Assembly (NCBI GenBank): GCA_902794535.1
Contig: CADBHQ010000002.1
Coordinates: 1 to 64,000, forward strand
Length of the DNA: 64,000 bases
Direction: 5' to 3'
Origin: Fibrobacter succinogenes
GTDB taxonomy: Bacteria > Fibrobacterota > Fibrobacteria > Fibrobacterales > Fibrobacteraceae
Shown here: positions 1 to 64,000 of the stretch, in pieces
Numbering within the stretch: position 1 is the stretch's first letter
Layout: each line of letters starts with the position of its first letter
Made by a program: the position numbers and the translations under genes
Notes under the pieces: model-generated
The model's input: only the letters and a program-made list of their open reading frames with translations
What the model was told of the DNA's origin: nothing
The model's database searches: none

Positions 1-35
1 AAAAATAAATTATTTTAAAAAGAACCGGAGGTTGT

Positions 36-1658
36 ATGAATACCTATCATTTTTTGACCGCAACAGCGCTCGCATTTTCGACCTACTCCATGGCCGCAGC
101 CATTCGCGTTGAAGCCGAATCTGCCGTGCCCGCCGACGACCACAAACTTGAAATCACTACAGATGCAAACGCCTCGGGCGGCAAGTATGTGGAAATGGGC
201 GAAGGCGACCTTGCATTCACCGTAAACATGCCTAGCGACGGCTACTACACGCTGTATGTGAGCTACAAGCTCCCCACCGAGCGCGGCAACAAGACTCAAA
301 ACTTGACTTTGAACGGAAGCTCCGCCGGCCAGATTACTTTCGGCTCCGCCGATGATTTTACGGTCCTCAAGGCGGCAGGTAAAATCAAACTAAAAAAAGG
401 TGAAAACGCAATCGGGATTACCCATTCTTGGGGATGGGTCGGCATTGACTATATCGAAATCACCGAATTCGAAGCAACTCCTTGGAACATCAGTCCCAAG
501 CCCGTCACTCCAGAGCCTACCGAAAGTGCCCAGAAGCTCTACAACTTCTTGTACACGAACTTTGGCAAGAAAGTCATTAGCGGTGTAATGACCGAACGCC
601 CCTTCGAAAACGACGGCAATTACACCCCGCAAGATTTTGACACCCAGACTGAACTCAGCTACATCAACAAGGCTAGCGGCAAGAACGTGGTTCTCGTCGG
701 TTTCGACTTCTTGCATGCCTCCGGCAAGAATTCCGATCAGCAGTGGTATCAGGGCTACACGCATGCCTCCTTGGAAATGGCAAAGACCGTATGGAAGAAG
801 GGCGGCATTCCGCAATTCAACTGGCATTGGAAAGACCCGATGCACAGCGTAGAAGCCTTCTACACTCTCTCTAGCGGAAACGACCCTTACACTGAATTCA
901 GCATCGGCCTTGCCTACGACACCACCACCGGCAAGTGGAAAACCGATGGCGACGAATACAAGGCCATTATGCGCGACATGGAAATGATTGCCGATTCCCT
1001 GCTCACGCTCCAGAAAGAAGGCGTTGCCGTGCTGTGGCGCCCGCTTCACGAAGCAAGCGGCAAATGGTTCTGGTGGGGTACCGATGGCGCTAAAGCCTGC
1101 GTAGCCCTGTACAAGCTGATGTTCGACACCTTTGTGAACAAGAAAGGTCTGCATAACCTGATTTGGGTTTGGACCACTGACGAAGCGCCCGATGCACTGG
1201 ATTGGTACCCCGGTGACGAATACGTAGACGTGGTAGGCCGCGACTACTATTACTACCCGCGCGAATCAAATCACGCCTCACTCATCAGCTCATTCGAAAA
1301 AGTCAAGGACATGTACGGCGCCAAGAAAATCGTCACACTGTCTGAAAACGGCTCCGTGCCCTACCCCGATGAAATGAAGGCCGATGGCGCCAACTGGAGT
1401 TGGTTCATGCCGTGGTACGGCGACTACGCCATGGAAGGCTGGGCAAACGACAACAATGCTGAAAGCTGGAAGACCGTCATGAACAACGAATACACCTTGA
1501 CGCTCGAAGACATGCCCGGCTGGGACAAGTACGAAATGCAGACGACCATCATCGCCACCTCCAAGAAAGCGGCTCCAGCAATCCAGCTTGTCGGTCGCCA
1601 ATGGCACAAATCTCGATTTACGATTTGCAAGGAAACCGCGTGCTCGCGAAAAAGATGA
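36..1658 (+). CDS. Secreted CBM35-GH26 endo-mannanase type enzyme, 3' end frameshifted
   Basis: Secreted glycoside hydrolase expected to cut beta-mannan backbones. A signal peptide (about residues 1-21) is followed by a CBM35-like carbohydrate-binding module (about 24-145) and a GH26 catalytic domain (about 165-510). The GH26 acid/base Glu is E339 in WRPLHEASG and the nucleophile is E437 in LSENGS. A good ribosome site (GGAGGT) precedes the ATG. The reading frame goes wrong near position 1598: the last 20 residues look random, while another frame from 1601 to a TAA at 1760-1762 encodes a typical Fibrobacter/Por-like sorting tail (AQISIYDLQGNRVL, then GPYLVKVQA). One extra A in the CCAATGG run would join them. 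The catalytic domain is intact. A GH26 paralogue follows immediately. Confidence 0.9.
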   Translation: MNTYHFLTATALAFSTYSMAAAIRVEAESAVPADDHKLEITTDANASGGKYVEMGEGDLAFTVNMPSDGYYTLYVSYKLPTERGNKTQNLTLNGSSAGQITFGSADDFTVLKAAGKIKLKKGENAIGITHSWGWVGIDYIEITEFEATPWNISPKPVTPEPTESAQKLYNFLYTNFGKKVISGVMTERPFENDGNYTPQDFDTQTELSYINKASGKNVVLVGFDFLHASGKNSDQQWYQGYTHASLEMAKTVWKKGGIPQFNWHWKDPMHSVEAFYTLSSGNDPYTEFSIGLAYDTTTGKWKTDGDEYKAIMRDMEMIADSLLTLQKEGVAVLWRPLHEASGKWFWWGTDGAKACVALYKLMFDTFVNKKGLHNLIWVWTTDEAPDALDWYPGDEYVDVVGRDYYYYPRESNHASLISSFEKVKDMYGAKKIVTLSENGSVPYPDEMKADGANWSWFMPWYGDYAMEGWANDNNAESWKTVMNNEYTLTLEDMPGWDKYEMQTTIIATSKKAAPAIQLVGRQWHKSRFTICKETACSRKR

Positions 1659-1762
1659 GCCAAAACGGCACGATTGCGCTTTCTCGCCTCGCCCGCGGAC
1701 CTTACCTAGTGAAAGTCCAGGCGAACAGTTTGACTCAAAACCACAAAATTACGCTAAAATAA
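1601..1762 (+). pseudogene. Out-of-frame C-terminal sorting module of the first GH26 gene
   Basis: This stretch encodes, in a different frame from the GH26 gene, a module of the form IYDLQGNRVL...GPYLVKVQ...HKITLK ending in TAA. It matches the tails of the second GH26 gene and the GH30 enzyme in this window. Such modules resemble type IX (Por) sorting domains. It has no start signal of its own and is best read as the detached end of the upstream gene. Confidence 0.75.
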
Positions 1763-1796
1763 GCAAATTTCACTAAAAAACGCCTTTTAGGCTATT

Positions 1797-1827
1797 GCGG
1801 AAAAGACAACATCTTTTCCGCTTTTTT
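1797..1827 (+). terminator. Rho-independent terminator after first GH26 gene
   Basis: A perfect 10-bp stem (GCGGAAAAGA / TCTTTTCCGC) with a 5-nt loop is followed by six T residues. Confidence 0.9.
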
Positions 1828-1892
1828 GCTTTCAAAACGGAATTTATGGCTATTCGAAGGTATATTATAGGGTATAAATTAAGGAGTGATGT

Positions 1893-3768
1893 ATGGGATG
1901 TAAGACTCTGACGGCGTTTGCCGTTTTGTCGGCAGCTGCACTTGCTTTTGCCGCCCCCACCAAGTACGAAGCAGAAGAACAGGCGGGCGTTACCGCCGAT
2001 AACATTACCACAGACGATGAAGGCGCCAAGTACGTCAAGCCCGCCGATGCGGCCGGCATGACGTTTACCGTCAAGGTCGAAGAGACCGCCGTTTACGACA
2101 TTACCGCCAGAGTGCGCATCAAGATTTACGACTGGATTACCTCGAAAATCGTGGTCAACGGCGTCGATGTGGGTTCCATGCTCACGACCCCGCGCAATGT
2201 GGATTCAAGCTACGTCATCGCGGCGTCTGCCAAAATGAAGGTCGGCGAAAACCAGATTACTGTTGGCAACCAGTCGATTGGCGTGGACTACATTACCGTC
2301 GAACGCCACCCGGATCCGGAATACAAAATCAGCGCCAACCCAGTCACGCCGAACGCAAGCGAAAGCGCCAAGAAACTCTACGGATTCCTGCGCGACAATT
2401 TTGGCAAAAAGACCATCAGCGGCATGATGATTAGCGACCAGAATTTCAACTACAATTACGGCGACATGAAGATTATTCCGCCCGGCGGCTGCACGCCCGC
2501 AGATTCTTGCAAGTACACCGACGAAGAAGTTTCTTGGAAGGGCCAAACCGACATCGCCGAATTCTACAAGCGTAGCGGTCACTACCCCGCCATCGGCGGC
2601 TTCGACATGCTCTTTGCCGCAGGCGGCCACCACGAAGAAGGCTGGTTCCGCGGCTACACCGAAAACAACCTCTTGATGACCGAAGACCTGTGGAACATGG
2701 GCGGCATCCCGACTTATACTTGGCACTGGAAAGTCGGCGAAGACACCGTATTCTACACCAAGGATACCTACCCCAACAACGGATTCAACGCCAGCGGTTG
2801 CACCGAAGGCGTCAAGGGCACCAGCGAAAGCAACACCTGCTTTAACTACACTAAGGCATTCAAAGGCGACCAAGTGCCAAGACATCGACGAAACCTCGCA
2901 AGAATACAAGGACATCGTCGCCGATGTGGACATTGTTTCGGGCTACTTCAAGCAACTGCAAGACAAGGGTATCGCCGTCGTGTGGCGTCCGCTTCACGAA
3001 GCAAGCGGTGGCTGGTTCTGGTGGGGCACCGCTAGCGCCGAATGCTATGTGCAGCTGTACCGCTTGGTATTCAAGCGCATGGTCGAAACCAACAAGCTCA
3101 ACAACTTGATTTGGGTCTGGAACATCAATACCGACCCGAAATTCGGTTACGACTACAGCGCCCTGAATGCAGCTTGGTACCCTGGCGATGAATACGTGGA
3201 CATTGTCGCTGTTGACATTTACGACCCGCTGAACGACCACAATTCTGCAGCCAATTACTACAACAAGATTGTGAGCGACGTGGGCACAAGCAAGATGATT
3301 GCCTTGAGCGAAAACGGCGCCATCCCGGACATCGACAGCATTGCCGAAGATAAAGCCTATTGGAGTTACTGGATGACCTGGAGCCAGACCTGGAGCGGAA
3401 ACTTCTTGGAAAAGACCCCGACAGACATGTGGAAAAAGAACCTGGACGACGAACGCATTATCGCCCTCGACGATATGCCCGGTTGGGACAAATACATCGC
3501 CGAAGTTACCACAAGTGCTTTCAACCGAATTCCCAACAAATTAAACATCACGCTGCAAGGCAACAACCTGAACATCACCATTCCGCAGGCAGGCCACACA
3601 AGCATCGCACTCTTTGACATGCTCGGACACAAAGTAGCAAGCCTCGCCAAGGGCAACCTGCCCGCAGGCACCCTGCAATTCAGCCTCGATGGCATCGCCA
3701 GCGGCAACTACATCGTACGCGCCAAGAACGGCACCGCAGGCTATGCGCAGAGAATCAGGGTGAAGTAA
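1893..3768 (+). pseudogene. Second CBM35-GH26 enzyme, frameshifted in the catalytic domain
   Basis: Paralogue of the upstream GH26 gene. A signal peptide and CBM35-like module (about residues 20-140) lead into a GH26 domain. The first frame runs 1893-3035 but stops making sense after FKGD near 2870; the correct continuation (KCQDIDETSQEYKD) is in the frame that ends at 3768. Removing one C at about 2871 joins them. The acid/base Glu (WRPLHEASG, codon 2998-3000) and nucleophile Glu (LSENG, codon 3310-3312) are both in the downstream part, so as written the gene yields no active enzyme. The C-terminal sorting-like tail (ALFDMLGHKVA...GNYIVRAKNG) is intact. AAGGAG precedes the ATG. It could be a recent pseudogene or a sequencing indel. 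Confidence 0.85.
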
Positions 3769-3802
3769 ACTAAGCCAAAAAATTTTCCAATTTTTCATGA
3801 AC

Positions 3803-3830
3803 AAGGACTCGCTCAAGCGAGTCCTTCTGT
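3803..3830 (+). terminator. Terminator after second GH26 gene
   Basis: A 10-bp stem (AAGGACTCGC / GCGAGTCCTT) with a TCAA loop lies 35 nt after the stop codon. The following tract is TCTGTTT, so the T-run is modest. Confidence 0.75.
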
Positions 3831-3875
3831 TTACTCTCTACTGCCTACCGCCTACTATTTTTTATATTTGTTAAC

Positions 3876-6290
3876 ATGGAAAAGAAGCACCCCCTTTATT
3901 TTACGATCCACGGTCACTTTTACCAGCCGCCTCGTGAAAATCCTTGGACGGGCGTTATCGAGAATCAGCCGAGCGCACGCCCCTTTCACGACTGGAATGA
4001 CCGTATTGCGAGTGAATGTTATAGTCCGAATTCCGCTAGCCGTATTTTGAGCCCGAACGGACGTATTGTCGATATTGTCAACAACTACGATTTTATGAGC
4101 TTTAACATGGGTCCGACTCTCATGGGTTGGATTCGTACGAATGCGCCTGCGACCTACAAGCGCATTCAAGAAGCCGACAAGCGAAGCGCCGAACGACTGA
4201 ACGGTCACGGTAACGCCATTGCGCAGGTGTATAACCACATCATTATGCCGCTCGCAAGCGCCGAAGACAAAAAGACGCAGATCCGCTGGGGCATTGAAGA
4301 TTTCAAGTTCCACTTTGGTCGCATGCCCGAAGCCATGTGGCTCGCCGAAACCGCAATCAACTTCGAGACGGTGGTGGAACTCATCAAGGCCGGCATCAAG
4401 TACACAATCCTTTCGCCCACGCAAGCAGACAAGTTCCGCAAGCTGGGCGATACCGAATGGACTGGCTGCAGCAACACCGATATCGACACGACTCGCCCGT
4501 ACCGCATTTACCCGCGTAACAAAGACGGCGTGCTCGTTTGCGACGGCTATTTGGATGTATTCTTCTACAACCCGTGGCTTTCTTCGGCTGTTGGCTTTGA
4601 ACACTTGCTGCGTAACGCAGGCACCTTCGGCAGCCGCATCAGGGATGCCTGGGACGAAAAGCGCAACGACCCGCAGCTGGTAAGCATCGGTACCGATGGC
4701 GAAAGCTACGGCCACCACGAACCTTTTGGCGACATGTGCGCCGCCTGGCTCTATAACCACTACGCTCCCGACCACAACATGGTGCCGGTAAACTACGGCT
4801 GGTTCCTCGAAGAATTCCCGCCACAGCACGAAGTGTTGCTCAAGAATTTCTACAGCGAAGGTTGCGCCTGGAGCTGCGCCCACGGCGTTGGCCGCTGGTA
4901 CCGCGATTGCGGATGCTCGACCGGCGGCGGCCCGGGCTGGAACCAGAAATGGCGCGGTCCCCTGCGCGACGCATTCAACCATCTGAAAAAACTCGCCGAC
5001 GACATTTTCTACCGCGAATTCGAAAAGATTTCGGATGTGAACCCGTGGGATGCCCGCAACAACTTTGTGGAAGTCCTGGTCGCTCCCGAAGACGAATCCC
5101 GCATCAAGGATTTCCTTGCCAAGACCGTCAAAAACCCGAACGACCCGGATATGTGCGCAAAGGCTATTCGCCTGCTTGAAATCCAGAAGTTCTGCCTGTT
5201 CAGCTTTACAAGCTGCGGCTGGTTCTTCAACGATATCGAAGGCCTGGAACCGGTGCAGAACATGCGTTACGCACTGCGCGCCATGGAACTCTTGGAACCG
5301 TTCCTGCCGTATGGTCACCACATCAAGAACGAAGTGATTAGCATTCTTGCTCGCGCCACGAGTAACGAACACAAGTGGAACGGCGCCGAAGTGTTTACGA
5401 ACTACGCCGAAGAAAAGGTCCCGGTGGTTGTGAAGGAAATGGCCGAACAGGCCGCCATGTTCCACCTGAACCTAGAAGACGATTCGGAAAAGAACAAAAA
5501 GATTGTCGCCACGAAGATTGCTTCTCGCAGGCGCCAGACTCTTGTACGTACCGAGTATTACGACAAGTACATCAACGAGCGCCGTATTTCGACCGTACTC
5601 GCCATTACCGATACACTCGGCCGCATTAACCTGGTCGTTGCCGATGGCGAAAACGAACAGAACGGTCTCAAGTTCGTGGAAAACCCGAACATGAGCACGC
5701 AGGAGCTGCAAGCCACCTACCCCACCGCCTACGTGGTGCGTATGCGCAACCTCATGAGCGACTCGATCAAGCGCATCAACCAGATTTCGACCAAGAAGTA
5801 CTTGAACGAAATTACGGAATCGTTCTCGAGTTTCGCCCTTTCGCACGGTCTCTCGATCGACAGTCTGGCCGACCCCGACCATACCCTGCCGGACACCATG
5901 CGCAAAATCCTTTCGCTCGAAATCAACTCCAAGATTCACCATCTGGCGCTCGCCTACATGGAAAACGACGACCAGAAGGTCTTCGACGAAATCAAGGACC
6001 TGATCGAAGAAGCAAAGGCTTTGCACACCCACTTCTCGTTCGGCGGTACGGGCCGCATGTTCCATGCCAAGCTCGTGAAGCTGATTGATTCCGTGTTCGA
6101 AAAATTCGACCCAGCTGCCGTCAAGCACATTACAGGCCTCATTACAGTGGCCGACTGGCTTGGCCTTGGCATCGACAAGACGAGCCTCGAAAACAAGGTA
6201 TTCCCTGCATACCAGGAATATGTGAAGTACCCGACCAGCAAGATTGCGGGCCTCAAGCCCATGTTCAGCTGGCTGAACTTCGAGGTATAG
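3876..6290 (+). CDS. GH57-family protein with DUF3536 region
   Basis: Large cytoplasmic protein (804 residues, no signal peptide) of the GH57 amylase/alpha-mannosidase type. The N-terminal half carries the family pattern: HGHFYQPP near the start, then GRMPEAMWLAETA with candidate nucleophile Glu 158, and IGTDGESYGHHEPFGD. The C-terminal half matches the DUF3536 type by its overall pattern. GH57 enzymes act on alpha-glucans such as glycogen or maltodextrin, but the substrate here is not known. The stop codon is 1 nt before hpt and the RBS of hpt lies in its last codons, so the two are probably co-transcribed. Confidence 0.8.
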   Translation: MEKKHPLYFTIHGHFYQPPRENPWTGVIENQPSARPFHDWNDRIASECYSPNSASRILSPNGRIVDIVNNYDFMSFNMGPTLMGWIRTNAPATYKRIQEADKRSAERLNGHGNAIAQVYNHIIMPLASAEDKKTQIRWGIEDFKFHFGRMPEAMWLAETAINFETVVELIKAGIKYTILSPTQADKFRKLGDTEWTGCSNTDIDTTRPYRIYPRNKDGVLVCDGYLDVFFYNPWLSSAVGFEHLLRNAGTFGSRIRDAWDEKRNDPQLVSIGTDGESYGHHEPFGDMCAAWLYNHYAPDHNMVPVNYGWFLEEFPPQHEVLLKNFYSEGCAWSCAHGVGRWYRDCGCSTGGGPGWNQKWRGPLRDAFNHLKKLADDIFYREFEKISDVNPWDARNNFVEVLVAPEDESRIKDFLAKTVKNPNDPDMCAKAIRLLEIQKFCLFSFTSCGWFFNDIEGLEPVQNMRYALRAMELLEPFLPYGHHIKNEVISILARATSNEHKWNGAEVFTNYAEEKVPVVVKEMAEQAAMFHLNLEDDSEKNKKIVATKIASRRRQTLVRTEYYDKYINERRISTVLAITDTLGRINLVVADGENEQNGLKFVENPNMSTQELQATYPTAYVVRMRNLMSDSIKRINQISTKKYLNEITESFSSFALSHGLSIDSLADPDHTLPDTMRKILSLEINSKIHHLALAYMENDDQKVFDEIKDLIEEAKALHTHFSFGGTGRMFHAKLVKLIDSVFEKFDPAAVKHITGLITVADWLGLGIDKTSLENKVFPAYQEYVKYPTSKIAGLKPMFSWLNFEV

Positions 6291-6291
6291 C

Positions 6292-6837
6292 ATGTACAGG
6301 ATGTCCGAAAAACCGCTGATTAGCGCCAACGAGATTCGCGAACGAGTAACTACACTTGCCCGCGAAATCGTCGCCGTCTACGATTACGACATCCTGATTT
6401 CGGCTCTCACTGGTGCCTACATGTTTACCGCCGACTTGACTCGAGAACTCGCCAAGGCAGAAGGCGCCAAAGCGCCCCAGAAAAAGATAGCCTTCATCAA
6501 GGCTTCTAGCTACGGCGATTCCACGGAATCTAGCGGCAAGCTCCAGGTGCGCGGACTTGAAAAAATCGACATCAAGGACAAGAAAATCCTGATGGTCGAT
6601 GACATCGCCGACACGGGAACCACCCTGCTCGGGCTCTGCGAAATGCTCCGGGATGCCGGCTCCCAAGAGGTTCGCACCTGCGTTTTACTGAACAAACAGG
6701 AGCGTCGCGAAGTAGACATCACGGCAGATTTTGTAGGTTTTGAAATAGCAAACGAATTCGTGGTAGGTTACGGGCTCGATTACGCAAACGATTACCGATT
6801 CCTACCGGACATCTGGACACTACAGGAGACCAACTAA
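6292..6837 (+). CDS. hpt: Hypoxanthine phosphoribosyltransferase
   Basis: Purine salvage enzyme that makes IMP or GMP from hypoxanthine or guanine plus PRPP. The PRPP-binding motif is clear (LMVDDIADTGTTL, about residues 100-112), and the 181-residue length suits the family. GAGGT six bases upstream supports the first ATG; a second ATG three codons later is possible. It abuts the GH57 gene upstream and its stop touches the ATG of the next gene, so this is an operon interior. The exact base preference cannot be read from sequence. Confidence 0.8.
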   Translation: MYRMSEKPLISANEIRERVTTLAREIVAVYDYDILISALTGAYMFTADLTRELAKAEGAKAPQKKIAFIKASSYGDSTESSGKLQVRGLEKIDIKDKKILMVDDIADTGTTLLGLCEMLRDAGSQEVRTCVLLNKQERREVDITADFVGFEIANEFVVGYGLDYANDYRFLPDIWTLQETN

Positions 6838-7341
6838 ATGGCAAACAACGATTTAGATGACGTCCGACTCCATGCCACCCAAGCCTTCGAAGCTGTAGAA
6901 CGCAGCTACAACAAGATTGGTCGCGGCAAGCGGTTCTTGATCAACCTTAGCGTATGCCTGCTATTCTTTATCGCGGGATTCATTACATGTAGTGTCTTCA
7001 CGAGCATTCCAAACGAAGGCATTATCGAACGCGTGGCGGCCCAGCCCGACATGCCGAACAAGTGCAAGTTCCGCTATGACCGAGCCATGGAATATGCCAT
7101 TATGCACGAATGTGTCTTTGGCAAAGGCACTCCCAGCAGCGGGAAATCGTTGATTCAGCGAATCAACTATTGCACCTGCGCCCTCGAAAGCGTGCAGAAG
7201 AAAAAGCCCTACCAGAAAATGTTTGAAAATAACCTCGTCGACTTCACCTTCAAAATTCGCGAAGAAAATCTGTGCCGTGAAAACAAGGTAATCCCCACTT
7301 TGGATGACGAAGACGACGCGAAAGACAAGGCCAAGAAATGA
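6838..7341 (+). CDS. Single-pass membrane protein of unknown function
   Basis: Unrecognised 167-residue protein. It has a cytoplasmic N-terminus of about 32 residues, one transmembrane segment (about 33-55, LINLSVCLLFFIAGFITCSVF) and an exported domain with several cysteines (CKFRYDRA, HECVF, YCTCALES, ENLCREN) that could form disulfides. The tail is highly charged (DDEDDAKDKAKK). It starts directly after the hpt stop and overlaps cysE by 4 nt (ATGA), so it is translationally coupled to cysE. Confidence 0.7.
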   Translation: MANNDLDDVRLHATQAFEAVERSYNKIGRGKRFLINLSVCLLFFIAGFITCSVFTSIPNEGIIERVAAQPDMPNKCKFRYDRAMEYAIMHECVFGKGTPSSGKSLIQRINYCTCALESVQKKKPYQKMFENNLVDFTFKIREENLCRENKVIPTLDDEDDAKDKAKK

Positions 7342-8126
7342 ACATCGAAGAAATAGAACAAGCGATCCGAAAAGAAGCCGAGAAGTTGGTTCACGATGAA
7401 CCGCTTTCGGTACTCATGCTCACTGAGCAGGTCCTGAATTGTAAGGACTTTGCCGCGATGCTTTCGGTCACGCTGTCATGTCAGCTCGCAGGCGAAGTCA
7501 TGGACCGCGCCGAGCTCGAAAAGATGTTCGACATTCTTTATTTGAGATACCCCGAACTTTTAATTTGCGCATGTAAAGACTTGCATGCAACCGTCCTTCG
7601 CGACCCCGCTTGCACCAGCTACTTGGAACCACTCCTGTTCTTCAAGGGATTCCAGGGATTGCAGGCCTATCGTGCCGCGCACGCCTTGTGGCTTGAAGGC
7701 CGTTCATTCCCGGCCAAGATGATCCAGAGCATTGTGAGCCGCAAGTTCGGCATGGACTTTCACCCAGCAGCCAAAATCGGTCATGGTCTCTTGATTGACC
7801 ACGCCACCAACATTGTGATTGGCGAAACCGCCGTGGTCGGCAACAACGTGAGTTTCTTGCACGGCGTGACCCTCGGCGGTACCGGTAAGGAAACCGGCGA
7901 CCGTCACCCGAAAATCGGTAACGGCGTGATGCTCGGTGCGCATGCTCAGTTGCTCGGCAACATTCACATTGGCGATGGAGCCAAGATTGGTGCTGGCGCT
8001 GTGGTAGTGACAGACGTTCCGCCGCATACGACTTACGCTGGCGTCCCCGCCGTCGAAGTCGGCCACCCGGACGATGAAATGCCCAGCTTCAACATGCAGC
8101 AAGACTTCACGCGCGACTGTGAATAA
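7338..8126 (+). CDS. cysE: Serine O-acetyltransferase
   Basis: Makes O-acetylserine from serine and acetyl-CoA, the first step of cysteine synthesis. The N-terminal helical region is followed by a left-handed beta-helix with hexapeptide repeats (about residues 140-230), including the catalytic His-Asp neighbourhood GHGLLIDHATNIVIGE and the FLHGVTLGGTGKETGDRHPKIG segment typical of CysE. Length (262) is normal. Last gene of the GH57-hpt-membrane protein-cysE run. Feedback control by cysteine is a family property, not seen here. Confidence 0.9.
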   Translation: MNIEEIEQAIRKEAEKLVHDEPLSVLMLTEQVLNCKDFAAMLSVTLSCQLAGEVMDRAELEKMFDILYLRYPELLICACKDLHATVLRDPACTSYLEPLLFFKGFQGLQAYRAAHALWLEGRSFPAKMIQSIVSRKFGMDFHPAAKIGHGLLIDHATNIVIGETAVVGNNVSFLHGVTLGGTGKETGDRHPKIGNGVMLGAHAQLLGNIHIGDGAKIGAGAVVVTDVPPHTTYAGVPAVEVGHPDDEMPSFNMQQDFTRDCE

Positions 8127-8180
8127 ATAGACAAAAGAACGGCGCAAGCGCCTACAGACGAAAGACGAGAGATTTTCTAA

Positions 8181-8795
8181 GTGAAAAAAGCTGATAAGAT
8201 AAAATTCATCAGCGAGACGCTCGACGAGTTACTTCCCGACCCGCCGATTCCACTGGATTACTCTGACCCTTACACGCTCCTGGTCGCGGTCGTGTTGAGT
8301 GCGCAATGCACCGACCTCCGTGTAAACCAGGTGACCAAGGAACTTTACAAGAAAGCCAAAACGCCCAAAGACATGGTGAAACTCGGTGTCGATAAAATCA
8401 CCGAAATCATCAAGCCCTGCGGCCTTTCGACCACCAAGGGCAAGAACATTTTCAATCTGTCCAAGATTCTTGTCGAAAAGTACAACAGCGTAGTTCCGCA
8501 AACTTTCGAAGAACTTGAAGCACTCCCCGGTGTAGGCCACAAAACCGCCAGCGTCATGATGATTCATGCGTTCAAGATTCCCGCCTTCCCGGTGGACACG
8601 CACATTCACCGTCTTGCCAAGCGTTGGGGACTTTCCGACGGTTCTTCAGTCGAGCAAACCGAAAAAGACCTCAAAAAAATCTTCCCCGAAAACGAATGGG
8701 AAAAACGCCACCTGCAAATCATTCTATTCGGACGCACCTACTGCAAGGCACTTGGCCACAAGCCCGAGAACTGCCCCATCTGCAGCAAAATCTAG
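8181..8795 (+). CDS. nth: Endonuclease III with degenerate Fe-S loop
   Basis: Base-excision repair glycosylase/AP lyase for oxidised pyrimidines. The helix-hairpin-helix with catalytic Lys (LPGVGHKTASVM) and the catalytic Asp (VDTHIHRLAKRWGL) are present. The usual C-terminal 4Fe-4S loop (C-x6-C-x2-C-x5-C) is odd: it reads YCKALGHKPENCPICSKI and stops, giving C-x9-C-x2-C with no fourth cysteine. The stop codon sits in a 14-bp tandem duplication shared with the convergent gene. Family assignment is firm; cluster binding is doubtful. Confidence 0.88.
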   Translation: MKKADKIKFISETLDELLPDPPIPLDYSDPYTLLVAVVLSAQCTDLRVNQVTKELYKKAKTPKDMVKLGVDKITEIIKPCGLSTTKGKNIFNLSKILVEKYNSVVPQTFEELEALPGVGHKTASVMMIHAFKIPAFPVDTHIHRLAKRWGLSDGSSVEQTEKDLKKIFPENEWEKRHLQIILFGRTYCKALGHKPENCPICSKI

Positions 8796-8814
8796 TCGTT
8801 AAAATCTAGTCGCT
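8787..8814. repeat. 14-bp tandem duplication across two convergent stop codons
   Basis: AAAATCTAGTCG occurs at 8787-8798 and 8801-8812. The CTAG of the first copy holds the nth stop on the plus strand and that of the second copy holds the stop of the convergent membrane gene. Without the duplication the two stops would overlap in one CTAG. Confidence 0.85.
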
Positions 8815-9501
8815 ATTCCGCTGGTAAAACCAGTAGTAGAATAAACTCCAGGCTCCCCACAGCACGCAAAGCCACATTCCTACGTAGCCCGCGGTATAAA
8901 CGGCGTTTGCAATTGTATCATACTTGAGTAACAGTCCCATTTCAGACAGAATAAAATTCCAGTCATGAAAACCATACGGAGCCTCGGCACCGGTGCCACC
9001 GCTAATCAACATCAACTTCATGGGCAGGGCATCGTCAATGTACACGGCCACGTCAATAAAGTTTTCAAACGCCCACCAAAGCGCCACCGACGCGCCAAGA
9101 ATATCGCGGGGTTTAATCCAAAGCGCAAAGCAGAATACGAGCGGCATGATAATTTGGAACAGCGAGCCACCCAGTGAATGCAACACACGATTTCCGAAAA
9201 TCGAAAACACCAAGTGCCCCGTTTCATGCACCGGCAAATTCAAGCAATGCAAATACTGCGCAATCCAAGCATCGTACCCTTCGCGCATCAACTGTATGGT
9301 AAAGAAAATCATCGCAATCACAAGCAACAGACGGAACGGAACAAAACGCGCACCACCGAGAGTTTTGGGGTACAGCAAGAACTGAACGACCACAGGCCAC
9401 GTTCCGGGATCGTCCAAACAAAAAGACGACGGCGTTTCATGCTTCACCGTCACCAGATTTAAACGTACCTGGTCTGTCGCTTTCTGTTTCTCGTTTTCCA
9501 T
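8806..9501 (-). CDS. Multi-pass membrane protein with HETGH motif (M50-like)
   Basis: Unrecognised integral membrane protein of about 231 residues with roughly five or six hydrophobic segments. It carries HETGHLVFSIFG, an HExxH zinc-binding pattern next to a transmembrane segment as in M50/S2P-type peptidases; a possible third ligand region is around GFHDW. Peptidase function is an inference from the motif alone. The longer frame begins with TTG 18 nt upstream; the ATG at 9501 is preferred. It is convergent with nth and divergent from the GH30 gene. Confidence 0.65.
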   Translation of the reverse strand: MENEKQKATDQVRLNLVTVKHETPSSFCLDDPGTWPVVVQFLLYPKTLGGARFVPFRLLLVIAMIFFTIQLMREGYDAWIAQYLHCLNLPVHETGHLVFSIFGNRVLHSLGGSLFQIIMPLVFCFALWIKPRDILGASVALWWAFENFIDVAVYIDDALPMKLMLISGGTGAEAPYGFHDWNFILSEMGLLLKYDTIANAVYTAGYVGMWLCVLWGAWSLFYYWFYQRNSD

Positions 9502-9659
9502 CACTCTAAATATACCCAAATACTTACAATTCGGAACAATAAACCCCTAAAATAGAACCATTCTTAAGCAGGCCACTTTTTCCGATTTCTTTTTTACAAT
9601 TCTAGGGTAAACAGAACCACAAAATAAAGCTATCTTCAACCAAAATTTGGAGTTGTGTT

Positions 9660-11771
9660 ATGATGAAAAAACTTTCTACTGCAGCCCTCACTGCAGCCAC
9701 AATCGCTTCCGCAGCCACTATTACCGTCGACCCGACTGCAACCAAGCAAGAAATCGTCGGTTTCGGTGGTGGCTCTGTTTATTACCAGAGCTGGATTACA
9801 GCTCTTGCCGACAAAAATAAGGAAGCGCTTTTTGATACAGCCTTCACAGGTTTGAACCTTTCTCTTTTGCGCGTGGGCAACTGGCTTCAAGCAGACACCG
9901 CCAAGGTAAGCCAAGATGACATCGCTATCGTGCAGGCAGCAAAGAAGCGTCTCGGCAACCATGTCAAGATTGAAATGTCTAGCTGGTCTGCTCCGGGCAG
10001 CCTCAAGCCGAGCGGCAGCGTGAACGGTAGCGCAGGCTCTAGCAAGTCTGACAACTCTCTGAAAAAGGTCAGCGGCGACGCCTACGGTTCTTACGCATAC
10101 ACAGACTTCGCCAATTGGTGGAAAAAGAGTATCGAAACTTACAAAGCAGCCGGCATTACGCCCGACTACATCAGCATTCAGAACGAGCCGGACATGAACG
10201 CCGACTACGAAGAAACCCTCTTCGAGCCCACCGAAACAAGCGAAATGGCTGGCTACAAGGAAGCCTTGAACGCTGTTTATGACGCCGTGAAGGGCACCAC
10301 CAAGATTCTCGGACCGGAACCGCTCGGCATCGGTTACAGCAACTTTGAAAAGTACGCCAAGGAACTGGACGACAGCAAGCTGGACGGCTACGCCTACCAC
10401 CTGTATCACGCAGGCGATGGCAACGACAACTCCGGCAACAACTACCTCGCTCCCGAAAACTTCCGCAAGTCCATGAAGGCAATCGGTTCTACTTACGGCG
10501 GCAAGGGCAAGCCGATTATCATGACCGAATTCTGCAACATGCTCGACAAGACCCGCGAAGAAGACATGGTGGGCCTCGCCCACATTATGCAGGTCGGCTT
10601 TACCGATGGCCAGCTCGGCGGCTACATTGCTTGGGAACTCTTCTGGGGAAACGGCACTGGTCAGCTTATCGGCGTTTGCACCGAAGGCTGGGGCAGCTGT
10701 AAGAAAGACGAAATCGTGATTGGTCCTGAATACCACGCCATGCGTCACTATTCCAAGTTCGTGAATCCGGGCTGGAAGGCCATCTCCGCGACCACCGCCG
10801 AGAGCGCCCTCAAGACAGTTGCATTCACAAGTGCATCCGGCGACTCCGTTTCCGTGGTTGTCATCAACACCGGCAAGACCGCCATTCAGCTTGACGCTCC
10901 GGCAATCAGCGGCATGAATGTCGCAACCGCCGTGCAGTCCAAGGAAAACGGTTTCAAGAGCAAGAACATCACCATTGCAAGCTGCTACATGCTCCCCGCA
11001 CGCTCGGTAACGACGCTCGTGTTCACCAAGACCGCAGCCGCCTCGACCGTCGCCACCTGCCAAGACGAGACCACCGATCCGAACTACACTGAACCGGTCA
11101 TTACCCCGTCTGCAGATGTCGTGATCCTCGACTACTCCAAGACCTCCGACGTTTCCACCTGGCAGGCCATGAGCGACGACCTCGGCGCCGTCACCTACGA
11201 AGCCGGCGAACTCGACGGCATTACAGGTTATGTCAGCGTACCGCTCGCCGGTTGCGAACAGTCTGAATGCGGCTACAAGAGCCAGCTCGTGAACATCAGC
11301 GAAGAAGGCGCCGCCGCACTGGCAAGCTGCTCCGAACTGGTGATTACCATGCGCAGCCAGGGCACTTCCAATGCCTACGTGAACGTGGGTGCCGCAAACG
11401 GTGGCAGCTGGGTTGACTACCAGTATGGCCGTACCGCTGCCGCAAACAGCTGGAGCGAAACCACAGTGGATCTTGAAAAAGAAGGCGACAACGGCTCTAC
11501 CGCACTGCACTTCAACAGCGACGCCACCGGAATCTACATCGCAAAGATTGTGGCTACGGGCTGCACCTCGACCGGTATCACGAAGGCTCCGAAGTTCGCC
11601 GTCAACGACCGCTTCGCCCCGGCGAAAGTCTTCGACCTGAACGGCAACCTCGTGTGGAGCGGCATCAAGGGCCAGGCTCTGAATGCCGACGGTACGCTCC
11701 GCCTCGACCTCCGTCAGGGCATGTACCTCGTGAAGACCAAGTCCTCGACCATCAAGGCCATCAAGAAATAA
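9660..11771 (+). CDS. Secreted GH30-family glycoside hydrolase with sorting tail
   Basis: Secreted hydrolase expected to act on xylan-type or related beta-linked polysaccharide. A signal peptide (about residues 1-20) precedes a GH30-type (beta/alpha)8 barrel: GFGGG near the start, acid/base Glu 176 in IQNEPDM and nucleophile Glu 290 in IIMTEFCNML. A beta-sandwich region follows (about 380-465), then a carbohydrate-binding-like module (about 490-650) and a C-terminal sorting-like tail (KVFDLNGNLVWSG, GMYLVKTKSS). GGAG lies close upstream of the ATG. Subfamily, and so xylanase versus glucanase activity, cannot be settled by eye. Confidence 0.85.
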   Translation: MMKKLSTAALTAATIASAATITVDPTATKQEIVGFGGGSVYYQSWITALADKNKEALFDTAFTGLNLSLLRVGNWLQADTAKVSQDDIAIVQAAKKRLGNHVKIEMSSWSAPGSLKPSGSVNGSAGSSKSDNSLKKVSGDAYGSYAYTDFANWWKKSIETYKAAGITPDYISIQNEPDMNADYEETLFEPTETSEMAGYKEALNAVYDAVKGTTKILGPEPLGIGYSNFEKYAKELDDSKLDGYAYHLYHAGDGNDNSGNNYLAPENFRKSMKAIGSTYGGKGKPIIMTEFCNMLDKTREEDMVGLAHIMQVGFTDGQLGGYIAWELFWGNGTGQLIGVCTEGWGSCKKDEIVIGPEYHAMRHYSKFVNPGWKAISATTAESALKTVAFTSASGDSVSVVVINTGKTAIQLDAPAISGMNVATAVQSKENGFKSKNITIASCYMLPARSVTTLVFTKTAAASTVATCQDETTDPNYTEPVITPSADVVILDYSKTSDVSTWQAMSDDLGAVTYEAGELDGITGYVSVPLAGCEQSECGYKSQLVNISEEGAAALASCSELVITMRSQGTSNAYVNVGAANGGSWVDYQYGRTAAANSWSETTVDLEKEGDNGSTALHFNSDATGIYIAKIVATGCTSTGITKAPKFAVNDRFAPAKVFDLNGNLVWSGIKGQALNADGTLRLDLRQGMYLVKTKSSTIKAIKK

Positions 11772-11826
11772 TGAGTAATATTTAATGTGGGATGTTTAAT
11801 CATTCATCCCACATTTCTCATTTCAC

Positions 11827-11858
11827 AAAAAAAAGCGGGCTAAAGCCCGCCTTTTTTT
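11827..11858. terminator. Bidirectional terminator between GH30 gene and convergent unknown gene
   Basis: GCGGGC-TAAA-GCCCGC stem flanked by A-rich sequence on the left and seven T residues on the right, so it can work on both strands. Confidence 0.9.
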
Positions 11859-11875
11859 GTTGCTTCCGCAACTGA

Positions 11876-12514
11876 TTACTCTTCTTCGAGAGCTTCCTTG
11901 TATTCGTCGACCGTTGCGATGTATTCGTCAATCATGTCGTCCTTAGAATCAAGGTAAGAAAGGATCTGTTCCAGATGCTCCTTCTTGAACACAGCCTTGA
12001 GCTGACGGCTAGCGTGTCCGCGATAGCCCCATTCCTTGAGGATTTCGTCGGTCACCACGAAGGCGTCGTTCATAGAGACAAAGCGCATGGGGCCATAGAC
12101 AGCCCAGTTGTGTTCCATCTGCATGCATTCCGGTTCCTGGAGTTCCGGATTAGCCATGTAGCGCTGGATGTGGCGGGTACGCACGTCCTTAATCTTGTCG
12201 ATGCGCATGTAACCCATAATCAAGTACTTGTTGCGGAGTTCGGAATCGCTCAGGCCTTCGTAACGGGTGCCGAACAGAATGTAGCGGCTCTTTGCCTTGA
12301 GGATTGCGTTGATCGCCTTCACGTTATAGCAGCTCATCAGACCATAGGTGCTAGTTTCGTAGTTGGGTTCATAGAGGAAACCCTTACCGTTTTCGTTCAG
12401 CTGGTCGCGGACCGGCATTTCGGACTGGTGGCTGGTTTCGACGTAGAGCAAGCTACCGGCAGCGTTGCCGCGGTAATCCTGCCAACCTTCGAGATTGATC
12501 TGTGTTTTAGGCAT
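11876..12514 (-). CDS. Conserved-looking protein of unknown function
   Basis: Unrecognised soluble protein of 212 residues without signal peptide or membrane segment. The middle contains SRYILFGTRYEG and YLIMGYMRIDKI, which suggest a small beta-rich fold; the C-terminal 60 residues are charged and probably helical (KKEHLEQILSYLDSKDDMIDEYIA, broken by YKEALEEE at the end). Codon use is like its neighbours. It is monocistronic, with its own terminator downstream and a stable hairpin in its 5' leader. Confidence 0.7.
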   Translation of the reverse strand: MPKTQINLEGWQDYRGNAAGSLLYVETSHQSEMPVRDQLNENGKGFLYEPNYETSTYGLMSCYNVKAINAILKAKSRYILFGTRYEGLSDSELRNKYLIMGYMRIDKIKDVRTRHIQRYMANPELQEPECMQMEHNWAVYGPMRFVSMNDAFVVTDEILKEWGYRGHASRQLKAVFKKEHLEQILSYLDSKDDMIDEYIATVDEYKEALEEE

Positions 12515-12544
12515 TTGTCATCCACTCTAGTTAGGTTAAACTTT

Positions 12545-12580
12545 GGGAACCCCGAATTTTTGGTCCGGGGTCCCCTTTTT
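12545..12580. promoter_or_regulatory. Strong hairpin in the leader of the 212-residue unknown gene
   Basis: GGGAACCCC pairs with GGGGTCCCC with one mismatch. TTTTT follows on the plus strand, so it resembles a terminator in that direction, but no plus-strand gene precedes it. On the minus strand it lies about 30-60 nt upstream of the unknown gene's ATG, where it could be a leader structure or separate it from murI transcription. Confidence 0.45.
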
Positions 12581-12654
12581 ATATAAATCTTACAATCGGA
12601 CTACTTATGGCAGTCCGTTGCTTATTTTCAATATGCAAGATACAAATTTATAAG

Positions 12655-13464
12655 CTAAAAGGTAACTGACTCTGCCGAAAAACCGGTCATTCCAAAGAGC
12701 GATGCCCCTTTTTCGAAGAATTTCGCGGTATCGGTGGTCAAAAACCTAGTTTTTCCATTTTTTGTAAGGCGGGCATCCATCTCCGGATGGCGTTTCAGGT
12801 AGTCCACGGTCTTTTCGGACACGATATCCCCCTGGAACACGAGCTTCACATGAGGCGGCAGGGCGGCTCGGATTGCCCCCTCCAGGAGCGGATAATGAGT
12901 GCAGGCGAGCAAGACTGTGTCGATATCCGGGTCTTGGGCGAGCAGGGCGTCCACATCCTTCTTGACAAAGAATCGGGCTCCTTCAGATTCCCTTTCGCCA
13001 TATTCGACCAGAGGCACCCACATGGGGCAAGCATGTTGCGTCACCTTGAGCTCGGGGTAAAAATGGTTGATTTCAATCAGGTAACTGCCCGAAGATACCG
13101 TTCCCGCCGTCCCGAAAATGCCAATATGGCCCGACTTGCTGAACTTGCCAATTTCTTCGGCAGTGGGTCGCACAATGCCAAGCACTCGCTTGTCCGGAAA
13201 TTCATACGGCAGAACATCTTGCTGAATGCTACGGAGCGCCTTGGCCGACGCCGTATTGCAAGCAAGAATCACCAGAGGGCAGCCGCGACTGAAAAGTTCA
13301 CGAACCGCCTGCAATGTATAGCGGAAAATCGTTTCGAACGTGCGCGAGCCATAAGGAGCGCGAGCGTTGTCGCCCAAATAAAGGTAATCGTACTGCGGGA
13401 GCGCCTTCTGCAGGTTTCTAAGAATGGTCAGGCCACCAAAGCCCGAATCGAACACTCCTATCAC
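12655..13464 (-). CDS. murI: Glutamate racemase
   Basis: Converts L-glutamate to D-glutamate for peptidoglycan. The N-terminus IGVFDSGFGGLT is diagnostic, and both catalytic cysteines are present (C69 in ILACNTAS and the second in LLACTHYPLL). Length 269 is normal. The start overlaps the end of the acyltransferase frame by 4 nt, so it is coupled to the helicase/acyltransferase frame upstream. Confidence 0.93.
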   Translation of the reverse strand: MIGVFDSGFGGLTILRNLQKALPQYDYLYLGDNARAPYGSRTFETIFRYTLQAVRELFSRGCPLVILACNTASAKALRSIQQDVLPYEFPDKRVLGIVRPTAEEIGKFSKSGHIGIFGTAGTVSSGSYLIEINHFYPELKVTQHACPMWVPLVEYGERESEGARFFVKKDVDALLAQDPDIDTVLLACTHYPLLEGAIRAALPPHVKLVFQGDIVSEKTVDYLKRHPEMDARLTKNGKTRFLTTDTAKFFEKGASLFGMTGFSAESVTF

Positions 13465-14189
13465 AGGGCATCCTCCATCATCTTGTGGACCATGGGGAGC
13501 ATGTGAATCTTGGGATCAAACTTTTCGTTTTCTTTGCGGCACTCCAGAACATCGATTGGTGCAAGCACCTTCACATTCACCTTGCAACGCTTGGTATCCT
13601 TACGGCGTTCCCAGACCGGGCCCGAACCCTTGATAACAAGCGGGAGCATGATGGCATCGTTTTCGCAAGCAAAGCGGAACACGCCACTCTTGAAAGTTCC
13701 AAGCGCACCAGTCTTGCTGCGAGTGCCTTCGGGGAAAATAAATATGCGCGCCGAGTTTCCTCTTTCAGAGACTGCCTGACGCACCGCCTTGGCGGCGCCG
13801 CCCTTTTCGCGGTTCACCAAAACGCAACCAATTTTGTGCATCCAGAAATTCAAGAAAGGAATTCGACCAAGTGATTTCTTTGCAACAAAGCCCACGGTCT
13901 TCTGGATAGCCAAAAATACTATCGGAATGTCAACAAATGAATTGTGATTCCCGACAACAAACACCGGGCGACTCCAATCGACTTTTCCGAGCTGGGCCTG
14001 ATCTTCAATCGTCAAGTCTATGCGTATAACCTTCATGCAGTATCTTGAAAAATCTTGAATTTTGTGATCGAGCCACGCATCAAAATTTTTCCCATAGCGC
14101 AGTTTCAAATACGGAAGTGCAATGATATACATCAGCATGTATCCAAGCACCGCCACCACGACATAGATTTTAAACAAGATTACAGGCAT
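13461..14189 (-). other. PlsC-type acyltransferase module, probably its own gene
   Basis: A 242-residue unit from the internal ATG at 14189. It has one or two N-terminal transmembrane segments and the acyltransferase motifs H-x4-D (GNHNSFVD), a GCVLVNR segment and FPEGTRS. This family transfers an acyl chain to lysophosphatidic acid to make phosphatidic acid at the inner membrane. GGAATGGA just upstream is a weak ribosome site. Listed separately because a bifunctional helicase-acyltransferase makes no evident biological sense. Confidence 0.7.
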
Positions 14190-15668
14190 ATTCCATTCCG
14201 TACTTCGATTTCTTTCGTGAGGCAAAAATCTCGAACGCCTAAACCTTCGCAATTTGCCTTTCCAGAATCTACGCTTGCAATATAACAAAAATAGGCATGC
14301 TTCGGCCCGGGTTACCCCGACGTAATAAAGCCTTCGTTCCTCATCTAACTGCCGTTTTCGTGCCTTGCGGTCCCCCGTACATTCTCCAGGCGTGAGTTTT
14401 TCGCATAAGCCTGCGTAATACACCACCGCATACTGGAGTCCTTTGGAGGCATGCACCGTCTCTATATGCACGCCGTCTTCAACTGTCACCTCGGACGTGG
14501 CAGCACCATTCTCCATCTCGCCCGCATCTGTCACCACGTCGCCTGCAATCGGAATATTGTAGTCGCGAAGAGCCTGCTCGTAATAAAGGCGTTGCCGGTT
14601 ATAGCGAACCAGAATTGCAAAATTTTTCCAAGCAAGGTCATAATCTTCGCGAAGTTCCTTGATTGATACGACTATTTTCTGGATTTCTTCAACAGGATTG
14701 TCAGACACCCAGATTTCGGGCTTGCGATTTTCCTTATAGAGCGGGTTCCCGCCAGAACCATTCAAGTTGCCCGCACGCAGCATCTTGCGCAAGTGAATCG
14801 GCTTATTCTTGAAAATTTCATTTGCCAAATAGAGAACATTCGGTACCGAGCGGTAATTCCACTCCAAGCGAATTTGCGTTGATTCCTTGAAGTCTTCACA
14901 AAAGCGCTCGATGTTTCCGATGTCGGCACCACGGAATCCGTAAATGGCTTGGTCATCATCGCCTACGACAAACAATTGCTTTCTATCGCCCAGCAAGCCT
15001 TTCACCAAACGATACTGCGAGGGGTTTATATCTTGGTATTCGTCCACCAGAATTTCTTTCCATTGTTCGCGAAAGTAATCCCGCGCAATCTCGTTAGTTT
15101 CGAGCAATTGAATCGCCGAATAGATAAGGTCTTCGAAAACGACTTGGCCCGATTCTAGAACGACTTCACGGAGCGGTTGCAATTTCGCCGACACCGCCGC
15201 GCCGTAGCAGTCCGAAAATAAGTTCTCCCGCGACACATTGACTTTCAACTTGAGCTTCGAAAGCGCCTGTGAAAATTCTCGTTCCGACGATTCCGTCGGC
15301 ACAGGCATTTTCTTGAAGCCCAAAAGTTCATAAGCTGGGCACTCACCGCCAGCACCATTCGGCACATCACACTTCAGCATGTACAGCGCAAGCGAATGAA
15401 ACGTACACAACCGCACACCTGCATTCGGGAAAAGCTTTTGCACGCGCTCCCGCATTTCGGCGGCGGCCTTTGCGGTGAATGTTAGCGCCAAGATTTTTTC
15501 AGGTTCTACACCGCAAAGAATCCTATACTGGATTCGCTTGGTCAAGACAGAAGTCTTGCCCGAGCCGGCCCCCGCCAAAATCAAAAGTTGCGCACCTTGT
15601 TCATGGTCGTGCAGCACCGCTGCACGCTGGTCAGAATTCAACCCTTTCAGGATTTCTTCGGCGTCCAT
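13461..15668 (-). CDS. UvrD/PcrA-type helicase running in frame into a PlsC-type acyltransferase
   Basis: One open frame of 735 codons holds two unrelated modules. Residues 1-493 are a UvrD-family superfamily 1 DNA helicase: Walker A AGAGSGKT (32-39), DEYQD, GDDDQAIYGFRGAD, and motifs V/VI HASKGLQYAVVY and YYVGVTRA. It is short for the family (usually 650-750). Residues 494-735 begin with a methionine and are a complete 1-acylglycerol-3-phosphate acyltransferase-like protein (NHNSFVDIP, FPEGTRS). There is no stop between them. Removing one base near 14210-14217 would end the helicase at EIEVRNGICL with a TAA overlapping the acyltransferase start, so two overlapping genes plus an indel is a real alternative. 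Co-transcribed with murI. Confidence 0.75.
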   Translation of the reverse strand: MDAEEILKGLNSDQRAAVLHDHEQGAQLLILAGAGSGKTSVLTKRIQYRILCGVEPEKILALTFTAKAAAEMRERVQKLFPNAGVRLCTFHSLALYMLKCDVPNGAGGECPAYELLGFKKMPVPTESSEREFSQALSKLKLKVNVSRENLFSDCYGAAVSAKLQPLREVVLESGQVVFEDLIYSAIQLLETNEIARDYFREQWKEILVDEYQDINPSQYRLVKGLLGDRKQLFVVGDDDQAIYGFRGADIGNIERFCEDFKESTQIRLEWNYRSVPNVLYLANEIFKNKPIHLRKMLRAGNLNGSGGNPLYKENRKPEIWVSDNPVEEIQKIVVSIKELREDYDLAWKNFAILVRYNRQRLYYEQALRDYNIPIAGDVVTDAGEMENGAATSEVTVEDGVHIETVHASKGLQYAVVYYAGLCEKLTPGECTGDRKARKRQLDEERRLYYVGVTRAEACLFLLYCKRRFWKGKLRRFRRSRFLPHERNRSTEWNMPVILFKIYVVVAVLGYMLMYIIALPYLKLRYGKNFDAWLDHKIQDFSRYCMKVIRIDLTIEDQAQLGKVDWSRPVFVVGNHNSFVDIPIVFLAIQKTVGFVAKKSLGRIPFLNFWMHKIGCVLVNREKGGAAKAVRQAVSERGNSARIFIFPEGTRSKTGALGTFKSGVFRFACENDAIMLPLVIKGSGPVWERRKDTKRCKVNVKVLAPIDVLECRKENEKFDPKIHMLPMVHKMMEDAL

Positions 15669-15769
15669 AACGCCTCTTATGGAATGGGGCGAAGTACATG
15701 TAAATCGCCACCGCTATCTAAAAACCGTCGCACGCCCCAACGTTTCAGTCCAAGGCCTGCGCCGTCGAA

Positions 15770-16792
15770 TTATTTCGGTTCGCCCATAGTCTTAACAGGC
15801 GTATTTGTCGCAGGCGTTCCGCCAAGCAAAAATACGAATGCGCCAAACAGGCTCAGCACTAGGCTCACAAAGTAAGCAAGCAGCTGAATCACCACCGATT
15901 CAAGCCCAGGCACTCCGGCACGTGCAAAAAGCGACTGCGCCAAAAGTTCACGCGGGCCAAAACCGCCAATCGAAATCGGGAGAGCACTCACGATTGCAAC
16001 CAGCGGGATGTAGTAAAAGTACCACGAAATAGAAAGGTCAACACCGACCGCGATTCCGCAAAAATAGTGCACCAAGATTCGAAGGCCCTGAGTCACCGCC
16101 GAAAGCAAGTTAATAGACGCCAAAAGCTTTACCGAACGGAATTGCTGGAATCGTTCGAACATGTGAATCAGGCGTTCGTTAATCTTTTTCGGGAAAATCT
16201 TCGTAAGCACCTTGCACAGCAAGCGCCCGAGCCTACGGCTGCAAAGGGCGGCAAACAACGCACAGAATCCCAGGAAAATCCAAACCGAGGGCCACATGAA
16301 CGAGCGCTGAGCTTCATCGTGCATAAAGAACAACAGGCCCATGGCAAGCGCAAACAGCGTAATAAAGAACAGCCCATAAAGGCGGTCAAAGAAAGTTGCC
16401 GTAAGCCCAGCGCCCACGGAATCCTGGCCACCCTGCATGCGGATGTCATAAACCTTCTTGGCATCGCCACCCACATTGCCCGGCATAAAATTATTGAAGA
16501 AAAGTCCCACGTAATAAAGCTTGAGCAAATGCCCGTAGCCAAGCTTCACGTTCTGCCTTTCAAGCAAAAGTTTCCACTGCAGGCACGCCGTAAAGTTCGA
16601 AAGGCCAAGGCACAAAAGGGCAACAATCAAAGGCCAAACGCTATGCGTACTGAACAGCGTATACAGGTCATCGACACTCCAGTCAGGCGCCATCACGATG
16701 TTACGGTATACAAAGTAGGCCGGAACTGCCGTCACGATCAACTTCAAACAAAAAATCAACGCCGATTTAAGTCGGCCATTCATTTTACTCAT
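15770..16792 (-). CDS. UPF0104/LPG-synthase-type integral membrane protein
   Basis: Protein of 340 residues with about eight hydrophobic segments and the family signatures NNFMPGNVGGDAKK and LPISIGGFGPREL. Relatives include the transmembrane part of lysylphosphatidylglycerol synthase and YbhN-like proteins. Here it lacks the aminoacyl-transferase domain, so a role in lipid or glycolipid transport or flipping is more likely. Its start overlaps the GT4 stop by 8 nt (ATGAGTAA), placing it as third gene of a methyltransferase-GT4-membrane protein operon. Confidence 0.8.
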   Translation of the reverse strand: MSKMNGRLKSALIFCLKLIVTAVPAYFVYRNIVMAPDWSVDDLYTLFSTHSVWPLIVALLCLGLSNFTACLQWKLLLERQNVKLGYGHLLKLYYVGLFFNNFMPGNVGGDAKKVYDIRMQGGQDSVGAGLTATFFDRLYGLFFITLFALAMGLLFFMHDEAQRSFMWPSVWIFLGFCALFAALCSRRLGRLLCKVLTKIFPKKINERLIHMFERFQQFRSVKLLASINLLSAVTQGLRILVHYFCGIAVGVDLSISWYFYYIPLVAIVSALPISIGGFGPRELLAQSLFARAGVPGLESVVIQLLAYFVSLVLSLFGAFVFLLGGTPATNTPVKTMGEPK

Positions 16793-17927
16793 TTCCTCCC
16801 CCCACTTGTCGCTCTATAACGGCGTCCTGCAAAAGGTCGAGAGTCTTCTCGGCAGCAATGTCCCAGCGGAACTCGCCCGCATAGCTTTTTGCCGCCGCCG
16901 AAAGTCTCGTGCGCAAATCGTCGTCGCTATAAAGTCTGTCCATTTCGGACGCACAAGTATGAAAATCCCCCACCGGGAACAAGAGTCCCGTTTCACCGTT
17001 CCTGACGCTATCGCGAAGTCCCGGCACATCGCTTGCAATCGTCGTCGTTCCAAGTCTTGCAGCTTCTACAACAGTAAGCCCCCAACCTTCCTTGAAGCTC
17101 GTCTGCAGGAGCGCCACCGCATTTCGCAGCAAGGCACGCTTTTTTGACGGCGAAACAAATCCCAAAAGATCGACACGTTCCGTAAGCCCGCGTTCCTTGA
17201 GCCACGCCGGAATCTTTTTCAGGAGCGGACCGTCGCCTGCCACCACAAGCTTTACATCGGGGTGGTTCTCGTTCTCGGCAAATTCTTCGAACGCCTCGAG
17301 CGCCGTCCAAATTCCCTTGTAGCGGTGCACGCGCGAAAGCCACAAAAAGTACGGCGTACTCGGCACTTCTTCAGACTTCTCGACCTGCGACGGATCCACA
17401 TCGTCGGATCCATTATAAATCACCGAGATGCGGTCTTCGTCAATTCCGATTTCTTCAAGTTCGTACTTGGTGCTCGGGCTCACCACCACAAACGGCTGCT
17501 TGCGGTAGAACCACGGAATAACGCGTTCAAACGCCCACACCATAAAGGCAATCGGGAACGACGCCTCATGGAAAATGGAGCTACGCCACAAATGGTGCAT
17601 CTGCACCACCACGGGCTTCTTGGTCAAAAACGGCGTAAACAGCGGAAGCTTGTTCAGGTCCTCGACCACCACATCAAAATTGAATTCACGGTCCAGCTTG
17701 CGAATATTCATCGCTGTCGTCAGCTGGAACAGTAAATCGCCACCCTTGCGAATCACCTCGATACCATCGACCGTCTCGCGGGCCTTGCAACCAGCGAACG
17801 CCGTCGTAAAGAGCACAACCTTGTGCCCCGCTTCTACAATCTGCGAAAAAATACGGTGAAGGTGCTTTTCGGCGCCCCCTGCAGCAGGGTGCATCCGGTC
17901 GCGGTAATTAACTACAAGGATGTTCAT
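16785..17927 (-). CDS. GT4-family glycosyltransferase
   Basis: Retaining glycosyltransferase with a GT-B fold, expected to add a sugar to an envelope glycolipid or polysaccharide. The N-terminal half has the GAEKHLHRIF acceptor-side segment; the C-terminal half has LWLSRVHRYKG, VVAGDGPLL and the nucleotide-sugar binding pattern KEGWGLTVVEAARLGT with its conserved Glu. Length 380 is typical. It starts 3 nt after the methyltransferase stop in the restored frame (17931) and overlaps the next gene by 8 nt. Donor and acceptor are unknown. Confidence 0.87.
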   Translation of the reverse strand: MNILVVNYRDRMHPAAGGAEKHLHRIFSQIVEAGHKVVLFTTAFAGCKARETVDGIEVIRKGGDLLFQLTTAMNIRKLDREFNFDVVVEDLNKLPLFTPFLTKKPVVVQMHHLWRSSIFHEASFPIAFMVWAFERVIPWFYRKQPFVVVSPSTKYELEEIGIDEDRISVIYNGSDDVDPSQVEKSEEVPSTPYFLWLSRVHRYKGIWTALEAFEEFAENENHPDVKLVVAGDGPLLKKIPAWLKERGLTERVDLLGFVSPSKKRALLRNAVALLQTSFKEGWGLTVVEAARLGTTTIASDVPGLRDSVRNGETGLLFPVGDFHTCASEMDRLYSDDDLRTRLSAAAKSYAGEFRWDIAAEKTLDLLQDAVIERQVGGGNE

Positions 17928-18000
17928 CGGCTAGGGCTTCTTGCCCAAGACTCCAATGCACAACTGCGTGTAGTGCATAAGCGAATTGTTTTCGAGAGAA

Positions 18001-18672
18001 TCAAGAATCTTGTCCTTGACCTTCTGGTAAGCAGAACCCTGCAGCGGATACTTCGGTGCGGTAGAACAGGTTCGGGCGCATCCAATCGCCATAATCGTAA
18101 ACGCATTCAAAGCCCGCATCGGTCATGAGTTTCTTGAGCTGCGGCATGGTGAACTGCTTTTCCCAACCAGCAAACCACTTGTCCATCGCAATCAGGATAT
18201 GCTTGATAACGGTGTACGGGTGAACGGTCTGCGGCACGTCGCACAGGCAATGGCCACCATGCTTTAGAATGCGGTAGTTTTCCTTGATCAGCGGGAGCGA
18301 ATCCTTAAAATGTTCAGCCAGCCCCTGATGGAACACCAAGTCAAAAGTGCAATCCGGGAATGGAGCCTTGAACGCATCGCCACGCACAAGCTTCAGGTTA
18401 TCGTAAAGGTTATCCTTCGCACGAATGGCGTCCACAATTTTCAAGCTGTTTTCAGCGTAATCGAGCACGTAGACGTCGGCACCCAAGCGGGCCAGTTCGG
18501 CACTATCGCGACCGGTACCGGCACCCACTTCCAAAACCTTGAGGCCTTCGAGCTTAAAATTCTTCTTAATCGTATTCAACACAGACGGGGACGAAGGATA
18601 AACCTTGTCCATATCGTTCTTCTGTTGCCAAAATCTGTTCCAGACAGACTGATCAGGTTCTTTTATAGACAT
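18001..18672 (-). CDS. Class I SAM-dependent methyltransferase, C-terminus frameshifted
   Basis: Motif I VLEVGAGTGRDS and the following YVLDYAENSL identify a Rossmann-fold SAM methyltransferase, probably acting on an envelope lipid or sugar given its neighbours. The frame appears broken near 18060: after NLFYRT this frame gives TEVSAAGFCLPEGQGQDS, whereas a different frame continues sensibly (PKYPLQGSAYQKVKDKILD, then MHYTQLCIGVLGKKP) to a TAG at 17931-17933, 3 nt before the GT4 start. Removing one of two adjacent C residues restores this. First gene of the operon. Confidence 0.8.
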   Translation of the reverse strand: MSIKEPDQSVWNRFWQQKNDMDKVYPSSPSVLNTIKKNFKLEGLKVLEVGAGTGRDSAELARLGADVYVLDYAENSLKIVDAIRAKDNLYDNLKLVRGDAFKAPFPDCTFDLVFHQGLAEHFKDSLPLIKENYRILKHGGHCLCDVPQTVHPYTVIKHILIAMDKWFAGWEKQFTMPQLKKLMTDAGFECVYDYGDWMRPNLFYRTEVSAAGFCLPEGQGQDS

Positions 18673-19185
18673 AGCGTGTAAAATATACTAATTCGGAATT
18701 CAAAATTTGGAATTCAATTTTTGCCGTGTGGCAACATTACATTTTTTTTGTTAGAAATAGAGCCGAACGGTCTGTAAAGGGGTAGGTATCCCCCTGGTGC
18801 AAGCCATGGCAATCGCCAAACTATGGCCGCCGCGATGTTTTTACCCGCTCACTACCACGGAAAAACCCGTGAATCGTTCGCTTGCTAAAAACATTCGCTC
18901 TGGCCATCAGCAATTTCAAGCGCCATGTCTTTTACCACCCCCTCGCCTAAGGGCTTTGCCCTTAAAAACCCAATGAAATTCCGACAATCCAAACGGGCTA
19001 TGTCCGCGGGCTTTTCCGACCAGGCGCAGGCGCCGCGCCGACTACGAGATTTGTAACGAACGAGCCCCGGTCCCCTGAACGTATTCAGGGCCCGGCTAGC
19101 GAGTGAGTGCAAATCCCGTAAGGAGGCGCCCGTCCCAACGCCATACCGATTTGTCATGAAATTACGACATTAGTTGAAATTTAAA

Positions 19186-19236
19186 GACAATTTTTCTATT
19201 TTTAGAGACAAAATTCATAATTGTATGACAATTTTT
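19186..19236 (+). promoter_or_regulatory. Three helically phased GACAATTTTT-like repeats upstream of the -24/-12 promoter
   Basis: GACAATTTTT begins at 19186 and 19227, and GACAAAATTC begins at 19207. Spacings of 21 and 20 bp are close to two helical turns. They sit about 40-90 bp upstream of the -24 element, the usual range for activator sites. They could also simply be phased A/T tracts. Confidence 0.45.
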
Positions 19237-19272
19237 GTTAAATCTGATACAGTTTGCAAATTTTTTACACTT

Positions 19273-19290
19273 TTGGCACGCATCTTGCTT
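19273..19290 (+). promoter_or_regulatory. Sigma-54 type -24/-12 promoter of the sigma factor gene
   Basis: TTGGCACGCATCTTGCTT matches the sigma-54 consensus TTGGCACG-N4-TTGCT, with exactly 10 nt between the GG (19275-19276) and GC (19287-19288) pairs. A start site near 19300 would leave a leader of about 25 nt that includes the AAGG ribosome site of the sigma factor. The match is visible; dependence on RpoN is inferred. Confidence 0.7.
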
Positions 19291-19325
19291 AAAAAAATAC
19301 GATATTAAGGATGTAAGGTTATAAA

Positions 19326-20138
19326 ATGCATATTGATTCTACTGATACTACTCTAAAACGTTACCTCGAAGATATTAGACGCACAGCTCCCCTCTCTCGT
19401 GAAGAAGAGCAGATTCTGTTCCAGAAAGCTAAAGAAGGCGACAAAATCGCCCGTAAGAAGCTTATTTCTGCAAACATGCGTTTCGTTTTGAAAGTTGCAA
19501 TTCAATACCGTGGTTGCCCGATTCCGCTGCCGGACTTGGTGAGCGAAGGCGCTATGGGTCTTGTACGTGCTATCGAATCCTTTGAACATACTCGTGGTCT
19601 TAAGTTCATTAGTTACGGCGTGTGGTGGATTAAGGCTTACATTACCCGTGCCATTAACGAACAAGGTAACTTGATTCGCTTGCCGGCTAACCAGCACTTG
19701 CGCGTGCGTAAGGCTTTGCACGAACAGAGCCGCGGTAAGGAAATCAACGAAGAAATTCGCGAACTTATCCAGATCGGTCAGCGCGGTGTTTCGTTCGACA
19801 GCCCGCTCAAGGCAGACTCTAAGGCAACCTATGCCGAAGTGCTCCCCGATGGCACCGCAACGAACCCGGAAAACGAATCTGAAATCCAGAGCGTCGAAGC
19901 TTTGGCTCGTGACCTCATGGAACAGCTTCCGGAACGCGAAGCTAAGGTGATTACCGGTATCTTCGGTATCAACCAAGAAGCTCCGCAGACTCTTCGCGAA
20001 GTGGGCGAATCCATGAACATCTCTCACGAACGTGTCCGTCAGTTGCGCGACCAGGCTCTCCGCCGTATCCGCAAGTACAACAGCAAGGAATTCCTGCAGG
20101 ACAAGAAAGACGCATTCCTCGCAGCGATTAATAAGTAG
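19326..20138 (+). CDS. Sigma-70 family RNA polymerase sigma factor
   Basis: A 270-residue sigma factor with regions 1.2, 2, 3 and 4 but without a long N-terminal region 1.1, similar in size to the short primary-like sigma factors of Bacteroidota. Region 2 reads SANMRFVLKVAIQYRG...LPDLVSEGAMGL and FISYGVWWIKAYITRAINEQ; region 4 has TLREVGESMNISHERVRQLRDQALRRIRK, a clear helix-turn-helix. It stands alone, with the sigma-54-like element just upstream and a shared terminator downstream. A second sigma-70 gene lies at 52001-52852, so which is housekeeping is unclear. Confidence 0.88.
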   Translation: MHIDSTDTTLKRYLEDIRRTAPLSREEEQILFQKAKEGDKIARKKLISANMRFVLKVAIQYRGCPIPLPDLVSEGAMGLVRAIESFEHTRGLKFISYGVWWIKAYITRAINEQGNLIRLPANQHLRVRKALHEQSRGKEINEEIRELIQIGQRGVSFDSPLKADSKATYAEVLPDGTATNPENESEIQSVEALARDLMEQLPEREAKVITGIFGINQEAPQTLREVGESMNISHERVRQLRDQALRRIRKYNSKEFLQDKKDAFLAAINK

Positions 20139-20328
20139 CGAGCCGAGCGTCGCGCGCAAACCAAAGACTTGCGCATGACCGAGGCGAAGCACTTATGGAT
20201 GCAAAGCATCAATAAGTAATGGCTGCCTATGACGCATGGGGCTCCGCCCCCTGGCCCCCTTTCCCACAAGCTGACTAAAATCAACAAGTAGGGGTCACTT
20301 CGTTTCGTCATGCAAACAACCAACAATT
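20139..20328. repeat. Palindrome-rich intergenic segment after the sigma gene
   Basis: No gene. Contains GATGC-AAA-GCATC (20198-20210), GGGGC-TCC-GCCCC (20238-20250) and GCGCAA...TTGCGC. The gene's final bases (ATTAATAAGTAG, 20127-20138) are echoed as ATCAATAAGTAA (20208-20219) and ATCAACAAGTAG (about 20280-20291). Together with the terminator this accounts for the 304-bp gap. Confidence 0.6.
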
Positions 20329-20331
20329 AAA

Positions 20332-20360
20332 AAGCCCGGTTGAAAACCGGGCTTCTTTTT
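20332..20360. terminator. Bidirectional terminator between sigma gene and giant surface protein gene
   Basis: A 10-bp stem (AAGCCCGGTT / AACCGGGCTT) with a GAA loop is flanked by A residues on the left and CTTTTT on the right. It serves two convergent genes. Confidence 0.9.
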
Positions 20361-20442
20361 ATATCAAACTTTTCGGAAAGCACGCACAGACTCAAAACTC
20401 TTTCGTCTCTCGTCTGTAGCGAGCTCGCGAGCGTTCTTTCGC

Positions 20443-23400
20443 CTACTTCTTATGTTTCTTGCGGCGGACGCCCCACTTGTCCTTGATTTCTTCGACAATC
20501 TTCTTGTCTTCGTAGCGGACAACCATCTTGAACTGCACGGTGTACACGCCCGTTCCAACGAAGCGCCCCTTGTGATCCTTGAAGTTCCAGTTCACAAAGA
20601 CCTTCTTGTCGGTTTCAAGGCAGTTACCGCCGAACTTCGGGCTTTCGCAAGGCACCGTGATAATGGTGTCGTTCACGTACTGGCCCAAGTGATCGAAGTA
20701 GTTCACGATGAACGAGATGTACACGTCTTCAGGCTTCAAGGAATCGAGCACAGACGGATCATACGTACCGTCGGCAGACACCTGGGCACGGTCCAGAAGC
20801 TGCGGCACAAAGCGTTCGCCAAGCTGCACCAACTGTCCAAGCGCGCCTTCCTTCTCCATATCTTCCTTGGTCGTAGAGCCCGGCACATAGCGCAGATTCA
20901 CAGAGCTTACCGTCTGCAACGTGTAGCTCTTGCCATCAGCATCTTCCTTCGGGGTGTCGTCATTGACATCGAAGGTACCCATCTGTGTGGCTTCGACCAA
21001 GTGGTTCAAGAGACCTCCGATAATGACGGCCTGCGGATTTTCACCGGCAATATTACCGTAGTTATCCTTGATGGCATCCTTTGCGCCCTTACGGACAACA
21101 ATGGAGTCACCCGGCATAATCGTTCCGTCGCTGCCGTTAAACACGAGCTTGGCAGAAAGACCATCCGAAGACCAATCGATTCTCGACGGATTCAGTTCAA
21201 TCACTTCTTCACCATGGATGTAAGAGAAGTAATCAGATCCCTTAAGGTCCTTCGTAAGAATCGGTTCCGAGAACACAACTACGAGCGTATCGGCCTTCTT
21301 GCCGTAGTCAAGAGTAGCGGTCGATACCACAGGAGCCATCTTGTCGACCAGCGGAGCAGCGCCTTCGTTCACGAAGGTTTCGCCAAAGATCTTGTAGTAG
21401 GTATACACATTTGCCTGCGGCAAGTCTTCAGAGATATTCGTTACACCGCTAGCCAAGCGAGTCGTCGATATAACATCCCAAATCACACGGGTCGAATCCT
21501 TCGGGTCAAGCTTCAAGTTTTCAGGCTGAGCCTGCAACTGAATCATCATACCGCGATAGCTGTACCACGGGAACGACATATACAGAGAACCGTCAATGTC
21601 TTCAGCAGTCAGCTTCTTGTCGAACACCGTGACAATCTGATCCAAGACGCCGTCGCCATCGGTATCCCAGTATTCCACATTCTTAGCCTGCGGAAGCCTG
21701 TCGACCACGGTGACCGGCACTTCGCGGTCATATTCGTCAGAAGTAATGTACGGCAAGGTCGTGAAGGTTGCACCCGGATGCAACGACACGCTGTCCTTAT
21801 TATCGCCCTTCAGCTTGAAGTTCTTTCCAACCAAGATCACGATATCCTTGGCAGGCATGTAGACCTTCTTAATCTGATCCACATCGAAGCCATAACGCTT
21901 AGCGTCCTGCTTAATCATCACCAACATTTCAGGCATGCTGACGTCTGTCGGGAACAGGTCGATATTGTACTGCAAGAACAGCGAATCGAGGCCATTCACG
22001 TTACGGATTGCGTAGGCATCCTTAATGACGTTGCTACCGACTTCGACAATAGCAGATTCGCGGACGTAAGTCGCACCCGAACCAAGTTCGTCACCGTAAG
22101 AAACAAGTGCCTTAGCATCCTTCGGGAATTCACCCGCAGGCGGGAGCACCAAGCTAGACACATCCACCAGAATGCGATCACGTGCAGCATTGAACTTCGG
22201 ATCCACGCAATCAAGCGTATCCTTGCCAATCACCAACTTCACGCCATCCAGGTAGTAGTTGTTCGACAGAGTGTCTTCCAACAGGATTTCTACATAGTCC
22301 AGAGCCTTGTCGCCATCGGTATCCTTGATGTAACCCATGCGAGTATCCGGAATCGGATCGTAGAAGTTGATGTTGTCGATAATCACCATCTGGCCGCCAC
22401 CATACACCTTGATCGAACCGCCCTGAACCACCTTGTCGGCGGTTACGAAGATCGTGACAGAACCATCAGGATGAACCACCAAGGCTTCATTCTTGGAGCC
22501 ATCCGTCGGGTCAACCAGGCGGACATCCGTCTTCGAGACAAAGCGGAGCGAATCCGGAGAATCAAAGTATTTCTTGACCTTGTCTGCATCAAGCGTAATG
22601 GCAACAATTTCGCCCACCTTGGCAGAATCCTTGCCAGAATTATAATGCAGATCCATTTCAGTGCCTTCAGGATCATTCGTCAACTTATAGTAGTTTCCGT
22701 TGACAAAGACCACGCTCGGATCATTCGGATCCGGATCGGTCGGGCTGAGCACAACCGTCTTCGAAACGAGCGAGTCACCCTTTTCAAAGTCATCAGCAGA
22801 CGGGTATTCGTCGAAGCCGGAACCCGGATCTTCTTCGTAATCTTCAGCACCGAAATACTGTCCTCTCGAAGAACTGGATTCACCTTCATCTTCGCCAGTT
22901 CCAATAGATCTGCTCGAAGAAGACTTGTCACCCTGATCTTCACCATTACCGTTTCCGCTGCTCGAAGAGCCATTGCTGTTGCTGGAGCCGTCGTTACCAG
23001 AGCTGTTGCCGTTTCCGCCACTGCTGCTGGAGCCATCGTTACCAGAGCTGTTGCCGTTTCCACCGCTAGAGCTGGAGCCGTCATTGCCACTGCTGTTGCC
23101 GTTTCCGCCGCTAGAGCTAGAGCCATCGTTACCACTGCTGTTACCGTTTCCGCCACTAGAGCTAGAACCGTTACCACCAGAGCTCAAGTTAGTACCGCTG
23201 CTAGAGCTACCGTTGTTGCCGGAGCTATTACCCGTGCCCGAGCTGCTAGACTTTGCGCTGCTAGAAGATTCGTGGTATTCGATCAGCGAAGAGCTGCTCT
23301 GCGAGTCGCTAGACAAAAGATCTTCGTCATCACCCGAATGACCGCCTTCACGAATCACACCCACGCCAGAAAGCGGAGCCAAGTCATCGAGGTAGTTGTC

Positions 23401-24615
23401 AATCCACTGCACGTGAATCAAAACGTTGTCGTTAATCAACTTCTTGGGGTTTGCGGCATAGTCCACAAAAATCATGTGACCCGTATTAGATGCCACAAAA
23501 AGATGGCCGTATCCATCGGTGGTACCCTGGTCCAAACGCCAACCCACGCCACCTGTTCTCGGGCCACTCAAATTCGCCTTTGATTCTTCAAAGAAATATT
23601 CACGGAGGTCAATCGTTGCAACGACTTTTGCCTTGACTTCGCCACCTTCGCGATAGGGCTGGATCTGCACAATGCGAGAACCACCGAACACGAAGATCGT
23701 CTTGGAATAAGTATCGTAGGCGCCACCATGAGCACCTTCCAACGAGTCAATCAAAACCTTAGTACCGACAGAAGCGATGACCTTGTCACCCACTTTTCCG
23801 CCATAAGTACCGCGGTTCGCATTCGTCACCGTCACCCAGGTCGTATCGGTAAACACGCCGAAATACGAATCCTTCAGGTTGTTCTTGTTTTTACGTTCCT
23901 GTTCCGTACAGGCCCTATATCCGCCGCCAGCTTCGCAGCCACCGCCGAAATAGTCAGAACGCGTAAAGAAGGCCGTACCTTCGCCGTCCCAAATCACGGT
24001 TGCCAGTTTCTTGTCTTCTTCAGAGGTGTGTTTCGGGCCCTTGGGTCTCAATTCAACCTGATAACCGGTCGTTGCAAAGTTATTGTTTTGCGGATCGGTT
24101 TTCGTCGAGAATCGATACAGATAGCCAGGAATACCGGCAGCCCAAAGGTTATCACCCTTCGGGTCCATCATCAAATGCCAGAAACCGCCCTTACGCGTTG
24201 CAGGGGTTGCCTTTGCGACACGGCATGCACCACCATTTTCCTTAGCGGTCTTGCTCACCTTGAAAATGCGTTCGCCCTGACCGGCCACCAATAGGTCGCC
24301 ATCCGGGTGGTGAACAATACCATCGGCGCCTTCCATGCCGTCACCTTCTGTACAAAGAGTCTTCTTGTCAGAAGGCTTCATCAAGAGGTAACCTGCACCA
24401 TTATACTGGTAGCTGATACTCTTGACGCGGTCGCTCTGCTCGTACTTGGTATAGTACAGCGTAGCCTTGGTCGCGGCATGTGGCACAATGTCGCCGATCT
24501 GCTGGATCCAAATACCTGTCGCCGGATTTTCCGGAGTAGGGTATTCGCCGTTTGCAGCGAAACTTGCCGCTGCAGACAATAAAACCATCGAAAAGTTTTT
24601 AATTGTTTTTCTCAT
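20443..24615 (-). CDS. Giant secreted surface protein with Ser-rich repeat linker
   Basis: Protein of 1390 residues, function unknown. A signal peptide (about 1-20) is followed by a domain of about 400 residues with propeller-like strands (DGDLLVAGQGERIFKVS, GDNLWAAGIPGYLYRFS, GGAYDTYSKTIFVFGGS). A Ser/Gly/Asn linker (about 440-570) holds four 15-residue repeats. The rest has calcium-type DxDGDxxxD motifs (DTDGDKALD, DTDGDGVLD), Big_5-like Ig segments (DTLVVVFSEPI, about 1110) and a FlgD-like end domain (GRFVGTGVYTVQF) with a Lys/Arg-rich tail. The paralogue 24 nt upstream shares the end domain, so the pair is probably one operon. Role in adhesion or envelope structure is a guess. Confidence 0.82.
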   Translation of the reverse strand: MRKTIKNFSMVLLSAAASFAANGEYPTPENPATGIWIQQIGDIVPHAATKATLYYTKYEQSDRVKSISYQYNGAGYLLMKPSDKKTLCTEGDGMEGADGIVHHPDGDLLVAGQGERIFKVSKTAKENGGACRVAKATPATRKGGFWHLMMDPKGDNLWAAGIPGYLYRFSTKTDPQNNNFATTGYQVELRPKGPKHTSEEDKKLATVIWDGEGTAFFTRSDYFGGGCEAGGGYRACTEQERKNKNNLKDSYFGVFTDTTWVTVTNANRGTYGGKVGDKVIASVGTKVLIDSLEGAHGGAYDTYSKTIFVFGGSRIVQIQPYREGGEVKAKVVATIDLREYFFEESKANLSGPRTGGVGWRLDQGTTDGYGHLFVASNTGHMIFVDYAANPKKLINDNVLIHVQWIDNYLDDLAPLSGVGVIREGGHSGDDEDLLSSDSQSSSSLIEYHESSSSAKSSSSGTGNSSGNNGSSSSGTNLSSGGNGSSSSGGNGNSSGNDGSSSSGGNGNSSGNDGSSSSGGNGNSSGNDGSSSSGGNGNSSGNDGSSNSNGSSSSGNGNGEDQGDKSSSSRSIGTGEDEGESSSSRGQYFGAEDYEEDPGSGFDEYPSADDFEKGDSLVSKTVVLSPTDPDPNDPSVVFVNGNYYKLTNDPEGTEMDLHYNSGKDSAKVGEIVAITLDADKVKKYFDSPDSLRFVSKTDVRLVDPTDGSKNEALVVHPDGSVTIFVTADKVVQGGSIKVYGGGQMVIIDNINFYDPIPDTRMGYIKDTDGDKALDYVEILLEDTLSNNYYLDGVKLVIGKDTLDCVDPKFNAARDRILVDVSSLVLPPAGEFPKDAKALVSYGDELGSGATYVRESAIVEVGSNVIKDAYAIRNVNGLDSLFLQYNIDLFPTDVSMPEMLVMIKQDAKRYGFDVDQIKKVYMPAKDIVILVGKNFKLKGDNKDSVSLHPGATFTTLPYITSDEYDREVPVTVVDRLPQAKNVEYWDTDGDGVLDQIVTVFDKKLTAEDIDGSLYMSFPWYSYRGMMIQLQAQPENLKLDPKDSTRVIWDVISTTRLASGVTNISEDLPQANVYTYYKIFGETFVNEGAAPLVDKMAPVVSTATLDYGKKADTLVVVFSEPILTKDLKGSDYFSYIHGEEVIELNPSRIDWSSDGLSAKLVFNGSDGTIMPGDSIVVRKGAKDAIKDNYGNIAGENPQAVIIGGLLNHLVEATQMGTFDVNDDTPKEDADGKSYTLQTVSSVNLRYVPGSTTKEDMEKEGALGQLVQLGERFVPQLLDRAQVSADGTYDPSVLDSLKPEDVYISFIVNYFDHLGQYVNDTIITVPCESPKFGGNCLETDKKVFVNWNFKDHKGRFVGTGVYTVQFKMVVRYEDKKIVEEIKDKWGVRRKKHKK
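22990..23169 (-). repeat. Four tandem 45-bp units encoding GSSSSGGNGNSSGND
   Basis: Four in-frame units of exactly 45 bp (22990, 23035, 23080 and 23125 starts) with synonymous differences between copies. They lengthen a flexible linker between the N-terminal domain and the Ig-rich part of the surface protein. Copy number changes would stay in frame. Confidence 0.9.
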
Positions 24616-24639
24616 GTTCGTACCCTCGGAAAAAAATCC

Positions 24640-27363
24640 TTACTTAGACTTCTTCTTTGCAGAAATGCCCCATCTAAAGATCCTTTCAACCTTAAAGTCA
24701 TCCTTTGCTCCGTAAACCTTGATTCTGAATTTAGCAAGATAAACACCAGCGCCCACCCTGCGGCCATCTTTAGAGCGCATATTCCAACGGACATAGAGTT
24801 TGTCCGGATTTTCAAGACAGTTGCCGTCAAAGAACGGGTCATCGCAAGCAATGCTACCCGAAGCACCGCCCACGTAGTTACCAATATTGGTGTACACATA
24901 CAATTCCCAATGGAGTCCAATATCTTCCATATTCGGCACAGCCTGGCCCTTTTCGTCTTTTCCCATAATGGTGGCATAGCCGATATCCATAAGCACGCCG
25001 AGCGAAGACTGGTCAGAAGCTTCCTTAGCTTCTTTCACGTGTTCAATCGTAAACGGCTTTACGCGGTCGCTGAGTTCGGCAGCCTTGTTCAAGTCTGCAA
25101 AGGAATTGGTTTTCATGATTACGCGCGGGTCACCTTCCACCATGACAGCCGGAGAAAGTTCAGAAACCTTGTTGCCCTTCTTGTCGGCAAGGCCGCTCGT
25201 GAAGTTGTCGAAGCGGACAGAGTCAGCCGGGTTCATACGGGTCACAAGATCTTCGCCAGCTTCCATGTACAGAACCAGTTCGCGACCGTCATCGCTCCAT
25301 TCGGCAGAGCTCAGGCTGTAATGAACCCAGGCGCCATCGACATAGAAAGCAAGGCAGTCATCCGAAAGCATCACGTTCTTCTGGTCCATTGCTTCGGAGA
25401 AGGTAATCTTGAACTTGTCCGGTTCCATCATCTGGAACGATTCCGGAGTCAGGAATGTAGACGAAATGACCGGAGCCATATAGTCGTTCATGCCGTACAG
25501 CATTTCTTCCTTAGATTCCTTGCCATCAACAGAAATCTTATTGGCAATCGAGGCATAACCGTATTCGATATCGCCACCCTTCGAATAAGACTTGTCAATT
25601 CCTGTCAGCATATTCTTGACGTCGTACTTTTCAGGATCAAGCGCGAAGCCAAGCAGGGTGCCGTCTTCCGAAATGGTGAGGTCTGCAAGATTCGGATGAA
25701 TGGCAACCAGTTCGCCATCGTTGTCGAGCCAGTAGAAGGTGATGTCCATCTTCTTGAGATCTTCTTCGGTAATCGGAGTTTCAAAGCCAAGCGAGGTAGA
25801 GTCCATGCGGCCATCGCCGTCGCGGTCATAGAAGCCGTTCTTGTCGTTGTCCACATAAATGCGGCCAGCGTTCTTCACCGGGACTTCCTGGTTGTTCTTG
25901 TTGGTCGGCACGCCGTCTGCAGCCGTGAGGATTCCATCGGGGCAACGGGACTCGTCGCAAATGGTTTCAATCTTGAGCATATCGCCCACAGCAACCTTGC
26001 CGGACTTAACGGTAAATGCCCACTGGTCACCCTTCTTGGAGAAAGCCGTCACATCGAGCGGATCGCCATTGAGCTTCAAGCCCTGACCGCTTGTCCAAGA
26101 CGGGTCCATGTCCTTGTTGAAGCGAACAATCAAGGTATCGGTATCGCCGTTACCCTTCACGAGAGTAGCCGACTGAATAGCGGCGCCAATGCTGTCAGCC
26201 AGGGAAGCCTGTTGCCATTCGCAATGACCGCTGACAGTCGAGCAGACATAAGCCTTCACGGCACCCGTTGCAGAATCAGTCTGCAATTTCACATTCACAT
26301 CGGGAAGTCCAAAGACGTTTTCTTTACGCTTGACATCACCGCCGTACTTTTTGAAGTCATCGTCACTCGGCCAGCTGTAGTAGAACGTATCCACATCAGC
26401 AGATTCAATCTGACCGCCGAACCAGGTTGCGATGCTATCGCCAATGCCGTCACCATCGGTATCGTAAATGGCAGCGTTATCGAAAGTCGGCATATCGGGG
26501 TTCGTGAACTGGTATTCACCCGGGAACGGATCTGTCAGAATGAACTTGGTGCCACCCACAGAATCCTTACCGTCATCAAAGGCGTTCATGCTGAAGTTCG
26601 AACCATCAGTCACGGCCTTGGTTGCCACCACCTTGAACTTGCCCTTGCCGTTGTCAATATTTAAGCGAATGGTGTTGTCACTTTGCTTCAGGTTTACTCC
26701 ACCATCGCTCAAAAACTGGAGGTTTTCGCTTTGACCAAAAGCCTTGAAATAGAAAGTTCTCTTCAGAGTCGAATCGACACGGCCCTTTGCCGGTCCAAAC
26801 GGAATAATTGCTTCGACATCGACCAGCATGGTATCGCCCACTTCGTACTGAAGTTTGGAAGCGTCCGTCACTTCTTTGCCTTCCACAATATACTTGAGGT
26901 ACGGCACGTAGAAGTTGTAGACCAGGCTTATCTTCGGGTCAGTGGCTTCGACATTATCAGATGTACCGAGCCTAAAGTTCTTGAGTTCATAGCGGCTCCC
27001 CACGCGAAGCTTCACGAGGCCAGAATCCGCATCGCCCTTGACAGCCTTGTGATTCTTGACGATAGAGGAATCTTCCGAAAGTTCCAGCGTCAGCATGTCG
27101 CGGCTATACTTTTCTTCATCCGGAGCAAACACATAGAACGATGCACCCGGAATCGCATTCCTCTTGACAAGGGCAGATTCAGGGGGCACGACATAAAGAA
27201 CCGCCGTACGGGTATCCCAAATTCGGAAATACTTGCAACGCACGTCGGGATTGCCATTGTAATCAATGCAATCAACATTTTCGACCGCTGCAAAAACACC
27301 CGTTGCTAGACTCAGCAACGCTAAAACGAAGAGCGAAAGAATATGCTTTTTTACAGACTGCAT
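24640..27363 (-). CDS. Giant secreted surface protein, paralogue of the downstream gene
   Basis: Protein of 907 residues from the ATG at 27363 (GAGGTGATA upstream); a signal peptide ends near VFA-A. The body contains DxDGDGxxD motifs (YDTDGDGIGD, YDRDGDGRMD), Ig-like segments with DTLIVRFNKDM and FKITFSEAMD (SbsA/Big_5 type), and a C-terminal domain (NCLENPDKLYVRWN, GRRVGAGVYLAKF, WGISAKKKSK) matching the end of the 1390-residue neighbour. It lacks the Ser-rich repeat linker and the propeller-like region. It is the first gene of the two-gene unit. Cell-surface or secreted scaffold role is inferred only from architecture. Confidence 0.82.
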   Translation of the reverse strand: MQSVKKHILSLFVLALLSLATGVFAAVENVDCIDYNGNPDVRCKYFRIWDTRTAVLYVVPPESALVKRNAIPGASFYVFAPDEEKYSRDMLTLELSEDSSIVKNHKAVKGDADSGLVKLRVGSRYELKNFRLGTSDNVEATDPKISLVYNFYVPYLKYIVEGKEVTDASKLQYEVGDTMLVDVEAIIPFGPAKGRVDSTLKRTFYFKAFGQSENLQFLSDGGVNLKQSDNTIRLNIDNGKGKFKVVATKAVTDGSNFSMNAFDDGKDSVGGTKFILTDPFPGEYQFTNPDMPTFDNAAIYDTDGDGIGDSIATWFGGQIESADVDTFYYSWPSDDDFKKYGGDVKRKENVFGLPDVNVKLQTDSATGAVKAYVCSTVSGHCEWQQASLADSIGAAIQSATLVKGNGDTDTLIVRFNKDMDPSWTSGQGLKLNGDPLDVTAFSKKGDQWAFTVKSGKVAVGDMLKIETICDESRCPDGILTAADGVPTNKNNQEVPVKNAGRIYVDNDKNGFYDRDGDGRMDSTSLGFETPITEEDLKKMDITFYWLDNDGELVAIHPNLADLTISEDGTLLGFALDPEKYDVKNMLTGIDKSYSKGGDIEYGYASIANKISVDGKESKEEMLYGMNDYMAPVISSTFLTPESFQMMEPDKFKITFSEAMDQKNVMLSDDCLAFYVDGAWVHYSLSSAEWSDDGRELVLYMEAGEDLVTRMNPADSVRFDNFTSGLADKKGNKVSELSPAVMVEGDPRVIMKTNSFADLNKAAELSDRVKPFTIEHVKEAKEASDQSSLGVLMDIGYATIMGKDEKGQAVPNMEDIGLHWELYVYTNIGNYVGGASGSIACDDPFFDGNCLENPDKLYVRWNMRSKDGRRVGAGVYLAKFRIKVYGAKDDFKVERIFRWGISAKKKSK

Positions 27364-27500
27364 TATCACCTCAATACAAAACTCTGGCAACGCAAAAAAA
27401 ACTTTGCATTCGCCATATTCCAAAGATATGATTTTTTTTTATAAAACGGACAATAAAAATTTACGTTGTGACCCGAATCGCAGAGATTTATCAAAACAAA

Positions 27501-28670
27501 CTAGTCCAAGTTGGAATAAGTGTTTGCTAAATCAGTGACAATATCGTCCATAAAGACCCAACCTCGGCCACAAAGCCTTAAACCAGGCTGGATTTGTAAC
27601 AAATTCGAAAGCAATTCGGTTGTTAGGAAGCCTTTCTGAATCCAACGCTCACAAACCGATTTGTCGAGTGAAATTCCGAGCTTGCGGAGCCCTTCTGGCG
27701 AGATACCCTTGGATTGCCGGAGCGAAAGCCATAAAAACTCCATAATTTCGTCTTCACGCCTCAGCCGGTCAACCGAAAGAGCCGATTCCGGGCAGCCAGA
27801 ATTAACGTATTCGCGCCACCGCGGATAAATTTCGGGGGCATAATAGCGAATTCCATGCAAATAACTATGCGCCCCAGGCCCAAAACCGATATATTCGCCC
27901 CGATTCCAGTAATTCTGGTTGTGCGCGCTTTCAAAACCTGGGCGAGCAAAGTTGGAAACCTCGTAACGATTCAGCCCCTTGCGCTCCAAAATATCGACCC
28001 CGCCCATGTACATGGGCTCGTAAAGGTCTTCGTTTACGGCAAGTTCCCCGCGATCCACGCGATGTCCAAGCCGAGAACGCGGCGAAACGTTCAACCCGTA
28101 AAAACTCACGTGATTCAGCGGAAAATCCGAAAGGCGGTCGACATCGGCCAAGAAGCCCTCGACCGTTTGGCCGGGCAAATCAAACATCAAGTCGCCATTC
28201 ACTTGCAAGTTCGGCATTGAGGTAAGCAAATTCAAAGCCTCGAGTCCCTTTTCAACCGAATGCGCGCGCCCGATCGTTTTTAACAAATTTGCATCAAACG
28301 TCTGAAGTCCAAGGCTGACGCGGTTCACGCCCAAATCAAGGGCCGCCTGAATCGATTCGCGGTTCGTCGATTCCGGATTGAATTCCATGGAAATTTCGCT
28401 TAATTTCGACACATCGAGCCCAGCCGAGGCCAGACAATCGAAAATCTGGCGCAAAAATTCCGCCGGCAATTCCGAGGGGGTTCCCCCACCCAAATAGAGC
28501 GTTTTTGCCGAAGCGAGCACCCCGGGATTGCCCTTCTCGAAAGTTACAATTTGCTTACACAACAAGTCCGTATATTCCGCAAAAAGTTTCGATTGCGACG
28601 GCATGACGCGAAAATCGCAATAATCGCAGACCTTTTTGCAAAACGGGATATGAATGTAAGCACAAAACAT
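27501..28670 (-). CDS. hemW: HemW-type radical SAM protein
   Basis: Radical SAM protein of the HemN/HemW group; HemW proteins act as haem chaperones rather than coproporphyrinogen oxidases. The Fe-S motif is C11-x3-C15-x2-C18 (IPFCKKVCDYCDF) and LYLGGGTPSEL and the QTFDANLLKTIGRAHS segment follow. Length 389 fits HemW and the extra HemN N-terminal region is absent. Single gene, divergent from the small membrane protein and cyclase genes. Confidence 0.87.
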   Translation of the reverse strand: MFCAYIHIPFCKKVCDYCDFRVMPSQSKLFAEYTDLLCKQIVTFEKGNPGVLASAKTLYLGGGTPSELPAEFLRQIFDCLASAGLDVSKLSEISMEFNPESTNRESIQAALDLGVNRVSLGLQTFDANLLKTIGRAHSVEKGLEALNLLTSMPNLQVNGDLMFDLPGQTVEGFLADVDRLSDFPLNHVSFYGLNVSPRSRLGHRVDRGELAVNEDLYEPMYMGGVDILERKGLNRYEVSNFARPGFESAHNQNYWNRGEYIGFGPGAHSYLHGIRYYAPEIYPRWREYVNSGCPESALSVDRLRREDEIMEFLWLSLRQSKGISPEGLRKLGISLDKSVCERWIQKGFLTTELLSNLLQIQPGLRLCGRGWVFMDDIVTDLANTYSNLD

Positions 28671-28732
28671 AATTTTTAAACAGATAATATTACCCGAGGG
28701 TGTTCTTTTTTACAAAATTTAGATTATTATAA

Positions 28733-28918
28733 ATGTATATGGACAAGAAGACAGTAAACAAGTTCAAGAAAAAAATGAAGAAGCGGCTCCCGCTCCTGAT
28801 TTTTTTGACATTGTCCACCACTATCTTCTTTTTGGCGTCTACCCTACTACTTGATGAATCCTACAAAGACATCATCATCATCGCCATGATTTGGGCGCTG
28901 CCGCTATTTATCCACTGA
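28733..28918 (+). CDS. Small basic two-helix membrane protein
   Basis: A 61-residue protein (or 59 from the second ATG) with a Lys-rich N-terminus and two hydrophobic stretches (LLIFLTLSTTIFFLASTLLL and DIIIIAMIWALPLFI). It ends 7 nt before the cyclase ATG, and the cyclase ribosome site (GAAGGTG) overlaps its stop, so it is probably translated as the cyclase's partner. No family recognised. Confidence 0.6.
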   Translation: MYMDKKTVNKFKKKMKKRLPLLIFLTLSTTIFFLASTLLLDESYKDIIIIAMIWALPLFIH

Positions 28919-28925
28919 AGGTGCT

Positions 28926-30002
28926 ATGGCTATTACCCGATTAACGCAGCGTAAATGTAAAGCGATTGCATTCTATATCTTGACTTGGGTGACCTTTACC
29001 CTGAGTGCCTCGGCCCTTTTGACTTACGGCGCTGGCAACGGGTTCGATTCAACCCGCATGCTGTATATGCTGCAGATGTCGCTCTTGACAGGCCTTTCGC
29101 ACGCCATTTACGACGTGATCATTTTGCAAGACGAAATGGACAAGAGGCCCGTAGTAGCGGCACTTTTGATTCGCTCTTGGTTCTTTATCGCAAGCATTTG
29201 TGCGAACCTGACGCTGTGCATTTTGATTTGGGACATTGACCGCAGCGAAGGCCTTATAAACGAAGCCGCCCTGCAGCACGTACAGAACGTCTTTAAACAG
29301 CCCAAGACCCACATTCTGATATTCGAGCTGTTCATGCTCGGACACCTGATTACCTTTATCCGTTCGGTCCACAAGAAATTCGGAACCCGCGTCTTCATCA
29401 ACACCCTGCTCGGCAAGAACCAGGATCCCAAAGAAGAAGACCTGGTATTCATGTTTATCGACATGAAGCATTCCACCGAAATCGCCGAAGAACTGGGACA
29501 CGTCAAGTACAGCAACTTTATCCGTGACTACTACCGTCTGCTTTCAAACTGCTGCGAAGAAAACCACGGTGAAATTTACCAGATTGCAGGCGACGGCGTG
29601 TTCTTGACCTGGAAAACTAGCGACTGCAAAAAAATGGCTCGACCCATAGACTGCTTTTACGACTTTGCCGAATGCCTAGACCGCACTGCAGCCAAGTTCA
29701 AGAAGCGCTACGGTGTAGTGCCCGCATTCAAGGCGGCCGCCCACTGCGGTAAGGTGATTTCGACCGAAGTCGGAAACTTTGGAAGTGAAATGGCATACCA
29801 CGGCGACGTGCTAAATACAACATCTAGAATCCAAACGCTTTGCTCCAAACTCGGCCAGGACTTTTTGATTTCGGAAGACCTGTACATGCGCCTGCCGCTA
29901 CCGCTCCCCCACGGTTTTTTGAGCGTAAAAGCCGGATTTTTCGAATTAAGGGGCAAAAAGAACGGAATTTTGATTTTTTCTCTGCATAAGCCCTTGACAT
30001 AG
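28926..30002 (+). CDS. Membrane-bound class III adenylate/guanylate cyclase
   Basis: Protein of 358 residues. About five N-terminal transmembrane segments (1-150) are followed by a class III nucleotide cyclase domain (about 180-350). Both metal-binding Asp sites are present (VFMFIDMKHSTEIA and QIAGDGVFLTW), as is the Asn-x3-Arg catalytic pair (LNTTSRIQ). The substrate-specifying residues cannot be assigned by eye, so ATP versus GTP is open. The membrane part probably senses a signal. The last codons overlap the -35 box of the downstream tRNA promoter. Confidence 0.83.
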   Translation: MAITRLTQRKCKAIAFYILTWVTFTLSASALLTYGAGNGFDSTRMLYMLQMSLLTGLSHAIYDVIILQDEMDKRPVVAALLIRSWFFIASICANLTLCILIWDIDRSEGLINEAALQHVQNVFKQPKTHILIFELFMLGHLITFIRSVHKKFGTRVFINTLLGKNQDPKEEDLVFMFIDMKHSTEIAEELGHVKYSNFIRDYYRLLSNCCEENHGEIYQIAGDGVFLTWKTSDCKKMARPIDCFYDFAECLDRTAAKFKKRYGVVPAFKAAAHCGKVISTEVGNFGSEMAYHGDVLNTTSRIQTLCSKLGQDFLISEDLYMRLPLPLPHGFLSVKAGFFELRGKKNGILIFSLHKPLT

Positions 30003-30022
30003 TGAATTTATTATTCTATAAT
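29994..30022 (+). promoter_or_regulatory. Consensus sigma-70 promoter of tRNA-Gly(GCC)
   Basis: TTGACA (29994-29999), 17 nt, TATAAT (30017-30022): a perfect consensus match. Transcription would start about 5 nt before the tRNA. The -35 box lies within the last codons and stop of the cyclase gene. Confidence 0.9.
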
Positions 30023-30033
30023 TGGGTCACCCC

Positions 30034-30105
<72 letters not shown>

Positions 30106-30106
<1 letters not shown>

Positions 30107-30154
30107 CGAATACAAAAGAAGCCTAGCTAAAAGCTAGGCCTTTTTTGTATTCGA
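30106..30154. terminator. Long palindromic terminator after tRNA-Gly(GCC)
   Basis: A nested palindrome: an outer 11-12 bp stem (TCGAATACAAAA / TTTTGTATTCGA) and an inner 8-bp stem (GCCTAGCT / AGCTAGGC) followed by TTTTTT. Nearly symmetric, so it can act on both strands. Confidence 0.9.
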
Positions 30155-30484
30155 ATGATAATGGGTCGGACCCGAGACCCCTCGGGGGAGAGGGTGCGAC
30201 ATAATTTGCCTCATGCACAAAGTGCGAAGAGGCAAATTATGAGCTTGAGGCAAGCGCAGCTTGCATCGAGCCCGTAGGGTTAGACCGCAACCTTGCGCAA
30301 GCAAGGAATATTGCGGGCTAACAGTCCCTTTTCCCTTAAGCGACAAATCAGCCCCTTCCACCGTATAATAAAATTCCAATTTCTTAACATTATACACAAA
30401 ATTATACATTTCAGCAAAAATTCGCAGTTTTTGTATAGAAATACTATTCTTCACCGCCCTGTAGTAGAATATATTTAGAGTACT
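30155..30484. repeat. Palindrome-rich intergenic region downstream of the tRNA
   Basis: No gene is seen. The left part is dense in hairpins: CCCGAG/CTCGGG (30171-30186), a 13-bp stem CATAATTTGCCTC / GAGGCAAATTATG (30200-30241) enclosing GCAC-AAA-GTGC, and GCAAGC-GCA-GCTTGC (30250-30264). The right part (from about 30345) is AT-rich and probably carries the promoter of the next gene. Confidence 0.6.
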
Positions 30485-31327
30485 ATGAAATCTGTAATTG
30501 AATACGAAGACTATCGTTTATTCATGAACGATTACTACGAATGGAAAAAGCGGACCTCCGCTTTTTCGTGGAGAGAATTTACCAAGAAAGGTGGGTTCAC
30601 CTCCCCCAATTACATGAAGCTCGTTTGCGAAGGCAAGAGCGGATTGTCTAAAACGGGAATCGAACGCGCCGCCGACGCCATGGACCTCATTGGCGCCGAA
30701 CGCGAGTACTTTAGGCAACTCGTCAAATTCGGACAATCCAAGAGAGACGCCGACAAGAAGGCCGCTTACTCCGAAATGAAAGAAATCGCCAGCGCCCACA
30801 AAGTCCGCGTTCTTGAAGGCGAATCTGTTTCCTTTTATGAATCGTGGAAATACCCCGTGCTACGCGAGCTAGCACCCATGATGCCGGGAGCCAAGCCGTT
30901 CGATATCGCCAAAGCGTGCGACAACGCATTTTCTGCCGAAGAAATCCGCAACGCACTTGCATTTTTAACTCGCGCAAAATTTCTGAAAAAGACGGCTAAT
31001 GACACCTACGAACAAGTAGAGCGATCGCTCCAGATGTCAGTTGCCGCCATGCCAACACTCGTTCGTGAAATGCACAAGGAAATGGCGGACTTCGCCAAAG
31101 ACGCCATTGAGAAATACCCTGTAGAAGAACGAAACTTCACCGGCATTACCATGGGCATCGATGATGAAGACTATGCCGAAATTTTAAAAGAACTCGAAGC
31201 GTGTCGCAAGAGAATCATCTCTATCGCAACCGCCAAGAAAGGCGGCAACCGCGTGTATCGATTGAACATGCAGCTATTTCCGCTTACAGACAAAGTTCAA
31301 AACATTAAAACATCTCAAAAAAAATAG
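30485..31327 (+). CDS. TIGR02147 (DUF4423) family protein
   Basis: Belongs to the Fibrobacter-type TIGR02147 family, recognised from IEYEDYRLFMNDYYEWKK near the N-terminus, the GGFTSPNYMKLVCEGKSGLS segment (helix-turn-helix-like) and AEREYFRQLVKFGQSK. Length 280 fits. The family function is unknown; the N-terminal fold suggests DNA binding. It lies 11 nt upstream of a lipoprotein gene in the same direction, so it is probably co-transcribed and may regulate that lipoprotein. Confidence 0.85.
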   Translation: MKSVIEYEDYRLFMNDYYEWKKRTSAFSWREFTKKGGFTSPNYMKLVCEGKSGLSKTGIERAADAMDLIGAEREYFRQLVKFGQSKRDADKKAAYSEMKEIASAHKVRVLEGESVSFYESWKYPVLRELAPMMPGAKPFDIAKACDNAFSAEEIRNALAFLTRAKFLKKTANDTYEQVERSLQMSVAAMPTLVREMHKEMADFAKDAIEKYPVEERNFTGITMGIDDEDYAEILKELEACRKRIISIATAKKGGNRVYRLNMQLFPLTDKVQNIKTSQKK

Positions 31328-31338
31328 GGGGCACAACT

Positions 31339-32559
31339 ATGAAGAACAAACTATTTATTTCTGCAGCGACCATAATCGCACTGACAGCCTGTTCCGATTC
31401 GGACAAAGCCGCAGGCGGCTCCATCGAAGACAACAACGCCTCTTTAGATGAATGGTTCAACTACGGTTCGGATTGGAAAGAATCCGCATACACAAAAATC
31501 GATGGCGGTAAAATCGCCATGGCAGAAGGCAACAAAACCGGCTCCCGCGTAGAATGCACCGCCGACAGCGCCACGTTTGCAATGACAATCCAAATCGAAG
31601 ACGGCGTATCCATCAGCACTCAGCAGGCTACAAATCTTGGAAATTCGTGCGATTCCATTTACACCGCATTCAAGACAAGTTGCACGGACTTTTCAAACAG
31701 CGAATTTTTTGTACACAACGCTCGTACAAGCAACGGCTGTAAAGACGGAGCTTTCAAAGCCGCATGCGTCATAAACGGAATAGAAGACAGTTCGGCAAAG
31801 GCCTTGATTTCTGAATTCAGCGCTGCCGCAGCAACACGCTGTTCTGACATGTCCAAGGGCGCGAAAACATCAACAGGCAGATACGAAACAGCTTTATCAT
31901 CAGCCAGGGAAGACGATGGTTTCAGTTCGTCATCAAGCTTTATCGAAGAAGAAATCATAATACCGCAGCAGCCAATCGATACGATTGTAACTATTGACAG
32001 CAGCAAGACCCTTGAAAACTATACTTTGCAGTATGCGTCCAACGCCGAACAACTTTCTTTTGACAAACATGTGATAGCCTACAACGGTACACCCAGAAGG
32101 GCCTGCGTCGAATTCGCGGAACAAACCTCAGGTGTCAACACAAACGACTTAATCACAAACTACCCCTTATTCCAAATCGACACAAACGACATTCCGACTT
32201 GTTTCCCGATGACGGCAAAACTAATGAGCGAACAACCGACAGAAAAAGAGTGCCGTTACTTTATGACACTTTCTATTGACGGAACCCAGCCCACAGGACA
32301 TGTTCTAAGCAACATCACCAACGACGAACTTGAATTTACAAGTACCTACCCAAGTGGAATGTGCGTCAGGACAAACATGTTCCAATCCGTATACTTCTTA
32401 ATCGAAGATTGCGACAACGAAATCAACCCAGCAGATCCGCAAACCACCCATAAAACCCTTGAAAGCGAAATCTGGAAATGCGAAGACGGAGAGTCCAGTC
32501 CAAGCCCCATCGTGAATTCATACGGGGAATGGTTTAGCGAAAGACTAATCAAAGAATAA
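31339..32559 (+). CDS. Cysteine-rich lipoprotein of unknown function
   Basis: A lipoprotein signal peptide with lipobox LTAC (Cys 18) is followed by a mature domain of about 385 residues with many cysteines and a short Ser-run linker (GFSSSSSFIEEE, about residue 195) separating two halves. GGGG lies 8-9 nt before the ATG. Its partner is the TIGR02147 gene just upstream. Localisation to the outer membrane surface or periplasm is inferred from the lipobox only; no family is recognised. Confidence 0.75.
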   Translation: MKNKLFISAATIIALTACSDSDKAAGGSIEDNNASLDEWFNYGSDWKESAYTKIDGGKIAMAEGNKTGSRVECTADSATFAMTIQIEDGVSISTQQATNLGNSCDSIYTAFKTSCTDFSNSEFFVHNARTSNGCKDGAFKAACVINGIEDSSAKALISEFSAAAATRCSDMSKGAKTSTGRYETALSSAREDDGFSSSSSFIEEEIIIPQQPIDTIVTIDSSKTLENYTLQYASNAEQLSFDKHVIAYNGTPRRACVEFAEQTSGVNTNDLITNYPLFQIDTNDIPTCFPMTAKLMSEQPTEKECRYFMTLSIDGTQPTGHVLSNITNDELEFTSTYPSGMCVRTNMFQSVYFLIEDCDNEINPADPQTTHKTLESEIWKCEDGESSPSPIVNSYGEWFSERLIKE

Positions 32560-32575
32560 TATTTTTATTTCCCTA

Positions 32576-32674
32576 AAAAGAAAACGCCCCACTCGGTTAA
32601 GAGTGAGGCGAATTTCTCGCGTGAAGATGAAGCTAGGCTTCAGCTCAATTAAGCAGCCTTCACAGTTTCGACGA
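32576..32674 (-). repeat. Distal copy of the rplT 3' end (99-bp direct repeat)
   Basis: Identical over 99 bp to 33018-33116. It contains the last 26 nt of rplT coding sequence with the stop codon plus the complete terminator, but no upstream ribosomal protein sequence. It is 442 bp downstream of the functional copy on the rplT strand. Confidence 0.95.
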
Positions 32675-33017
32675 GGCGAAGCCCGTGAAAGGAATTTGGA
32701 ACTTTGAGCTATACGAAACTAGGCAATTTATTGCCTTAGTTGAGTTATCCACTATGTGGAATAGCGATAAGCCCGTCAGGGTGAGGAGCTAGCCGGTCGC
32801 AGACCGGTGACTAGCGACGAATAAAAGCTGCCGGATCGGCGACGGCAGTATAATGACCGCATGCTCAGTCTCTCGGAATAAACGGTCAGCGGTTCTTCGC
32901 ATGCTCCCACCTAAAGGTGGCCATGTACACTAAGGCCTAAAGGCCAAGTGTCCAAAGGTCGCCTACACGACTTGTTAATACAAGTCGCTTATGCTCACAT
33001 GGCCTTCGCCGAACTGC
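32675..33017. repeat. 343-bp segment packed with inverted repeats between the two rplT ends
   Basis: No gene. Stems found in order: AGGCAA-TTTA-TTGCCT (32721-32736), TCCAC-TAT-GTGGA (32748-32760), CCGGTC-GCA-GACCGG (32793-32807), CTGCC...GGCAG (32828-32848), CCACC-TAAA-GGTGG (32907-32920), CACTAAGGCC/GGCCAAGTG (32928-32950), CGACTTG-TTAATA-CAAGTCG (32968-32987), and an outer pair GGCCATGT / ACATGGCC (32919-32926, 32997-33004) enclosing the last two. The gap from 32560 to 33090 is fully covered by this and the two flanking repeats. Confidence 0.85.
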
Positions 33018-33052
33018 AAAAGAAAACGCCCCACTCGGTTAAGAGTGAGGCG
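33018..33052 (-). terminator. Terminator of infC-rpmI-rplT
   Basis: On the minus strand a 10-bp stem (CGCCTCACTC / GAGTGGGGCG, with one G-T pair) is followed by TTTTCTTTT. The same structure is repeated in the distal copy at 32576-32610. Confidence 0.88.
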
Positions 33053-33116
33053 AATTTCTCGCGTGAAGATGAAGCTAGGCTTCAGCTCAATTAAGCAGCC
33101 TTCACAGTTTCGACGA
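33018..33116 (-). repeat. Proximal copy of the 99-bp direct repeat (rplT 3' end)
   Basis: Overlaps the last 26 nt of rplT, its stop codon and its terminator. Identical to 32576-32674; identity stops abruptly on both sides. Confidence 0.95.
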
Positions 33117-33393
33117 TGCGGTTCATCTGGATGTTGGCCTTGGAAAGCTTGTAAATGAACTGGCTGTAGCTGATGCCATATTCGCGGACAGCTGCGTTCA
33201 AGCGAGTGATCCACAGAGAGCGGAAGTCACCCTTCTTGTCACGGCGGTGAGCGTAGGCATACTGACCGGCGTGGGCAACGGCGTCAATAGCAAGGCGAAG
33301 GTTCGACTTGCGACGGCCATAGAAACCCTTAGCGGCCTTGAGGATGTTTTTGCGGCGTTCGCGGGAAGGAACTCTGGTTTTAGCGCGTGGCAT
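33091..33393 (-). CDS. rplT: Ribosomal protein L20 with internal C-terminal deletion
   Basis: 50S subunit protein needed for early assembly; in other bacteria it also represses its own operon. The first 90 residues are canonical (RRKNILKAAKGFYGRRKS, DFRSLWITRLNAAVREYGISYSQF). The protein is only 100 residues against about 115-118. After ANIQMNR it jumps to IVETVKAA, omitting the conserved segment that normally reads like KVLADLAVNDPAAFA in other L20 proteins. The retained end belongs to the duplicated 99-bp repeat. Since L20 is normally important, the protein is probably still used, or an intact copy exists elsewhere. Confidence 0.92.
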   Translation of the reverse strand: MPRAKTRVPSRERRKNILKAAKGFYGRRKSNLRLAIDAVAHAGQYAYAHRRDKKGDFRSLWITRLNAAVREYGISYSQFIYKLSKANIQMNRIVETVKAA

Positions 33394-33404
33394 TCTTACA
33401 CTCC

Positions 33405-33602
33405 TTATGCAACGACAAGCAGACGCTTGACATGGTAAACATCGACTTTCTTAACGAGAGCGCCCTTACGCAGGTTACGCTTACGCTTCGTGGACATCTT
33501 GGCAAGAATGTGGCGCATGCCAGCACGCTTGAACTTGACGTGGCCGGAGCCAGTCAGGCGGAAGCGCTTCTTAGCACCGCTGTGTGTTTTCATCTTAGGC
33601 AT
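33405..33602 (-). CDS. rpmI: Ribosomal protein L35
   Basis: Small basic 50S protein of 65 residues. MPKMKTHSGAKKRFRLTGSG is the family signature and AKMSTKRKRNLRK follows. Middle gene of infC-rpmI-rplT, with an 11-nt gap to rplT. Confidence 0.96.
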   Translation of the reverse strand: MPKMKTHSGAKKRFRLTGSGHVKFKRAGMRHILAKMSTKRKRNLRKGALVKKVDVYHVKRLLVVA

Positions 33603-33620
33603 TTTTACCTCTTTAGGTTA

Positions 33621-34247
33621 TTAAGTTGAAGCCTCACCTGCTGCCATGGGCTCGGTTACGGGCTTTGGTGCCGGGGCCTGCTTTTTGGCAGTGCCTGCAC
33701 CGCGTTTCGGACCGTAAATCGAGAGCATTGTGTTGCCTTCGACTCGCGAATCCATTTCCAAGTCGCCATACTGGAGCAAGTCTTCTTTAGCGCGCTCCAT
33801 CAGGCGTTTGCCGTAGTCCATGTGCGCCATTTCGCGCCCACGGAACTGCATAATAAGCTTGACCTTCATGCCATCCTGCAAGAACTCGGCGGCCTGCTTG
33901 ATCCTGTACAGGTAGTCGTTCTCGGCAGTCTTCGGGTGCATCTTGATTTCTTTAAGCTTCACCACGTGCTGCTTGGCCTTTGCGGCCTTGGCCTTCTTGA
34001 TCTGTTCAAACTTGTACTTGCCGTAGTTGATGATACGGCATACAGGCGGCTTAGCATTGGGAGACACTTCCACCAGGTCCAGTCCGGCGTCCTTGGCCAT
34101 CTGGAGAGCCTGTTTGGTATCCATGATGACGGCCTCGCCATCGTCCTTTACAAGACGGATCGGGGAAATGCGAATGTCTTCGTTAATGCGGGTTCCATCA
34201 CTCTGTCTGTTCGGCATGCGACGGTCGCGGGGGTTTTGTAACGCCAA
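33621..34247 (-). CDS. infC: Translation initiation factor IF-3
   Basis: Binds the 30S subunit and checks start codon and initiator tRNA. Signatures: GTRINEDIRISPIRLV near the start and IMQFRGREMAHMDYG in the C-terminal domain. A C-terminal Ala/Pro/Lys-rich tail follows. The start is probably TTG at 34247, with GAGGT about 9 nt upstream; the ATG at 34217 has no ribosome site. A non-ATG start is common for infC because IF-3 regulates itself through it. First gene of the infC-rpmI-rplT operon. Confidence 0.93.
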   Translation of the reverse strand: MALQNPRDRRMPNRQSDGTRINEDIRISPIRLVKDDGEAVIMDTKQALQMAKDAGLDLVEVSPNAKPPVCRIINYGKYKFEQIKKAKAAKAKQHVVKLKEIKMHPKTAENDYLYRIKQAAEFLQDGMKVKLIMQFRGREMAHMDYGKRLMERAKEDLLQYGDLEMDSRVEGNTMLSIYGPKRGAGTAKKQAPAPKPVTEPMAAGEAST

Positions 34248-34286
34248 GTTAAGCTACCTCTAGGTAAAATTGTTATTGTGGCGCTA

Positions 34287-34314
34287 AATATAGTTTTTTT
34301 AATAAAAAATGCAA
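34287..34314 (-). promoter_or_regulatory. Candidate promoter of infC operon
   Basis: On the minus strand TTGCAT, 16 nt, TATATT lies about 40 nt upstream of the infC start. It is divergent from the tRNA-Gly promoter. Confidence 0.55.
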
Positions 34315-34321
34315 GAACTTT

Positions 34322-36121
34322 TTAATGAACCCCTTTGAAAATAGGCGGATTTTTGTATAATTGGTCTTGCTCGCGGCGGTAGCTCAATGGTAGAGCCTTA
34401 GCCTTCCAAGCTAATGGTTGCCGGTTCGATCCCGGTCCGCCGCTCTTAGACCCTTCTTCGGAAGGGTCTTTTTTTGACGCCCAAAAATCAATATATGCAT
34501 AATCTCCCCCATACACAGAGAAAAGTCTTCCAACCGATTGGCCACCCTTGCTTAGCCAAAACCTAACAAACGACAGACCATCATCATCGGTACCAGAAGG
34601 AAGCGCCGAGAAAGAATAAGCATCAATACCATTTTCACCAGGCTTCCATTCAGAAGTCGACTTAAGCATCAATCCCGCAACCGACGACCCTCCCACCGCC
34701 GAAATCAAGATATTCCACTCTGTTGTATCGGGCAAATGCCATCCTTCAGGACAAATGCCACGCGCAGGGTATATCGGCGAACAAACAATGTCATCATACG
34801 TATCCCCACACCCTATGCTATTCGGACTAAATTGTCCCGCGCTATCCATTGCGGCGCCCCTCGTATAACGGCGACCATACTGAAGACAGTTGGTATCAGC
34901 CCTATCAAGGCACGCACTCCATTCCACCTCAAAATTGAGGTTTTCAGCCATCCACCATTGTTCGCCAATTTTCACGGTCTTGTATGTTCGACCATCACGA
35001 TTATCAACTAACGTGCCGTATTCGCAATTGTCCTCTGATTCACTTTTGCATGGTGCAACCTTAACAGCGAGGTTCGAATTTCGTTCGTTTTGGCATTCGC
35101 TGCAAACACAGCGGACATGATACCAATTATAAGATGCACGACTACCGCTATATAAGGAGGCTTCATCAGACTTATTTTCCAAAGCCAATCTATACGGGAA
35201 ATAGTACTTATTATAGGTATCACGTTGAAATTCATAGTCAGAACTCCAAAAAATTTCAATAGTGCCAACCAAATCTGAAGCGGGCAAAGCACCCCATCCA
35301 ATATCATGGTAACCTCCAGGCAACGCAGAGAACCCAAACGCGTCCGTTCCATTACCACCATCAGACCAACCCGAGGTAGACTTGAGAACTTTCCCCGCAT
35401 TTTCTTTACCCCCAACTGCAGCAAGCAAGGTTTCCCATTCACTATTAGAAGGCCATCTCCACCCTGCAGGACAGGCCCATTTAGCATCGTCAGGTTCTTC
35501 TATTACGCTATTTTGCCATTCAAAGAATTTTCCATATTGGGTACAATCATAAGACTCATTTTTATCATAACAGGGATCCTCATCAGCACGCTTTACATCA
35601 TATCTGATATTTTCCGCCATCCACCATTGTTCGCCAATTTTTACCGTTTTATAGGTTCTTCCATCGCGGGGATCATACAGAGATCCGTATTCACAGTTAT
35701 CTTCCGTTTCTGTTTTGCACGGAACAGCCATAACAACAGAACTAGAAGAAATCTCCGAAGAAGAGGATATTTCGATATAAATATCGGAACTGCTAGATTG
35801 TTCGGAGGATTCGTCTCCTTCACTAGACACAGAATTTTCATCAGGATCCCGCATACTGGACGACGAATTGGCACTGGATGATTCAGGTTCATTTTTAAAC
35901 CAATCCTCGCCATCGCATTCGTAGTTCATTTTTAGATCCTTCACATAGACCTTTTCGCCAATAACATCTGCATTACACTCGTAAGATTCAAGTTCAGCCT
36001 TATCAGCCACTTCTGCAGGGAGGGTGTCTACATTAACAGCATCGCCTTTTCCACTACAGGCAGAAAGCGTCAAAGATATTACAGAAACAAATGTAAGAGC
36101 GGCAACAAAGAACTTGTGCAT
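34322..36121 (-). CDS. Lipoprotein with two FISUMP domains, 3' end lost
   Basis: Start at 36121 (GGAGGA upstream) gives a lipoprotein signal with lipobox LSAC. A Ser/Glu-rich linker with Ser runs leads to two FISUMP (Fibrobacter major paralogous) domains of about 200 residues each; both contain DGRTYKTVKIGEQWWMAEN, C-P-x-GW, an EW-x-xL(L/I)xAVGG stretch and F(G/S)FSALP. The first ends normally with YHVRCVC. The second lacks that ending: after FWASKK (about 34478) the frame reads through the antisense strand of the tRNA terminator and tRNA, giving a nonsense tail of about 50 residues. Real protein homology therefore stops at about 34478. The family is probably surface-exposed; function unknown. 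Confidence 0.82.
   Translation of the reverse strand: MHKFFVAALTFVSVISLTLSACSGKGDAVNVDTLPAEVADKAELESYECNADVIGEKVYVKDLKMNYECDGEDWFKNEPESSSANSSSSMRDPDENSVSSEGDESSEQSSSSDIYIEISSSSEISSSSVVMAVPCKTETEDNCEYGSLYDPRDGRTYKTVKIGEQWWMAENIRYDVKRADEDPCYDKNESYDCTQYGKFFEWQNSVIEEPDDAKWACPAGWRWPSNSEWETLLAAVGGKENAGKVLKSTSGWSDGGNGTDAFGFSALPGGYHDIGWGALPASDLVGTIEIFWSSDYEFQRDTYNKYYFPYRLALENKSDEASLYSGSRASYNWYHVRCVCSECQNERNSNLAVKVAPCKSESEDNCEYGTLVDNRDGRTYKTVKIGEQWWMAENLNFEVEWSACLDRADTNCLQYGRRYTRGAAMDSAGQFSPNSIGCGDTYDDIVCSPIYPARGICPEGWHLPDTTEWNILISAVGGSSVAGLMLKSTSEWKPGENGIDAYSFSALPSGTDDDGLSFVRFWLSKGGQSVGRLFSVYGGDYAYIDFWASKKDPSEEGSKSGGPGSNRQPLAWKAKALPLSYRREQDQLYKNPPIFKGVH
34334..34361 (+). promoter_or_regulatory. Candidate promoter of tRNA-Gly(TCC)
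   Basis: TATAAT (34356-34361) lies 11 nt before the tRNA, with TTTGAA 16 nt further upstream as a plausible -35 box. Confidence 0.65.
34373..34444 (+). tRNA. tRNA-Gly (anticodon TCC)
   Basis: A 72-nt cloverleaf. Acceptor GCGGCGG pairs with CCGCCGC, the D-arm is AGCTCAATGGTAGAGC, the anticodon arm TTAGC-CTTCCAA-GCTAA gives TCC, and the T-arm is CCGGTTCGATCCCGG. CCA is not encoded. It lies inside the open tail of the FISUMP gene on the other strand. Confidence 0.96.
34449..34475 (+). terminator. UUCG-loop terminator of tRNA-Gly(TCC)
   Basis: GACCCTTC-TTCG-GAAGGGTC followed by seven T residues. Confidence 0.93.
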
Positions 36122-36179
36122 CACAAGAATCCTCCTAGATAAATAATTTCTACATTTGTATTTGAAAAAAGAGGTTCCC

Positions 36180-37340
36180 ATGCTCTTTGAACAAGCCATT
36201 GCACATCAGGTTCCGGGCTATACCCGTGAAGCCGACTCCGCCCACGGCGAATCGCTCGCCATGCTCGACTATAAAGACGAACTCCGAATCAAGGACCTCG
36301 CCATTCAAGAATTTTGGGATGTAAACCGCCTCGCGGGCACTCCGCAGAAGGTGATCGCAAGCCCCATGCCGCGCGCTTATCGCACCACAAGTAAGCGCCG
36401 TGTGTTCATGCAGCCGGGCAACCTGCAGTTCGACCGTCAGGAATCGATGCTCGAACCCGAAGAGCACAACAAGATTTACGATTTTCTTTTCGAAAAGCTG
36501 ATTACGCCGGCATACAAGCCGCTCGCCTATGCGCTCAACTGGATTATCATTCGCGGCACCTACCAATACCGCGTGGTGATTTTCAACATCAAGAAGATCG
36601 ATGCAAGCATCGTGCGCAAGCTCAAGCTGATTTCGGACGCCCTGAAGGAAACGCCTTTCAAGGTGACCGCGGCACACGCCTACGTGGACACGACCGAATC
36701 GGACTACTATCTGGAATCGAAGCGCCCGACCGAAGGCCTAAACTTCAAGCAGCTTTACGGTCCGCGCGAAATGAGTCTTGGACTCGGCAAGTTCTGCCTG
36801 CGCTACCCCGTCACGGGATTCAGCCAGATTAACGAGAGCCAGATTCACAACCTAATCAAGGCCGCAAGCCGCCTGCTCAGTTTGGGCAAAGAAGACCATT
36901 TTCTGGATTTGTACTGCGGATACGGTCTGTTCAGTTTTGCGCTCGGCGAAGCCGCCAAATCGGTTCTCGGCGTGGAATGGGAAGGCCCGTCTATCGACTG
37001 CGCAAAGGCTTCCGCCAAGCACCTTAAAAAGTCTTACCGCTTTATCGCCGGCAAGATTGACGAAATGTTCGTGCAGACGCGACTCCCGCGGCCGATCCCT
37101 GGCGAACCCGAAAAAATCCTGCTGGACCCGCCGCGTAAGGGCTGCGAACCGGGCGTGATTCACGCGCTCGCCATGCGCAAACCGATTCGCGTATGCCACG
37201 TATTCTGCGGCACCGACGAAATTCCCGCCTCGCTCAAGGAATGGGAACGCTACGGCTACCGCGTGCGTGAAGTGCAACCGTTGGATTTGTTCCCCGGCAC
37301 CCCGCACCTCGAAACCATCGTGATGCTGGAAAGAAAGTAA
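36180..37340 (+). CDS. TrmA/RumA-family uracil-C5 RNA methyltransferase
   Basis: SAM-dependent enzyme making 5-methyluridine in tRNA or rRNA. Motifs: FSQINESQ, the SAM site FLDLYCGYGLFSFALGEA, LLDPPRKGCEPG, and a late Cys in CHVFCGTDE that may be the nucleophile (the usual SCNP is not conserved). There is no N-terminal Fe-S cysteine cluster or TRAM domain, which is more TrmA-like. The ATG at 36180 has AGAGG six bases upstream; a TTG 24 nt earlier is less likely. tRNA versus rRNA target is unresolved. Confidence 0.8.
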   Translation: MLFEQAIAHQVPGYTREADSAHGESLAMLDYKDELRIKDLAIQEFWDVNRLAGTPQKVIASPMPRAYRTTSKRRVFMQPGNLQFDRQESMLEPEEHNKIYDFLFEKLITPAYKPLAYALNWIIIRGTYQYRVVIFNIKKIDASIVRKLKLISDALKETPFKVTAAHAYVDTTESDYYLESKRPTEGLNFKQLYGPREMSLGLGKFCLRYPVTGFSQINESQIHNLIKAASRLLSLGKEDHFLDLYCGYGLFSFALGEAAKSVLGVEWEGPSIDCAKASAKHLKKSYRFIAGKIDEMFVQTRLPRPIPGEPEKILLDPPRKGCEPGVIHALAMRKPIRVCHVFCGTDEIPASLKEWERYGYRVREVQPLDLFPGTPHLETIVMLERK

Positions 37341-37345
37341 GCCTT

Positions 37346-40108
37346 TTATTTCTTAATCGGTAACGTTCTCAACAGAGAATCCAGTCGTTCCGTATACTGG
37401 ATTGCTCCAAGGTAGCTGACATGATAAGCGTTTGCTGCCATTTCTTCGGTATAGTCATGTAGGCCATCCTTGTTTTCATCGAAAATAAGGATTCCCATAT
37501 CAGCAACCTCCTGAATCAATTCATGAGCAACCGTTCTTGATGGTCCAAAAATATCGAAGGCTTCCGTCTCCCTATAAGCCGGATTACGCGGCGTAATGGT
37601 GGCGATAACGGTCATACCACAAGAATCAGCCATCTGCTTTATCGACTTGATTGCATTCAAGCCTCTTTGAACAAGAGGCAGGTCCGCAGTCATTTTCGAA
37701 ATATCAACGGAAATTTCCGGCACAAGCCAGCCCTTGAAAGGCAAAAGGAACGTGTTTTTGAGATATTGTTGAGAGAACAAATCTCTCGGATATTCTTGAT
37801 CCAGACTGAAATCGGCAATTTCATCTTTAGTTTCAGCGGTCAAGTGTTTTGCGTCGTACAGCATTCCCGGAGAACGGCTTATCAACCAGCCCGCATGTTC
37901 GTCATAATTTCTGTAAAGCAATCCCGGAGAAAGTTCCACGATAACAATCTTAACATTGGGAGCATACGGCAAGATGTAGTTTCGCAGCAAATACTCGCCA
38001 AGATGAACATCGCCTAACGATACGCCCATATTTAAAGTACGGTAGGATTCCATCATGGGTTCGACAAGCGCATCCAAAATCATGGAACTTCCAAAAGCAA
38101 CCGCCTCCGCTTCATCTTTGTATTTCCAGAAATCCTTCAGGTGCATCGCCAATTCAACCGACGAGAACACGAACGTATTCGATGCGTCATATTCAAAATA
38201 AACCCCAGCACTATCCTTATCGACAACAGGCTTTGGATGACTAGAATTTTCTTGACGAATCCACAAAGACGGATGCCAAAGTTCTCCACCCTGAACAAGC
38301 TTATGAACACTACTATCTTTAAGGTCTACCAATGCAATGTATTCATGCGCATCGTTGATATTGGTAAGGGATACGACCACCAAATTGCTGGCAGAATCTT
38401 TCAATATACCACTCACCCATTCGCTATGATCAAAGCGGAACCCCGTAATCGTCGGCACAGATTGAATCAAATTGCCTATGCTATCAACAATCAGCAATTC
38501 TTCGTGAACTCGATAATTTGTCCCCGTAAAGCTATGGCCCGTTTTTCCACCAAAGTCAAGGAACAAAGTCCGCTTGCTTCCATCTTTTGACAACGAAACA
38601 TTACAAGCCTGTTCTTCATTATACCAGATAACATCTTGGCCTTCGCCCGATTCAGACACCACGCGGGCGCGAAGCCTTGTCGAGCCCGAAACCGCCAAGC
38701 GTTCGTCATCAGAAATTCCACCATGATACGCCCCATTGAATAGTTTGCGAGGCGTTCCAAATTCACGATTTGCAAACGGGACCTCCCATGTACTTTCCTG
38801 TTCAAACTGGGAACCATTATTATTGTAGGCCGACGTCACATAAACAATTACAGTATCGCCATTCGGCTTCACTTTCCATCTCGGAATAGTTGCGCTACCT
38901 TCTACTTCCAGCTTTACCAGATTGTGTCCAAGGTCATCTAAATCGCGAACATAAATAGACGAAAATTCAGCCTCGCCTTCCATCGATGTGCAGAAAGCAA
39001 CTCGCTGGCCATCAGGCGAAATTTCTGGATGATAAACATCTATGGTATCTTCGATTTCAAAAACTTTCGGTTCTTTTGAAGCATAGTTCACATAGACAAG
39101 ATTATGGGTTTCGTCGTTTCTGAAAACAAGCTTGACTTTGTAGGAATCCGTGAGTTTCCTAAGTTCAGCATCATTAACCAAAGGCGTTACCGGAGTCAAC
39201 AGAATATTTTTGTCGTCAGAAAGATATTCCGCATCTGGAATCGAGCCATATGCAAGACGAAAACCGACATAGTCTGCCCTACTAGAATAAAAGACCGGAT
39301 AATCATCCCCTCTTTTATACAAATACATTTCATTCGGATCCTTACGGAAGCTTCCGCCTTTGACAACACCAGCCGTAGTATTGCTATTGACCATTCCGCC
39401 CACAAAGTTTTTCATGACGCCGCCATTAAACGAGGCGCGGCCATCATTCACCCATTCCAGAAGGTTTCCGGCCATATCGCAAAGATACTGGGTATTTTCA
39501 TTTGACGAACAAACCTTATGAGCTGTCAAACCTGAATTAAGAAAGTTCCAGCTTTGTTCCGGATTCCAGACTTGTTCTGCAGCAAACATCCATTCCGCTT
39601 CTGTCGGCAATCTAAAGCCATTTGCGTTGGGCATAAAGGCAAAGCCATTCATGTTCATGCAGTGCAGTTCAGCATCTAATTCCATCGACGAATAAGCATA
39701 TACGGAATCAAGTCCATGTTGTTTACTTAAGGCATTCGCATAAAGAACCGCATCGTAGAATGTCACATTGGATACCGGCATAGAATCTTCAGCACATTTC
39801 AAATTCAAACCGGAAATGCGATTCATTACGCTATCAAAATCTTCGCAAAGAACTTCATGGCGAGAAATCGAATAGTCATAAGTAAAATCGACTCGCATTG
39901 GCGAACGTTCATCTAGCTTTGACGCCAGATCTTCGGTACCTAAGACAACGCTCTTTCCGCTTGCCAAGACATGAACCATACCAGGCATCGGATCGTTTTC
40001 AAACACGACATCAGAAGGGGCCGTACTACTTGAAGAACCATCGGAAGAACACGACGCCATCAATAGTGCCAACGAAAATGCACAGAAAATTTGAAGAAGA
40101 TTTTTCAC
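37346..40108 (-). CDS. TIGR02171-family lipoprotein (920 residues)
   Basis: Matches the Fibrobacter paralogous family TIGR02171 in size, lipoprotein nature and domain order. The lipobox is MASC (Cys about 20). Residues about 40-290 look like a formylglycine-generating-enzyme/SUMF1 fold (ISRHEVLCEDF, GFRLPTEAEWMFAAEQ, CDMAGNLLEWVNDG, GGSFRKDPNE, YVGFRLAYG). Residues about 330-620 have TolB-like repeats (YHPEISPDGQRVAFCTSMEG). The C-terminal 280 residues resemble an SGNH-type fold (AVAFGSSMILDAL). No reaction is known for the family. It converges on the TrmA-family gene with a 5-nt gap. Confidence 0.85.
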   Translation of the reverse strand: MKNLLQIFCAFSLALLMASCSSDGSSSSTAPSDVVFENDPMPGMVHVLASGKSVVLGTEDLASKLDERSPMRVDFTYDYSISRHEVLCEDFDSVMNRISGLNLKCAEDSMPVSNVTFYDAVLYANALSKQHGLDSVYAYSSMELDAELHCMNMNGFAFMPNANGFRLPTEAEWMFAAEQVWNPEQSWNFLNSGLTAHKVCSSNENTQYLCDMAGNLLEWVNDGRASFNGGVMKNFVGGMVNSNTTAGVVKGGSFRKDPNEMYLYKRGDDYPVFYSSRADYVGFRLAYGSIPDAEYLSDDKNILLTPVTPLVNDAELRKLTDSYKVKLVFRNDETHNLVYVNYASKEPKVFEIEDTIDVYHPEISPDGQRVAFCTSMEGEAEFSSIYVRDLDDLGHNLVKLEVEGSATIPRWKVKPNGDTVIVYVTSAYNNNGSQFEQESTWEVPFANREFGTPRKLFNGAYHGGISDDERLAVSGSTRLRARVVSESGEGQDVIWYNEEQACNVSLSKDGSKRTLFLDFGGKTGHSFTGTNYRVHEELLIVDSIGNLIQSVPTITGFRFDHSEWVSGILKDSASNLVVVSLTNINDAHEYIALVDLKDSSVHKLVQGGELWHPSLWIRQENSSHPKPVVDKDSAGVYFEYDASNTFVFSSVELAMHLKDFWKYKDEAEAVAFGSSMILDALVEPMMESYRTLNMGVSLGDVHLGEYLLRNYILPYAPNVKIVIVELSPGLLYRNYDEHAGWLISRSPGMLYDAKHLTAETKDEIADFSLDQEYPRDLFSQQYLKNTFLLPFKGWLVPEISVDISKMTADLPLVQRGLNAIKSIKQMADSCGMTVIATITPRNPAYRETEAFDIFGPSRTVAHELIQEVADMGILIFDENKDGLHDYTEEMAANAYHVSYLGAIQYTERLDSLLRTLPIKK

Positions 40109-40165
40109 AAGAAATAATATAGAAATCTAAATTGCTATTTTTTTCTTATTATTCAAAGGAGCAAA

Positions 40166-41365
40166 ATGGACTGTTCAGCAATTACACAAAACGACCAACG
40201 TCCAAAGCTTTGGACGCGAAATTTCGTGACGGTTGCCGCCGCGAACTTTTTGCTGTTCTTTAGCTTTTACCAGTTGCTGCCGATTCTCCCGCTCTACATT
40301 ATCGAGAAATTTGCGACTGACAACGCGACCGCCGGATTCATTATTTCGCTTTATACGATTGGTGCGCTTGCCTGCAGACCCTTCGCCGGATTCTTGGTGG
40401 ATACGCTGAGCCGTAAGCCCCTGTACTTCTGGACTTTCTTTGCGTTTACCGCTTGCTTTTTAGGCTACAAGACTGTCGGCATTCTACCGATTCTTGCCGC
40501 CGTGCGGTTTGCACATGGTTTGTTCTTTGGAATTTCAAGCACGGCGAGCAATACGGTCGCCATCGATGCACTGCCCGCATGTCGCCGCGGTGAAGGCATT
40601 GGCTACTTTGGCATTAGCGTGAATCTGGCGTTTGCGACAGGCCCGATGACAGGTATGTTCCTGTATGAGGCCTTCGGCGATACGATTGTGTTTGCGATTT
40701 CGATTATTTTGTGTGTGATTGGCTTGATTCTTGTGCAGACTTTGAATGTGCCGCGCAAAGAAAAGAAACCGCACGCACCGCTTTCGCTTGACCGATTCTT
40801 CTTGACCCGCGCCATTCCGCAATTTGTGAACTTTATCTTTGTGGGATTCGCCTACGGCCCGGTCACCAACTACATTGCCCTTTACGCCAAAGAACTTGGC
40901 ATTGGCGGTTCCGGCTGGTTCTACGCATTGATTGCTGCGGGCCTGATTATGAACCGCATTATGACAGGGCGCTTGATTGACCGCGGCTACTTGATTCACT
41001 TAGTGGGAACCGGCATGACCTTGAACGTGGTCGCCTACTTTATTCTCGCTTTTAGCCACACGCCCATTACCTTCTTTGTCGCGGCATTCCTGATCGGCAC
41101 AAGCCTCGGCCTGATTTTCCCGGGCTACCAGACCATGTGCGTAAACCTCGCCCGACACGACCAGCGTGGCACAGCCAACAGCACCTACCTGAGCGGTTGG
41201 GACATCGGTATCGGTACAGGTATTTTAGTGGGCGGTTCCATGGCAGGGCATTTCGGTATGCACCAGCCCGTATTCCTCGCCTGCGGAGTAGCACTTGTAA
41301 TCGCCGACGTGCTTTACTTCACGTGGACGTCGAGACATTATCTGAAGTATAAGTTGGAAGGTTAA
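40166..41365 (+). CDS. MFS transporter
   Basis: Inner-membrane secondary transporter of 399 residues with about 12 transmembrane segments. The loop 2-3 motif is recognisable as RPFAGFLVDTLSRKPLY and the matching second-half loop as NRIMTGRLIDRGYLI. This resembles drug or small-molecule exporters, but the substrate cannot be told. AAAGGAG lies 8 nt upstream of the ATG. Convergent with the GGDEF gene. Confidence 0.88.
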   Translation: MDCSAITQNDQRPKLWTRNFVTVAAANFLLFFSFYQLLPILPLYIIEKFATDNATAGFIISLYTIGALACRPFAGFLVDTLSRKPLYFWTFFAFTACFLGYKTVGILPILAAVRFAHGLFFGISSTASNTVAIDALPACRRGEGIGYFGISVNLAFATGPMTGMFLYEAFGDTIVFAISIILCVIGLILVQTLNVPRKEKKPHAPLSLDRFFLTRAIPQFVNFIFVGFAYGPVTNYIALYAKELGIGGSGWFYALIAAGLIMNRIMTGRLIDRGYLIHLVGTGMTLNVVAYFILAFSHTPITFFVAAFLIGTSLGLIFPGYQTMCVNLARHDQRGTANSTYLSGWDIGIGTGILVGGSMAGHFGMHQPVFLACGVALVIADVLYFTWTSRHYLKYKLEG

Positions 41366-41373
41366 GCGTACTT

Positions 41374-42507
41374 TTAAGCAGAACGCTTGTCGTCGTACAT
41401 CATCTTGTCGGCGGCTACGACGCTTTTCCGGAAATTCGCAACGTGACCATTCCAGCTAGCATAGCCAACGCTCACCTGAAGCGTATAGTACCGACGGTCT
41501 TCGCTCTTTCTCAGTTCTTCGCGCAAGCATTCCCGAATGACCTGAACCACATACGCAGGCATTTCGGTCGGCACGATTAGCAAGAATTCATCGCCGCCAT
41601 AGCGGCACAAAAAGCCGGTATTTCCTAAACTGACACAAGCACTCTTAAGCGCATTAGAAACAGTTACAAGAGCCCTGTCACCCTCTAAATGTCCGTAGGT
41701 ATCGTTGATCTGCTTAAAGCGGTCCACGTCTACCATAACGACATAAAGGTCTTTCGATTCCCTCTGCGACTGCAAGTAGCGTTCCAACTGGTTACGGTTG
41801 TTCAGCGATGTCAAAGTGTCTGTCGAAATCAACTGGTTTTGCAGATTCAAATAGACAAACAGAATAATCATGACGCACCAGAAACAGAAAATCGGAGTCG
41901 TCATCGACAAAAACACCTGCAAAGCCCCAGAAACAACGCAACCTGGAGTATAGCAAGCCACAATCAAGTAGGTTCTTAAATTCTTTCGATTTTGCGGTTT
42001 TAATCCACGCAAAAGGCAACGCGCCGTCACCGTCATGATATACACACACGGGATAGCCATCAAAACGACATAATAGTGAGCGCGAGGTTCCAAATCTTTC
42101 TCTAACCAAAAATCAGGAACCAATGCAAACGAAACTAGCAACACCACCGCTTCTACAATAATCGGAACTTTTAGTTTCGTTAAGAGACTCTGAATCTGCA
42201 CACGAGTCATTTCTGGCCGCGTGCTAATTTCGGCATAAGCAAAGCAACTATAAAAAAGAATCGATATTATTACCGCGTTTGAATAATTCACGGCTAAAAC
42301 AGAAAATGTATTCTTCGGTATTACGCCGTCATTCACCAATGCCCAAAATGCATCACTCACAAAATAGACGGCATGCCACCACACCAGCCTGGCAAACAAG
42401 TTGAACTTCTGCTGTGGAGTCGGGAGCTTTTTTATACTATACAAAAGGAGCATCAAAACGCACGCGCACCCGACACTAACTTCCGCATAAAAAATAAAGT
42501 CACTCAT
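41374..42507 (-). CDS. Membrane-bound diguanylate cyclase (GGDEF)
   Basis: Makes cyclic di-GMP from GTP. The N-terminal 200 residues hold about seven hydrophobic segments; the GGDEF domain (about 215-375) has an intact active site (CRYGGDEFLLIVP) and LTSLNNRNQLERYL at its start. The RxxD inhibitory site normally five residues before GGDEF is absent, so product feedback there is unlikely. No EAL domain. The ATG at 42507 is preferred over one six codons earlier; neither has a strong ribosome site. Confidence 0.88.
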   Translation of the reverse strand: MSDFIFYAEVSVGCACVLMLLLYSIKKLPTPQQKFNLFARLVWWHAVYFVSDAFWALVNDGVIPKNTFSVLAVNYSNAVIISILFYSCFAYAEISTRPEMTRVQIQSLLTKLKVPIIVEAVVLLVSFALVPDFWLEKDLEPRAHYYVVLMAIPCVYIMTVTARCLLRGLKPQNRKNLRTYLIVACYTPGCVVSGALQVFLSMTTPIFCFWCVMIILFVYLNLQNQLISTDTLTSLNNRNQLERYLQSQRESKDLYVVMVDVDRFKQINDTYGHLEGDRALVTVSNALKSACVSLGNTGFLCRYGGDEFLLIVPTEMPAYVVQVIRECLREELRKSEDRRYYTLQVSVGYASWNGHVANFRKSVVAADKMMYDDKRSA

Positions 42508-42543
42508 ATTACAGAAAATATACATATTTCTAAATTAAATCGT

Positions 42544-43113
42544 ATGAAACCCTGGAAACTATTGGATTCAGAATACCTGGTAAACGCTCCTTGGCTAAAA
42601 GTGGCCAAAGAAACCTGCGAATTGCCCAATGGAAAGGTTATTGACGACTTTTATACGCTTTGGCAGCCAGACTGGGTCCTAATTCTTGCCCGAACCACCG
42701 AGGGCAAATGGGTGATGACGGAGCAATACCGCCATGGAACCGGCAAAATCGCCCTCGAATTCCCGGCCGGGATTATTGACAAGGGTGAAACACCGGAACA
42801 GGCTGCCCTCCGAGAACTGCAGGAAGAATGTGGATACGGTTTAGATTCTTCGACTCCGCTTCGTTCCGCTCAGAATGACACAGCCAGTTATCTTGGTAAA
42901 TTTCCGGTAAACCCGGACAGGCACCGCGGCATTTTCCACGTGGTTTTTATTGACGGGGTTGTCAAAACAGGCGCAACGCATTTCGACAGCACCGAAGACA
43001 TTGAAAGTCTTTTGCTAAGCGACGAAGAACTGCGGGCCAAAATGGCTGACGGCACATTCAATCACCCGCTCCAAATGGCGGGGTATTTGCGTTTTCTACT
43101 TAACCGCGGGTGA
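42544..43113 (+). CDS. Nudix hydrolase, ADP-ribose pyrophosphatase type, with in-frame insertion
   Basis: Hydrolyses a nucleoside diphosphate linked to another group, most likely ADP-ribose or an ADP-sugar. The Nudix box is complete (GIIDKGETPEQAALRELQEECGYG; the G, E, REL and EE positions are all present, about residues 77-100). Directly after it a 12-codon block (DSSTPLRSAQND, residues 101-112) interrupts the expected run into YLGKFPVNPDRHRG; this block is a palindromic repeat element. The 3' end overlaps the convergent barrel-protein gene by 14 nt. Confidence 0.87.
   Translation: MKPWKLLDSEYLVNAPWLKVAKETCELPNGKVIDDFYTLWQPDWVLILARTTEGKWVMTEQYRHGTGKIALEFPAGIIDKGETPEQAALRELQEECGYGLDSSTPLRSAQNDTASYLGKFPVNPDRHRGIFHVVFIDGVVKTGATHFDSTEDIESLLLSDEELRAKMADGTFNHPLQMAGYLRFLLNRG
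42844..42879 (+). repeat. 36-bp palindromic element inside the Nudix gene
   Basis: Begins GATTCTTCGACTCCG and ends GCTCAGAATGAC. On the other strand it reads GTCATTCTGAGCGG...GAAGAATC, a repeat type familiar from many bacterial genomes. It is exactly 12 codons long and keeps the frame. Confidence 0.75.
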
Positions 43114-43897
43114 TGCGGATCAGGAACCGGATTTCTGTCCGGTCGCCTCTGTAATTTTCATACATGTCATCTTCGATGACAGAAAACAGCGAATAAACGA
43201 AAGACGCTCCGATAGACCAGGTTTCGCTTACCCACCAATCCTTGCCAATTTCGAATCTGGTAAGAACATTAATTTGTCCAAACGTGTCTATATCGTTTCC
43301 ATCTACCGTACAAATCCCAGCAATTCCACCGGTATACGCAAAGAAGGTTCCATTCCACATATTATTAGGGTCTCTGAACGGATAGACGGCAAAGCCTAAT
43401 CCAGCCATTCCCGACACGGCATAGACATCTTCTTTATATGTTGTTTCCCCTATTTGGACATCTTCGTCCGCATATTTTATCACATGACCGTTGTAGCCTT
43501 CTACAATTGGTCTCGTGTAGCGTTTCTCAACCACTTTTGCCGAACCCGTAGACATGCCAGCCTCAAAAAGGCTATACACTGCCATCAAGTTACCAAAGGA
43601 CCTACCAAACCGAAACTCCATCATCGGAGCGGCAAAGCCTGAATATTCTTCGTCTATAGAATGGTCCACAAAAGAATACGATTGCCAATTGACATATCCG
43701 TCACCAGTATATTCATCATAGGTATAAGCTCCGTGAGTGGCTTCCCTATAGGTGGAAAACTGCGAATATCCAAGCCCGAGGCCTGCACTAAAGAAAAAGC
43801 CGCGATGTTCGTAAGGCGGGAACCCCTTTTTGGAGTCTTCTGCCCACAATGCAGTCGCAAGCAAGGTTACAACGACAAGAACTTTAATCATTTTCAT
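43100..43897 (-). CDS. Exported barrel-like protein, paralogue B
   Basis: A signal peptide (MIKVLVVVTLLATALWA) is followed by about 245 residues of alternating aromatic strands (EHRGFFFSAGLGLGYS, APMMEFRFGRSFGNLMAVYSLFE, GLGFAVYPFRD) ending in RFLIRITRG, as in outer-membrane beta-barrels. Paralogue of the gene directly upstream, whose stop is 6 nt before this ATG; a TTG in between is an alternative start. Substrate or role unknown. Confidence 0.75.
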   Translation of the reverse strand: MKMIKVLVVVTLLATALWAEDSKKGFPPYEHRGFFFSAGLGLGYSQFSTYREATHGAYTYDEYTGDGYVNWQSYSFVDHSIDEEYSGFAAPMMEFRFGRSFGNLMAVYSLFEAGMSTGSAKVVEKRYTRPIVEGYNGHVIKYADEDVQIGETTYKEDVYAVSGMAGLGFAVYPFRDPNNMWNGTFFAYTGGIAGICTVDGNDIDTFGQINVLTRFEIGKDWWVSETWSIGASFVYSLFSVIEDDMYENYRGDRTEIRFLIRITRG

Positions 43898-43903
43898 CGT
43901 CAA

Positions 43904-44647
43904 TTAACCACGCGTTATGCGGAAAGAAAGGGACAAAACATTATCGGACTTATGAGAATCGACAGTATGCCAAACTAAGCTACTATGGGCAAAGCCCAAT
44001 CCCACACCGATTGCCATGTGATCGTTTATCCACCACTCCTTACCGATTTCCATTTCATAGCCAATGCCACCATTGCCGTAAGCATTTTCATCGTTAGAAT
44101 TAATCACGGTAACAAACAGTGTGTACCCGATAGCACTGCTCACAAAAAGGCCGTTCAACGGGGACTTTTTGTCTCTGAACGGGTAAACCGTCGTACCGAA
44201 TCCAACAAATGACCTAAAGCTATACGCATCGGCCGACGAGAATTCTTCCATTTCATCTTCTTCGAGAATCGGAACACAGATATCGTCTTCATCGCAAACT
44301 TCTTTATATTCTTCATAACGGTAATCCATCGCCCCAATGTAGAAGCCCAAATTGAATACCGAGTAAAGCGCAACAAGGTTCCCGAGAGCCACACCGAACT
44401 TGAATTCCATCATTGGATACGTGAAACCGTTATATTCGAAATATTCCATGTCGCGATACTTTTCGGACCCAAACGACTTGCCATCGTACTCGCTTGCATC
44501 GTACCAGTTATAGGCAAACGAAAAAGAGGTGCTTGAGTAGAAACCGCGATGTTCCCTCGGGGCAGGAGTACCAACGAGAGGGCTAGACTGCGCACAGACG
44601 AATGTTGCCATGCACAGAGAGAGAATTGCAAGAATTTTAGTATTCAT
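43904..44647 (-). CDS. Exported barrel-like protein, paralogue A
   Basis: A signal peptide (about residues 1-19) leads to a 225-residue domain with the same landmarks as its neighbour: REHRGFYSSTSFSFAY, YPMMEFKFGVALGNLVALYSVFN, GTTVYPFRDKKSPLNG, GKEWWINDHMAIG and a final LSFRITRG. These suggest a small outer-membrane barrel. First gene of a two-gene unit that arose by tandem duplication. Function unknown. Confidence 0.75.
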   Translation of the reverse strand: MNTKILAILSLCMATFVCAQSSPLVGTPAPREHRGFYSSTSFSFAYNWYDASEYDGKSFGSEKYRDMEYFEYNGFTYPMMEFKFGVALGNLVALYSVFNLGFYIGAMDYRYEEYKEVCDEDDICVPILEEDEMEEFSSADAYSFRSFVGFGTTVYPFRDKKSPLNGLFVSSAIGYTLFVTVINSNDENAYGNGGIGYEMEIGKEWWINDHMAIGVGLGFAHSSLVWHTVDSHKSDNVLSLSFRITRG

Positions 44648-44695
44648 AAAACCAGAATCTTTTTAACAAATGATTACAAAATATAAATAAATTAT

Positions 44696-45493
44696 TTAGA
44701 ATGAGACAACGTATTCGCGGTGTAAGTCCTTGTCACCATACTTGTCAGCGGCACCGGGTGCCAAATCTTCGGCAGAATAGCCGCTAGTAATGCGCTGCAA
44801 CAGCACGCAGCGAGCCGATTCATCGTAGCTAAAATGAATGCGGAAGGTGCGGTACGCAAGTACGCCCGTATGTGCGGATTCATCGACCGTTAAGCGACGG
44901 CGGGAACTGTCGAAAACATCTTTCGAGAAATTTCCGCGAGAAAGCTGCACTTGGGCAAAGCTTTCCAAATCGAATTCGCTGCGTTCGGCAATCCAGCGGT
45001 TCTGTTTTGCAAAATCTTCGGACATTTCGACCGACCACAAGTCGCCCACTTGTTCTTCGACCCAGCCCGCTTTGGCATCGGGAAAAGCGTCAGCCATCGG
45101 AATGTAAGGCTTGATATCGAGCACGGGCGTTCCGTTCAGCAAATCCGCCTCATCTACATATAAAGTAAGGCCTTCGATTTTCAGAAGACGTACGCAGCTG
45201 AGCCCAATCGGATTTGGGCGGTAAGGGCTGCGACTTGCGAAAGTCCCCACGCGGTCTTTGCCTTTAGGCGGTACGGGCGGGCGTGTTGTCGGACGCCAAC
45301 CCTCATTTTCGTGGAATTGGAAAATCACCCAAATGCGTTCAAAGCCTTCCAAGTCGCGGAGCGCCATTTCAAAGTTCTGCCCCGCATTCAATTCAATCCG
45401 GCCCGGATGCCCCGCAAACAGCCTCCCCTGCCGAGGAGCGTCGTACTTGTAAATGGCATCGCCATAAAATGTACCGATTGGGGTGACTTGCAT
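44696..45493 (-). CDS. trmO: TrmO/TsaA-type tRNA methyltransferase
   Basis: TsaA family: N6-methylation of t6A at position 37 of some tRNAs. Landmarks are QVTPIGTFYGD at the N-terminus, GFERIWVIFQFHEN, RVGTFASRSPYRPNPIGLSCV and LLNGTPVLDIKPYIP. Length 265 is close to the E. coli enzyme. The ATG at 45493 was chosen because homology begins there. It shares CATG with a possible alternative start of prfA on the other strand. Confidence 0.87.
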   Translation of the reverse strand: MQVTPIGTFYGDAIYKYDAPRQGRLFAGHPGRIELNAGQNFEMALRDLEGFERIWVIFQFHENEGWRPTTRPPVPPKGKDRVGTFASRSPYRPNPIGLSCVRLLKIEGLTLYVDEADLLNGTPVLDIKPYIPMADAFPDAKAGWVEEQVGDLWSVEMSEDFAKQNRWIAERSEFDLESFAQVQLSRGNFSKDVFDSSRRRLTVDESAHTGVLAYRTFRIHFSYDESARCVLLQRITSGYSAEDLAPGAADKYGDKDLHREYVVSF

Positions 45494-45530
45494 GAAACCA
45501 AAATTAGAAAAAATTCTAAATTTGAGCGCG

Positions 45531-46598
<1,068 letters not shown>

Positions 46599-46599
46599 T

Positions 46600-46638
46600 G
46601 GATTGCCGCGGCCCCCATACGGGGCCTCGCAATGACGC
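46600..46638 (-). repeat. Palindromic element between prfA and prmC
   Basis: On the minus strand it reads GTCATTGCGAGG, then a GGCCCC/GGGGCC-type hairpin, then GGCAATCC. This is the GTCATTGCGAG...GCAATC repeat type seen in many genomes. It starts directly after the prfA stop codon and could form a stable hairpin in the mRNA. Confidence 0.75.
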
Positions 46639-46656
46639 ACGATAGGAATGTCTATA

Positions 46657-47520
46657 ATGCCACAGATGACTGTACTTGAAATTCTGAACCGCACCAAGGT
46701 ATTCTTCGAAAAGAAGGGAATTCCTGACGCGCGATTGGATGCCGAATACATCATCAGCCACGGACTTCAGATGAAGTCCCGCATGGACATTTACTTGAAC
46801 TTTGAAAAGCCGCTGACGGAAGCCGAACTCGATGTGCTCCGCCAGATGGTGGCTCGCCGCGCAAATCGCGAACCGTTGCAGCATATTATCGGCGACACAA
46901 GTTTTCGCGGATTCATTATCAAGTGCGATCCGCGAGCACTGATTCCGCGCCCTGAAACCGAATCCCTGGTGGATATGGCTAAAGAGGCGCTCAAGGGAAT
47001 CGAGAATCCGTTCATTGTGGAAGTGGGCACGGGAACAGCCGCGATTTCTATCGCTTGTGCGAAAGAAATCGCCGGAGCGAAAGTACTCGCCACCGACATT
47101 TCTGAAGACGCACTTTCGCTCGCTCGCGAAAACGCCGAAGCCAACGGCCTCGGCGATACGCTCGCTTTTTCAAAAGGCGACTTGCTGGATGCCGTCACCG
47201 CAACTGACAAAATCGACTGTTTGATTGCAAACCTGCCGTACATTCCTGACGGCGAAAAGGGAAAGCTCCAGCCCGAAGTCGACAAATTCGACCCGGCACT
47301 CGCCCTCTATGGCGGACCGGACGGCCTTACGCTCGTGCGCAAACTCTTGCAGCAGACCGAAGGCAAGCTAAGCGCAGGCGCCCCGATTCTTTTGGAAATC
47401 GGATCTGAACAAGCTGAAGTCTTGAAGAACGAAGCCGCCAACTACCCGTGGTTGGAATTCTCCGGAATCCACAAGGATTACTGCGGGAATGTGCGCTTCG
47501 TAAGTTATAAGGCGAAATAA
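46657..47520 (+). CDS. prmC: Release factor glutamine methyltransferase
   Basis: Methylates the GGQ glutamine of release factors. The N-terminal helical domain is followed by FRGFIIKCDPRALIPRPETE, the SAM motif IVEVGTGTAAISIAC, and the glutamine-binding tetrapeptide, which here is NLPY instead of the usual NPPY. The start at 46657 has TAGGAA 8 nt upstream; an ATG three codons earlier is too close to that site. Pairing with prfA supports the function. Confidence 0.9.
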   Translation: MPQMTVLEILNRTKVFFEKKGIPDARLDAEYIISHGLQMKSRMDIYLNFEKPLTEAELDVLRQMVARRANREPLQHIIGDTSFRGFIIKCDPRALIPRPETESLVDMAKEALKGIENPFIVEVGTGTAAISIACAKEIAGAKVLATDISEDALSLARENAEANGLGDTLAFSKGDLLDAVTATDKIDCLIANLPYIPDGEKGKLQPEVDKFDPALALYGGPDGLTLVRKLLQQTEGKLSAGAPILLEIGSEQAEVLKNEAANYPWLEFSGIHKDYCGNVRFVSYKAK

Positions 47521-47715
47521 TCACGCGCCCACGGTGCAGCCGAGGGCGGAGAGGACGTAGGTTTCGCTTTCGCCCGCACGGTAAAATGGTAGCAGAGTTT
47601 CGTCGTCTACTAAAGAATCATCAAATCCATTCAGTTGAAGTTGTTCGTCTATACGGCGTTTGAATGAAGAAAAACCCGTGTTCCAAAGCGTCGCTGATTC
47701 ATAATTGCTATACAT
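47521..47715 (-). CDS. Small protein of unknown function (64 residues)
   Basis: Not recognised. The evidence for translation is a strong ribosome site (GAGGAAAAA) before the ATG and an acidic, protein-like composition (SSFKRRIDEQLQLNGFDD, then ETLLPFYRAGESETYVLS). It ends in LGCTVGA. The stop abuts the prmC stop exactly, in convergent orientation. Confidence 0.55.
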   Translation of the reverse strand: MYSNYESATLWNTGFSSFKRRIDEQLQLNGFDDSLVDDETLLPFYRAGESETYVLSALGCTVGA

Positions 47716-47831
47716 TTTTTCCTCTAATTTTTAGAAAAACACACAAACTTACCAGTGCTTTTCTGTACAGCAAAATATAGAATCAAACAGATGTCAAATT
47801 ATGACATCTGCAATTTTCGCGATTTTAGGGA

Positions 47832-48344
47832 TTATTCCACAACGGTTGCGGTGACTTTGGCGTGGCCGACTTTTTCGAGGCCAAGCTTTTTGCCAGCGGC
47901 AGCGCTCAAGTCCAAAACACGGCCTTTCGCAAAGGGACCGCGGTCATTCACGCGCACTCTAACCTTTGCGCCAGTATCTTTGCGAACCACTTCGAGAATC
48001 GTTCCGAACGGAAGTTTCTTGTGGGCGCAAGTAAAATCATTCTGATTAAAAATTTCACCGCTGGCAGTCTTTTTGCCATCGAAACCGGGGCCGTAGTAGC
48101 TTGCTTCGCCTTCGAACGTGGTACCGATGGCAGCCGTCTTTTTCTTTTTACCCGACTTAGTGGTCTGCGTCTGCGTTTTTTCTACAGAACGGTCATGCCC
48201 CTGGCGAGATGCTATTTTGGCATTGCCGGTGGCACAATTAGACAAAAGCAAAGCTGCAGCCACGAACAAAGCAATCCGTGCAACAAACAGGCCACGCTTA
48301 CTCAAAATCGTACATGCTGTTGTATGTGTTTTCAAGAATTTCAT
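47832..48344 (-). CDS. rlpA: RlpA-family lipoprotein
   Basis: Double-psi beta-barrel protein; characterised RlpA is a lytic transglycosylase acting on glycan strands without stem peptides. The signal sequence has lipobox LSNC; the barrel core (GEASYYGPGFDGKKTASGE, AHKKLPFGT, VNDRGPF, LDLSAAAGKKLGL) is intact. The C-terminal SPOR domain of E. coli RlpA is absent. The start is uncertain: ATG at 48344 lies inside the upstream TPR gene, while a TTG at 48305 overlaps that gene's stop and gives a shorter, better signal peptide. Confidence 0.85.
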   Translation of the reverse strand: MKFLKTHTTACTILSKRGLFVARIALFVAAALLLSNCATGNAKIASRQGHDRSVEKTQTQTTKSGKKKKTAAIGTTFEGEASYYGPGFDGKKTASGEIFNQNDFTCAHKKLPFGTILEVVRKDTGAKVRVRVNDRGPFAKGRVLDLSAAAGKKLGLEKVGHAKVTATVVE

Positions 48345-50202
48345 CTTCCTGGCTCTTGACTTCGGCCTGCTTTTCTTCGGGCGCCTTGTTCAAACCTTCA
48401 TAATACTGCGCAGACAACTTTTCCACATGAAGCTGGCTACTCTTGACACGCTTGCGCAAACGTTCCAAATCCTGGTCCGTAATGGTCAAGCGGTTGTTCA
48501 TGAGCGAAGCCGCTTTTTTGCCCCAAGGCGTTTGGCCATACTTGTCGCGAAGGAGTTTGTAGGTAATCATGGCGCTATCAAGACGTTCCGGATTCATCTG
48601 GAAATAAATCGCCTTCATGTAAAGAGCCTGAATACCGGCCTGCGTTTCGGGGAATTCCTGATACAGGCTATCGAAATGCGTGAATGCACGGGCATAAGCT
48701 GAGTCGACCAAGTCCATTTGATCCAAGGGCATTTCTGCAGCGATGGTCCAGAGACTTTCAGCAGCCATATACTTTTCTTTAGCCATGTCTTCGCGAGTCT
48801 TTAAAGTCACACGCATGCCCAAGTTCACTTGAGCCTGTTTTGCGTATTCCGTTTCCGGATACTTTTCCATGATTTGCTTGTAGATTTCTTCGGCACCATC
48901 AGGGTCATGCATGTATTCGTCAAAAATGAAAGCCTTTGCATAGAGGGCGCGCAAGGACTTAGCACTGTCGCCCGATTCAATCACCGTATTCAAGCGAGCA
49001 ATGGCGCTATCGACTTCGTCAAGTTTGAACAAGAACAGTTCAGCAATCAAGAATTCAGACTTGAAGAAATTGTCAACGTTCGGAATGGAATCCTTACGAG
49101 CGCTATCGTTCTGAGTACGCATGGCCACCAGGCGCTTGAGTGCATCGCGACGGTCGCGGCTTTCCTGGCCCCACTTGCTAATCGTGCGCGAAATAAAGCT
49201 GCTGTCATAATAAACAATGGCCTTGTCGTAATCAGTGCGCTTGTGCTGTTCGTAATCACCCAAGCAGAAATAACTACGCGATGCATATTCAGAACGCGGG
49301 TATTCCGTATTCACCTTTTGCAAAATGACAATTGCATCGGCATGACGTTCACCCAACATGGTCAGTTCGCCAATGCGAACCAGGTATTCCGGCTGTTTGG
49401 TTTCATAATCCGGATTCTTGTAGAGTTCCTTGTATTCGTCGGCAGCCTTCAGGTATTCCTTGCGGTTTGCCAAGCATTCTGCGGCCTGTTCACCCGCGGT
49501 CTGCTGTTCGCGCGAGTTCAGTTCCTTGATTTCTTTAGCGGTGTAATGTTCGCGAGATTTGTCCCAGTTTTCTTTCTTGAAATAAAGACCAGCAAGTCTG
49601 AAGTGAGCCTTACCGCGCATAAAGGGCGTACCTGCGGTATCGGCCAAGACTGCTTCCAACGAAGCGATTGCCTGGTCCGGGAATTCGGCCTGTTCGTCAA
49701 GTAACGAAAGAAGGTTCAAGCCCTGGAAGTAATACGGGTGATCTTTAGAAGCGATTACCGGTTCCAAGGCAAAACGGCTAATGTTATATTCGTGATTGCG
49801 ATAAAGGCAATAAGCACGCTGGTATTCGACCGCCTGCATAGAATCGTGATCGGCAAAATATCGTTCAAACTCGTCGTACTTGGTAATGGCCTTGCCCCAT
49901 TCATGCTTATGGCGGAAAGATTCACCAATCAAGAACACAGCCTCAGCGGTACGTTTCTTATTCTTGGGGAAACGTTCCAGCACGCGGGAACCTTTTTCAA
50001 TAATCTTGTCGTATTTCTGGCGTTCTTCGGAACCAGGCAGGGAATTTTCACTATCGGGAATGCTGTCCAAGCGAGCTTGGCGCATTTCGCCGGCCTGTTC
50101 ATCCAGACGTTCCGCATTGAACATGTGGTTCAAGTAGGCACAGCAAGTACACCCCTCTATTACGAGGGCGACAGCAGCCAATGCCAAAAAACGGAACATC
50201 AT
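48298..50202 (-). CDS. TPR-repeat lipoprotein
   Basis: A lipoprotein signal with lipobox IEGC is followed by about 600 residues of helical TPR-like repeats (AEAVFLIGESFRHKHEWGKAITKYDEFERYF, split as FLIGESFRHKHEWGKA and ITKYDEF; YASRSYFCLGDYEQHKRTDYDKA; AEEIYKQIMEKYPETEYA). The architecture resembles outer-membrane TPR lipoproteins such as BamD or the type IX component PorW/SprE, but neither identity can be claimed. ATG at 50202 is preferred to an upstream TTG. It overlaps rlpA and follows the other TPR gene by 83 nt. Confidence 0.8.
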   Translation of the reverse strand: MMFRFLALAAVALVIEGCTCCAYLNHMFNAERLDEQAGEMRQARLDSIPDSENSLPGSEERQKYDKIIEKGSRVLERFPKNKKRTAEAVFLIGESFRHKHEWGKAITKYDEFERYFADHDSMQAVEYQRAYCLYRNHEYNISRFALEPVIASKDHPYYFQGLNLLSLLDEQAEFPDQAIASLEAVLADTAGTPFMRGKAHFRLAGLYFKKENWDKSREHYTAKEIKELNSREQQTAGEQAAECLANRKEYLKAADEYKELYKNPDYETKQPEYLVRIGELTMLGERHADAIVILQKVNTEYPRSEYASRSYFCLGDYEQHKRTDYDKAIVYYDSSFISRTISKWGQESRDRRDALKRLVAMRTQNDSARKDSIPNVDNFFKSEFLIAELFLFKLDEVDSAIARLNTVIESGDSAKSLRALYAKAFIFDEYMHDPDGAEEIYKQIMEKYPETEYAKQAQVNLGMRVTLKTREDMAKEKYMAAESLWTIAAEMPLDQMDLVDSAYARAFTHFDSLYQEFPETQAGIQALYMKAIYFQMNPERLDSAMITYKLLRDKYGQTPWGKKAASLMNNRLTITDQDLERLRKRVKSSQLHVEKLSAQYYEGLNKAPEEKQAEVKSQEDEILENTYNSMYDFE

Positions 50203-50285
50203 GGCGTAAAGATACAAAAATAGTCAGCAGAAAACAGAACGCAGTCGGCAGAATATTCTAAGTTCTGCAAACTGCCAACAGCCCA

Positions 50286-52001
50286 CTAATACTGGTTCAA
50301 GTACTTCGTGTAATCGCACAGTTTGAGGCCTGGCGGGAGCGCAGACTTGTCAAAGCGGACCATACGGACTTCGGCCGGTTTACCCACCACGCGGGCAAGC
50401 ATTTCAAAGTTGTCCTGCGTTTCCCATACGGCAGCATCGATAATCAGGCCGTCACCGCAGTCGGTTTCGCCAGTACTGTTGCCAATACCCGAGATTCTAG
50501 AGTTTTGCTTCAGGAGTCGAGTATAGATTTCGGGGGCAATTCCAAAATGATTCGTGGTCGAAGACGAGTCATGCACGACCACATGCACTTCGCGGAAATG
50601 ATTCAAAGAATCGAAGACAACCGTGTAAGTATGCATGTACGGGGCAATAAAGAAGGTTTCTTGCCAGACATTCTTTGCCACAGGCCTGAAGTTTCCGATA
50701 GAATACTTCTTGAAGAATTCCTTGGGCGTTGCACCATAGCGCACCACATAATGGCCAAGCATGGTCGAGAAGTCATGAACCGTAGACGGAGCCATCGTTT
50801 CGCGGAGGCTATCGACAGCACGATTCAGGTTCGCAGTCAAGCCGTCGTTCTTGTTAATCGGAGCGGGCCTTGTAATGTTCGATTCCTGAATGCGCTGCTG
50901 AATATCAGGATATTCCGGATCGATTTTCTGGATTTCCTGGAACTGCTTGCGGGCAAGGTCAAACTGGCGGCCCTTCAAATAAGCGCGGCCAAGAGCTTCC
51001 TTGAGCGGCAGGTTTTCGGGATACTTGTCGACCATGGGTTCCAAAATATCGAGGGCGGTCTGCGCACGGTCTTGCGGAGAAAGAACCACTCCGTTACCCG
51101 GGCCCGGAGGAGATTTTTCACCCAGAGTAGAAACAGCATCTCGGGCAGGAGCGTAATCCGGCATGAACGCCAGAATGCGCTGGTAAATTTTTTCGGCAGC
51201 ATCGAAATGACCCTGGTATTCATCCATGTAGCCCTGCAAAAGCAAGAGCTTGACATTCATCGGATACTGAGAAAGGGCGTATTCGACCACGGCAGCGCAA
51301 CTGTCCAACTGTCCGCTACGGTGGTAAAGGTCAGCAAGGTTTTCGTAGGCGGCAGGGACATCGCCACTCGAGAGGCTCACCACCGTCTTGAATTCATTTG
51401 CAGCCTGCAAGAATCGGCCATTTTCCATGAGGAGCTGGCCGTACCAAAGCCTAGTCTGGTACAAGGCGGGCGCACGTTCAGAGGCCACGCGAGCAAGTTC
51501 AAGAGCAGCGGCAGCATTGCCGGACTGGTAAATTTTACGGCTTTCAACGTAAGTCGACACGCCGGAACCCGGCAAGCGGGCCTGAAGCTTACCAATCAAA
51601 AGAGAAAGACGGTCCTGCTGATTATCCGAAAGCGGGCTCATTTCAAACAAAGTATTAATTTGTCCGAGAAGGGCGGGCAACAGGTCCGGATAAAGAACAA
51701 TCACGCCATCATAAATATCATAGGCCGCCTGATAAGAGCCCGAACGAGCAAGTTCTGTTGCACGGCGAAGTTCTGTTTGCACCTGCACCGGGACCTTGGC
51801 AATGTCGGCAGTCAAATCCGGGGTATCACCACGGGCAACGGTCGAACCGGCAGGCAAACCGTAAGGAATGCCGCCTACCGAAATTTTACTAGGGCCATAA
51901 ACATCATAAATACGAAAGCCCGCAAAAGTAAGCAGGGCTCCGCAACAAAGGGTCAAAAACAAGTATGCAGCCCTACGGGCTGCCCAAGACGAATACGCCA
52001 T
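50286..52001 (-). CDS. Membrane-anchored TPR protein coupled to a sigma factor gene
   Basis: Protein of 571 residues with one N-terminal transmembrane segment (AAYLFLTLCCGALLTFAGF) and an exported region of TPR repeats (about 70-380) plus a C-terminal domain of unknown type (about 400-571, including VVFDSLNHFREVHVVVHDS). The ATG overlaps the sigma factor stop by 1 nt (TAATG), so the two are translationally coupled. That suggests a link between the sigma factor and envelope assembly. No family recognised beyond TPR. Confidence 0.8.
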   Translation of the reverse strand: MAYSSWAARRAAYLFLTLCCGALLTFAGFRIYDVYGPSKISVGGIPYGLPAGSTVARGDTPDLTADIAKVPVQVQTELRRATELARSGSYQAAYDIYDGVIVLYPDLLPALLGQINTLFEMSPLSDNQQDRLSLLIGKLQARLPGSGVSTYVESRKIYQSGNAAAALELARVASERAPALYQTRLWYGQLLMENGRFLQAANEFKTVVSLSSGDVPAAYENLADLYHRSGQLDSCAAVVEYALSQYPMNVKLLLLQGYMDEYQGHFDAAEKIYQRILAFMPDYAPARDAVSTLGEKSPPGPGNGVVLSPQDRAQTALDILEPMVDKYPENLPLKEALGRAYLKGRQFDLARKQFQEIQKIDPEYPDIQQRIQESNITRPAPINKNDGLTANLNRAVDSLRETMAPSTVHDFSTMLGHYVVRYGATPKEFFKKYSIGNFRPVAKNVWQETFFIAPYMHTYTVVFDSLNHFREVHVVVHDSSSTTNHFGIAPEIYTRLLKQNSRISGIGNSTGETDCGDGLIIDAAVWETQDNFEMLARVVGKPAEVRMVRFDKSALPPGLKLCDYTKYLNQY

Positions 52002-52852
52002 TACTTTTCCAAGAAATCAGCCAGTTTTTCTTTATGTTCCTTGCTCTTTTGGAGACGACGCAAGGTTTTGTTCTTGATCTGGCGAACGCGTTCACGGCTC
52101 AGTTTCAAATCTTCACCGATATCCTTGAGCGTCGTATCTTCAACCGTATCAAGTCCGTAGAACATGCGAAGGATTTCTTCTTCGCGCTGCGGCAGGGCGG
52201 ACAAGGTTTCCTGGATGAGCTTACGGCGTTCATCCTTTTCCATGTCTTCGTCCTGGTTTCCGTCGGAACCCAAGACATCCATAAGCGTGCTGACCGTGTC
52301 ACCGTTACCGCCGACATTCGTGCTGTCGCCAATGGGGGCATCGAGCGAAATGTCCACGATTTTTTCCATGACCTCGACGATGTCCTTTTCGAACGGTGCG
52401 AATTCGTCCATGGCAATGGTACGATCGTAGTCACCGTCGTTCTGCATCAAGGCACGTTTAAAGCGGTTGACCAAAGCAAGCTTGTTGGGCGGAATTCGGA
52501 CCGCGCCCACCTGTTCAAACAGGGCTTTTTGGATAGACTGGCGAATCCACCAGACCGCATAAGAAATAAACTTGACATCCTTACCCATATCAAAGCGTTT
52601 TGCCGCCTTGAACAGGCCGATATTTCCTTCGTTAATCAAATCAAGCAGGGAAAGTCCACGCCCCTGATACTTTCTTGCGACACTCACCACAAAACGGAGG
52701 TTACCCCGAATGAGGCGTTGCAAGGCCGACTTGCGGATTTCTTCCGCCTGGTCGCTCTTGATAATCGCAAGCAGAGCCTCTTCTTCCTGAGGACTCAGGG
52801 TCGGAAACCTATTCAGATCCCTAAAATAAAGCGCTTCGTTTGCATCACTCAT
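52001..52852 (-). CDS. Second sigma-70 family RNA polymerase sigma factor
   Basis: Protein of 283 residues with regions 1.2-4 and no region 1.1: NLRFVVSVARKYQGRGLSLLDL, FISYAVWWIRQSIQKAL, then region 4 TLKDIGEDLKLSRERVRQIKNKTLRRLQK. An acidic insertion (GSDGNQDEDMEKDE) lies between regions 3 and 4. ATG at 52852 was chosen because homology starts with ALYFRDLNR. It heads a minus-strand run with two TPR genes and rlpA, unlike the solitary sigma gene at 19326. Confidence 0.88.
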   Translation of the reverse strand: MSDANEALYFRDLNRFPTLSPQEEEALLAIIKSDQAEEIRKSALQRLIRGNLRFVVSVARKYQGRGLSLLDLINEGNIGLFKAAKRFDMGKDVKFISYAVWWIRQSIQKALFEQVGAVRIPPNKLALVNRFKRALMQNDGDYDRTIAMDEFAPFEKDIVEVMEKIVDISLDAPIGDSTNVGGNGDTVSTLMDVLGSDGNQDEDMEKDERRKLIQETLSALPQREEEILRMFYGLDTVEDTTLKDIGEDLKLSRERVRQIKNKTLRRLQKSKEHKEKLADFLEK

Positions 52853-52915
52853 AGAAATACATACCTTCAATTCTTCTAAGGAAATTCCCCTTGAAGACTA
52901 TCCAAATATGTCTTT

Positions 52916-53212
52916 TTACTTTGTTTTCGTCAAGTTATATAGCTTTTCGTAAGGGTAAATTCCCGAATTGTGCCCATCGCTAAAGGTAAGGCCCGCTGCA
53001 TAGCGACCAATCGACTGCACTTTGACAAGCGTAATATCTTGAGGCACAGTAGATTCATCCAAAAGTTTTTCGCCTGTATGTTCATCGACACACAATGCAC
53101 ACGGACAAGCCAATCTCAAATCGCGAATAGCGCATGCGCCGCGACTACCATCGTTCCATTCAAAACCGAGACGGCCATCCTTTGTCCTAAATACTTTCTT
53201 GGGCTGGATCAT
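52916..53212 (-). CDS. DUF971 domain protein
   Basis: Small protein of 98 residues with the DUF971 (gamma-butyrobetaine hydroxylase N-terminal-like) pattern: LGFEWNDGSRGACAIRDLRLACPCALCVDE and DGHNSGIYPYEKLYNL. Cysteines in CPCALC could bind metal. In many bacteria DUF971 genes neighbour mrp; here the ATG overlaps the mrp stop by 4 nt, supporting a shared role in Fe-S protein maturation. Confidence 0.85.
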   Translation of the reverse strand: MIQPKKVFRTKDGRLGFEWNDGSRGACAIRDLRLACPCALCVDEHTGEKLLDESTVPQDITLVKVQSIGRYAAGLTFSDGHNSGIYPYEKLYNLTKTK

Positions 53213-54333
53213 ACATCCTCCTCGGGGAGTTCTGCGAATTCATAATTGAATGTCTTGAGCACACCGTCGCCTTCGGTCTTGAATACCGAGAGCGTGCGCA
53301 CCATGGCATCGGCAGCCTGCATAAACGCCTTGGCCGATTCAGAATTGGGGTCACGGAGCACAGCAGGTGTTCCTTGGTCTCCACAATCGGCAACCGCGGG
53401 TTCGAGCGGAACCTTTGCAATAACCGGCACGCCCCAACTTTTGGCAATGCGGTCTCCACCACCTTCACGGAAAATATGATGAGCCTTACCGCACTGGTCG
53501 CAAATAAAGTAACTCATGTTTTCGACGACACCCACCACAGGTACGCCCACGGAGTCGAACATGGCAAGCCCCTTGCGGCAGTCGGCAAGAGCTACTTCTT
53601 GCGGAGTGGTCACCACCACAGCACCCGCCATCGGGCAATTCTGCGTAAGGGTCAGCTGAATGTCGCCTGTTCCAGGAGGAAAGTCCACCAGCAGGTAGTC
53701 GAGCTTGCCCCAGCGCACATGATGGATAAAGTGCTGAATCATCTGCGACACCATCGGGCCACGCCAAATGGTCGCCTTGTCGCTGTCGGCAAACATGCAC
53801 ATAGACACAATGCTAATACCGCCCTTTGCTTCGACCGGGGCAATCGTATTGTCTTCAAAAACTTCGGGAGCGCGGTCGATACCGAACATGAGACCCATAC
53901 TCGGGCCATAAATGTCGGCATCCAGAATACCCACTCGGGCGCCCGAGAGGCTCAACGCCATAGCGAGGTTTGCCGTCACGGTGGACTTGCCTACGCCGCC
54001 CTTGCCGCTTGCGACCGCCACCACATGAGCGACATCGCCGATGTACGAAACTTTCGGAGCCTGCGCCGCCGTATTGGAGCTATCCACGCGACCTTGCGCG
54101 GTAAACGTCACATTCACTTCGCTTGCGCCAAGCGACTTCACAATCGTAATGCACTGGTCCTTGAACTTGTCGCGGATCGGGCATACCGGCGTTGTAAGCT
54201 TAAGATCAAAGCTCACCTTGTCGCCATCGATCTTAAGATTCTGGACGAAGTTCAGTTCGACAATATTCTTGTGCAGGTCTGGGTCTTGAACCGCCTGCAG
54301 GGCCGTCATAATAGTCTGTTCATTCAACTGCAT
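53209..54333 (-). CDS. mrp: Mrp/NBP35-family Fe-S cluster carrier ATPase
   Basis: P-loop ATPase that carries and transfers Fe-S clusters. An N-terminal DUF59/MIP18-like domain (about 1-85, VQDPDLHKNIVELNFV) is followed by the deviant Walker A SGKGGVGKST (109-118), the segment VDFPPGTGDIQLTL, and the cluster-binding CxxC (FICDQCGK). Length 374 is usual. Translationally coupled to the DUF971 gene. Its leader contains hairpin repeats. Confidence 0.92.
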   Translation of the reverse strand: MQLNEQTIMTALQAVQDPDLHKNIVELNFVQNLKIDGDKVSFDLKLTTPVCPIRDKFKDQCITIVKSLGASEVNVTFTAQGRVDSSNTAAQAPKVSYIGDVAHVVAVASGKGGVGKSTVTANLAMALSLSGARVGILDADIYGPSMGLMFGIDRAPEVFEDNTIAPVEAKGGISIVSMCMFADSDKATIWRGPMVSQMIQHFIHHVRWGKLDYLLVDFPPGTGDIQLTLTQNCPMAGAVVVTTPQEVALADCRKGLAMFDSVGVPVVGVVENMSYFICDQCGKAHHIFREGGGDRIAKSWGVPVIAKVPLEPAVADCGDQGTPAVLRDPNSESAKAFMQAADAMVRTLSVFKTEGDGVLKTFNYEFAELPEEDV

Positions 54334-54437
54334 AATGTAGGTCGGCGCTGCGCGCCTTTGAGCTATAAGGTCGCTCGCAAGCTCGCATTGAGGTATGAGT
54401 TTGTTTCTGAATCAAAATTTAGATTTTTCGCAAAGCG
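54334..54437. repeat. Hairpin-bearing leader of mrp
   Basis: Contains GGCGC-TGC-GCGCC (54344-54356), a TGCGAGC direct repeat on the minus strand and the left arm of TTTTTCGC-AAA-GCGAAAAA (54424-54442). The style matches the palindrome-rich regions elsewhere in the window. No promoter is obvious. Confidence 0.55.
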
Positions 54438-54466
54438 AAAAAAGACACGTACCGACAGTACGCGTC
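54438..54466 (-). terminator. Terminator of the DJ-1/PfpI gene
   Basis: On the minus strand GACGCGTAC-TGTCG-GTACGTGTC (one G-T pair) is followed by TTTTTT, 29 nt after the stop codon. Confidence 0.85.
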
Positions 54467-54494
54467 TTTTATAGAAAGAGTCTGTTTTTGAAAA

Positions 54495-55073
54495 TTAGAT
54501 CTTGATTTTTGCGCCCATGAGCTTCACGAATTCGCGGACAATCGCGGTGTCGCCAGGCCATGCCGGAGCCGTAACCAAGTTGCGGTCTACGACAGCTTCG
54601 TCTACGTTCACAGCCACATACTTGCCGCCAGCAAGAGTGATATCCGGGCCGACTGCGGGATAAGCCGTAGCCTTGTAGCCCTTCAGTACGCCAGCTGCTG
54701 CAAGCACCTGCGGACCGTGACAAATTGCAGCCACCGGTTTCTTAGCCTTGAAGAATTCCTTCACAATCTTGAGCACGCGTTCGTTGAGGCGAATGTATTC
54801 CGGAGCACGGCCGCCGGTAATGAACAAGCCTTCGTAATCCTTCACTTTTACCGCATCAAAGTCAGCGGTGAGCGCAAAGTTGTGTCCGCGGGATTCAGAA
54901 TAAGTCTGTTCGCCCAGAAAATCGTGAATTGCAGTTGCAACCGTGTCGCCAGCCTTCTTGTCGGGGCACACCGCATCTACCTGGTAGCCCAACATAGACA
55001 TCGACTGGAACGGAACCATGGTTTCATAGTCTTCGGTAAAATCGCCGCAGAGAAGCAGAACTTTCTTTGTCAT
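54495..55073 (-). CDS. DJ-1/PfpI superfamily protein
   Basis: Protein of 192 residues of the YhbO/PfpI type; members have been described as proteases, deglycases or chaperones against glyoxal stress. The nucleophilic elbow is AAICHGPQ (Cys 118), with the partner Glu in the TEDYE region and the GGRAPEYIR segment. AGGAG precedes the ATG. Single gene with its own terminator. Confidence 0.88.
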
Positions 55074-55192
55074 TACGCACTCCTGATAAGTAGTTTGTTG
55101 TGTTTTTTACAGCCAACATAAGTTGGACTAATAAAATACATAAAACGTTACTCAAAAGTACGTATATAATTTTTAACAAGTTAATTCTAGAA

Positions 55193-56572
55193 CTAGGTTC
55201 CAGAGAACTTGGGCATTCTCAGCAAGTGTGTCATACAAGGCGGCCATTCTTCTTCGTAATGGCTCACCAAGATAATTGTCGTTTCTTTCGAAAGCAACTG
55301 CAACAAGCTAAAGATTTTGTCGCGGTATTCACCCTTGAGGCCTTGAGTCGGTTCGTCAAGCAAAAGCACCTTGGGCGGGCGGATAGCCGCACGCGCCATA
55401 AGCACCACGCGCTTGTCGATTGGCGACAAATCGCGGTAGCGAGCGTTCACATCTTCAAAACCCAAATAGTTCAGCCATTCCTTTGCCTTTGCGCGTTCTT
55501 CCCAAGTGGTATTGTCAGCCTTACAAAGATTTGCGGTAAAGCCCGTGCACAAGACTTCGGACAAGCTAAGGTCTTCGCGATACTGGAGCGCAAGTTCCGG
55601 CGAGAAAAATCCGAGTTTTGCCTTGTGATCCCAAATGTTCAGGCCATGGCCCGGGCGTTCGCCCAAAAGGGTAATCTCGTTGTTGTAAATCTGCGGGTGG
55701 TCTGCGGTAAGCATGCCAAGCAGCGTACTCTTGCCGGCACCGTTTTCGCCCATGACCGCCCAATGTTCTCCCTTGCGAACAGTCCAGTTCAGATTCTTGA
55801 GCACATCGGTTTTGCCAAATCGAACATTCACGTTCTTGAGCTCAAAAAGAATTTCAGGGTCCGAAGTGTCGGGAGTGCCGAGATTCACAATCTCGTAGCC
55901 CTTCAATTCCTTCTTGGAATACTTGGGGGCGGCAACTTCAGTTGGCAATTCGCCTGCATACGGAGTAAAAGTCTTGTTGGCGTAAACGAACGCCGGAATT
56001 TCAGGCAGTAATTCATCTTCACGGGCAAGGCGCACCGCAACCTTCAAGCCATCGCGTTTTGAAAGCTGAACCACGCTGGCCGCCAAATGCCTGCGGTATT
56101 CCGGATCGAGGCCACCGAACAAATCGTTAAAGTAAACCCACTCGGGGTTTTCCATCCACATGCGGGCAAGCAATACACGGCGCAGTTCCCCGTTCGAAAG
56201 ACTCAAAAGCTTGCGTTCCAGAACTTCGTCGGTCAAATCCGCAATCTTTAACGCTTCTTCCAATTTATCGGGGTCAGTTTCAGGCCATGCCATATCGTCG
56301 ATATAGCGGTCGGTCTGCAAAAAGAACTTCTTTTTCAAGAGCAAGTGACGCACAAGCGGAGCTTCTTCGTCGTGCAGGCTAATAAAGCGCTGCTGAAAGA
56401 ACGGCGCGAGCGCATGCTGAATTTTACGTTGCATCGCCTCCGACATGGTGGAGACATTTTCTTGCTGATTCAAAAAATGGGTAATGACTCTATCAAGATC
56501 TTCACCCTCGGTGCTGAAAATCTGCACCTGCGGGAACATTTCAATCAGAGCCTCAAAACGCTTGAATTCCAT
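55193..56572 (-). CDS. ModF-like double ABC ATPase with complementary degenerate halves
   Basis: Soluble protein with two ABC ATPase halves and no membrane domain. The first half (about 1-220) has no Walker A, a changed Walker B (EWVYFNDLFGGLD) but keeps a signature (LSNGELRRVLLAR). The second half (about 240-459) has Walker A (GENGAGKST), Walker B (VLLLDEPTQGL) and the switch His (LVSHYEEEW), but its signature is altered (LSPIDKRVVLMAR). One complete composite site could form. ModF-type proteins are poorly understood; no transporter subunits are adjacent. Confidence 0.82.
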   Translation of the reverse strand: MEFKRFEALIEMFPQVQIFSTEGEDLDRVITHFLNQQENVSTMSEAMQRKIQHALAPFFQQRFISLHDEEAPLVRHLLLKKKFFLQTDRYIDDMAWPETDPDKLEEALKIADLTDEVLERKLLSLSNGELRRVLLARMWMENPEWVYFNDLFGGLDPEYRRHLAASVVQLSKRDGLKVAVRLAREDELLPEIPAFVYANKTFTPYAGELPTEVAAPKYSKKELKGYEIVNLGTPDTSDPEILFELKNVNVRFGKTDVLKNLNWTVRKGEHWAVMGENGAGKSTLLGMLTADHPQIYNNEITLLGERPGHGLNIWDHKAKLGFFSPELALQYREDLSLSEVLCTGFTANLCKADNTTWEERAKAKEWLNYLGFEDVNARYRDLSPIDKRVVLMARAAIRPPKVLLLDEPTQGLKGEYRDKIFSLLQLLSKETTIILVSHYEEEWPPCMTHLLRMPKFSGT

Positions 56573-56593
56573 GCGCCCAAATTTAGAAAAAAG

Positions 56594-57946
56594 TTACGGA
56601 TTCAAATAACTAGAAGGTTGATACGGATCCTTGCATTCCTTAACATTATCGAATTTTTCGTTCGAAAAGACAATCCGCAGCATTGTTGAATCCGTTACCG
56701 ATTTTAAAAGTCCAGCCTCGTTGTAATCAAGTGAAAGCTTTCCGATTTTGTCTCTTGATTCGAAATGAAGCGGAAGAAAAAAGAATGGGAAATCTCTCCA
56801 ATAAGACTCCTTATATTGAGCATAAGATTTAAGTTTTCCATTTTCACCATATTCGTGTGTTGTGATAACTGAATTGGGGGAATACCGCCATCCAGGGAAA
56901 AAAGTCTCTTCATAGAAAGACGAATCTAGCACACTGTTGCCAGCAGCATCAAATAGTTTGGTCCGAGAATTCACAAACTTATAAAACCATATTTCATCCG
57001 AAATTTCCTTCACTAATTTTTCATTCTCGTAATAACGAGTAATTTCCATTTCATAACGTTTGCTTCCGTATTTGACGACTTCGCGATTTTCCTTAAACTT
57101 TCTCTTGTAAAAGGCGACATTCCGTTTTGATTCGTCAAATATCTTCACGCTGTAATCCGCCGTATCGTTCGAAGAATATTCATAGCGATAAAAGTGACCA
57201 CCTATTTTATACAGAACCGGGCGTTGCAAATTATCAAACAACATTTCTTCTGCACCGAGCCCATCACTCACATGCAAAGTACCTTCGGCATAAACTTCTC
57301 GCGTATTAAACGTATAACTGAGCATTTTTCCAGAAACGGAATCCAGTTTCATTTTATTTTCGCTAATTACCTCGTCACAGTGTCCGTCACGCCACTTACA
57401 GGCAACGCATTCCGTCACCACCCCATTTTTGCGCTTTCCCACATACAAGCCAGAGTTTCCCGAAAAGTCCGTCATCAATGTAACAACAGAATCTGCAGAT
57501 TCCGCTTTAATCTCTGTTGCAACTCGGAAACAACTATCGTCTTTCGAATAATGCGTAAATAAAGTTCCCTCGCCCCACGTCGAACGGAGTTCTCCCTCCA
57601 AAGAATCCCTCACGTATCGTTGCGACAATTCGTATTCAGATTGCTGTCCTGGGATTTCTGGCAATTTAAAGAAGAAATCCGCCGTAGCTCCAACTTCCAA
57701 AAGCTCTTTCGGATCAAAATTATCCTCTCTCATGTAACGCGGTACTTCTCCGCATGCAAGCCCCTGCGGAAAATGCTTTGAATAAATAAGCATATCCAAC
57801 GCCTTTTCCGAGCTATGGAAATCTTCGTCAGACAAGAAAAAGCCCGGATCCAAGGAAAGCACACGATAAAGGTGATAGCCACAAAATCCTACAACAAGTA
57901 AAAACGGAATGGCCGAAATTAACAGAATAATTAGGAGCTTTTTCAT
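56594..57946 (-). CDS. Membrane-anchored protein of unknown function
   Basis: Protein of 450 residues with one N-terminal hydrophobic anchor (LLIILLISAIPFLLVVGFCGYHLY) and a large exported beta-rich domain with repeated short strands (YEMEITRYYENEKLVKEIS, YGENGKLKSYAQYKE, LDYNEAGLLKSVTDS). Such strands recall YD/MORN-type repeat proteins without matching clearly. It follows the ATPase start by 21 nt on the same strand and may share its transcript. No family recognised. Confidence 0.7.
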   Translation of the reverse strand: MKKLLIILLISAIPFLLVVGFCGYHLYRVLSLDPGFFLSDEDFHSSEKALDMLIYSKHFPQGLACGEVPRYMREDNFDPKELLEVGATADFFFKLPEIPGQQSEYELSQRYVRDSLEGELRSTWGEGTLFTHYSKDDSCFRVATEIKAESADSVVTLMTDFSGNSGLYVGKRKNGVVTECVACKWRDGHCDEVISENKMKLDSVSGKMLSYTFNTREVYAEGTLHVSDGLGAEEMLFDNLQRPVLYKIGGHFYRYEYSSNDTADYSVKIFDESKRNVAFYKRKFKENREVVKYGSKRYEMEITRYYENEKLVKEISDEIWFYKFVNSRTKLFDAAGNSVLDSSFYEETFFPGWRYSPNSVITTHEYGENGKLKSYAQYKESYWRDFPFFFLPLHFESRDKIGKLSLDYNEAGLLKSVTDSTMLRIVFSNEKFDNVKECKDPYQPSSYLNP

Positions 57947-58001
57947 TTAGATTTTTCCAAACGTGATTTTTCTTAAAATAGCTTTATCTTACCAATACAA
58001 G

Positions 58002-58032
58002 AAACTCCCCGGATTGCTCTGGGGAGTTTTTT
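58002..58032. terminator. Terminator of the CE1-like esterase gene
   Basis: AAACTCCCC pairs with GGGGAGTTT around a 10-nt loop; the plus side ends in six T residues, the minus side in TTTC. Located 20 nt after the esterase stop. Confidence 0.65.
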
Positions 58033-58051
58033 GGATGTGTTATAGGAAACT

Positions 58052-59473
58052 CTAGAACTTATTGAAGAAATCCCATGTGGCCTGCGGAACCCAGGACTTG
58101 TTCTGGCCAGGATCCTTGTGGTCCCAGATGTGGCCGCCGTTCTGTGTGCACCAGCGAACCGGGAAGCGTTCTTCAACAGTAGTGTAATCGTAGCACACGT
58201 GCGGACCGTTGCCGCCGTATTCCTGGGCCTTTTCGTTTTTGGCCTTGCCGCCTTCGGAGTTGAGTTCCAGGATGATATCGCGAGCGGCGCGACCCATCGT
58301 CGGAGTGCAAAGGTTGTCTTGCAAGCCAAGCACACCCATCCAACCGACACCCTTCTTTTGGCGCTGCGGGAGCCAGATGTTACGTTCGGCAGTTTCGTAT
58401 ACAGCTACAGCACGGAGCACATCCTGATGGTTCCAGGAAAGGCCATTGCTGAACATGGAGCCGTAGCTAAATCCAGTCGAGAACACGCGGCTAGAGTCAA
58501 TGCAAAGGTTGCTCTGCAAATCGGCCAAAAGTTCATCGAAGAGCAGGTAGTCATCTTGACCCCACGGGGCCTGGTTTCCGTTACCTTCCGGCGCAACGAA
58601 GATTGCCGTCTTTTGGGTATCGAGCGGTTTTAAACCATAATAGCCTTCTTGCTGCACACCGCCGGCCCAGCCGCCCATGCAATGCATGCCGAAAATAAGC
58701 TTGTACGGTTTCTTGTTGTCGTAATTGTCAGGAATGTCGATACGGATGGTGCGCTTGCCCTTGCTCCACTGGAATTCGTAGCTGCCGGACTTGACGCGGT
58801 TCCAGGTCTTGCCGCAGCCGCGCGTAGGCACCGGATCGTTCTTCAAGCCCCAACCGTAGGCGTACTGCGGTTCCTGTTTTTGCTTTTTGAGCGTGAGAGC
58901 CAAATTCGTATCGAGATTGGTGAGCACCACCGAAAGCGTATCGAAGCCATCGGCGATGACCTTGAGCGTTTCGGTCGTTGTCAACCTCTTGAGAGCCGTC
59001 TTTGCATTGCCACTATAAGACGAGCCGTAATTACCGTTCGACGTAAAGCGGATGCTACGCTGGGCCGAGCCGATTTTTACGTTCGCATAATAAGAACCCT
59101 GAGCCTTGACGCAGGCCTGCAAATCGAGGCTGCCCGAGCCATAAAGGGTTTCGCTCAGCAAGCGGTTGCCCATCATGTCGAAGATTTGAACCTGTACGGG
59201 TTCGCTGGAACGTTGAGAAAACGAAAGCACACCGTTATTGACGCTTATATAGCCCGGAAGCACGCGCCCCATCACGGACATTTCCTCTTCATGGAATTTA
59301 AATTCACCTTTGTCATCGGTCGTTGTCGAAAGACCTTTTTTGACAAGCGAAACAGCTGCACCACTAACGGCGCCGCCCTGATCATCACTCACTTTGCCCG
59401 TAAGCGTATAGGCACTAGCCGATACAGCCATTGCGCAAGCGAGAGCTAGAGGTTCCCAAACACTCTTTTTCAT
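58052..59473 (-). CDS. Secreted CE1-like carbohydrate esterase with N-terminal accessory domains
   Basis: Secreted alpha/beta hydrolase of the feruloyl/acetylxylan esterase and PHB-depolymerase-like group, expected to remove ester groups from plant xylan. A signal peptide (about 1-21) is followed by a carboxypeptidase-regulatory-like domain (about 22-75, LTGKVSDDQGGAVSGA), a sorting-type module (about 80-150, QVQIFDMMGNRLLSE, SYYANVKIG) and the esterase domain (about 225-473). Catalytic residues: Ser 336 in GFSYGS, Asp near 386 in LQDNLC, His near 448 in GGHIWDH. AAGGAG precedes the ATG. Having the sorting-like module internal rather than terminal is unusual. Confidence 0.83.
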   Translation of the reverse strand: MKKSVWEPLALACAMAVSASAYTLTGKVSDDQGGAVSGAAVSLVKKGLSTTTDDKGEFKFHEEEMSVMGRVLPGYISVNNGVLSFSQRSSEPVQVQIFDMMGNRLLSETLYGSGSLDLQACVKAQGSYYANVKIGSAQRSIRFTSNGNYGSSYSGNAKTALKRLTTTETLKVIADGFDTLSVVLTNLDTNLALTLKKQKQEPQYAYGWGLKNDPVPTRGCGKTWNRVKSGSYEFQWSKGKRTIRIDIPDNYDNKKPYKLIFGMHCMGGWAGGVQQEGYYGLKPLDTQKTAIFVAPEGNGNQAPWGQDDYLLFDELLADLQSNLCIDSSRVFSTGFSYGSMFSNGLSWNHQDVLRAVAVYETAERNIWLPQRQKKGVGWMGVLGLQDNLCTPTMGRAARDIILELNSEGGKAKNEKAQEYGGNGPHVCYDYTTVEERFPVRWCTQNGGHIWDHKDPGQNKSWVPQATWDFFNKF

Positions 59474-59682
59474 AAATGCTCCTTTATTGCTATTTATGAA
59501 AATAATTTCAAATGTTGGCTATATTCCACGCCAAGGCGCAATTGCTTTGGACAAAATATCCAAAAGAGGTTTAGGGATATTTACAAGAGTATCGATTTAC
59601 AACCTTTTTTCACACGTATTTAAAAGGAATAGGGCGGAATATACTATTTTATTACATAAATAACATTTAGTTTGGAGAAAAT

Positions 59683-60630
59683 ATGAAAAAGCTTTGGACG
59701 CTCTTTGCCAGCTCACTCTTGCTCGCATCAGTCTCTTTCGCACAAGACGACTTCGAATCTGAATACGAAGCCCAAGCCGAAGAACAGGTCGCCGACCAGC
59801 CCTCTGACCAATTCAACGACCAAACCGAAGATCAATTTGCAGACCAGGCTAGCGAACCTGCCGAAGAAGCAGAACAGGCAAGTAATACCGAAGCCGCCCC
59901 TAGCCAGCCCGTTGTTCCGCAGTACCAGGCTCAGGATAACACGCAGGCTACCGAACCGGCCAACACTCAAAATGACGATTACGCAGAATCTAAACCGGCC
60001 GTCAACAAAACGGGCTTCGGTTTAAGGCTCGCTTTCGATTACGGCAGAATGTTCGGATTCAAGGATGACTTGGACAATGACAGCGATATCAGCGGCACAC
60101 CGTCTGGCTTTGGTTTTGAAGGCGGTCTCATGGTTCGCGTCCAGATGATCCCCAACCTTTTCTTTGCTCCCGAAATCAACGTGGCCTACATAAGCACCAA
60201 CCACGAATACATGGATCATGAACGCAAGTACACCACCACGGATTTGGAAATTCCCTTGATGCTGCGCGGCGTTATCGCTGATAAGTTCTACGTATCGGGC
60301 GGTGCACAAATCAACTTGACCATAAACAGCAAGTCTGAAATCGACCCCATCGAAAATTCCGTTCTCAATTTCAAGATCGAAACCACCGAAAAAGTGGAAC
60401 AGGCAACCTTTGGCGTAGGCATTGTCGCTGGCGCCGGTTACAATATTGTTGCAGGACTTTTTGTTGATTTACGCTTCTACATGGGGCTCTCCGAACTTTA
60501 CCCGGATGTAAAATCTCTCGACGACTACGCAGACGGCGATACCGCCGAAGAAGGCGAATATTCTCTGGTCAATATGTCTGGCGCAAGAATGATGAAGTTC
60601 AAGGCAGGCATTAGCTACTGGTTCATGTAA
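59683..60630 (+). CDS. Outer-membrane beta-barrel protein with acidic Gln/Glu-rich N-terminal region
   Basis: A signal peptide (about 1-21) is followed by a disordered acidic region (about 22-105) rich in Gln, Glu, Asp and Pro (DQFNDQTEDQFADQ), then a PorT/OmpA-like barrel (about 110-315) with strands such as FGFEGGLMVRVQMIPNLFFAPE and ISYWFM at the end. GGAG lies 7 nt upstream of the ATG. Stand-alone promoter likely in the AT-rich 200 bp upstream; the NAD(P)HX repair gene follows after 18 nt. Function unknown. Confidence 0.8.
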   Translation: MKKLWTLFASSLLLASVSFAQDDFESEYEAQAEEQVADQPSDQFNDQTEDQFADQASEPAEEAEQASNTEAAPSQPVVPQYQAQDNTQATEPANTQNDDYAESKPAVNKTGFGLRLAFDYGRMFGFKDDLDNDSDISGTPSGFGFEGGLMVRVQMIPNLFFAPEINVAYISTNHEYMDHERKYTTTDLEIPLMLRGVIADKFYVSGGAQINLTINSKSEIDPIENSVLNFKIETTEKVEQATFGVGIVAGAGYNIVAGLFVDLRFYMGLSELYPDVKSLDDYADGDTAEEGEYSLVNMSGARMMKFKAGISYWFM

Positions 60631-60648
60631 TGCAATAAAAGTAATAGT

Positions 60649-62289
60649 ATGAAAAACCTTTTTGGTCTTACATACAAAGAATGCGCTCCGGTAGTGACTG
60701 CCGAAGCCATGCGTTTTCTTGACGGCGACACCAAGAGAAGCCGCGTTTCGACATCGGGATTTTCTCCGTTCTGGGATCCACAAGCAGGCATAGAATCCGC
60801 AAACATCGACGAGTTCGAAACCGCAATCGATGCCGGATACGGCCTCATGAAACTTGCGGGCCGAAAGCTCTTTGAAAAAGCAGTCGCCATGCTCGGCGAA
60901 AAGCCCGAAAGCAAATCCGTTGCCGTATTTGTCGGTGGCGGAAACAACGGCGGTGACGGACTTGTTCTTGCAAAATTACTGATAGATGCGGGCATTCCCT
61001 GCACCATCTATTCGCTTGCCCAGGCTGAGACTTTCAAAAACGAAGCCGCCATGGCCTACAAGGATTTTTCGGAAAGTGGCGGCAAGCTGATTTACATAAA
61101 TGACCTTCCCGTTCACGACCCCAAGTTCGCACTTGCCGTAGACTGTATGCTCGGCAATGGAGCCTCGGGCGAACTTCGCCCAGCATTTGCACGAGTGGTA
61201 ATTGCTCTGAACGACTGGAACATTCCGATTCTTGCAGCAGATTCTCCCACCGGTTTTGATTCTTCGGAACACCGCTGCGGCGAAAACTGCGTTCACGCCA
61301 CCGAGACGCTTGTTTTCGGGCTACCGCGCTTGGACGCCTACACCAACGAAGGCGCCCGCGTTTTCGGCAAGACTAGCGTTGAACCGCTGGATTATCCGGA
61401 CAGTCAAATCGATAAAGTTTTGTCGGGCGTTTTCCTGGCAACCGAAGACATCATTCCCGCCCTGCTCCCCGACCGCGACGAATTTGGCGACAAGCGTAGC
61501 CAAGGTACAGCCATGGTGATTGCTGGTTCCGGCAATATGACCGGTGCCGCCGCCCTTTGTACCAAGGCATGCCTCCGCAGCGGCGCAGGCCTTGTCACGA
61601 CCGCGACACCAAAGGCCTTACTCCCGGCGTTGCAATCAAAGCTTGACGAGCCCGTATTCTACGGAATCGGAGATGCTACGACGGACAAGCTTTCGATTAT
61701 GCACTTGATGCAGTTGCAAGATTTAGCGATGCACCAGAATGCCATTGCTATTGGCCCCGGTCTTGGAACCGACACCGAAACGCAAGATGCCGTCCGCATG
61801 TTCTTGACCGGATTGCAGATTCCCGTGGTTGTCGACGCCGACGCCATTAATGCCTGCGGTTCTGCATACTTCTGCATGGATGGCGGCCCCACGAATGCCA
61901 TTATCACGCCGCACAAGCGTGAATGGGAACGCAATTTTGGCCCGCTTCCGGCAAACGAGAATTTCTATCCGGAATACCTGCAACAGTTTGCGACACAGTT
62001 CAAGATTACAATCGTTCTAAAGGGTTGCCCCATTTATGTGGCGATTCCCGATGGACGCGTGTACGTGATTCCGGCCCGCAATTCTGGCCTTGCTAAAGGC
62101 GGCGCAGGCGATGTGCTTACCGGCATTATCACAGCTCTCCTTGCACAAGGTTTGCCGACCGCAGAAGCAGCCGTACTCGGCGCACTCCTACACCAGAAAG
62201 CCGGCAGACTCACACGCGAAAAAATGGGAGCATTTGGAATGCTCCCAACTGATGTCATTGAAATGTTGCCAGCAGCCTTCGGCTGCTAA
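60649..62289 (+). CDS. nnr: Bifunctional NAD(P)HX epimerase/dehydratase
   Basis: Repairs hydrated NADH/NADPH. The N-terminal epimerase domain (NnrE/YjeF-N, about 1-235) has VFVGGGNNGGDGLVLAK; the C-terminal ADP-dependent dehydratase domain (NnrD/ribokinase-like, about 255-546) has GPGLGTDTETQDAV and the catalytic NSGLAKGGAGDVLTGI. Length 546 is normal for the fusion. The last 25 codons contain two perfect palindromes, the second of which supplies the stop codon region (PAAFGC then TAA). Confidence 0.9.
   Translation: MKNLFGLTYKECAPVVTAEAMRFLDGDTKRSRVSTSGFSPFWDPQAGIESANIDEFETAIDAGYGLMKLAGRKLFEKAVAMLGEKPESKSVAVFVGGGNNGGDGLVLAKLLIDAGIPCTIYSLAQAETFKNEAAMAYKDFSESGGKLIYINDLPVHDPKFALAVDCMLGNGASGELRPAFARVVIALNDWNIPILAADSPTGFDSSEHRCGENCVHATETLVFGLPRLDAYTNEGARVFGKTSVEPLDYPDSQIDKVLSGVFLATEDIIPALLPDRDEFGDKRSQGTAMVIAGSGNMTGAAALCTKACLRSGAGLVTTATPKALLPALQSKLDEPVFYGIGDATTDKLSIMHLMQLQDLAMHQNAIAIGPGLGTDTETQDAVRMFLTGLQIPVVVDADAINACGSAYFCMDGGPTNAIITPHKREWERNFGPLPANENFYPEYLQQFATQFKITIVLKGCPIYVAIPDGRVYVIPARNSGLAKGGAGDVLTGIITALLAQGLPTAEAAVLGALLHQKAGRLTREKMGAFGMLPTDVIEMLPAAFGC
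62226..62287. repeat. Two perfect triloop palindromes in the 3' end of nnr
   Basis: GGGAGCATT-TGG-AATGCTCCC (62226-62246, 9-bp stem) and AGCAGCC-TTC-GGCTGCT (62271-62287, 7-bp stem). Both have 3-nt loops and lie in coding sequence; the second overlaps the first bases of the stop codon. No T-run follows closely. Confidence 0.85.
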
Positions 62290-62334
62290 GGCTACTAATG
62301 TCATGCAGCACTTGATGCGGCATTTCCTTTTCTA

Positions 62335-63492
62335 CTAAAGTAGTTCAGAAACCAGTTTGTCAAGCGCCGCTTCGGATTCGGCGCTGAGCGTAGACTTCAC
62401 CGTCACCACGGTTTCGGCGAGCGTTACATTCTTGAGCGTGGCGAGGATTTCCGTCATTTTCTTAGCGGCCATGGGAGCCCAAGTGCCGTTTTCCACGACA
62501 CCCACCTTGCGGTTAGAATAGTTCTTTGCCTTGAGGTGATTGAGGAAATCTTCCATCACCGGGAAGAGGCCTGCATCGTACGTGGGAGCGGCGACCACCA
62601 TGCGATCGTAACGGAAAGCGTCTTCGATGACTTCGGCCATGTCGCTGCGGGCAAGGTCAGAGACCACGACCTTTTCGACACCGGCGGCGGTCAGCTTTTC
62701 AGCAAGCTTTTCGGCAGCCGTCTTAGTTCCGCCGTAAATAGAGGCGAATGCCACGAGCACGCCCTTGTCTTCGGGAGCGTAGCTGCTCCAGGTGTTGTAC
62801 TTGTCGATATAATAACCGAGGTTTTCAGTGAGCACAGGGCCATGCAACGGGCAAATCGTCTTGATGTCGAGCGCGGCAGCCTTCTTGAGCACCGCCTGCA
62901 CCTGGTTGCCGTACTTACCCACGATATTGAAGTAGTAGCGACGAGCTTCGCAAGCCCAGTCATCCGGGTCAGCATCGTACACACCAAACTTGCCGAATGC
63001 ATCGGCCGCAAACAAGACCTTTTCGCTCTGTTCATAACTGAACAGAACTTCGGGCCAGTGCACCATCGGAGCACCAATAAACTGCAAGGTGTGCGCACCG
63101 AGCGAAAGCGTATCGCCTTCCTTCACGGTCTGCATCTTGACCGATTCAAGGAGCGTCATGAACTGCGGCAGGAGCGAGAAAGCCTTCGCCGAAGAAACGA
63201 GCGTTGCTTCTGGGTACTTCGCAACAAAATCAGCAATGCCACCGGCATGGTCCGGTTCCAAGTGATGAATCACCAAGTAGTCCGGCTTGCGGCCAGCGAG
63301 AGCGGTTTCCAGATTGGCGAGCCACTCGCCCACCTTGTGCGCATCGACCGTATCTGTCACGGCAATCTTTTCGTCCACAATCACATAGGAATTGTACGCC
63401 ATGCCCTCGGGCACCACGTATTGGCCTTCGAACAAATCGATGTCGCGATCATCGACACCGATATACTTGATATTTTCACTAAAAATCTTCAT
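62335..63492 (-). CDS. FprA-type A flavoprotein
   Basis: Flavodiiron protein of 385 residues that reduces O2 to water (or NO to N2O) to protect anaerobes. The metallo-beta-lactamase-like domain has the di-iron ligands H-x-E-x-D-H (HLEPDHAGG), HWPEVLF, ADAFGKFG and CPLHGPV. A flavodoxin-like domain (about 250-385, VAFASIYGGTKTAAEKLAE) binds FMN. No rubredoxin domain is fused, so an external electron donor is needed. GGAG precedes the ATG. Typical of oxygen-tolerant anaerobes. Confidence 0.9.
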   Translation of the reverse strand: MKIFSENIKYIGVDDRDIDLFEGQYVVPEGMAYNSYVIVDEKIAVTDTVDAHKVGEWLANLETALAGRKPDYLVIHHLEPDHAGGIADFVAKYPEATLVSSAKAFSLLPQFMTLLESVKMQTVKEGDTLSLGAHTLQFIGAPMVHWPEVLFSYEQSEKVLFAADAFGKFGVYDADPDDWACEARRYYFNIVGKYGNQVQAVLKKAAALDIKTICPLHGPVLTENLGYYIDKYNTWSSYAPEDKGVLVAFASIYGGTKTAAEKLAEKLTAAGVEKVVVSDLARSDMAEVIEDAFRYDRMVVAAPTYDAGLFPVMEDFLNHLKAKNYSNRKVGVVENGTWAPMAAKKMTEILATLKNVTLAETVVTVKSTLSAESEAALDKLVSELL

Positions 63493-63545
63493 AGAGACTC
63501 CTAATTATTTCGCAAAGAATTTAACAATTTCTTTGGAAATGATTT

Positions 63546-64000
63546 TTAATCTTCCAAGAAATACTGCACGTTCGTCACGACGCGCACCTTCTTGATGTAC
63601 GGCGTATTTTCGTCGCGGTCTTCGATAGAGAACACGCCCTGCGTTGCCGTCTTGATTTTGCCAAGCTTGCTGTCGGAATCCTTCGCGAATTTTTCAGCAG
63701 CGGAGCGTGCATTCTTTGTCGCCTCGTCAATCATGGCGGGCTTGATTTCGTTGAGACCGTTAAAGCTATAGACGGTGCGGTACTGGTAATCGCTGCCGCT
63801 AAAGGCGATTCCATGTTTCAGGAGTTCACCCTGTTTTTCCATGGCCTTACGAACAAGTTCTACATCGTTTGTTGCGACAGTTGCAACCACGGTTGCCACA
63901 TAGCGATAATTATGTTTGCCACCGCTGTACAGTTCGCCATCGGCATCGACAATCGCCGGAGTCGAGTAAGTGATATTTTCTTTTTGAATGCCGTTTTCGA
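63546..64000 (-). CDS. SIMPL (DUF541) domain protein, partial
   Basis: The frame is open from the window edge to a TAA at 63546-63548; the start lies beyond 64000. It reads GIQKENITYSTPAIVDADGE, then YVATVVATVATNDVELVRKAMEK, and ends IKKVRVVTNVQYFLED, the pattern of SIMPL-domain (DUF541) proteins, which are usually exported. About 150 residues are visible of a usual 230-250. Function of the family is poorly defined. Confidence 0.78.
   Translation of the reverse strand, partial: ENGIQKENITYSTPAIVDADGELYSGGKHNYRYVATVVATVATNDVELVRKAMEKQGELLKHGIAFSGSDYQYRTVYSFNGLNEIKPAMIDEATKNARSAAEKFAKDSDSKLGKIKTATQGVFSIEDRDENTPYIKKVRVVTNVQYFLED

Follow-up and report, generated by a model that had tools for sequence, protein, structure and literature searches.

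A predicted sigma-54 promoter with enhancer-like palindromes upstream of a class-specific sigma-70-family gene in Fibrobacter

We analysed a stretch of 64,000 nucleotides from Fibrobacter succinogenes (hereafter the window) that carries the gene of a sigma-70-family factor, sigma1. Comparison of its upstream region across the class Fibrobacteria indicates that sigma1 is very probably made by sigma-54 RNA polymerase from a -24/-12 element (Table 1), with a dedicated activator at upstream palindromes setting its level. In the proposed mechanism, sigma-54 RNA polymerase would transcribe sigma1 from this element with a start near 19300, while a dedicated AAA+ enhancer-binding protein would occupy GTCA-N7/8-TGAC palindromes 60–220 nt upstream, two of them in Fibrobacter and up to three in relatives. 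The bound activator would loop to the closed complex and open it, and a signal reaching the activator would be passed on to the level of sigma1 and from there to sigma1's own targets. We infer that sigma1 transcription depends on the promoter together with the palindromes, and that a downstream regulon and an activating signal are parts of the cascade. Since a near-perfect sigma-54 promoter with activator sites recurs in the class, one switch probably decides when sigma1 is produced.

Table 1. Coordinates of the sigma1 locus and of the sigma-70-family genes used for comparison
Feature	Position	Strand	Remarks
Distal enhancer-like palindrome TTGTCATGAAATTACGACAT	19151..19170	.	GTCA-N8-TGAC, one mismatch; GG 122 nt downstream
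Proximal enhancer-like palindrome AATTCATAATTGTATGACAA	19212..19231	.	GTCA-N8-TGAC, one mismatch; GG 61 nt downstream
Predicted sigma-54 (-24/-12) promoter element TTGGCACGCATCTTGCTT	19273..19290	+	GG 19275-19276, ten bases, GC 19287-19288
Predicted transcription start	19299..19301	+	~12 nt downstream of GC; from sigma-54 promoter geometry
TAAGG, ribosome-binding-like site	19314..19318	+	7 nt before ATG; read from sequence
sigma1, 270-aa sigma-70-family factor	19326..20138	+	single gene; neighbours on other strand
sigma2, second sigma-70-family factor (comparison)	52001..52870	-	canonical promoter-recognition residues
sigma3, further sigma-70-family gene	L012:1003-1926		contig C8

The earlier note had described a -24/-12 element with exact GG-N10-GC spacing in front of sigma1, and this description was borne out. 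The element agrees with the consensus TGGCAC-N5-TTGCW and is separated from the ATG by a gap of 35 nt, and transcription from sigma-54 promoters starts about 12 nt past the GC. An exact match to TGGCAC-N5-TTGCT occurs once in the whole window, at sigma1. Matches with up to two mismatches numbered 23 against 18.8 expected, which is chance level, so the weight is carried by the exact match only.

The decisive evidence for reading this block as a sigma-54 promoter is its conservation. TTGGCA and TTGCT were invariant in all 36 genus loci, that of the window included; the earlier note had named loss of the GG/GC bases in close relatives as an outcome that would speak against a sigma-54 promoter, and they were retained in these loci. 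Outside the genus, GG and GC were found at the same spacing in 9 of 9 loci of family f3 and 2 of 2 of family f5, with diverging flanks. Among the upstream regions of 81 orthologues (80 from named genomes plus the window), a set that overlaps the genus and family set and includes close relatives that are not independent, 74 carried the element, compared with 0.4% of shuffles and none of the 81 on the reverse strand. In these sequences mean pairwise identity was 0.89 in the element and 0.36 at -80 to -21. Carriers among the named genomes include F. intestinalis ATCC 43854 and several F. succinogenes assemblies, and the element was also found in class members not known as rumen fibre degraders. 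It was absent from 7 of the 80 named loci (L246, L254, L255 and L267–L270), Fibrobacter UBA1765 included, from the two genomes of family f4 and from the one f2 genome examined; rpoN is present in these f4 and f2 genomes. A sigma-54 element was seen before sigma2 in none of the nine relatives scored and before sigma3 in none of seven. These results suggest that the arrangement of a sigma-54 promoter with remote activator sites at sigma1 recurs across most of the class.

The palindromes are likely to be enhancer-like sites for a sigma-54 activator. They take the form GTCA-N8-TGAC in Fibrobacter and GTCA-N7-TGAC in genus g5 (family f3) and in f5. In the window's own group they lie at -122 and -61 from the GG, 61 nt apart, and two further loci (L048 and L049) have a perfect TTGTCA-N8-TGACAA at the position of the distal palindrome. 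When five g5 genomes were aligned, palindromes stood at exactly -211, -106 and -76 in all of them, and the sequence between them differed. Exact dyads amounted to 20 of the N7 and 10 of the N8 form, against about 0.1–0.15 of each in shuffles. Each of seven class genomes of 5–7 Mb has a single place with the paired palindrome, and likewise a single place with palindrome plus sigma-54 element; in the six of them with a located sigma1 upstream region, all but G046, this place is the sigma1 gene. A strict N8 search of Fibrobacter genomes gave little outside the sigma1 locus, with one extra site in G003 (L125) that has no obvious target. Several Fibrobacter loci have only degenerate palindromes or none, and no exact palindromes were found in four f3 genomes of genus g3, which keep the promoter. 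The palindrome, which we take to be similar to FleQ boxes, was not matched to any known activator.

The earlier note proposed looking for rpoN and sigma-54 activators in the genome, and took a lack of rpoN as a refutation; both were found there: a single rpoN (169 bits), next to an hpf-like gene and an ABC-ATPase gene resembling lptB, and seven strong activators. Across the genomes searched, rpoN was detected in 60 of 61. Taken together, base-by-base conservation in three families, the rpoN and activator genes and the enhancer-like palindromes support the earlier proposal of a probable sigma-54 promoter before a sigma-70-family gene. Genome-wide there are 15 exact TGGCAC-N5-TTGCW sites, at least nine of which lie 50–110 nt before a plausible gene start. 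The genes behind them, named from their translations, include type III glutamine synthetase, gltB, purF, PII, dapF and dnaK; glutamine synthetase, gltB and PII genes are often under sigma-54 control elsewhere. The GTCA palindrome was missing at the other exact sigma-54 sites, save for one dyad with one mismatch, and we therefore do not assign the sigma1 promoter to a nitrogen-type site.

Some of these other sites deserve mention in their own right. The exact elements L018, L020, L021, L029 and L030 precede the likely nitrogen or related genes (glutamine synthetase III, gltB, purF, PII and dapF), and several of them have TTTACA/TGTAA-type repeats upstream in place of the GTCA palindrome. An exact element lies 90 nt before a dnaK-like gene (L026, G000:C24:42093-42108) and another before an Hsp20-like ORF (L024); sigma-54 would be an unusual regulator of heat-shock genes. 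A sigma-54 activator gene (L002:979-2433), which adjoins a kinase-like gene, has immediately after it an exact sigma-54 element and the gene of a small protein that looks secreted.

No activator gene was adjacent to sigma1 in the gene neighbourhoods; only that of G045 contains one, at a distance of about 7 kb. We compared all 65 activator loci from six genomes with the seven of the window's own genome. The own activator C11 (L005:1120-2466) formed a clade with G003_L148, G044_L164 and G051_L160 (support 96/98), whose members share the recognition helix R-T-A-(L/F)-(Y/H)-N-(K/R). In this sample of six genomes plus the own, the clade was present where palindromes are present and absent where they are not. 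This distribution, being that of one of seven activators over few lineages, is a suggestive pointer to the protein that may bind the palindromes, and we give the orthologue group of C11 about an even chance of being the activator of sigma1. The C11-clade gene precedes an obg-like gene in G044 and G051, and its Fibrobacter product has a degenerate-looking receiver domain. It is only somewhat less probable that the palindromes are bound by C6, encoded beside dnaB, or by C8. In the same sample C6 has orthologues in six of the six genomes, but these include genomes where palindromes are absent. The recognition helix of C8 is kept in g5 and f4, yet f4 lacks the element, and the helix is changed in f5, where palindromes are present.

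Sigma1 comprises sigma-70 regions 1.2, 2, 3 (partial) and 4, with PF04542 and PF04545 (regions 2 and 4) above cut-off and regions 3 and 1.2 likewise. Every one of the 61 genomes searched gave a match, with identities of 93–100% in the genus and about 67–74% elsewhere in the class; other classes of the phylum gave matches of only 33–38%, which are not clear orthologues. Among family models sigma1 scored best with those of RpoS, below cut-off. An assignment to RpoS was rejected (TIGR02394, 195.1 bits against a cut-off of 378.7), sigma1 forming a separate clade in the tree, as was one to RpoD (RpoD_Cterm, 161.2 against 354 bits). The sigma1 clade is class-specific, and residues that recognise the -10 and -35 elements are changed: regions 2.4 and 4.2 have WWIKAYIT, not WWIRQAIT, and SHERVRQ, not TRERxRQ. 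Distant relatives of sigma1 occur in several class members (L342 and L343 in G044, L345 and L346 in f2, L348 and L349 in Fibrobacter), suggesting a possible expanding class-specific sigma family.

Of the three large sigma-70 factors, sigma1 shows the highest conservation; sigma2 has identities of 83–99% in the genus and 60–62% in the class, and sigma3 of 68–98% in the genus. The codon adaptation of sigma1 (0.651), calculated with dnaK, glutamine synthetase, PII and gltB as a small reference set, was the highest of 16 genes compared, suggesting that sigma1 may be strongly expressed. Because sigma2 and sigma3 also fall below the RpoD cut-off, the failure of sigma1 to reach it does not settle which factor is primary. 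Top conservation and best codon adaptation would fit sigma1 as a principal or co-principal sigma factor of Fibrobacteria, which we consider unlikely in view of its altered promoter-recognition residues beside the canonical-looking sigma2; if true, the main growth sigma factor would itself be made under sigma-54 and enhancer control. We favour sigma1 as an alternative factor and sigma2 as the primary one. By eye, a conserved TTGAC element stands in the upstream regions of sigma2 and sigma3, and after it comes a TATTTG-like or TTTTG-like one, a pattern reminiscent of Bacteroidota promoters.

Two other accounts of the conserved block have to be weighed against transcription of sigma1 mainly by sigma-54 polymerase. 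The element could be a real but minor sigma-54 promoter, with most sigma1 mRNA coming from an upstream sigma-70-type promoter and sigma-54 boosting it under some condition. The codon adaptation of sigma1 would fit this account, as would the retention of the sigma1 gene in lineages without the element and two sigma-70-like matches upstream of it, at 19174 and 19225. These matches are weak and at chance level, however, and upstream conservation is poor outside the element and the palindromes, unlike the situation at sigma2 and sigma3 with their TTGAC-type element, so that we regard a merely auxiliary role of the element as improbable. Far less probable still is that the block only mimics a sigma-54 element and serves as a sigma-70-family promoter or as a repressor site. 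In favour of this account, good conservation in the genus extends to TTTACA just upstream of the element and to GCGATATT downstream, but TTTACA reads TTTGTT in five genus loci in which GG and GC are unchanged, and the positions conserved in f3 and f5 are exactly the sigma-54 ones. In addition, no pair of hexamers at a spacing of 16–18 covers the block, and enhancer-like palindromes accompany it. A sigma-54 promoter setting the level of sigma1 remains the reading that we prefer.

The literature searched contained no paper on sigma-54 in Fibrobacter. The predicted cascade would offer an entry point to transcription control in this genus, and prompts one to ask what the most conserved sigma-70 factor of these genomes is for. 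In the Rrp2-RpoN-RpoS system of Borrelia burgdorferi, a sigma-70-family gene is transcribed from a -24/-12 promoter under the control of an NtrC-family activator (PMC11109971, PMC2940757). The likeness in Fibrobacter, a predicted -24/-12 promoter at a sigma-70-family gene, is one of sequence; sigma1 differs in that it scores below the cut-off for the RpoS family and is confined to a single class. A single NtrC-family activator, as in the Rrp2 cascade, has C11 as its candidate at sigma1, by phylogenetic pattern only, and the Fibrobacter genome encodes several activators where Borrelia has one. Rrp2 reportedly activates rpoS without an enhancer, a finding attributed to Blevins 2009; sigma1, in contrast, has conserved palindromic enhancer-like sites. 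These sites, at regular helical spacing (30 and 105 nt in g5) and 60–220 nt upstream of a -24/-12 promoter, resemble an architecture of the NtrC/FleQ type. RpoN also acts above FliA in the flagellar hierarchies of Geobacter, Vibrio and Campylobacter, and in Geobacter this is the top-scoring RpoN promoter (PMC2725144). Sigma1 resembles FliA in its predicted RpoN-type promoter upstream of a sigma-70-family gene, but it is not FliA-like by family search, and its gene stands alone, not in a flagellar operon. The Fibrobacter case brings a different, class-specific sigma factor, a conserved array of putative enhancers confined to a single place in the genome of each relative tested, and C11 as candidate activator. 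Sigma1 would thus provide a third setting of a cascade from sigma-54 to a sigma-70-family factor, after Borrelia RpoS and flagellar FliA, and in another phylum.
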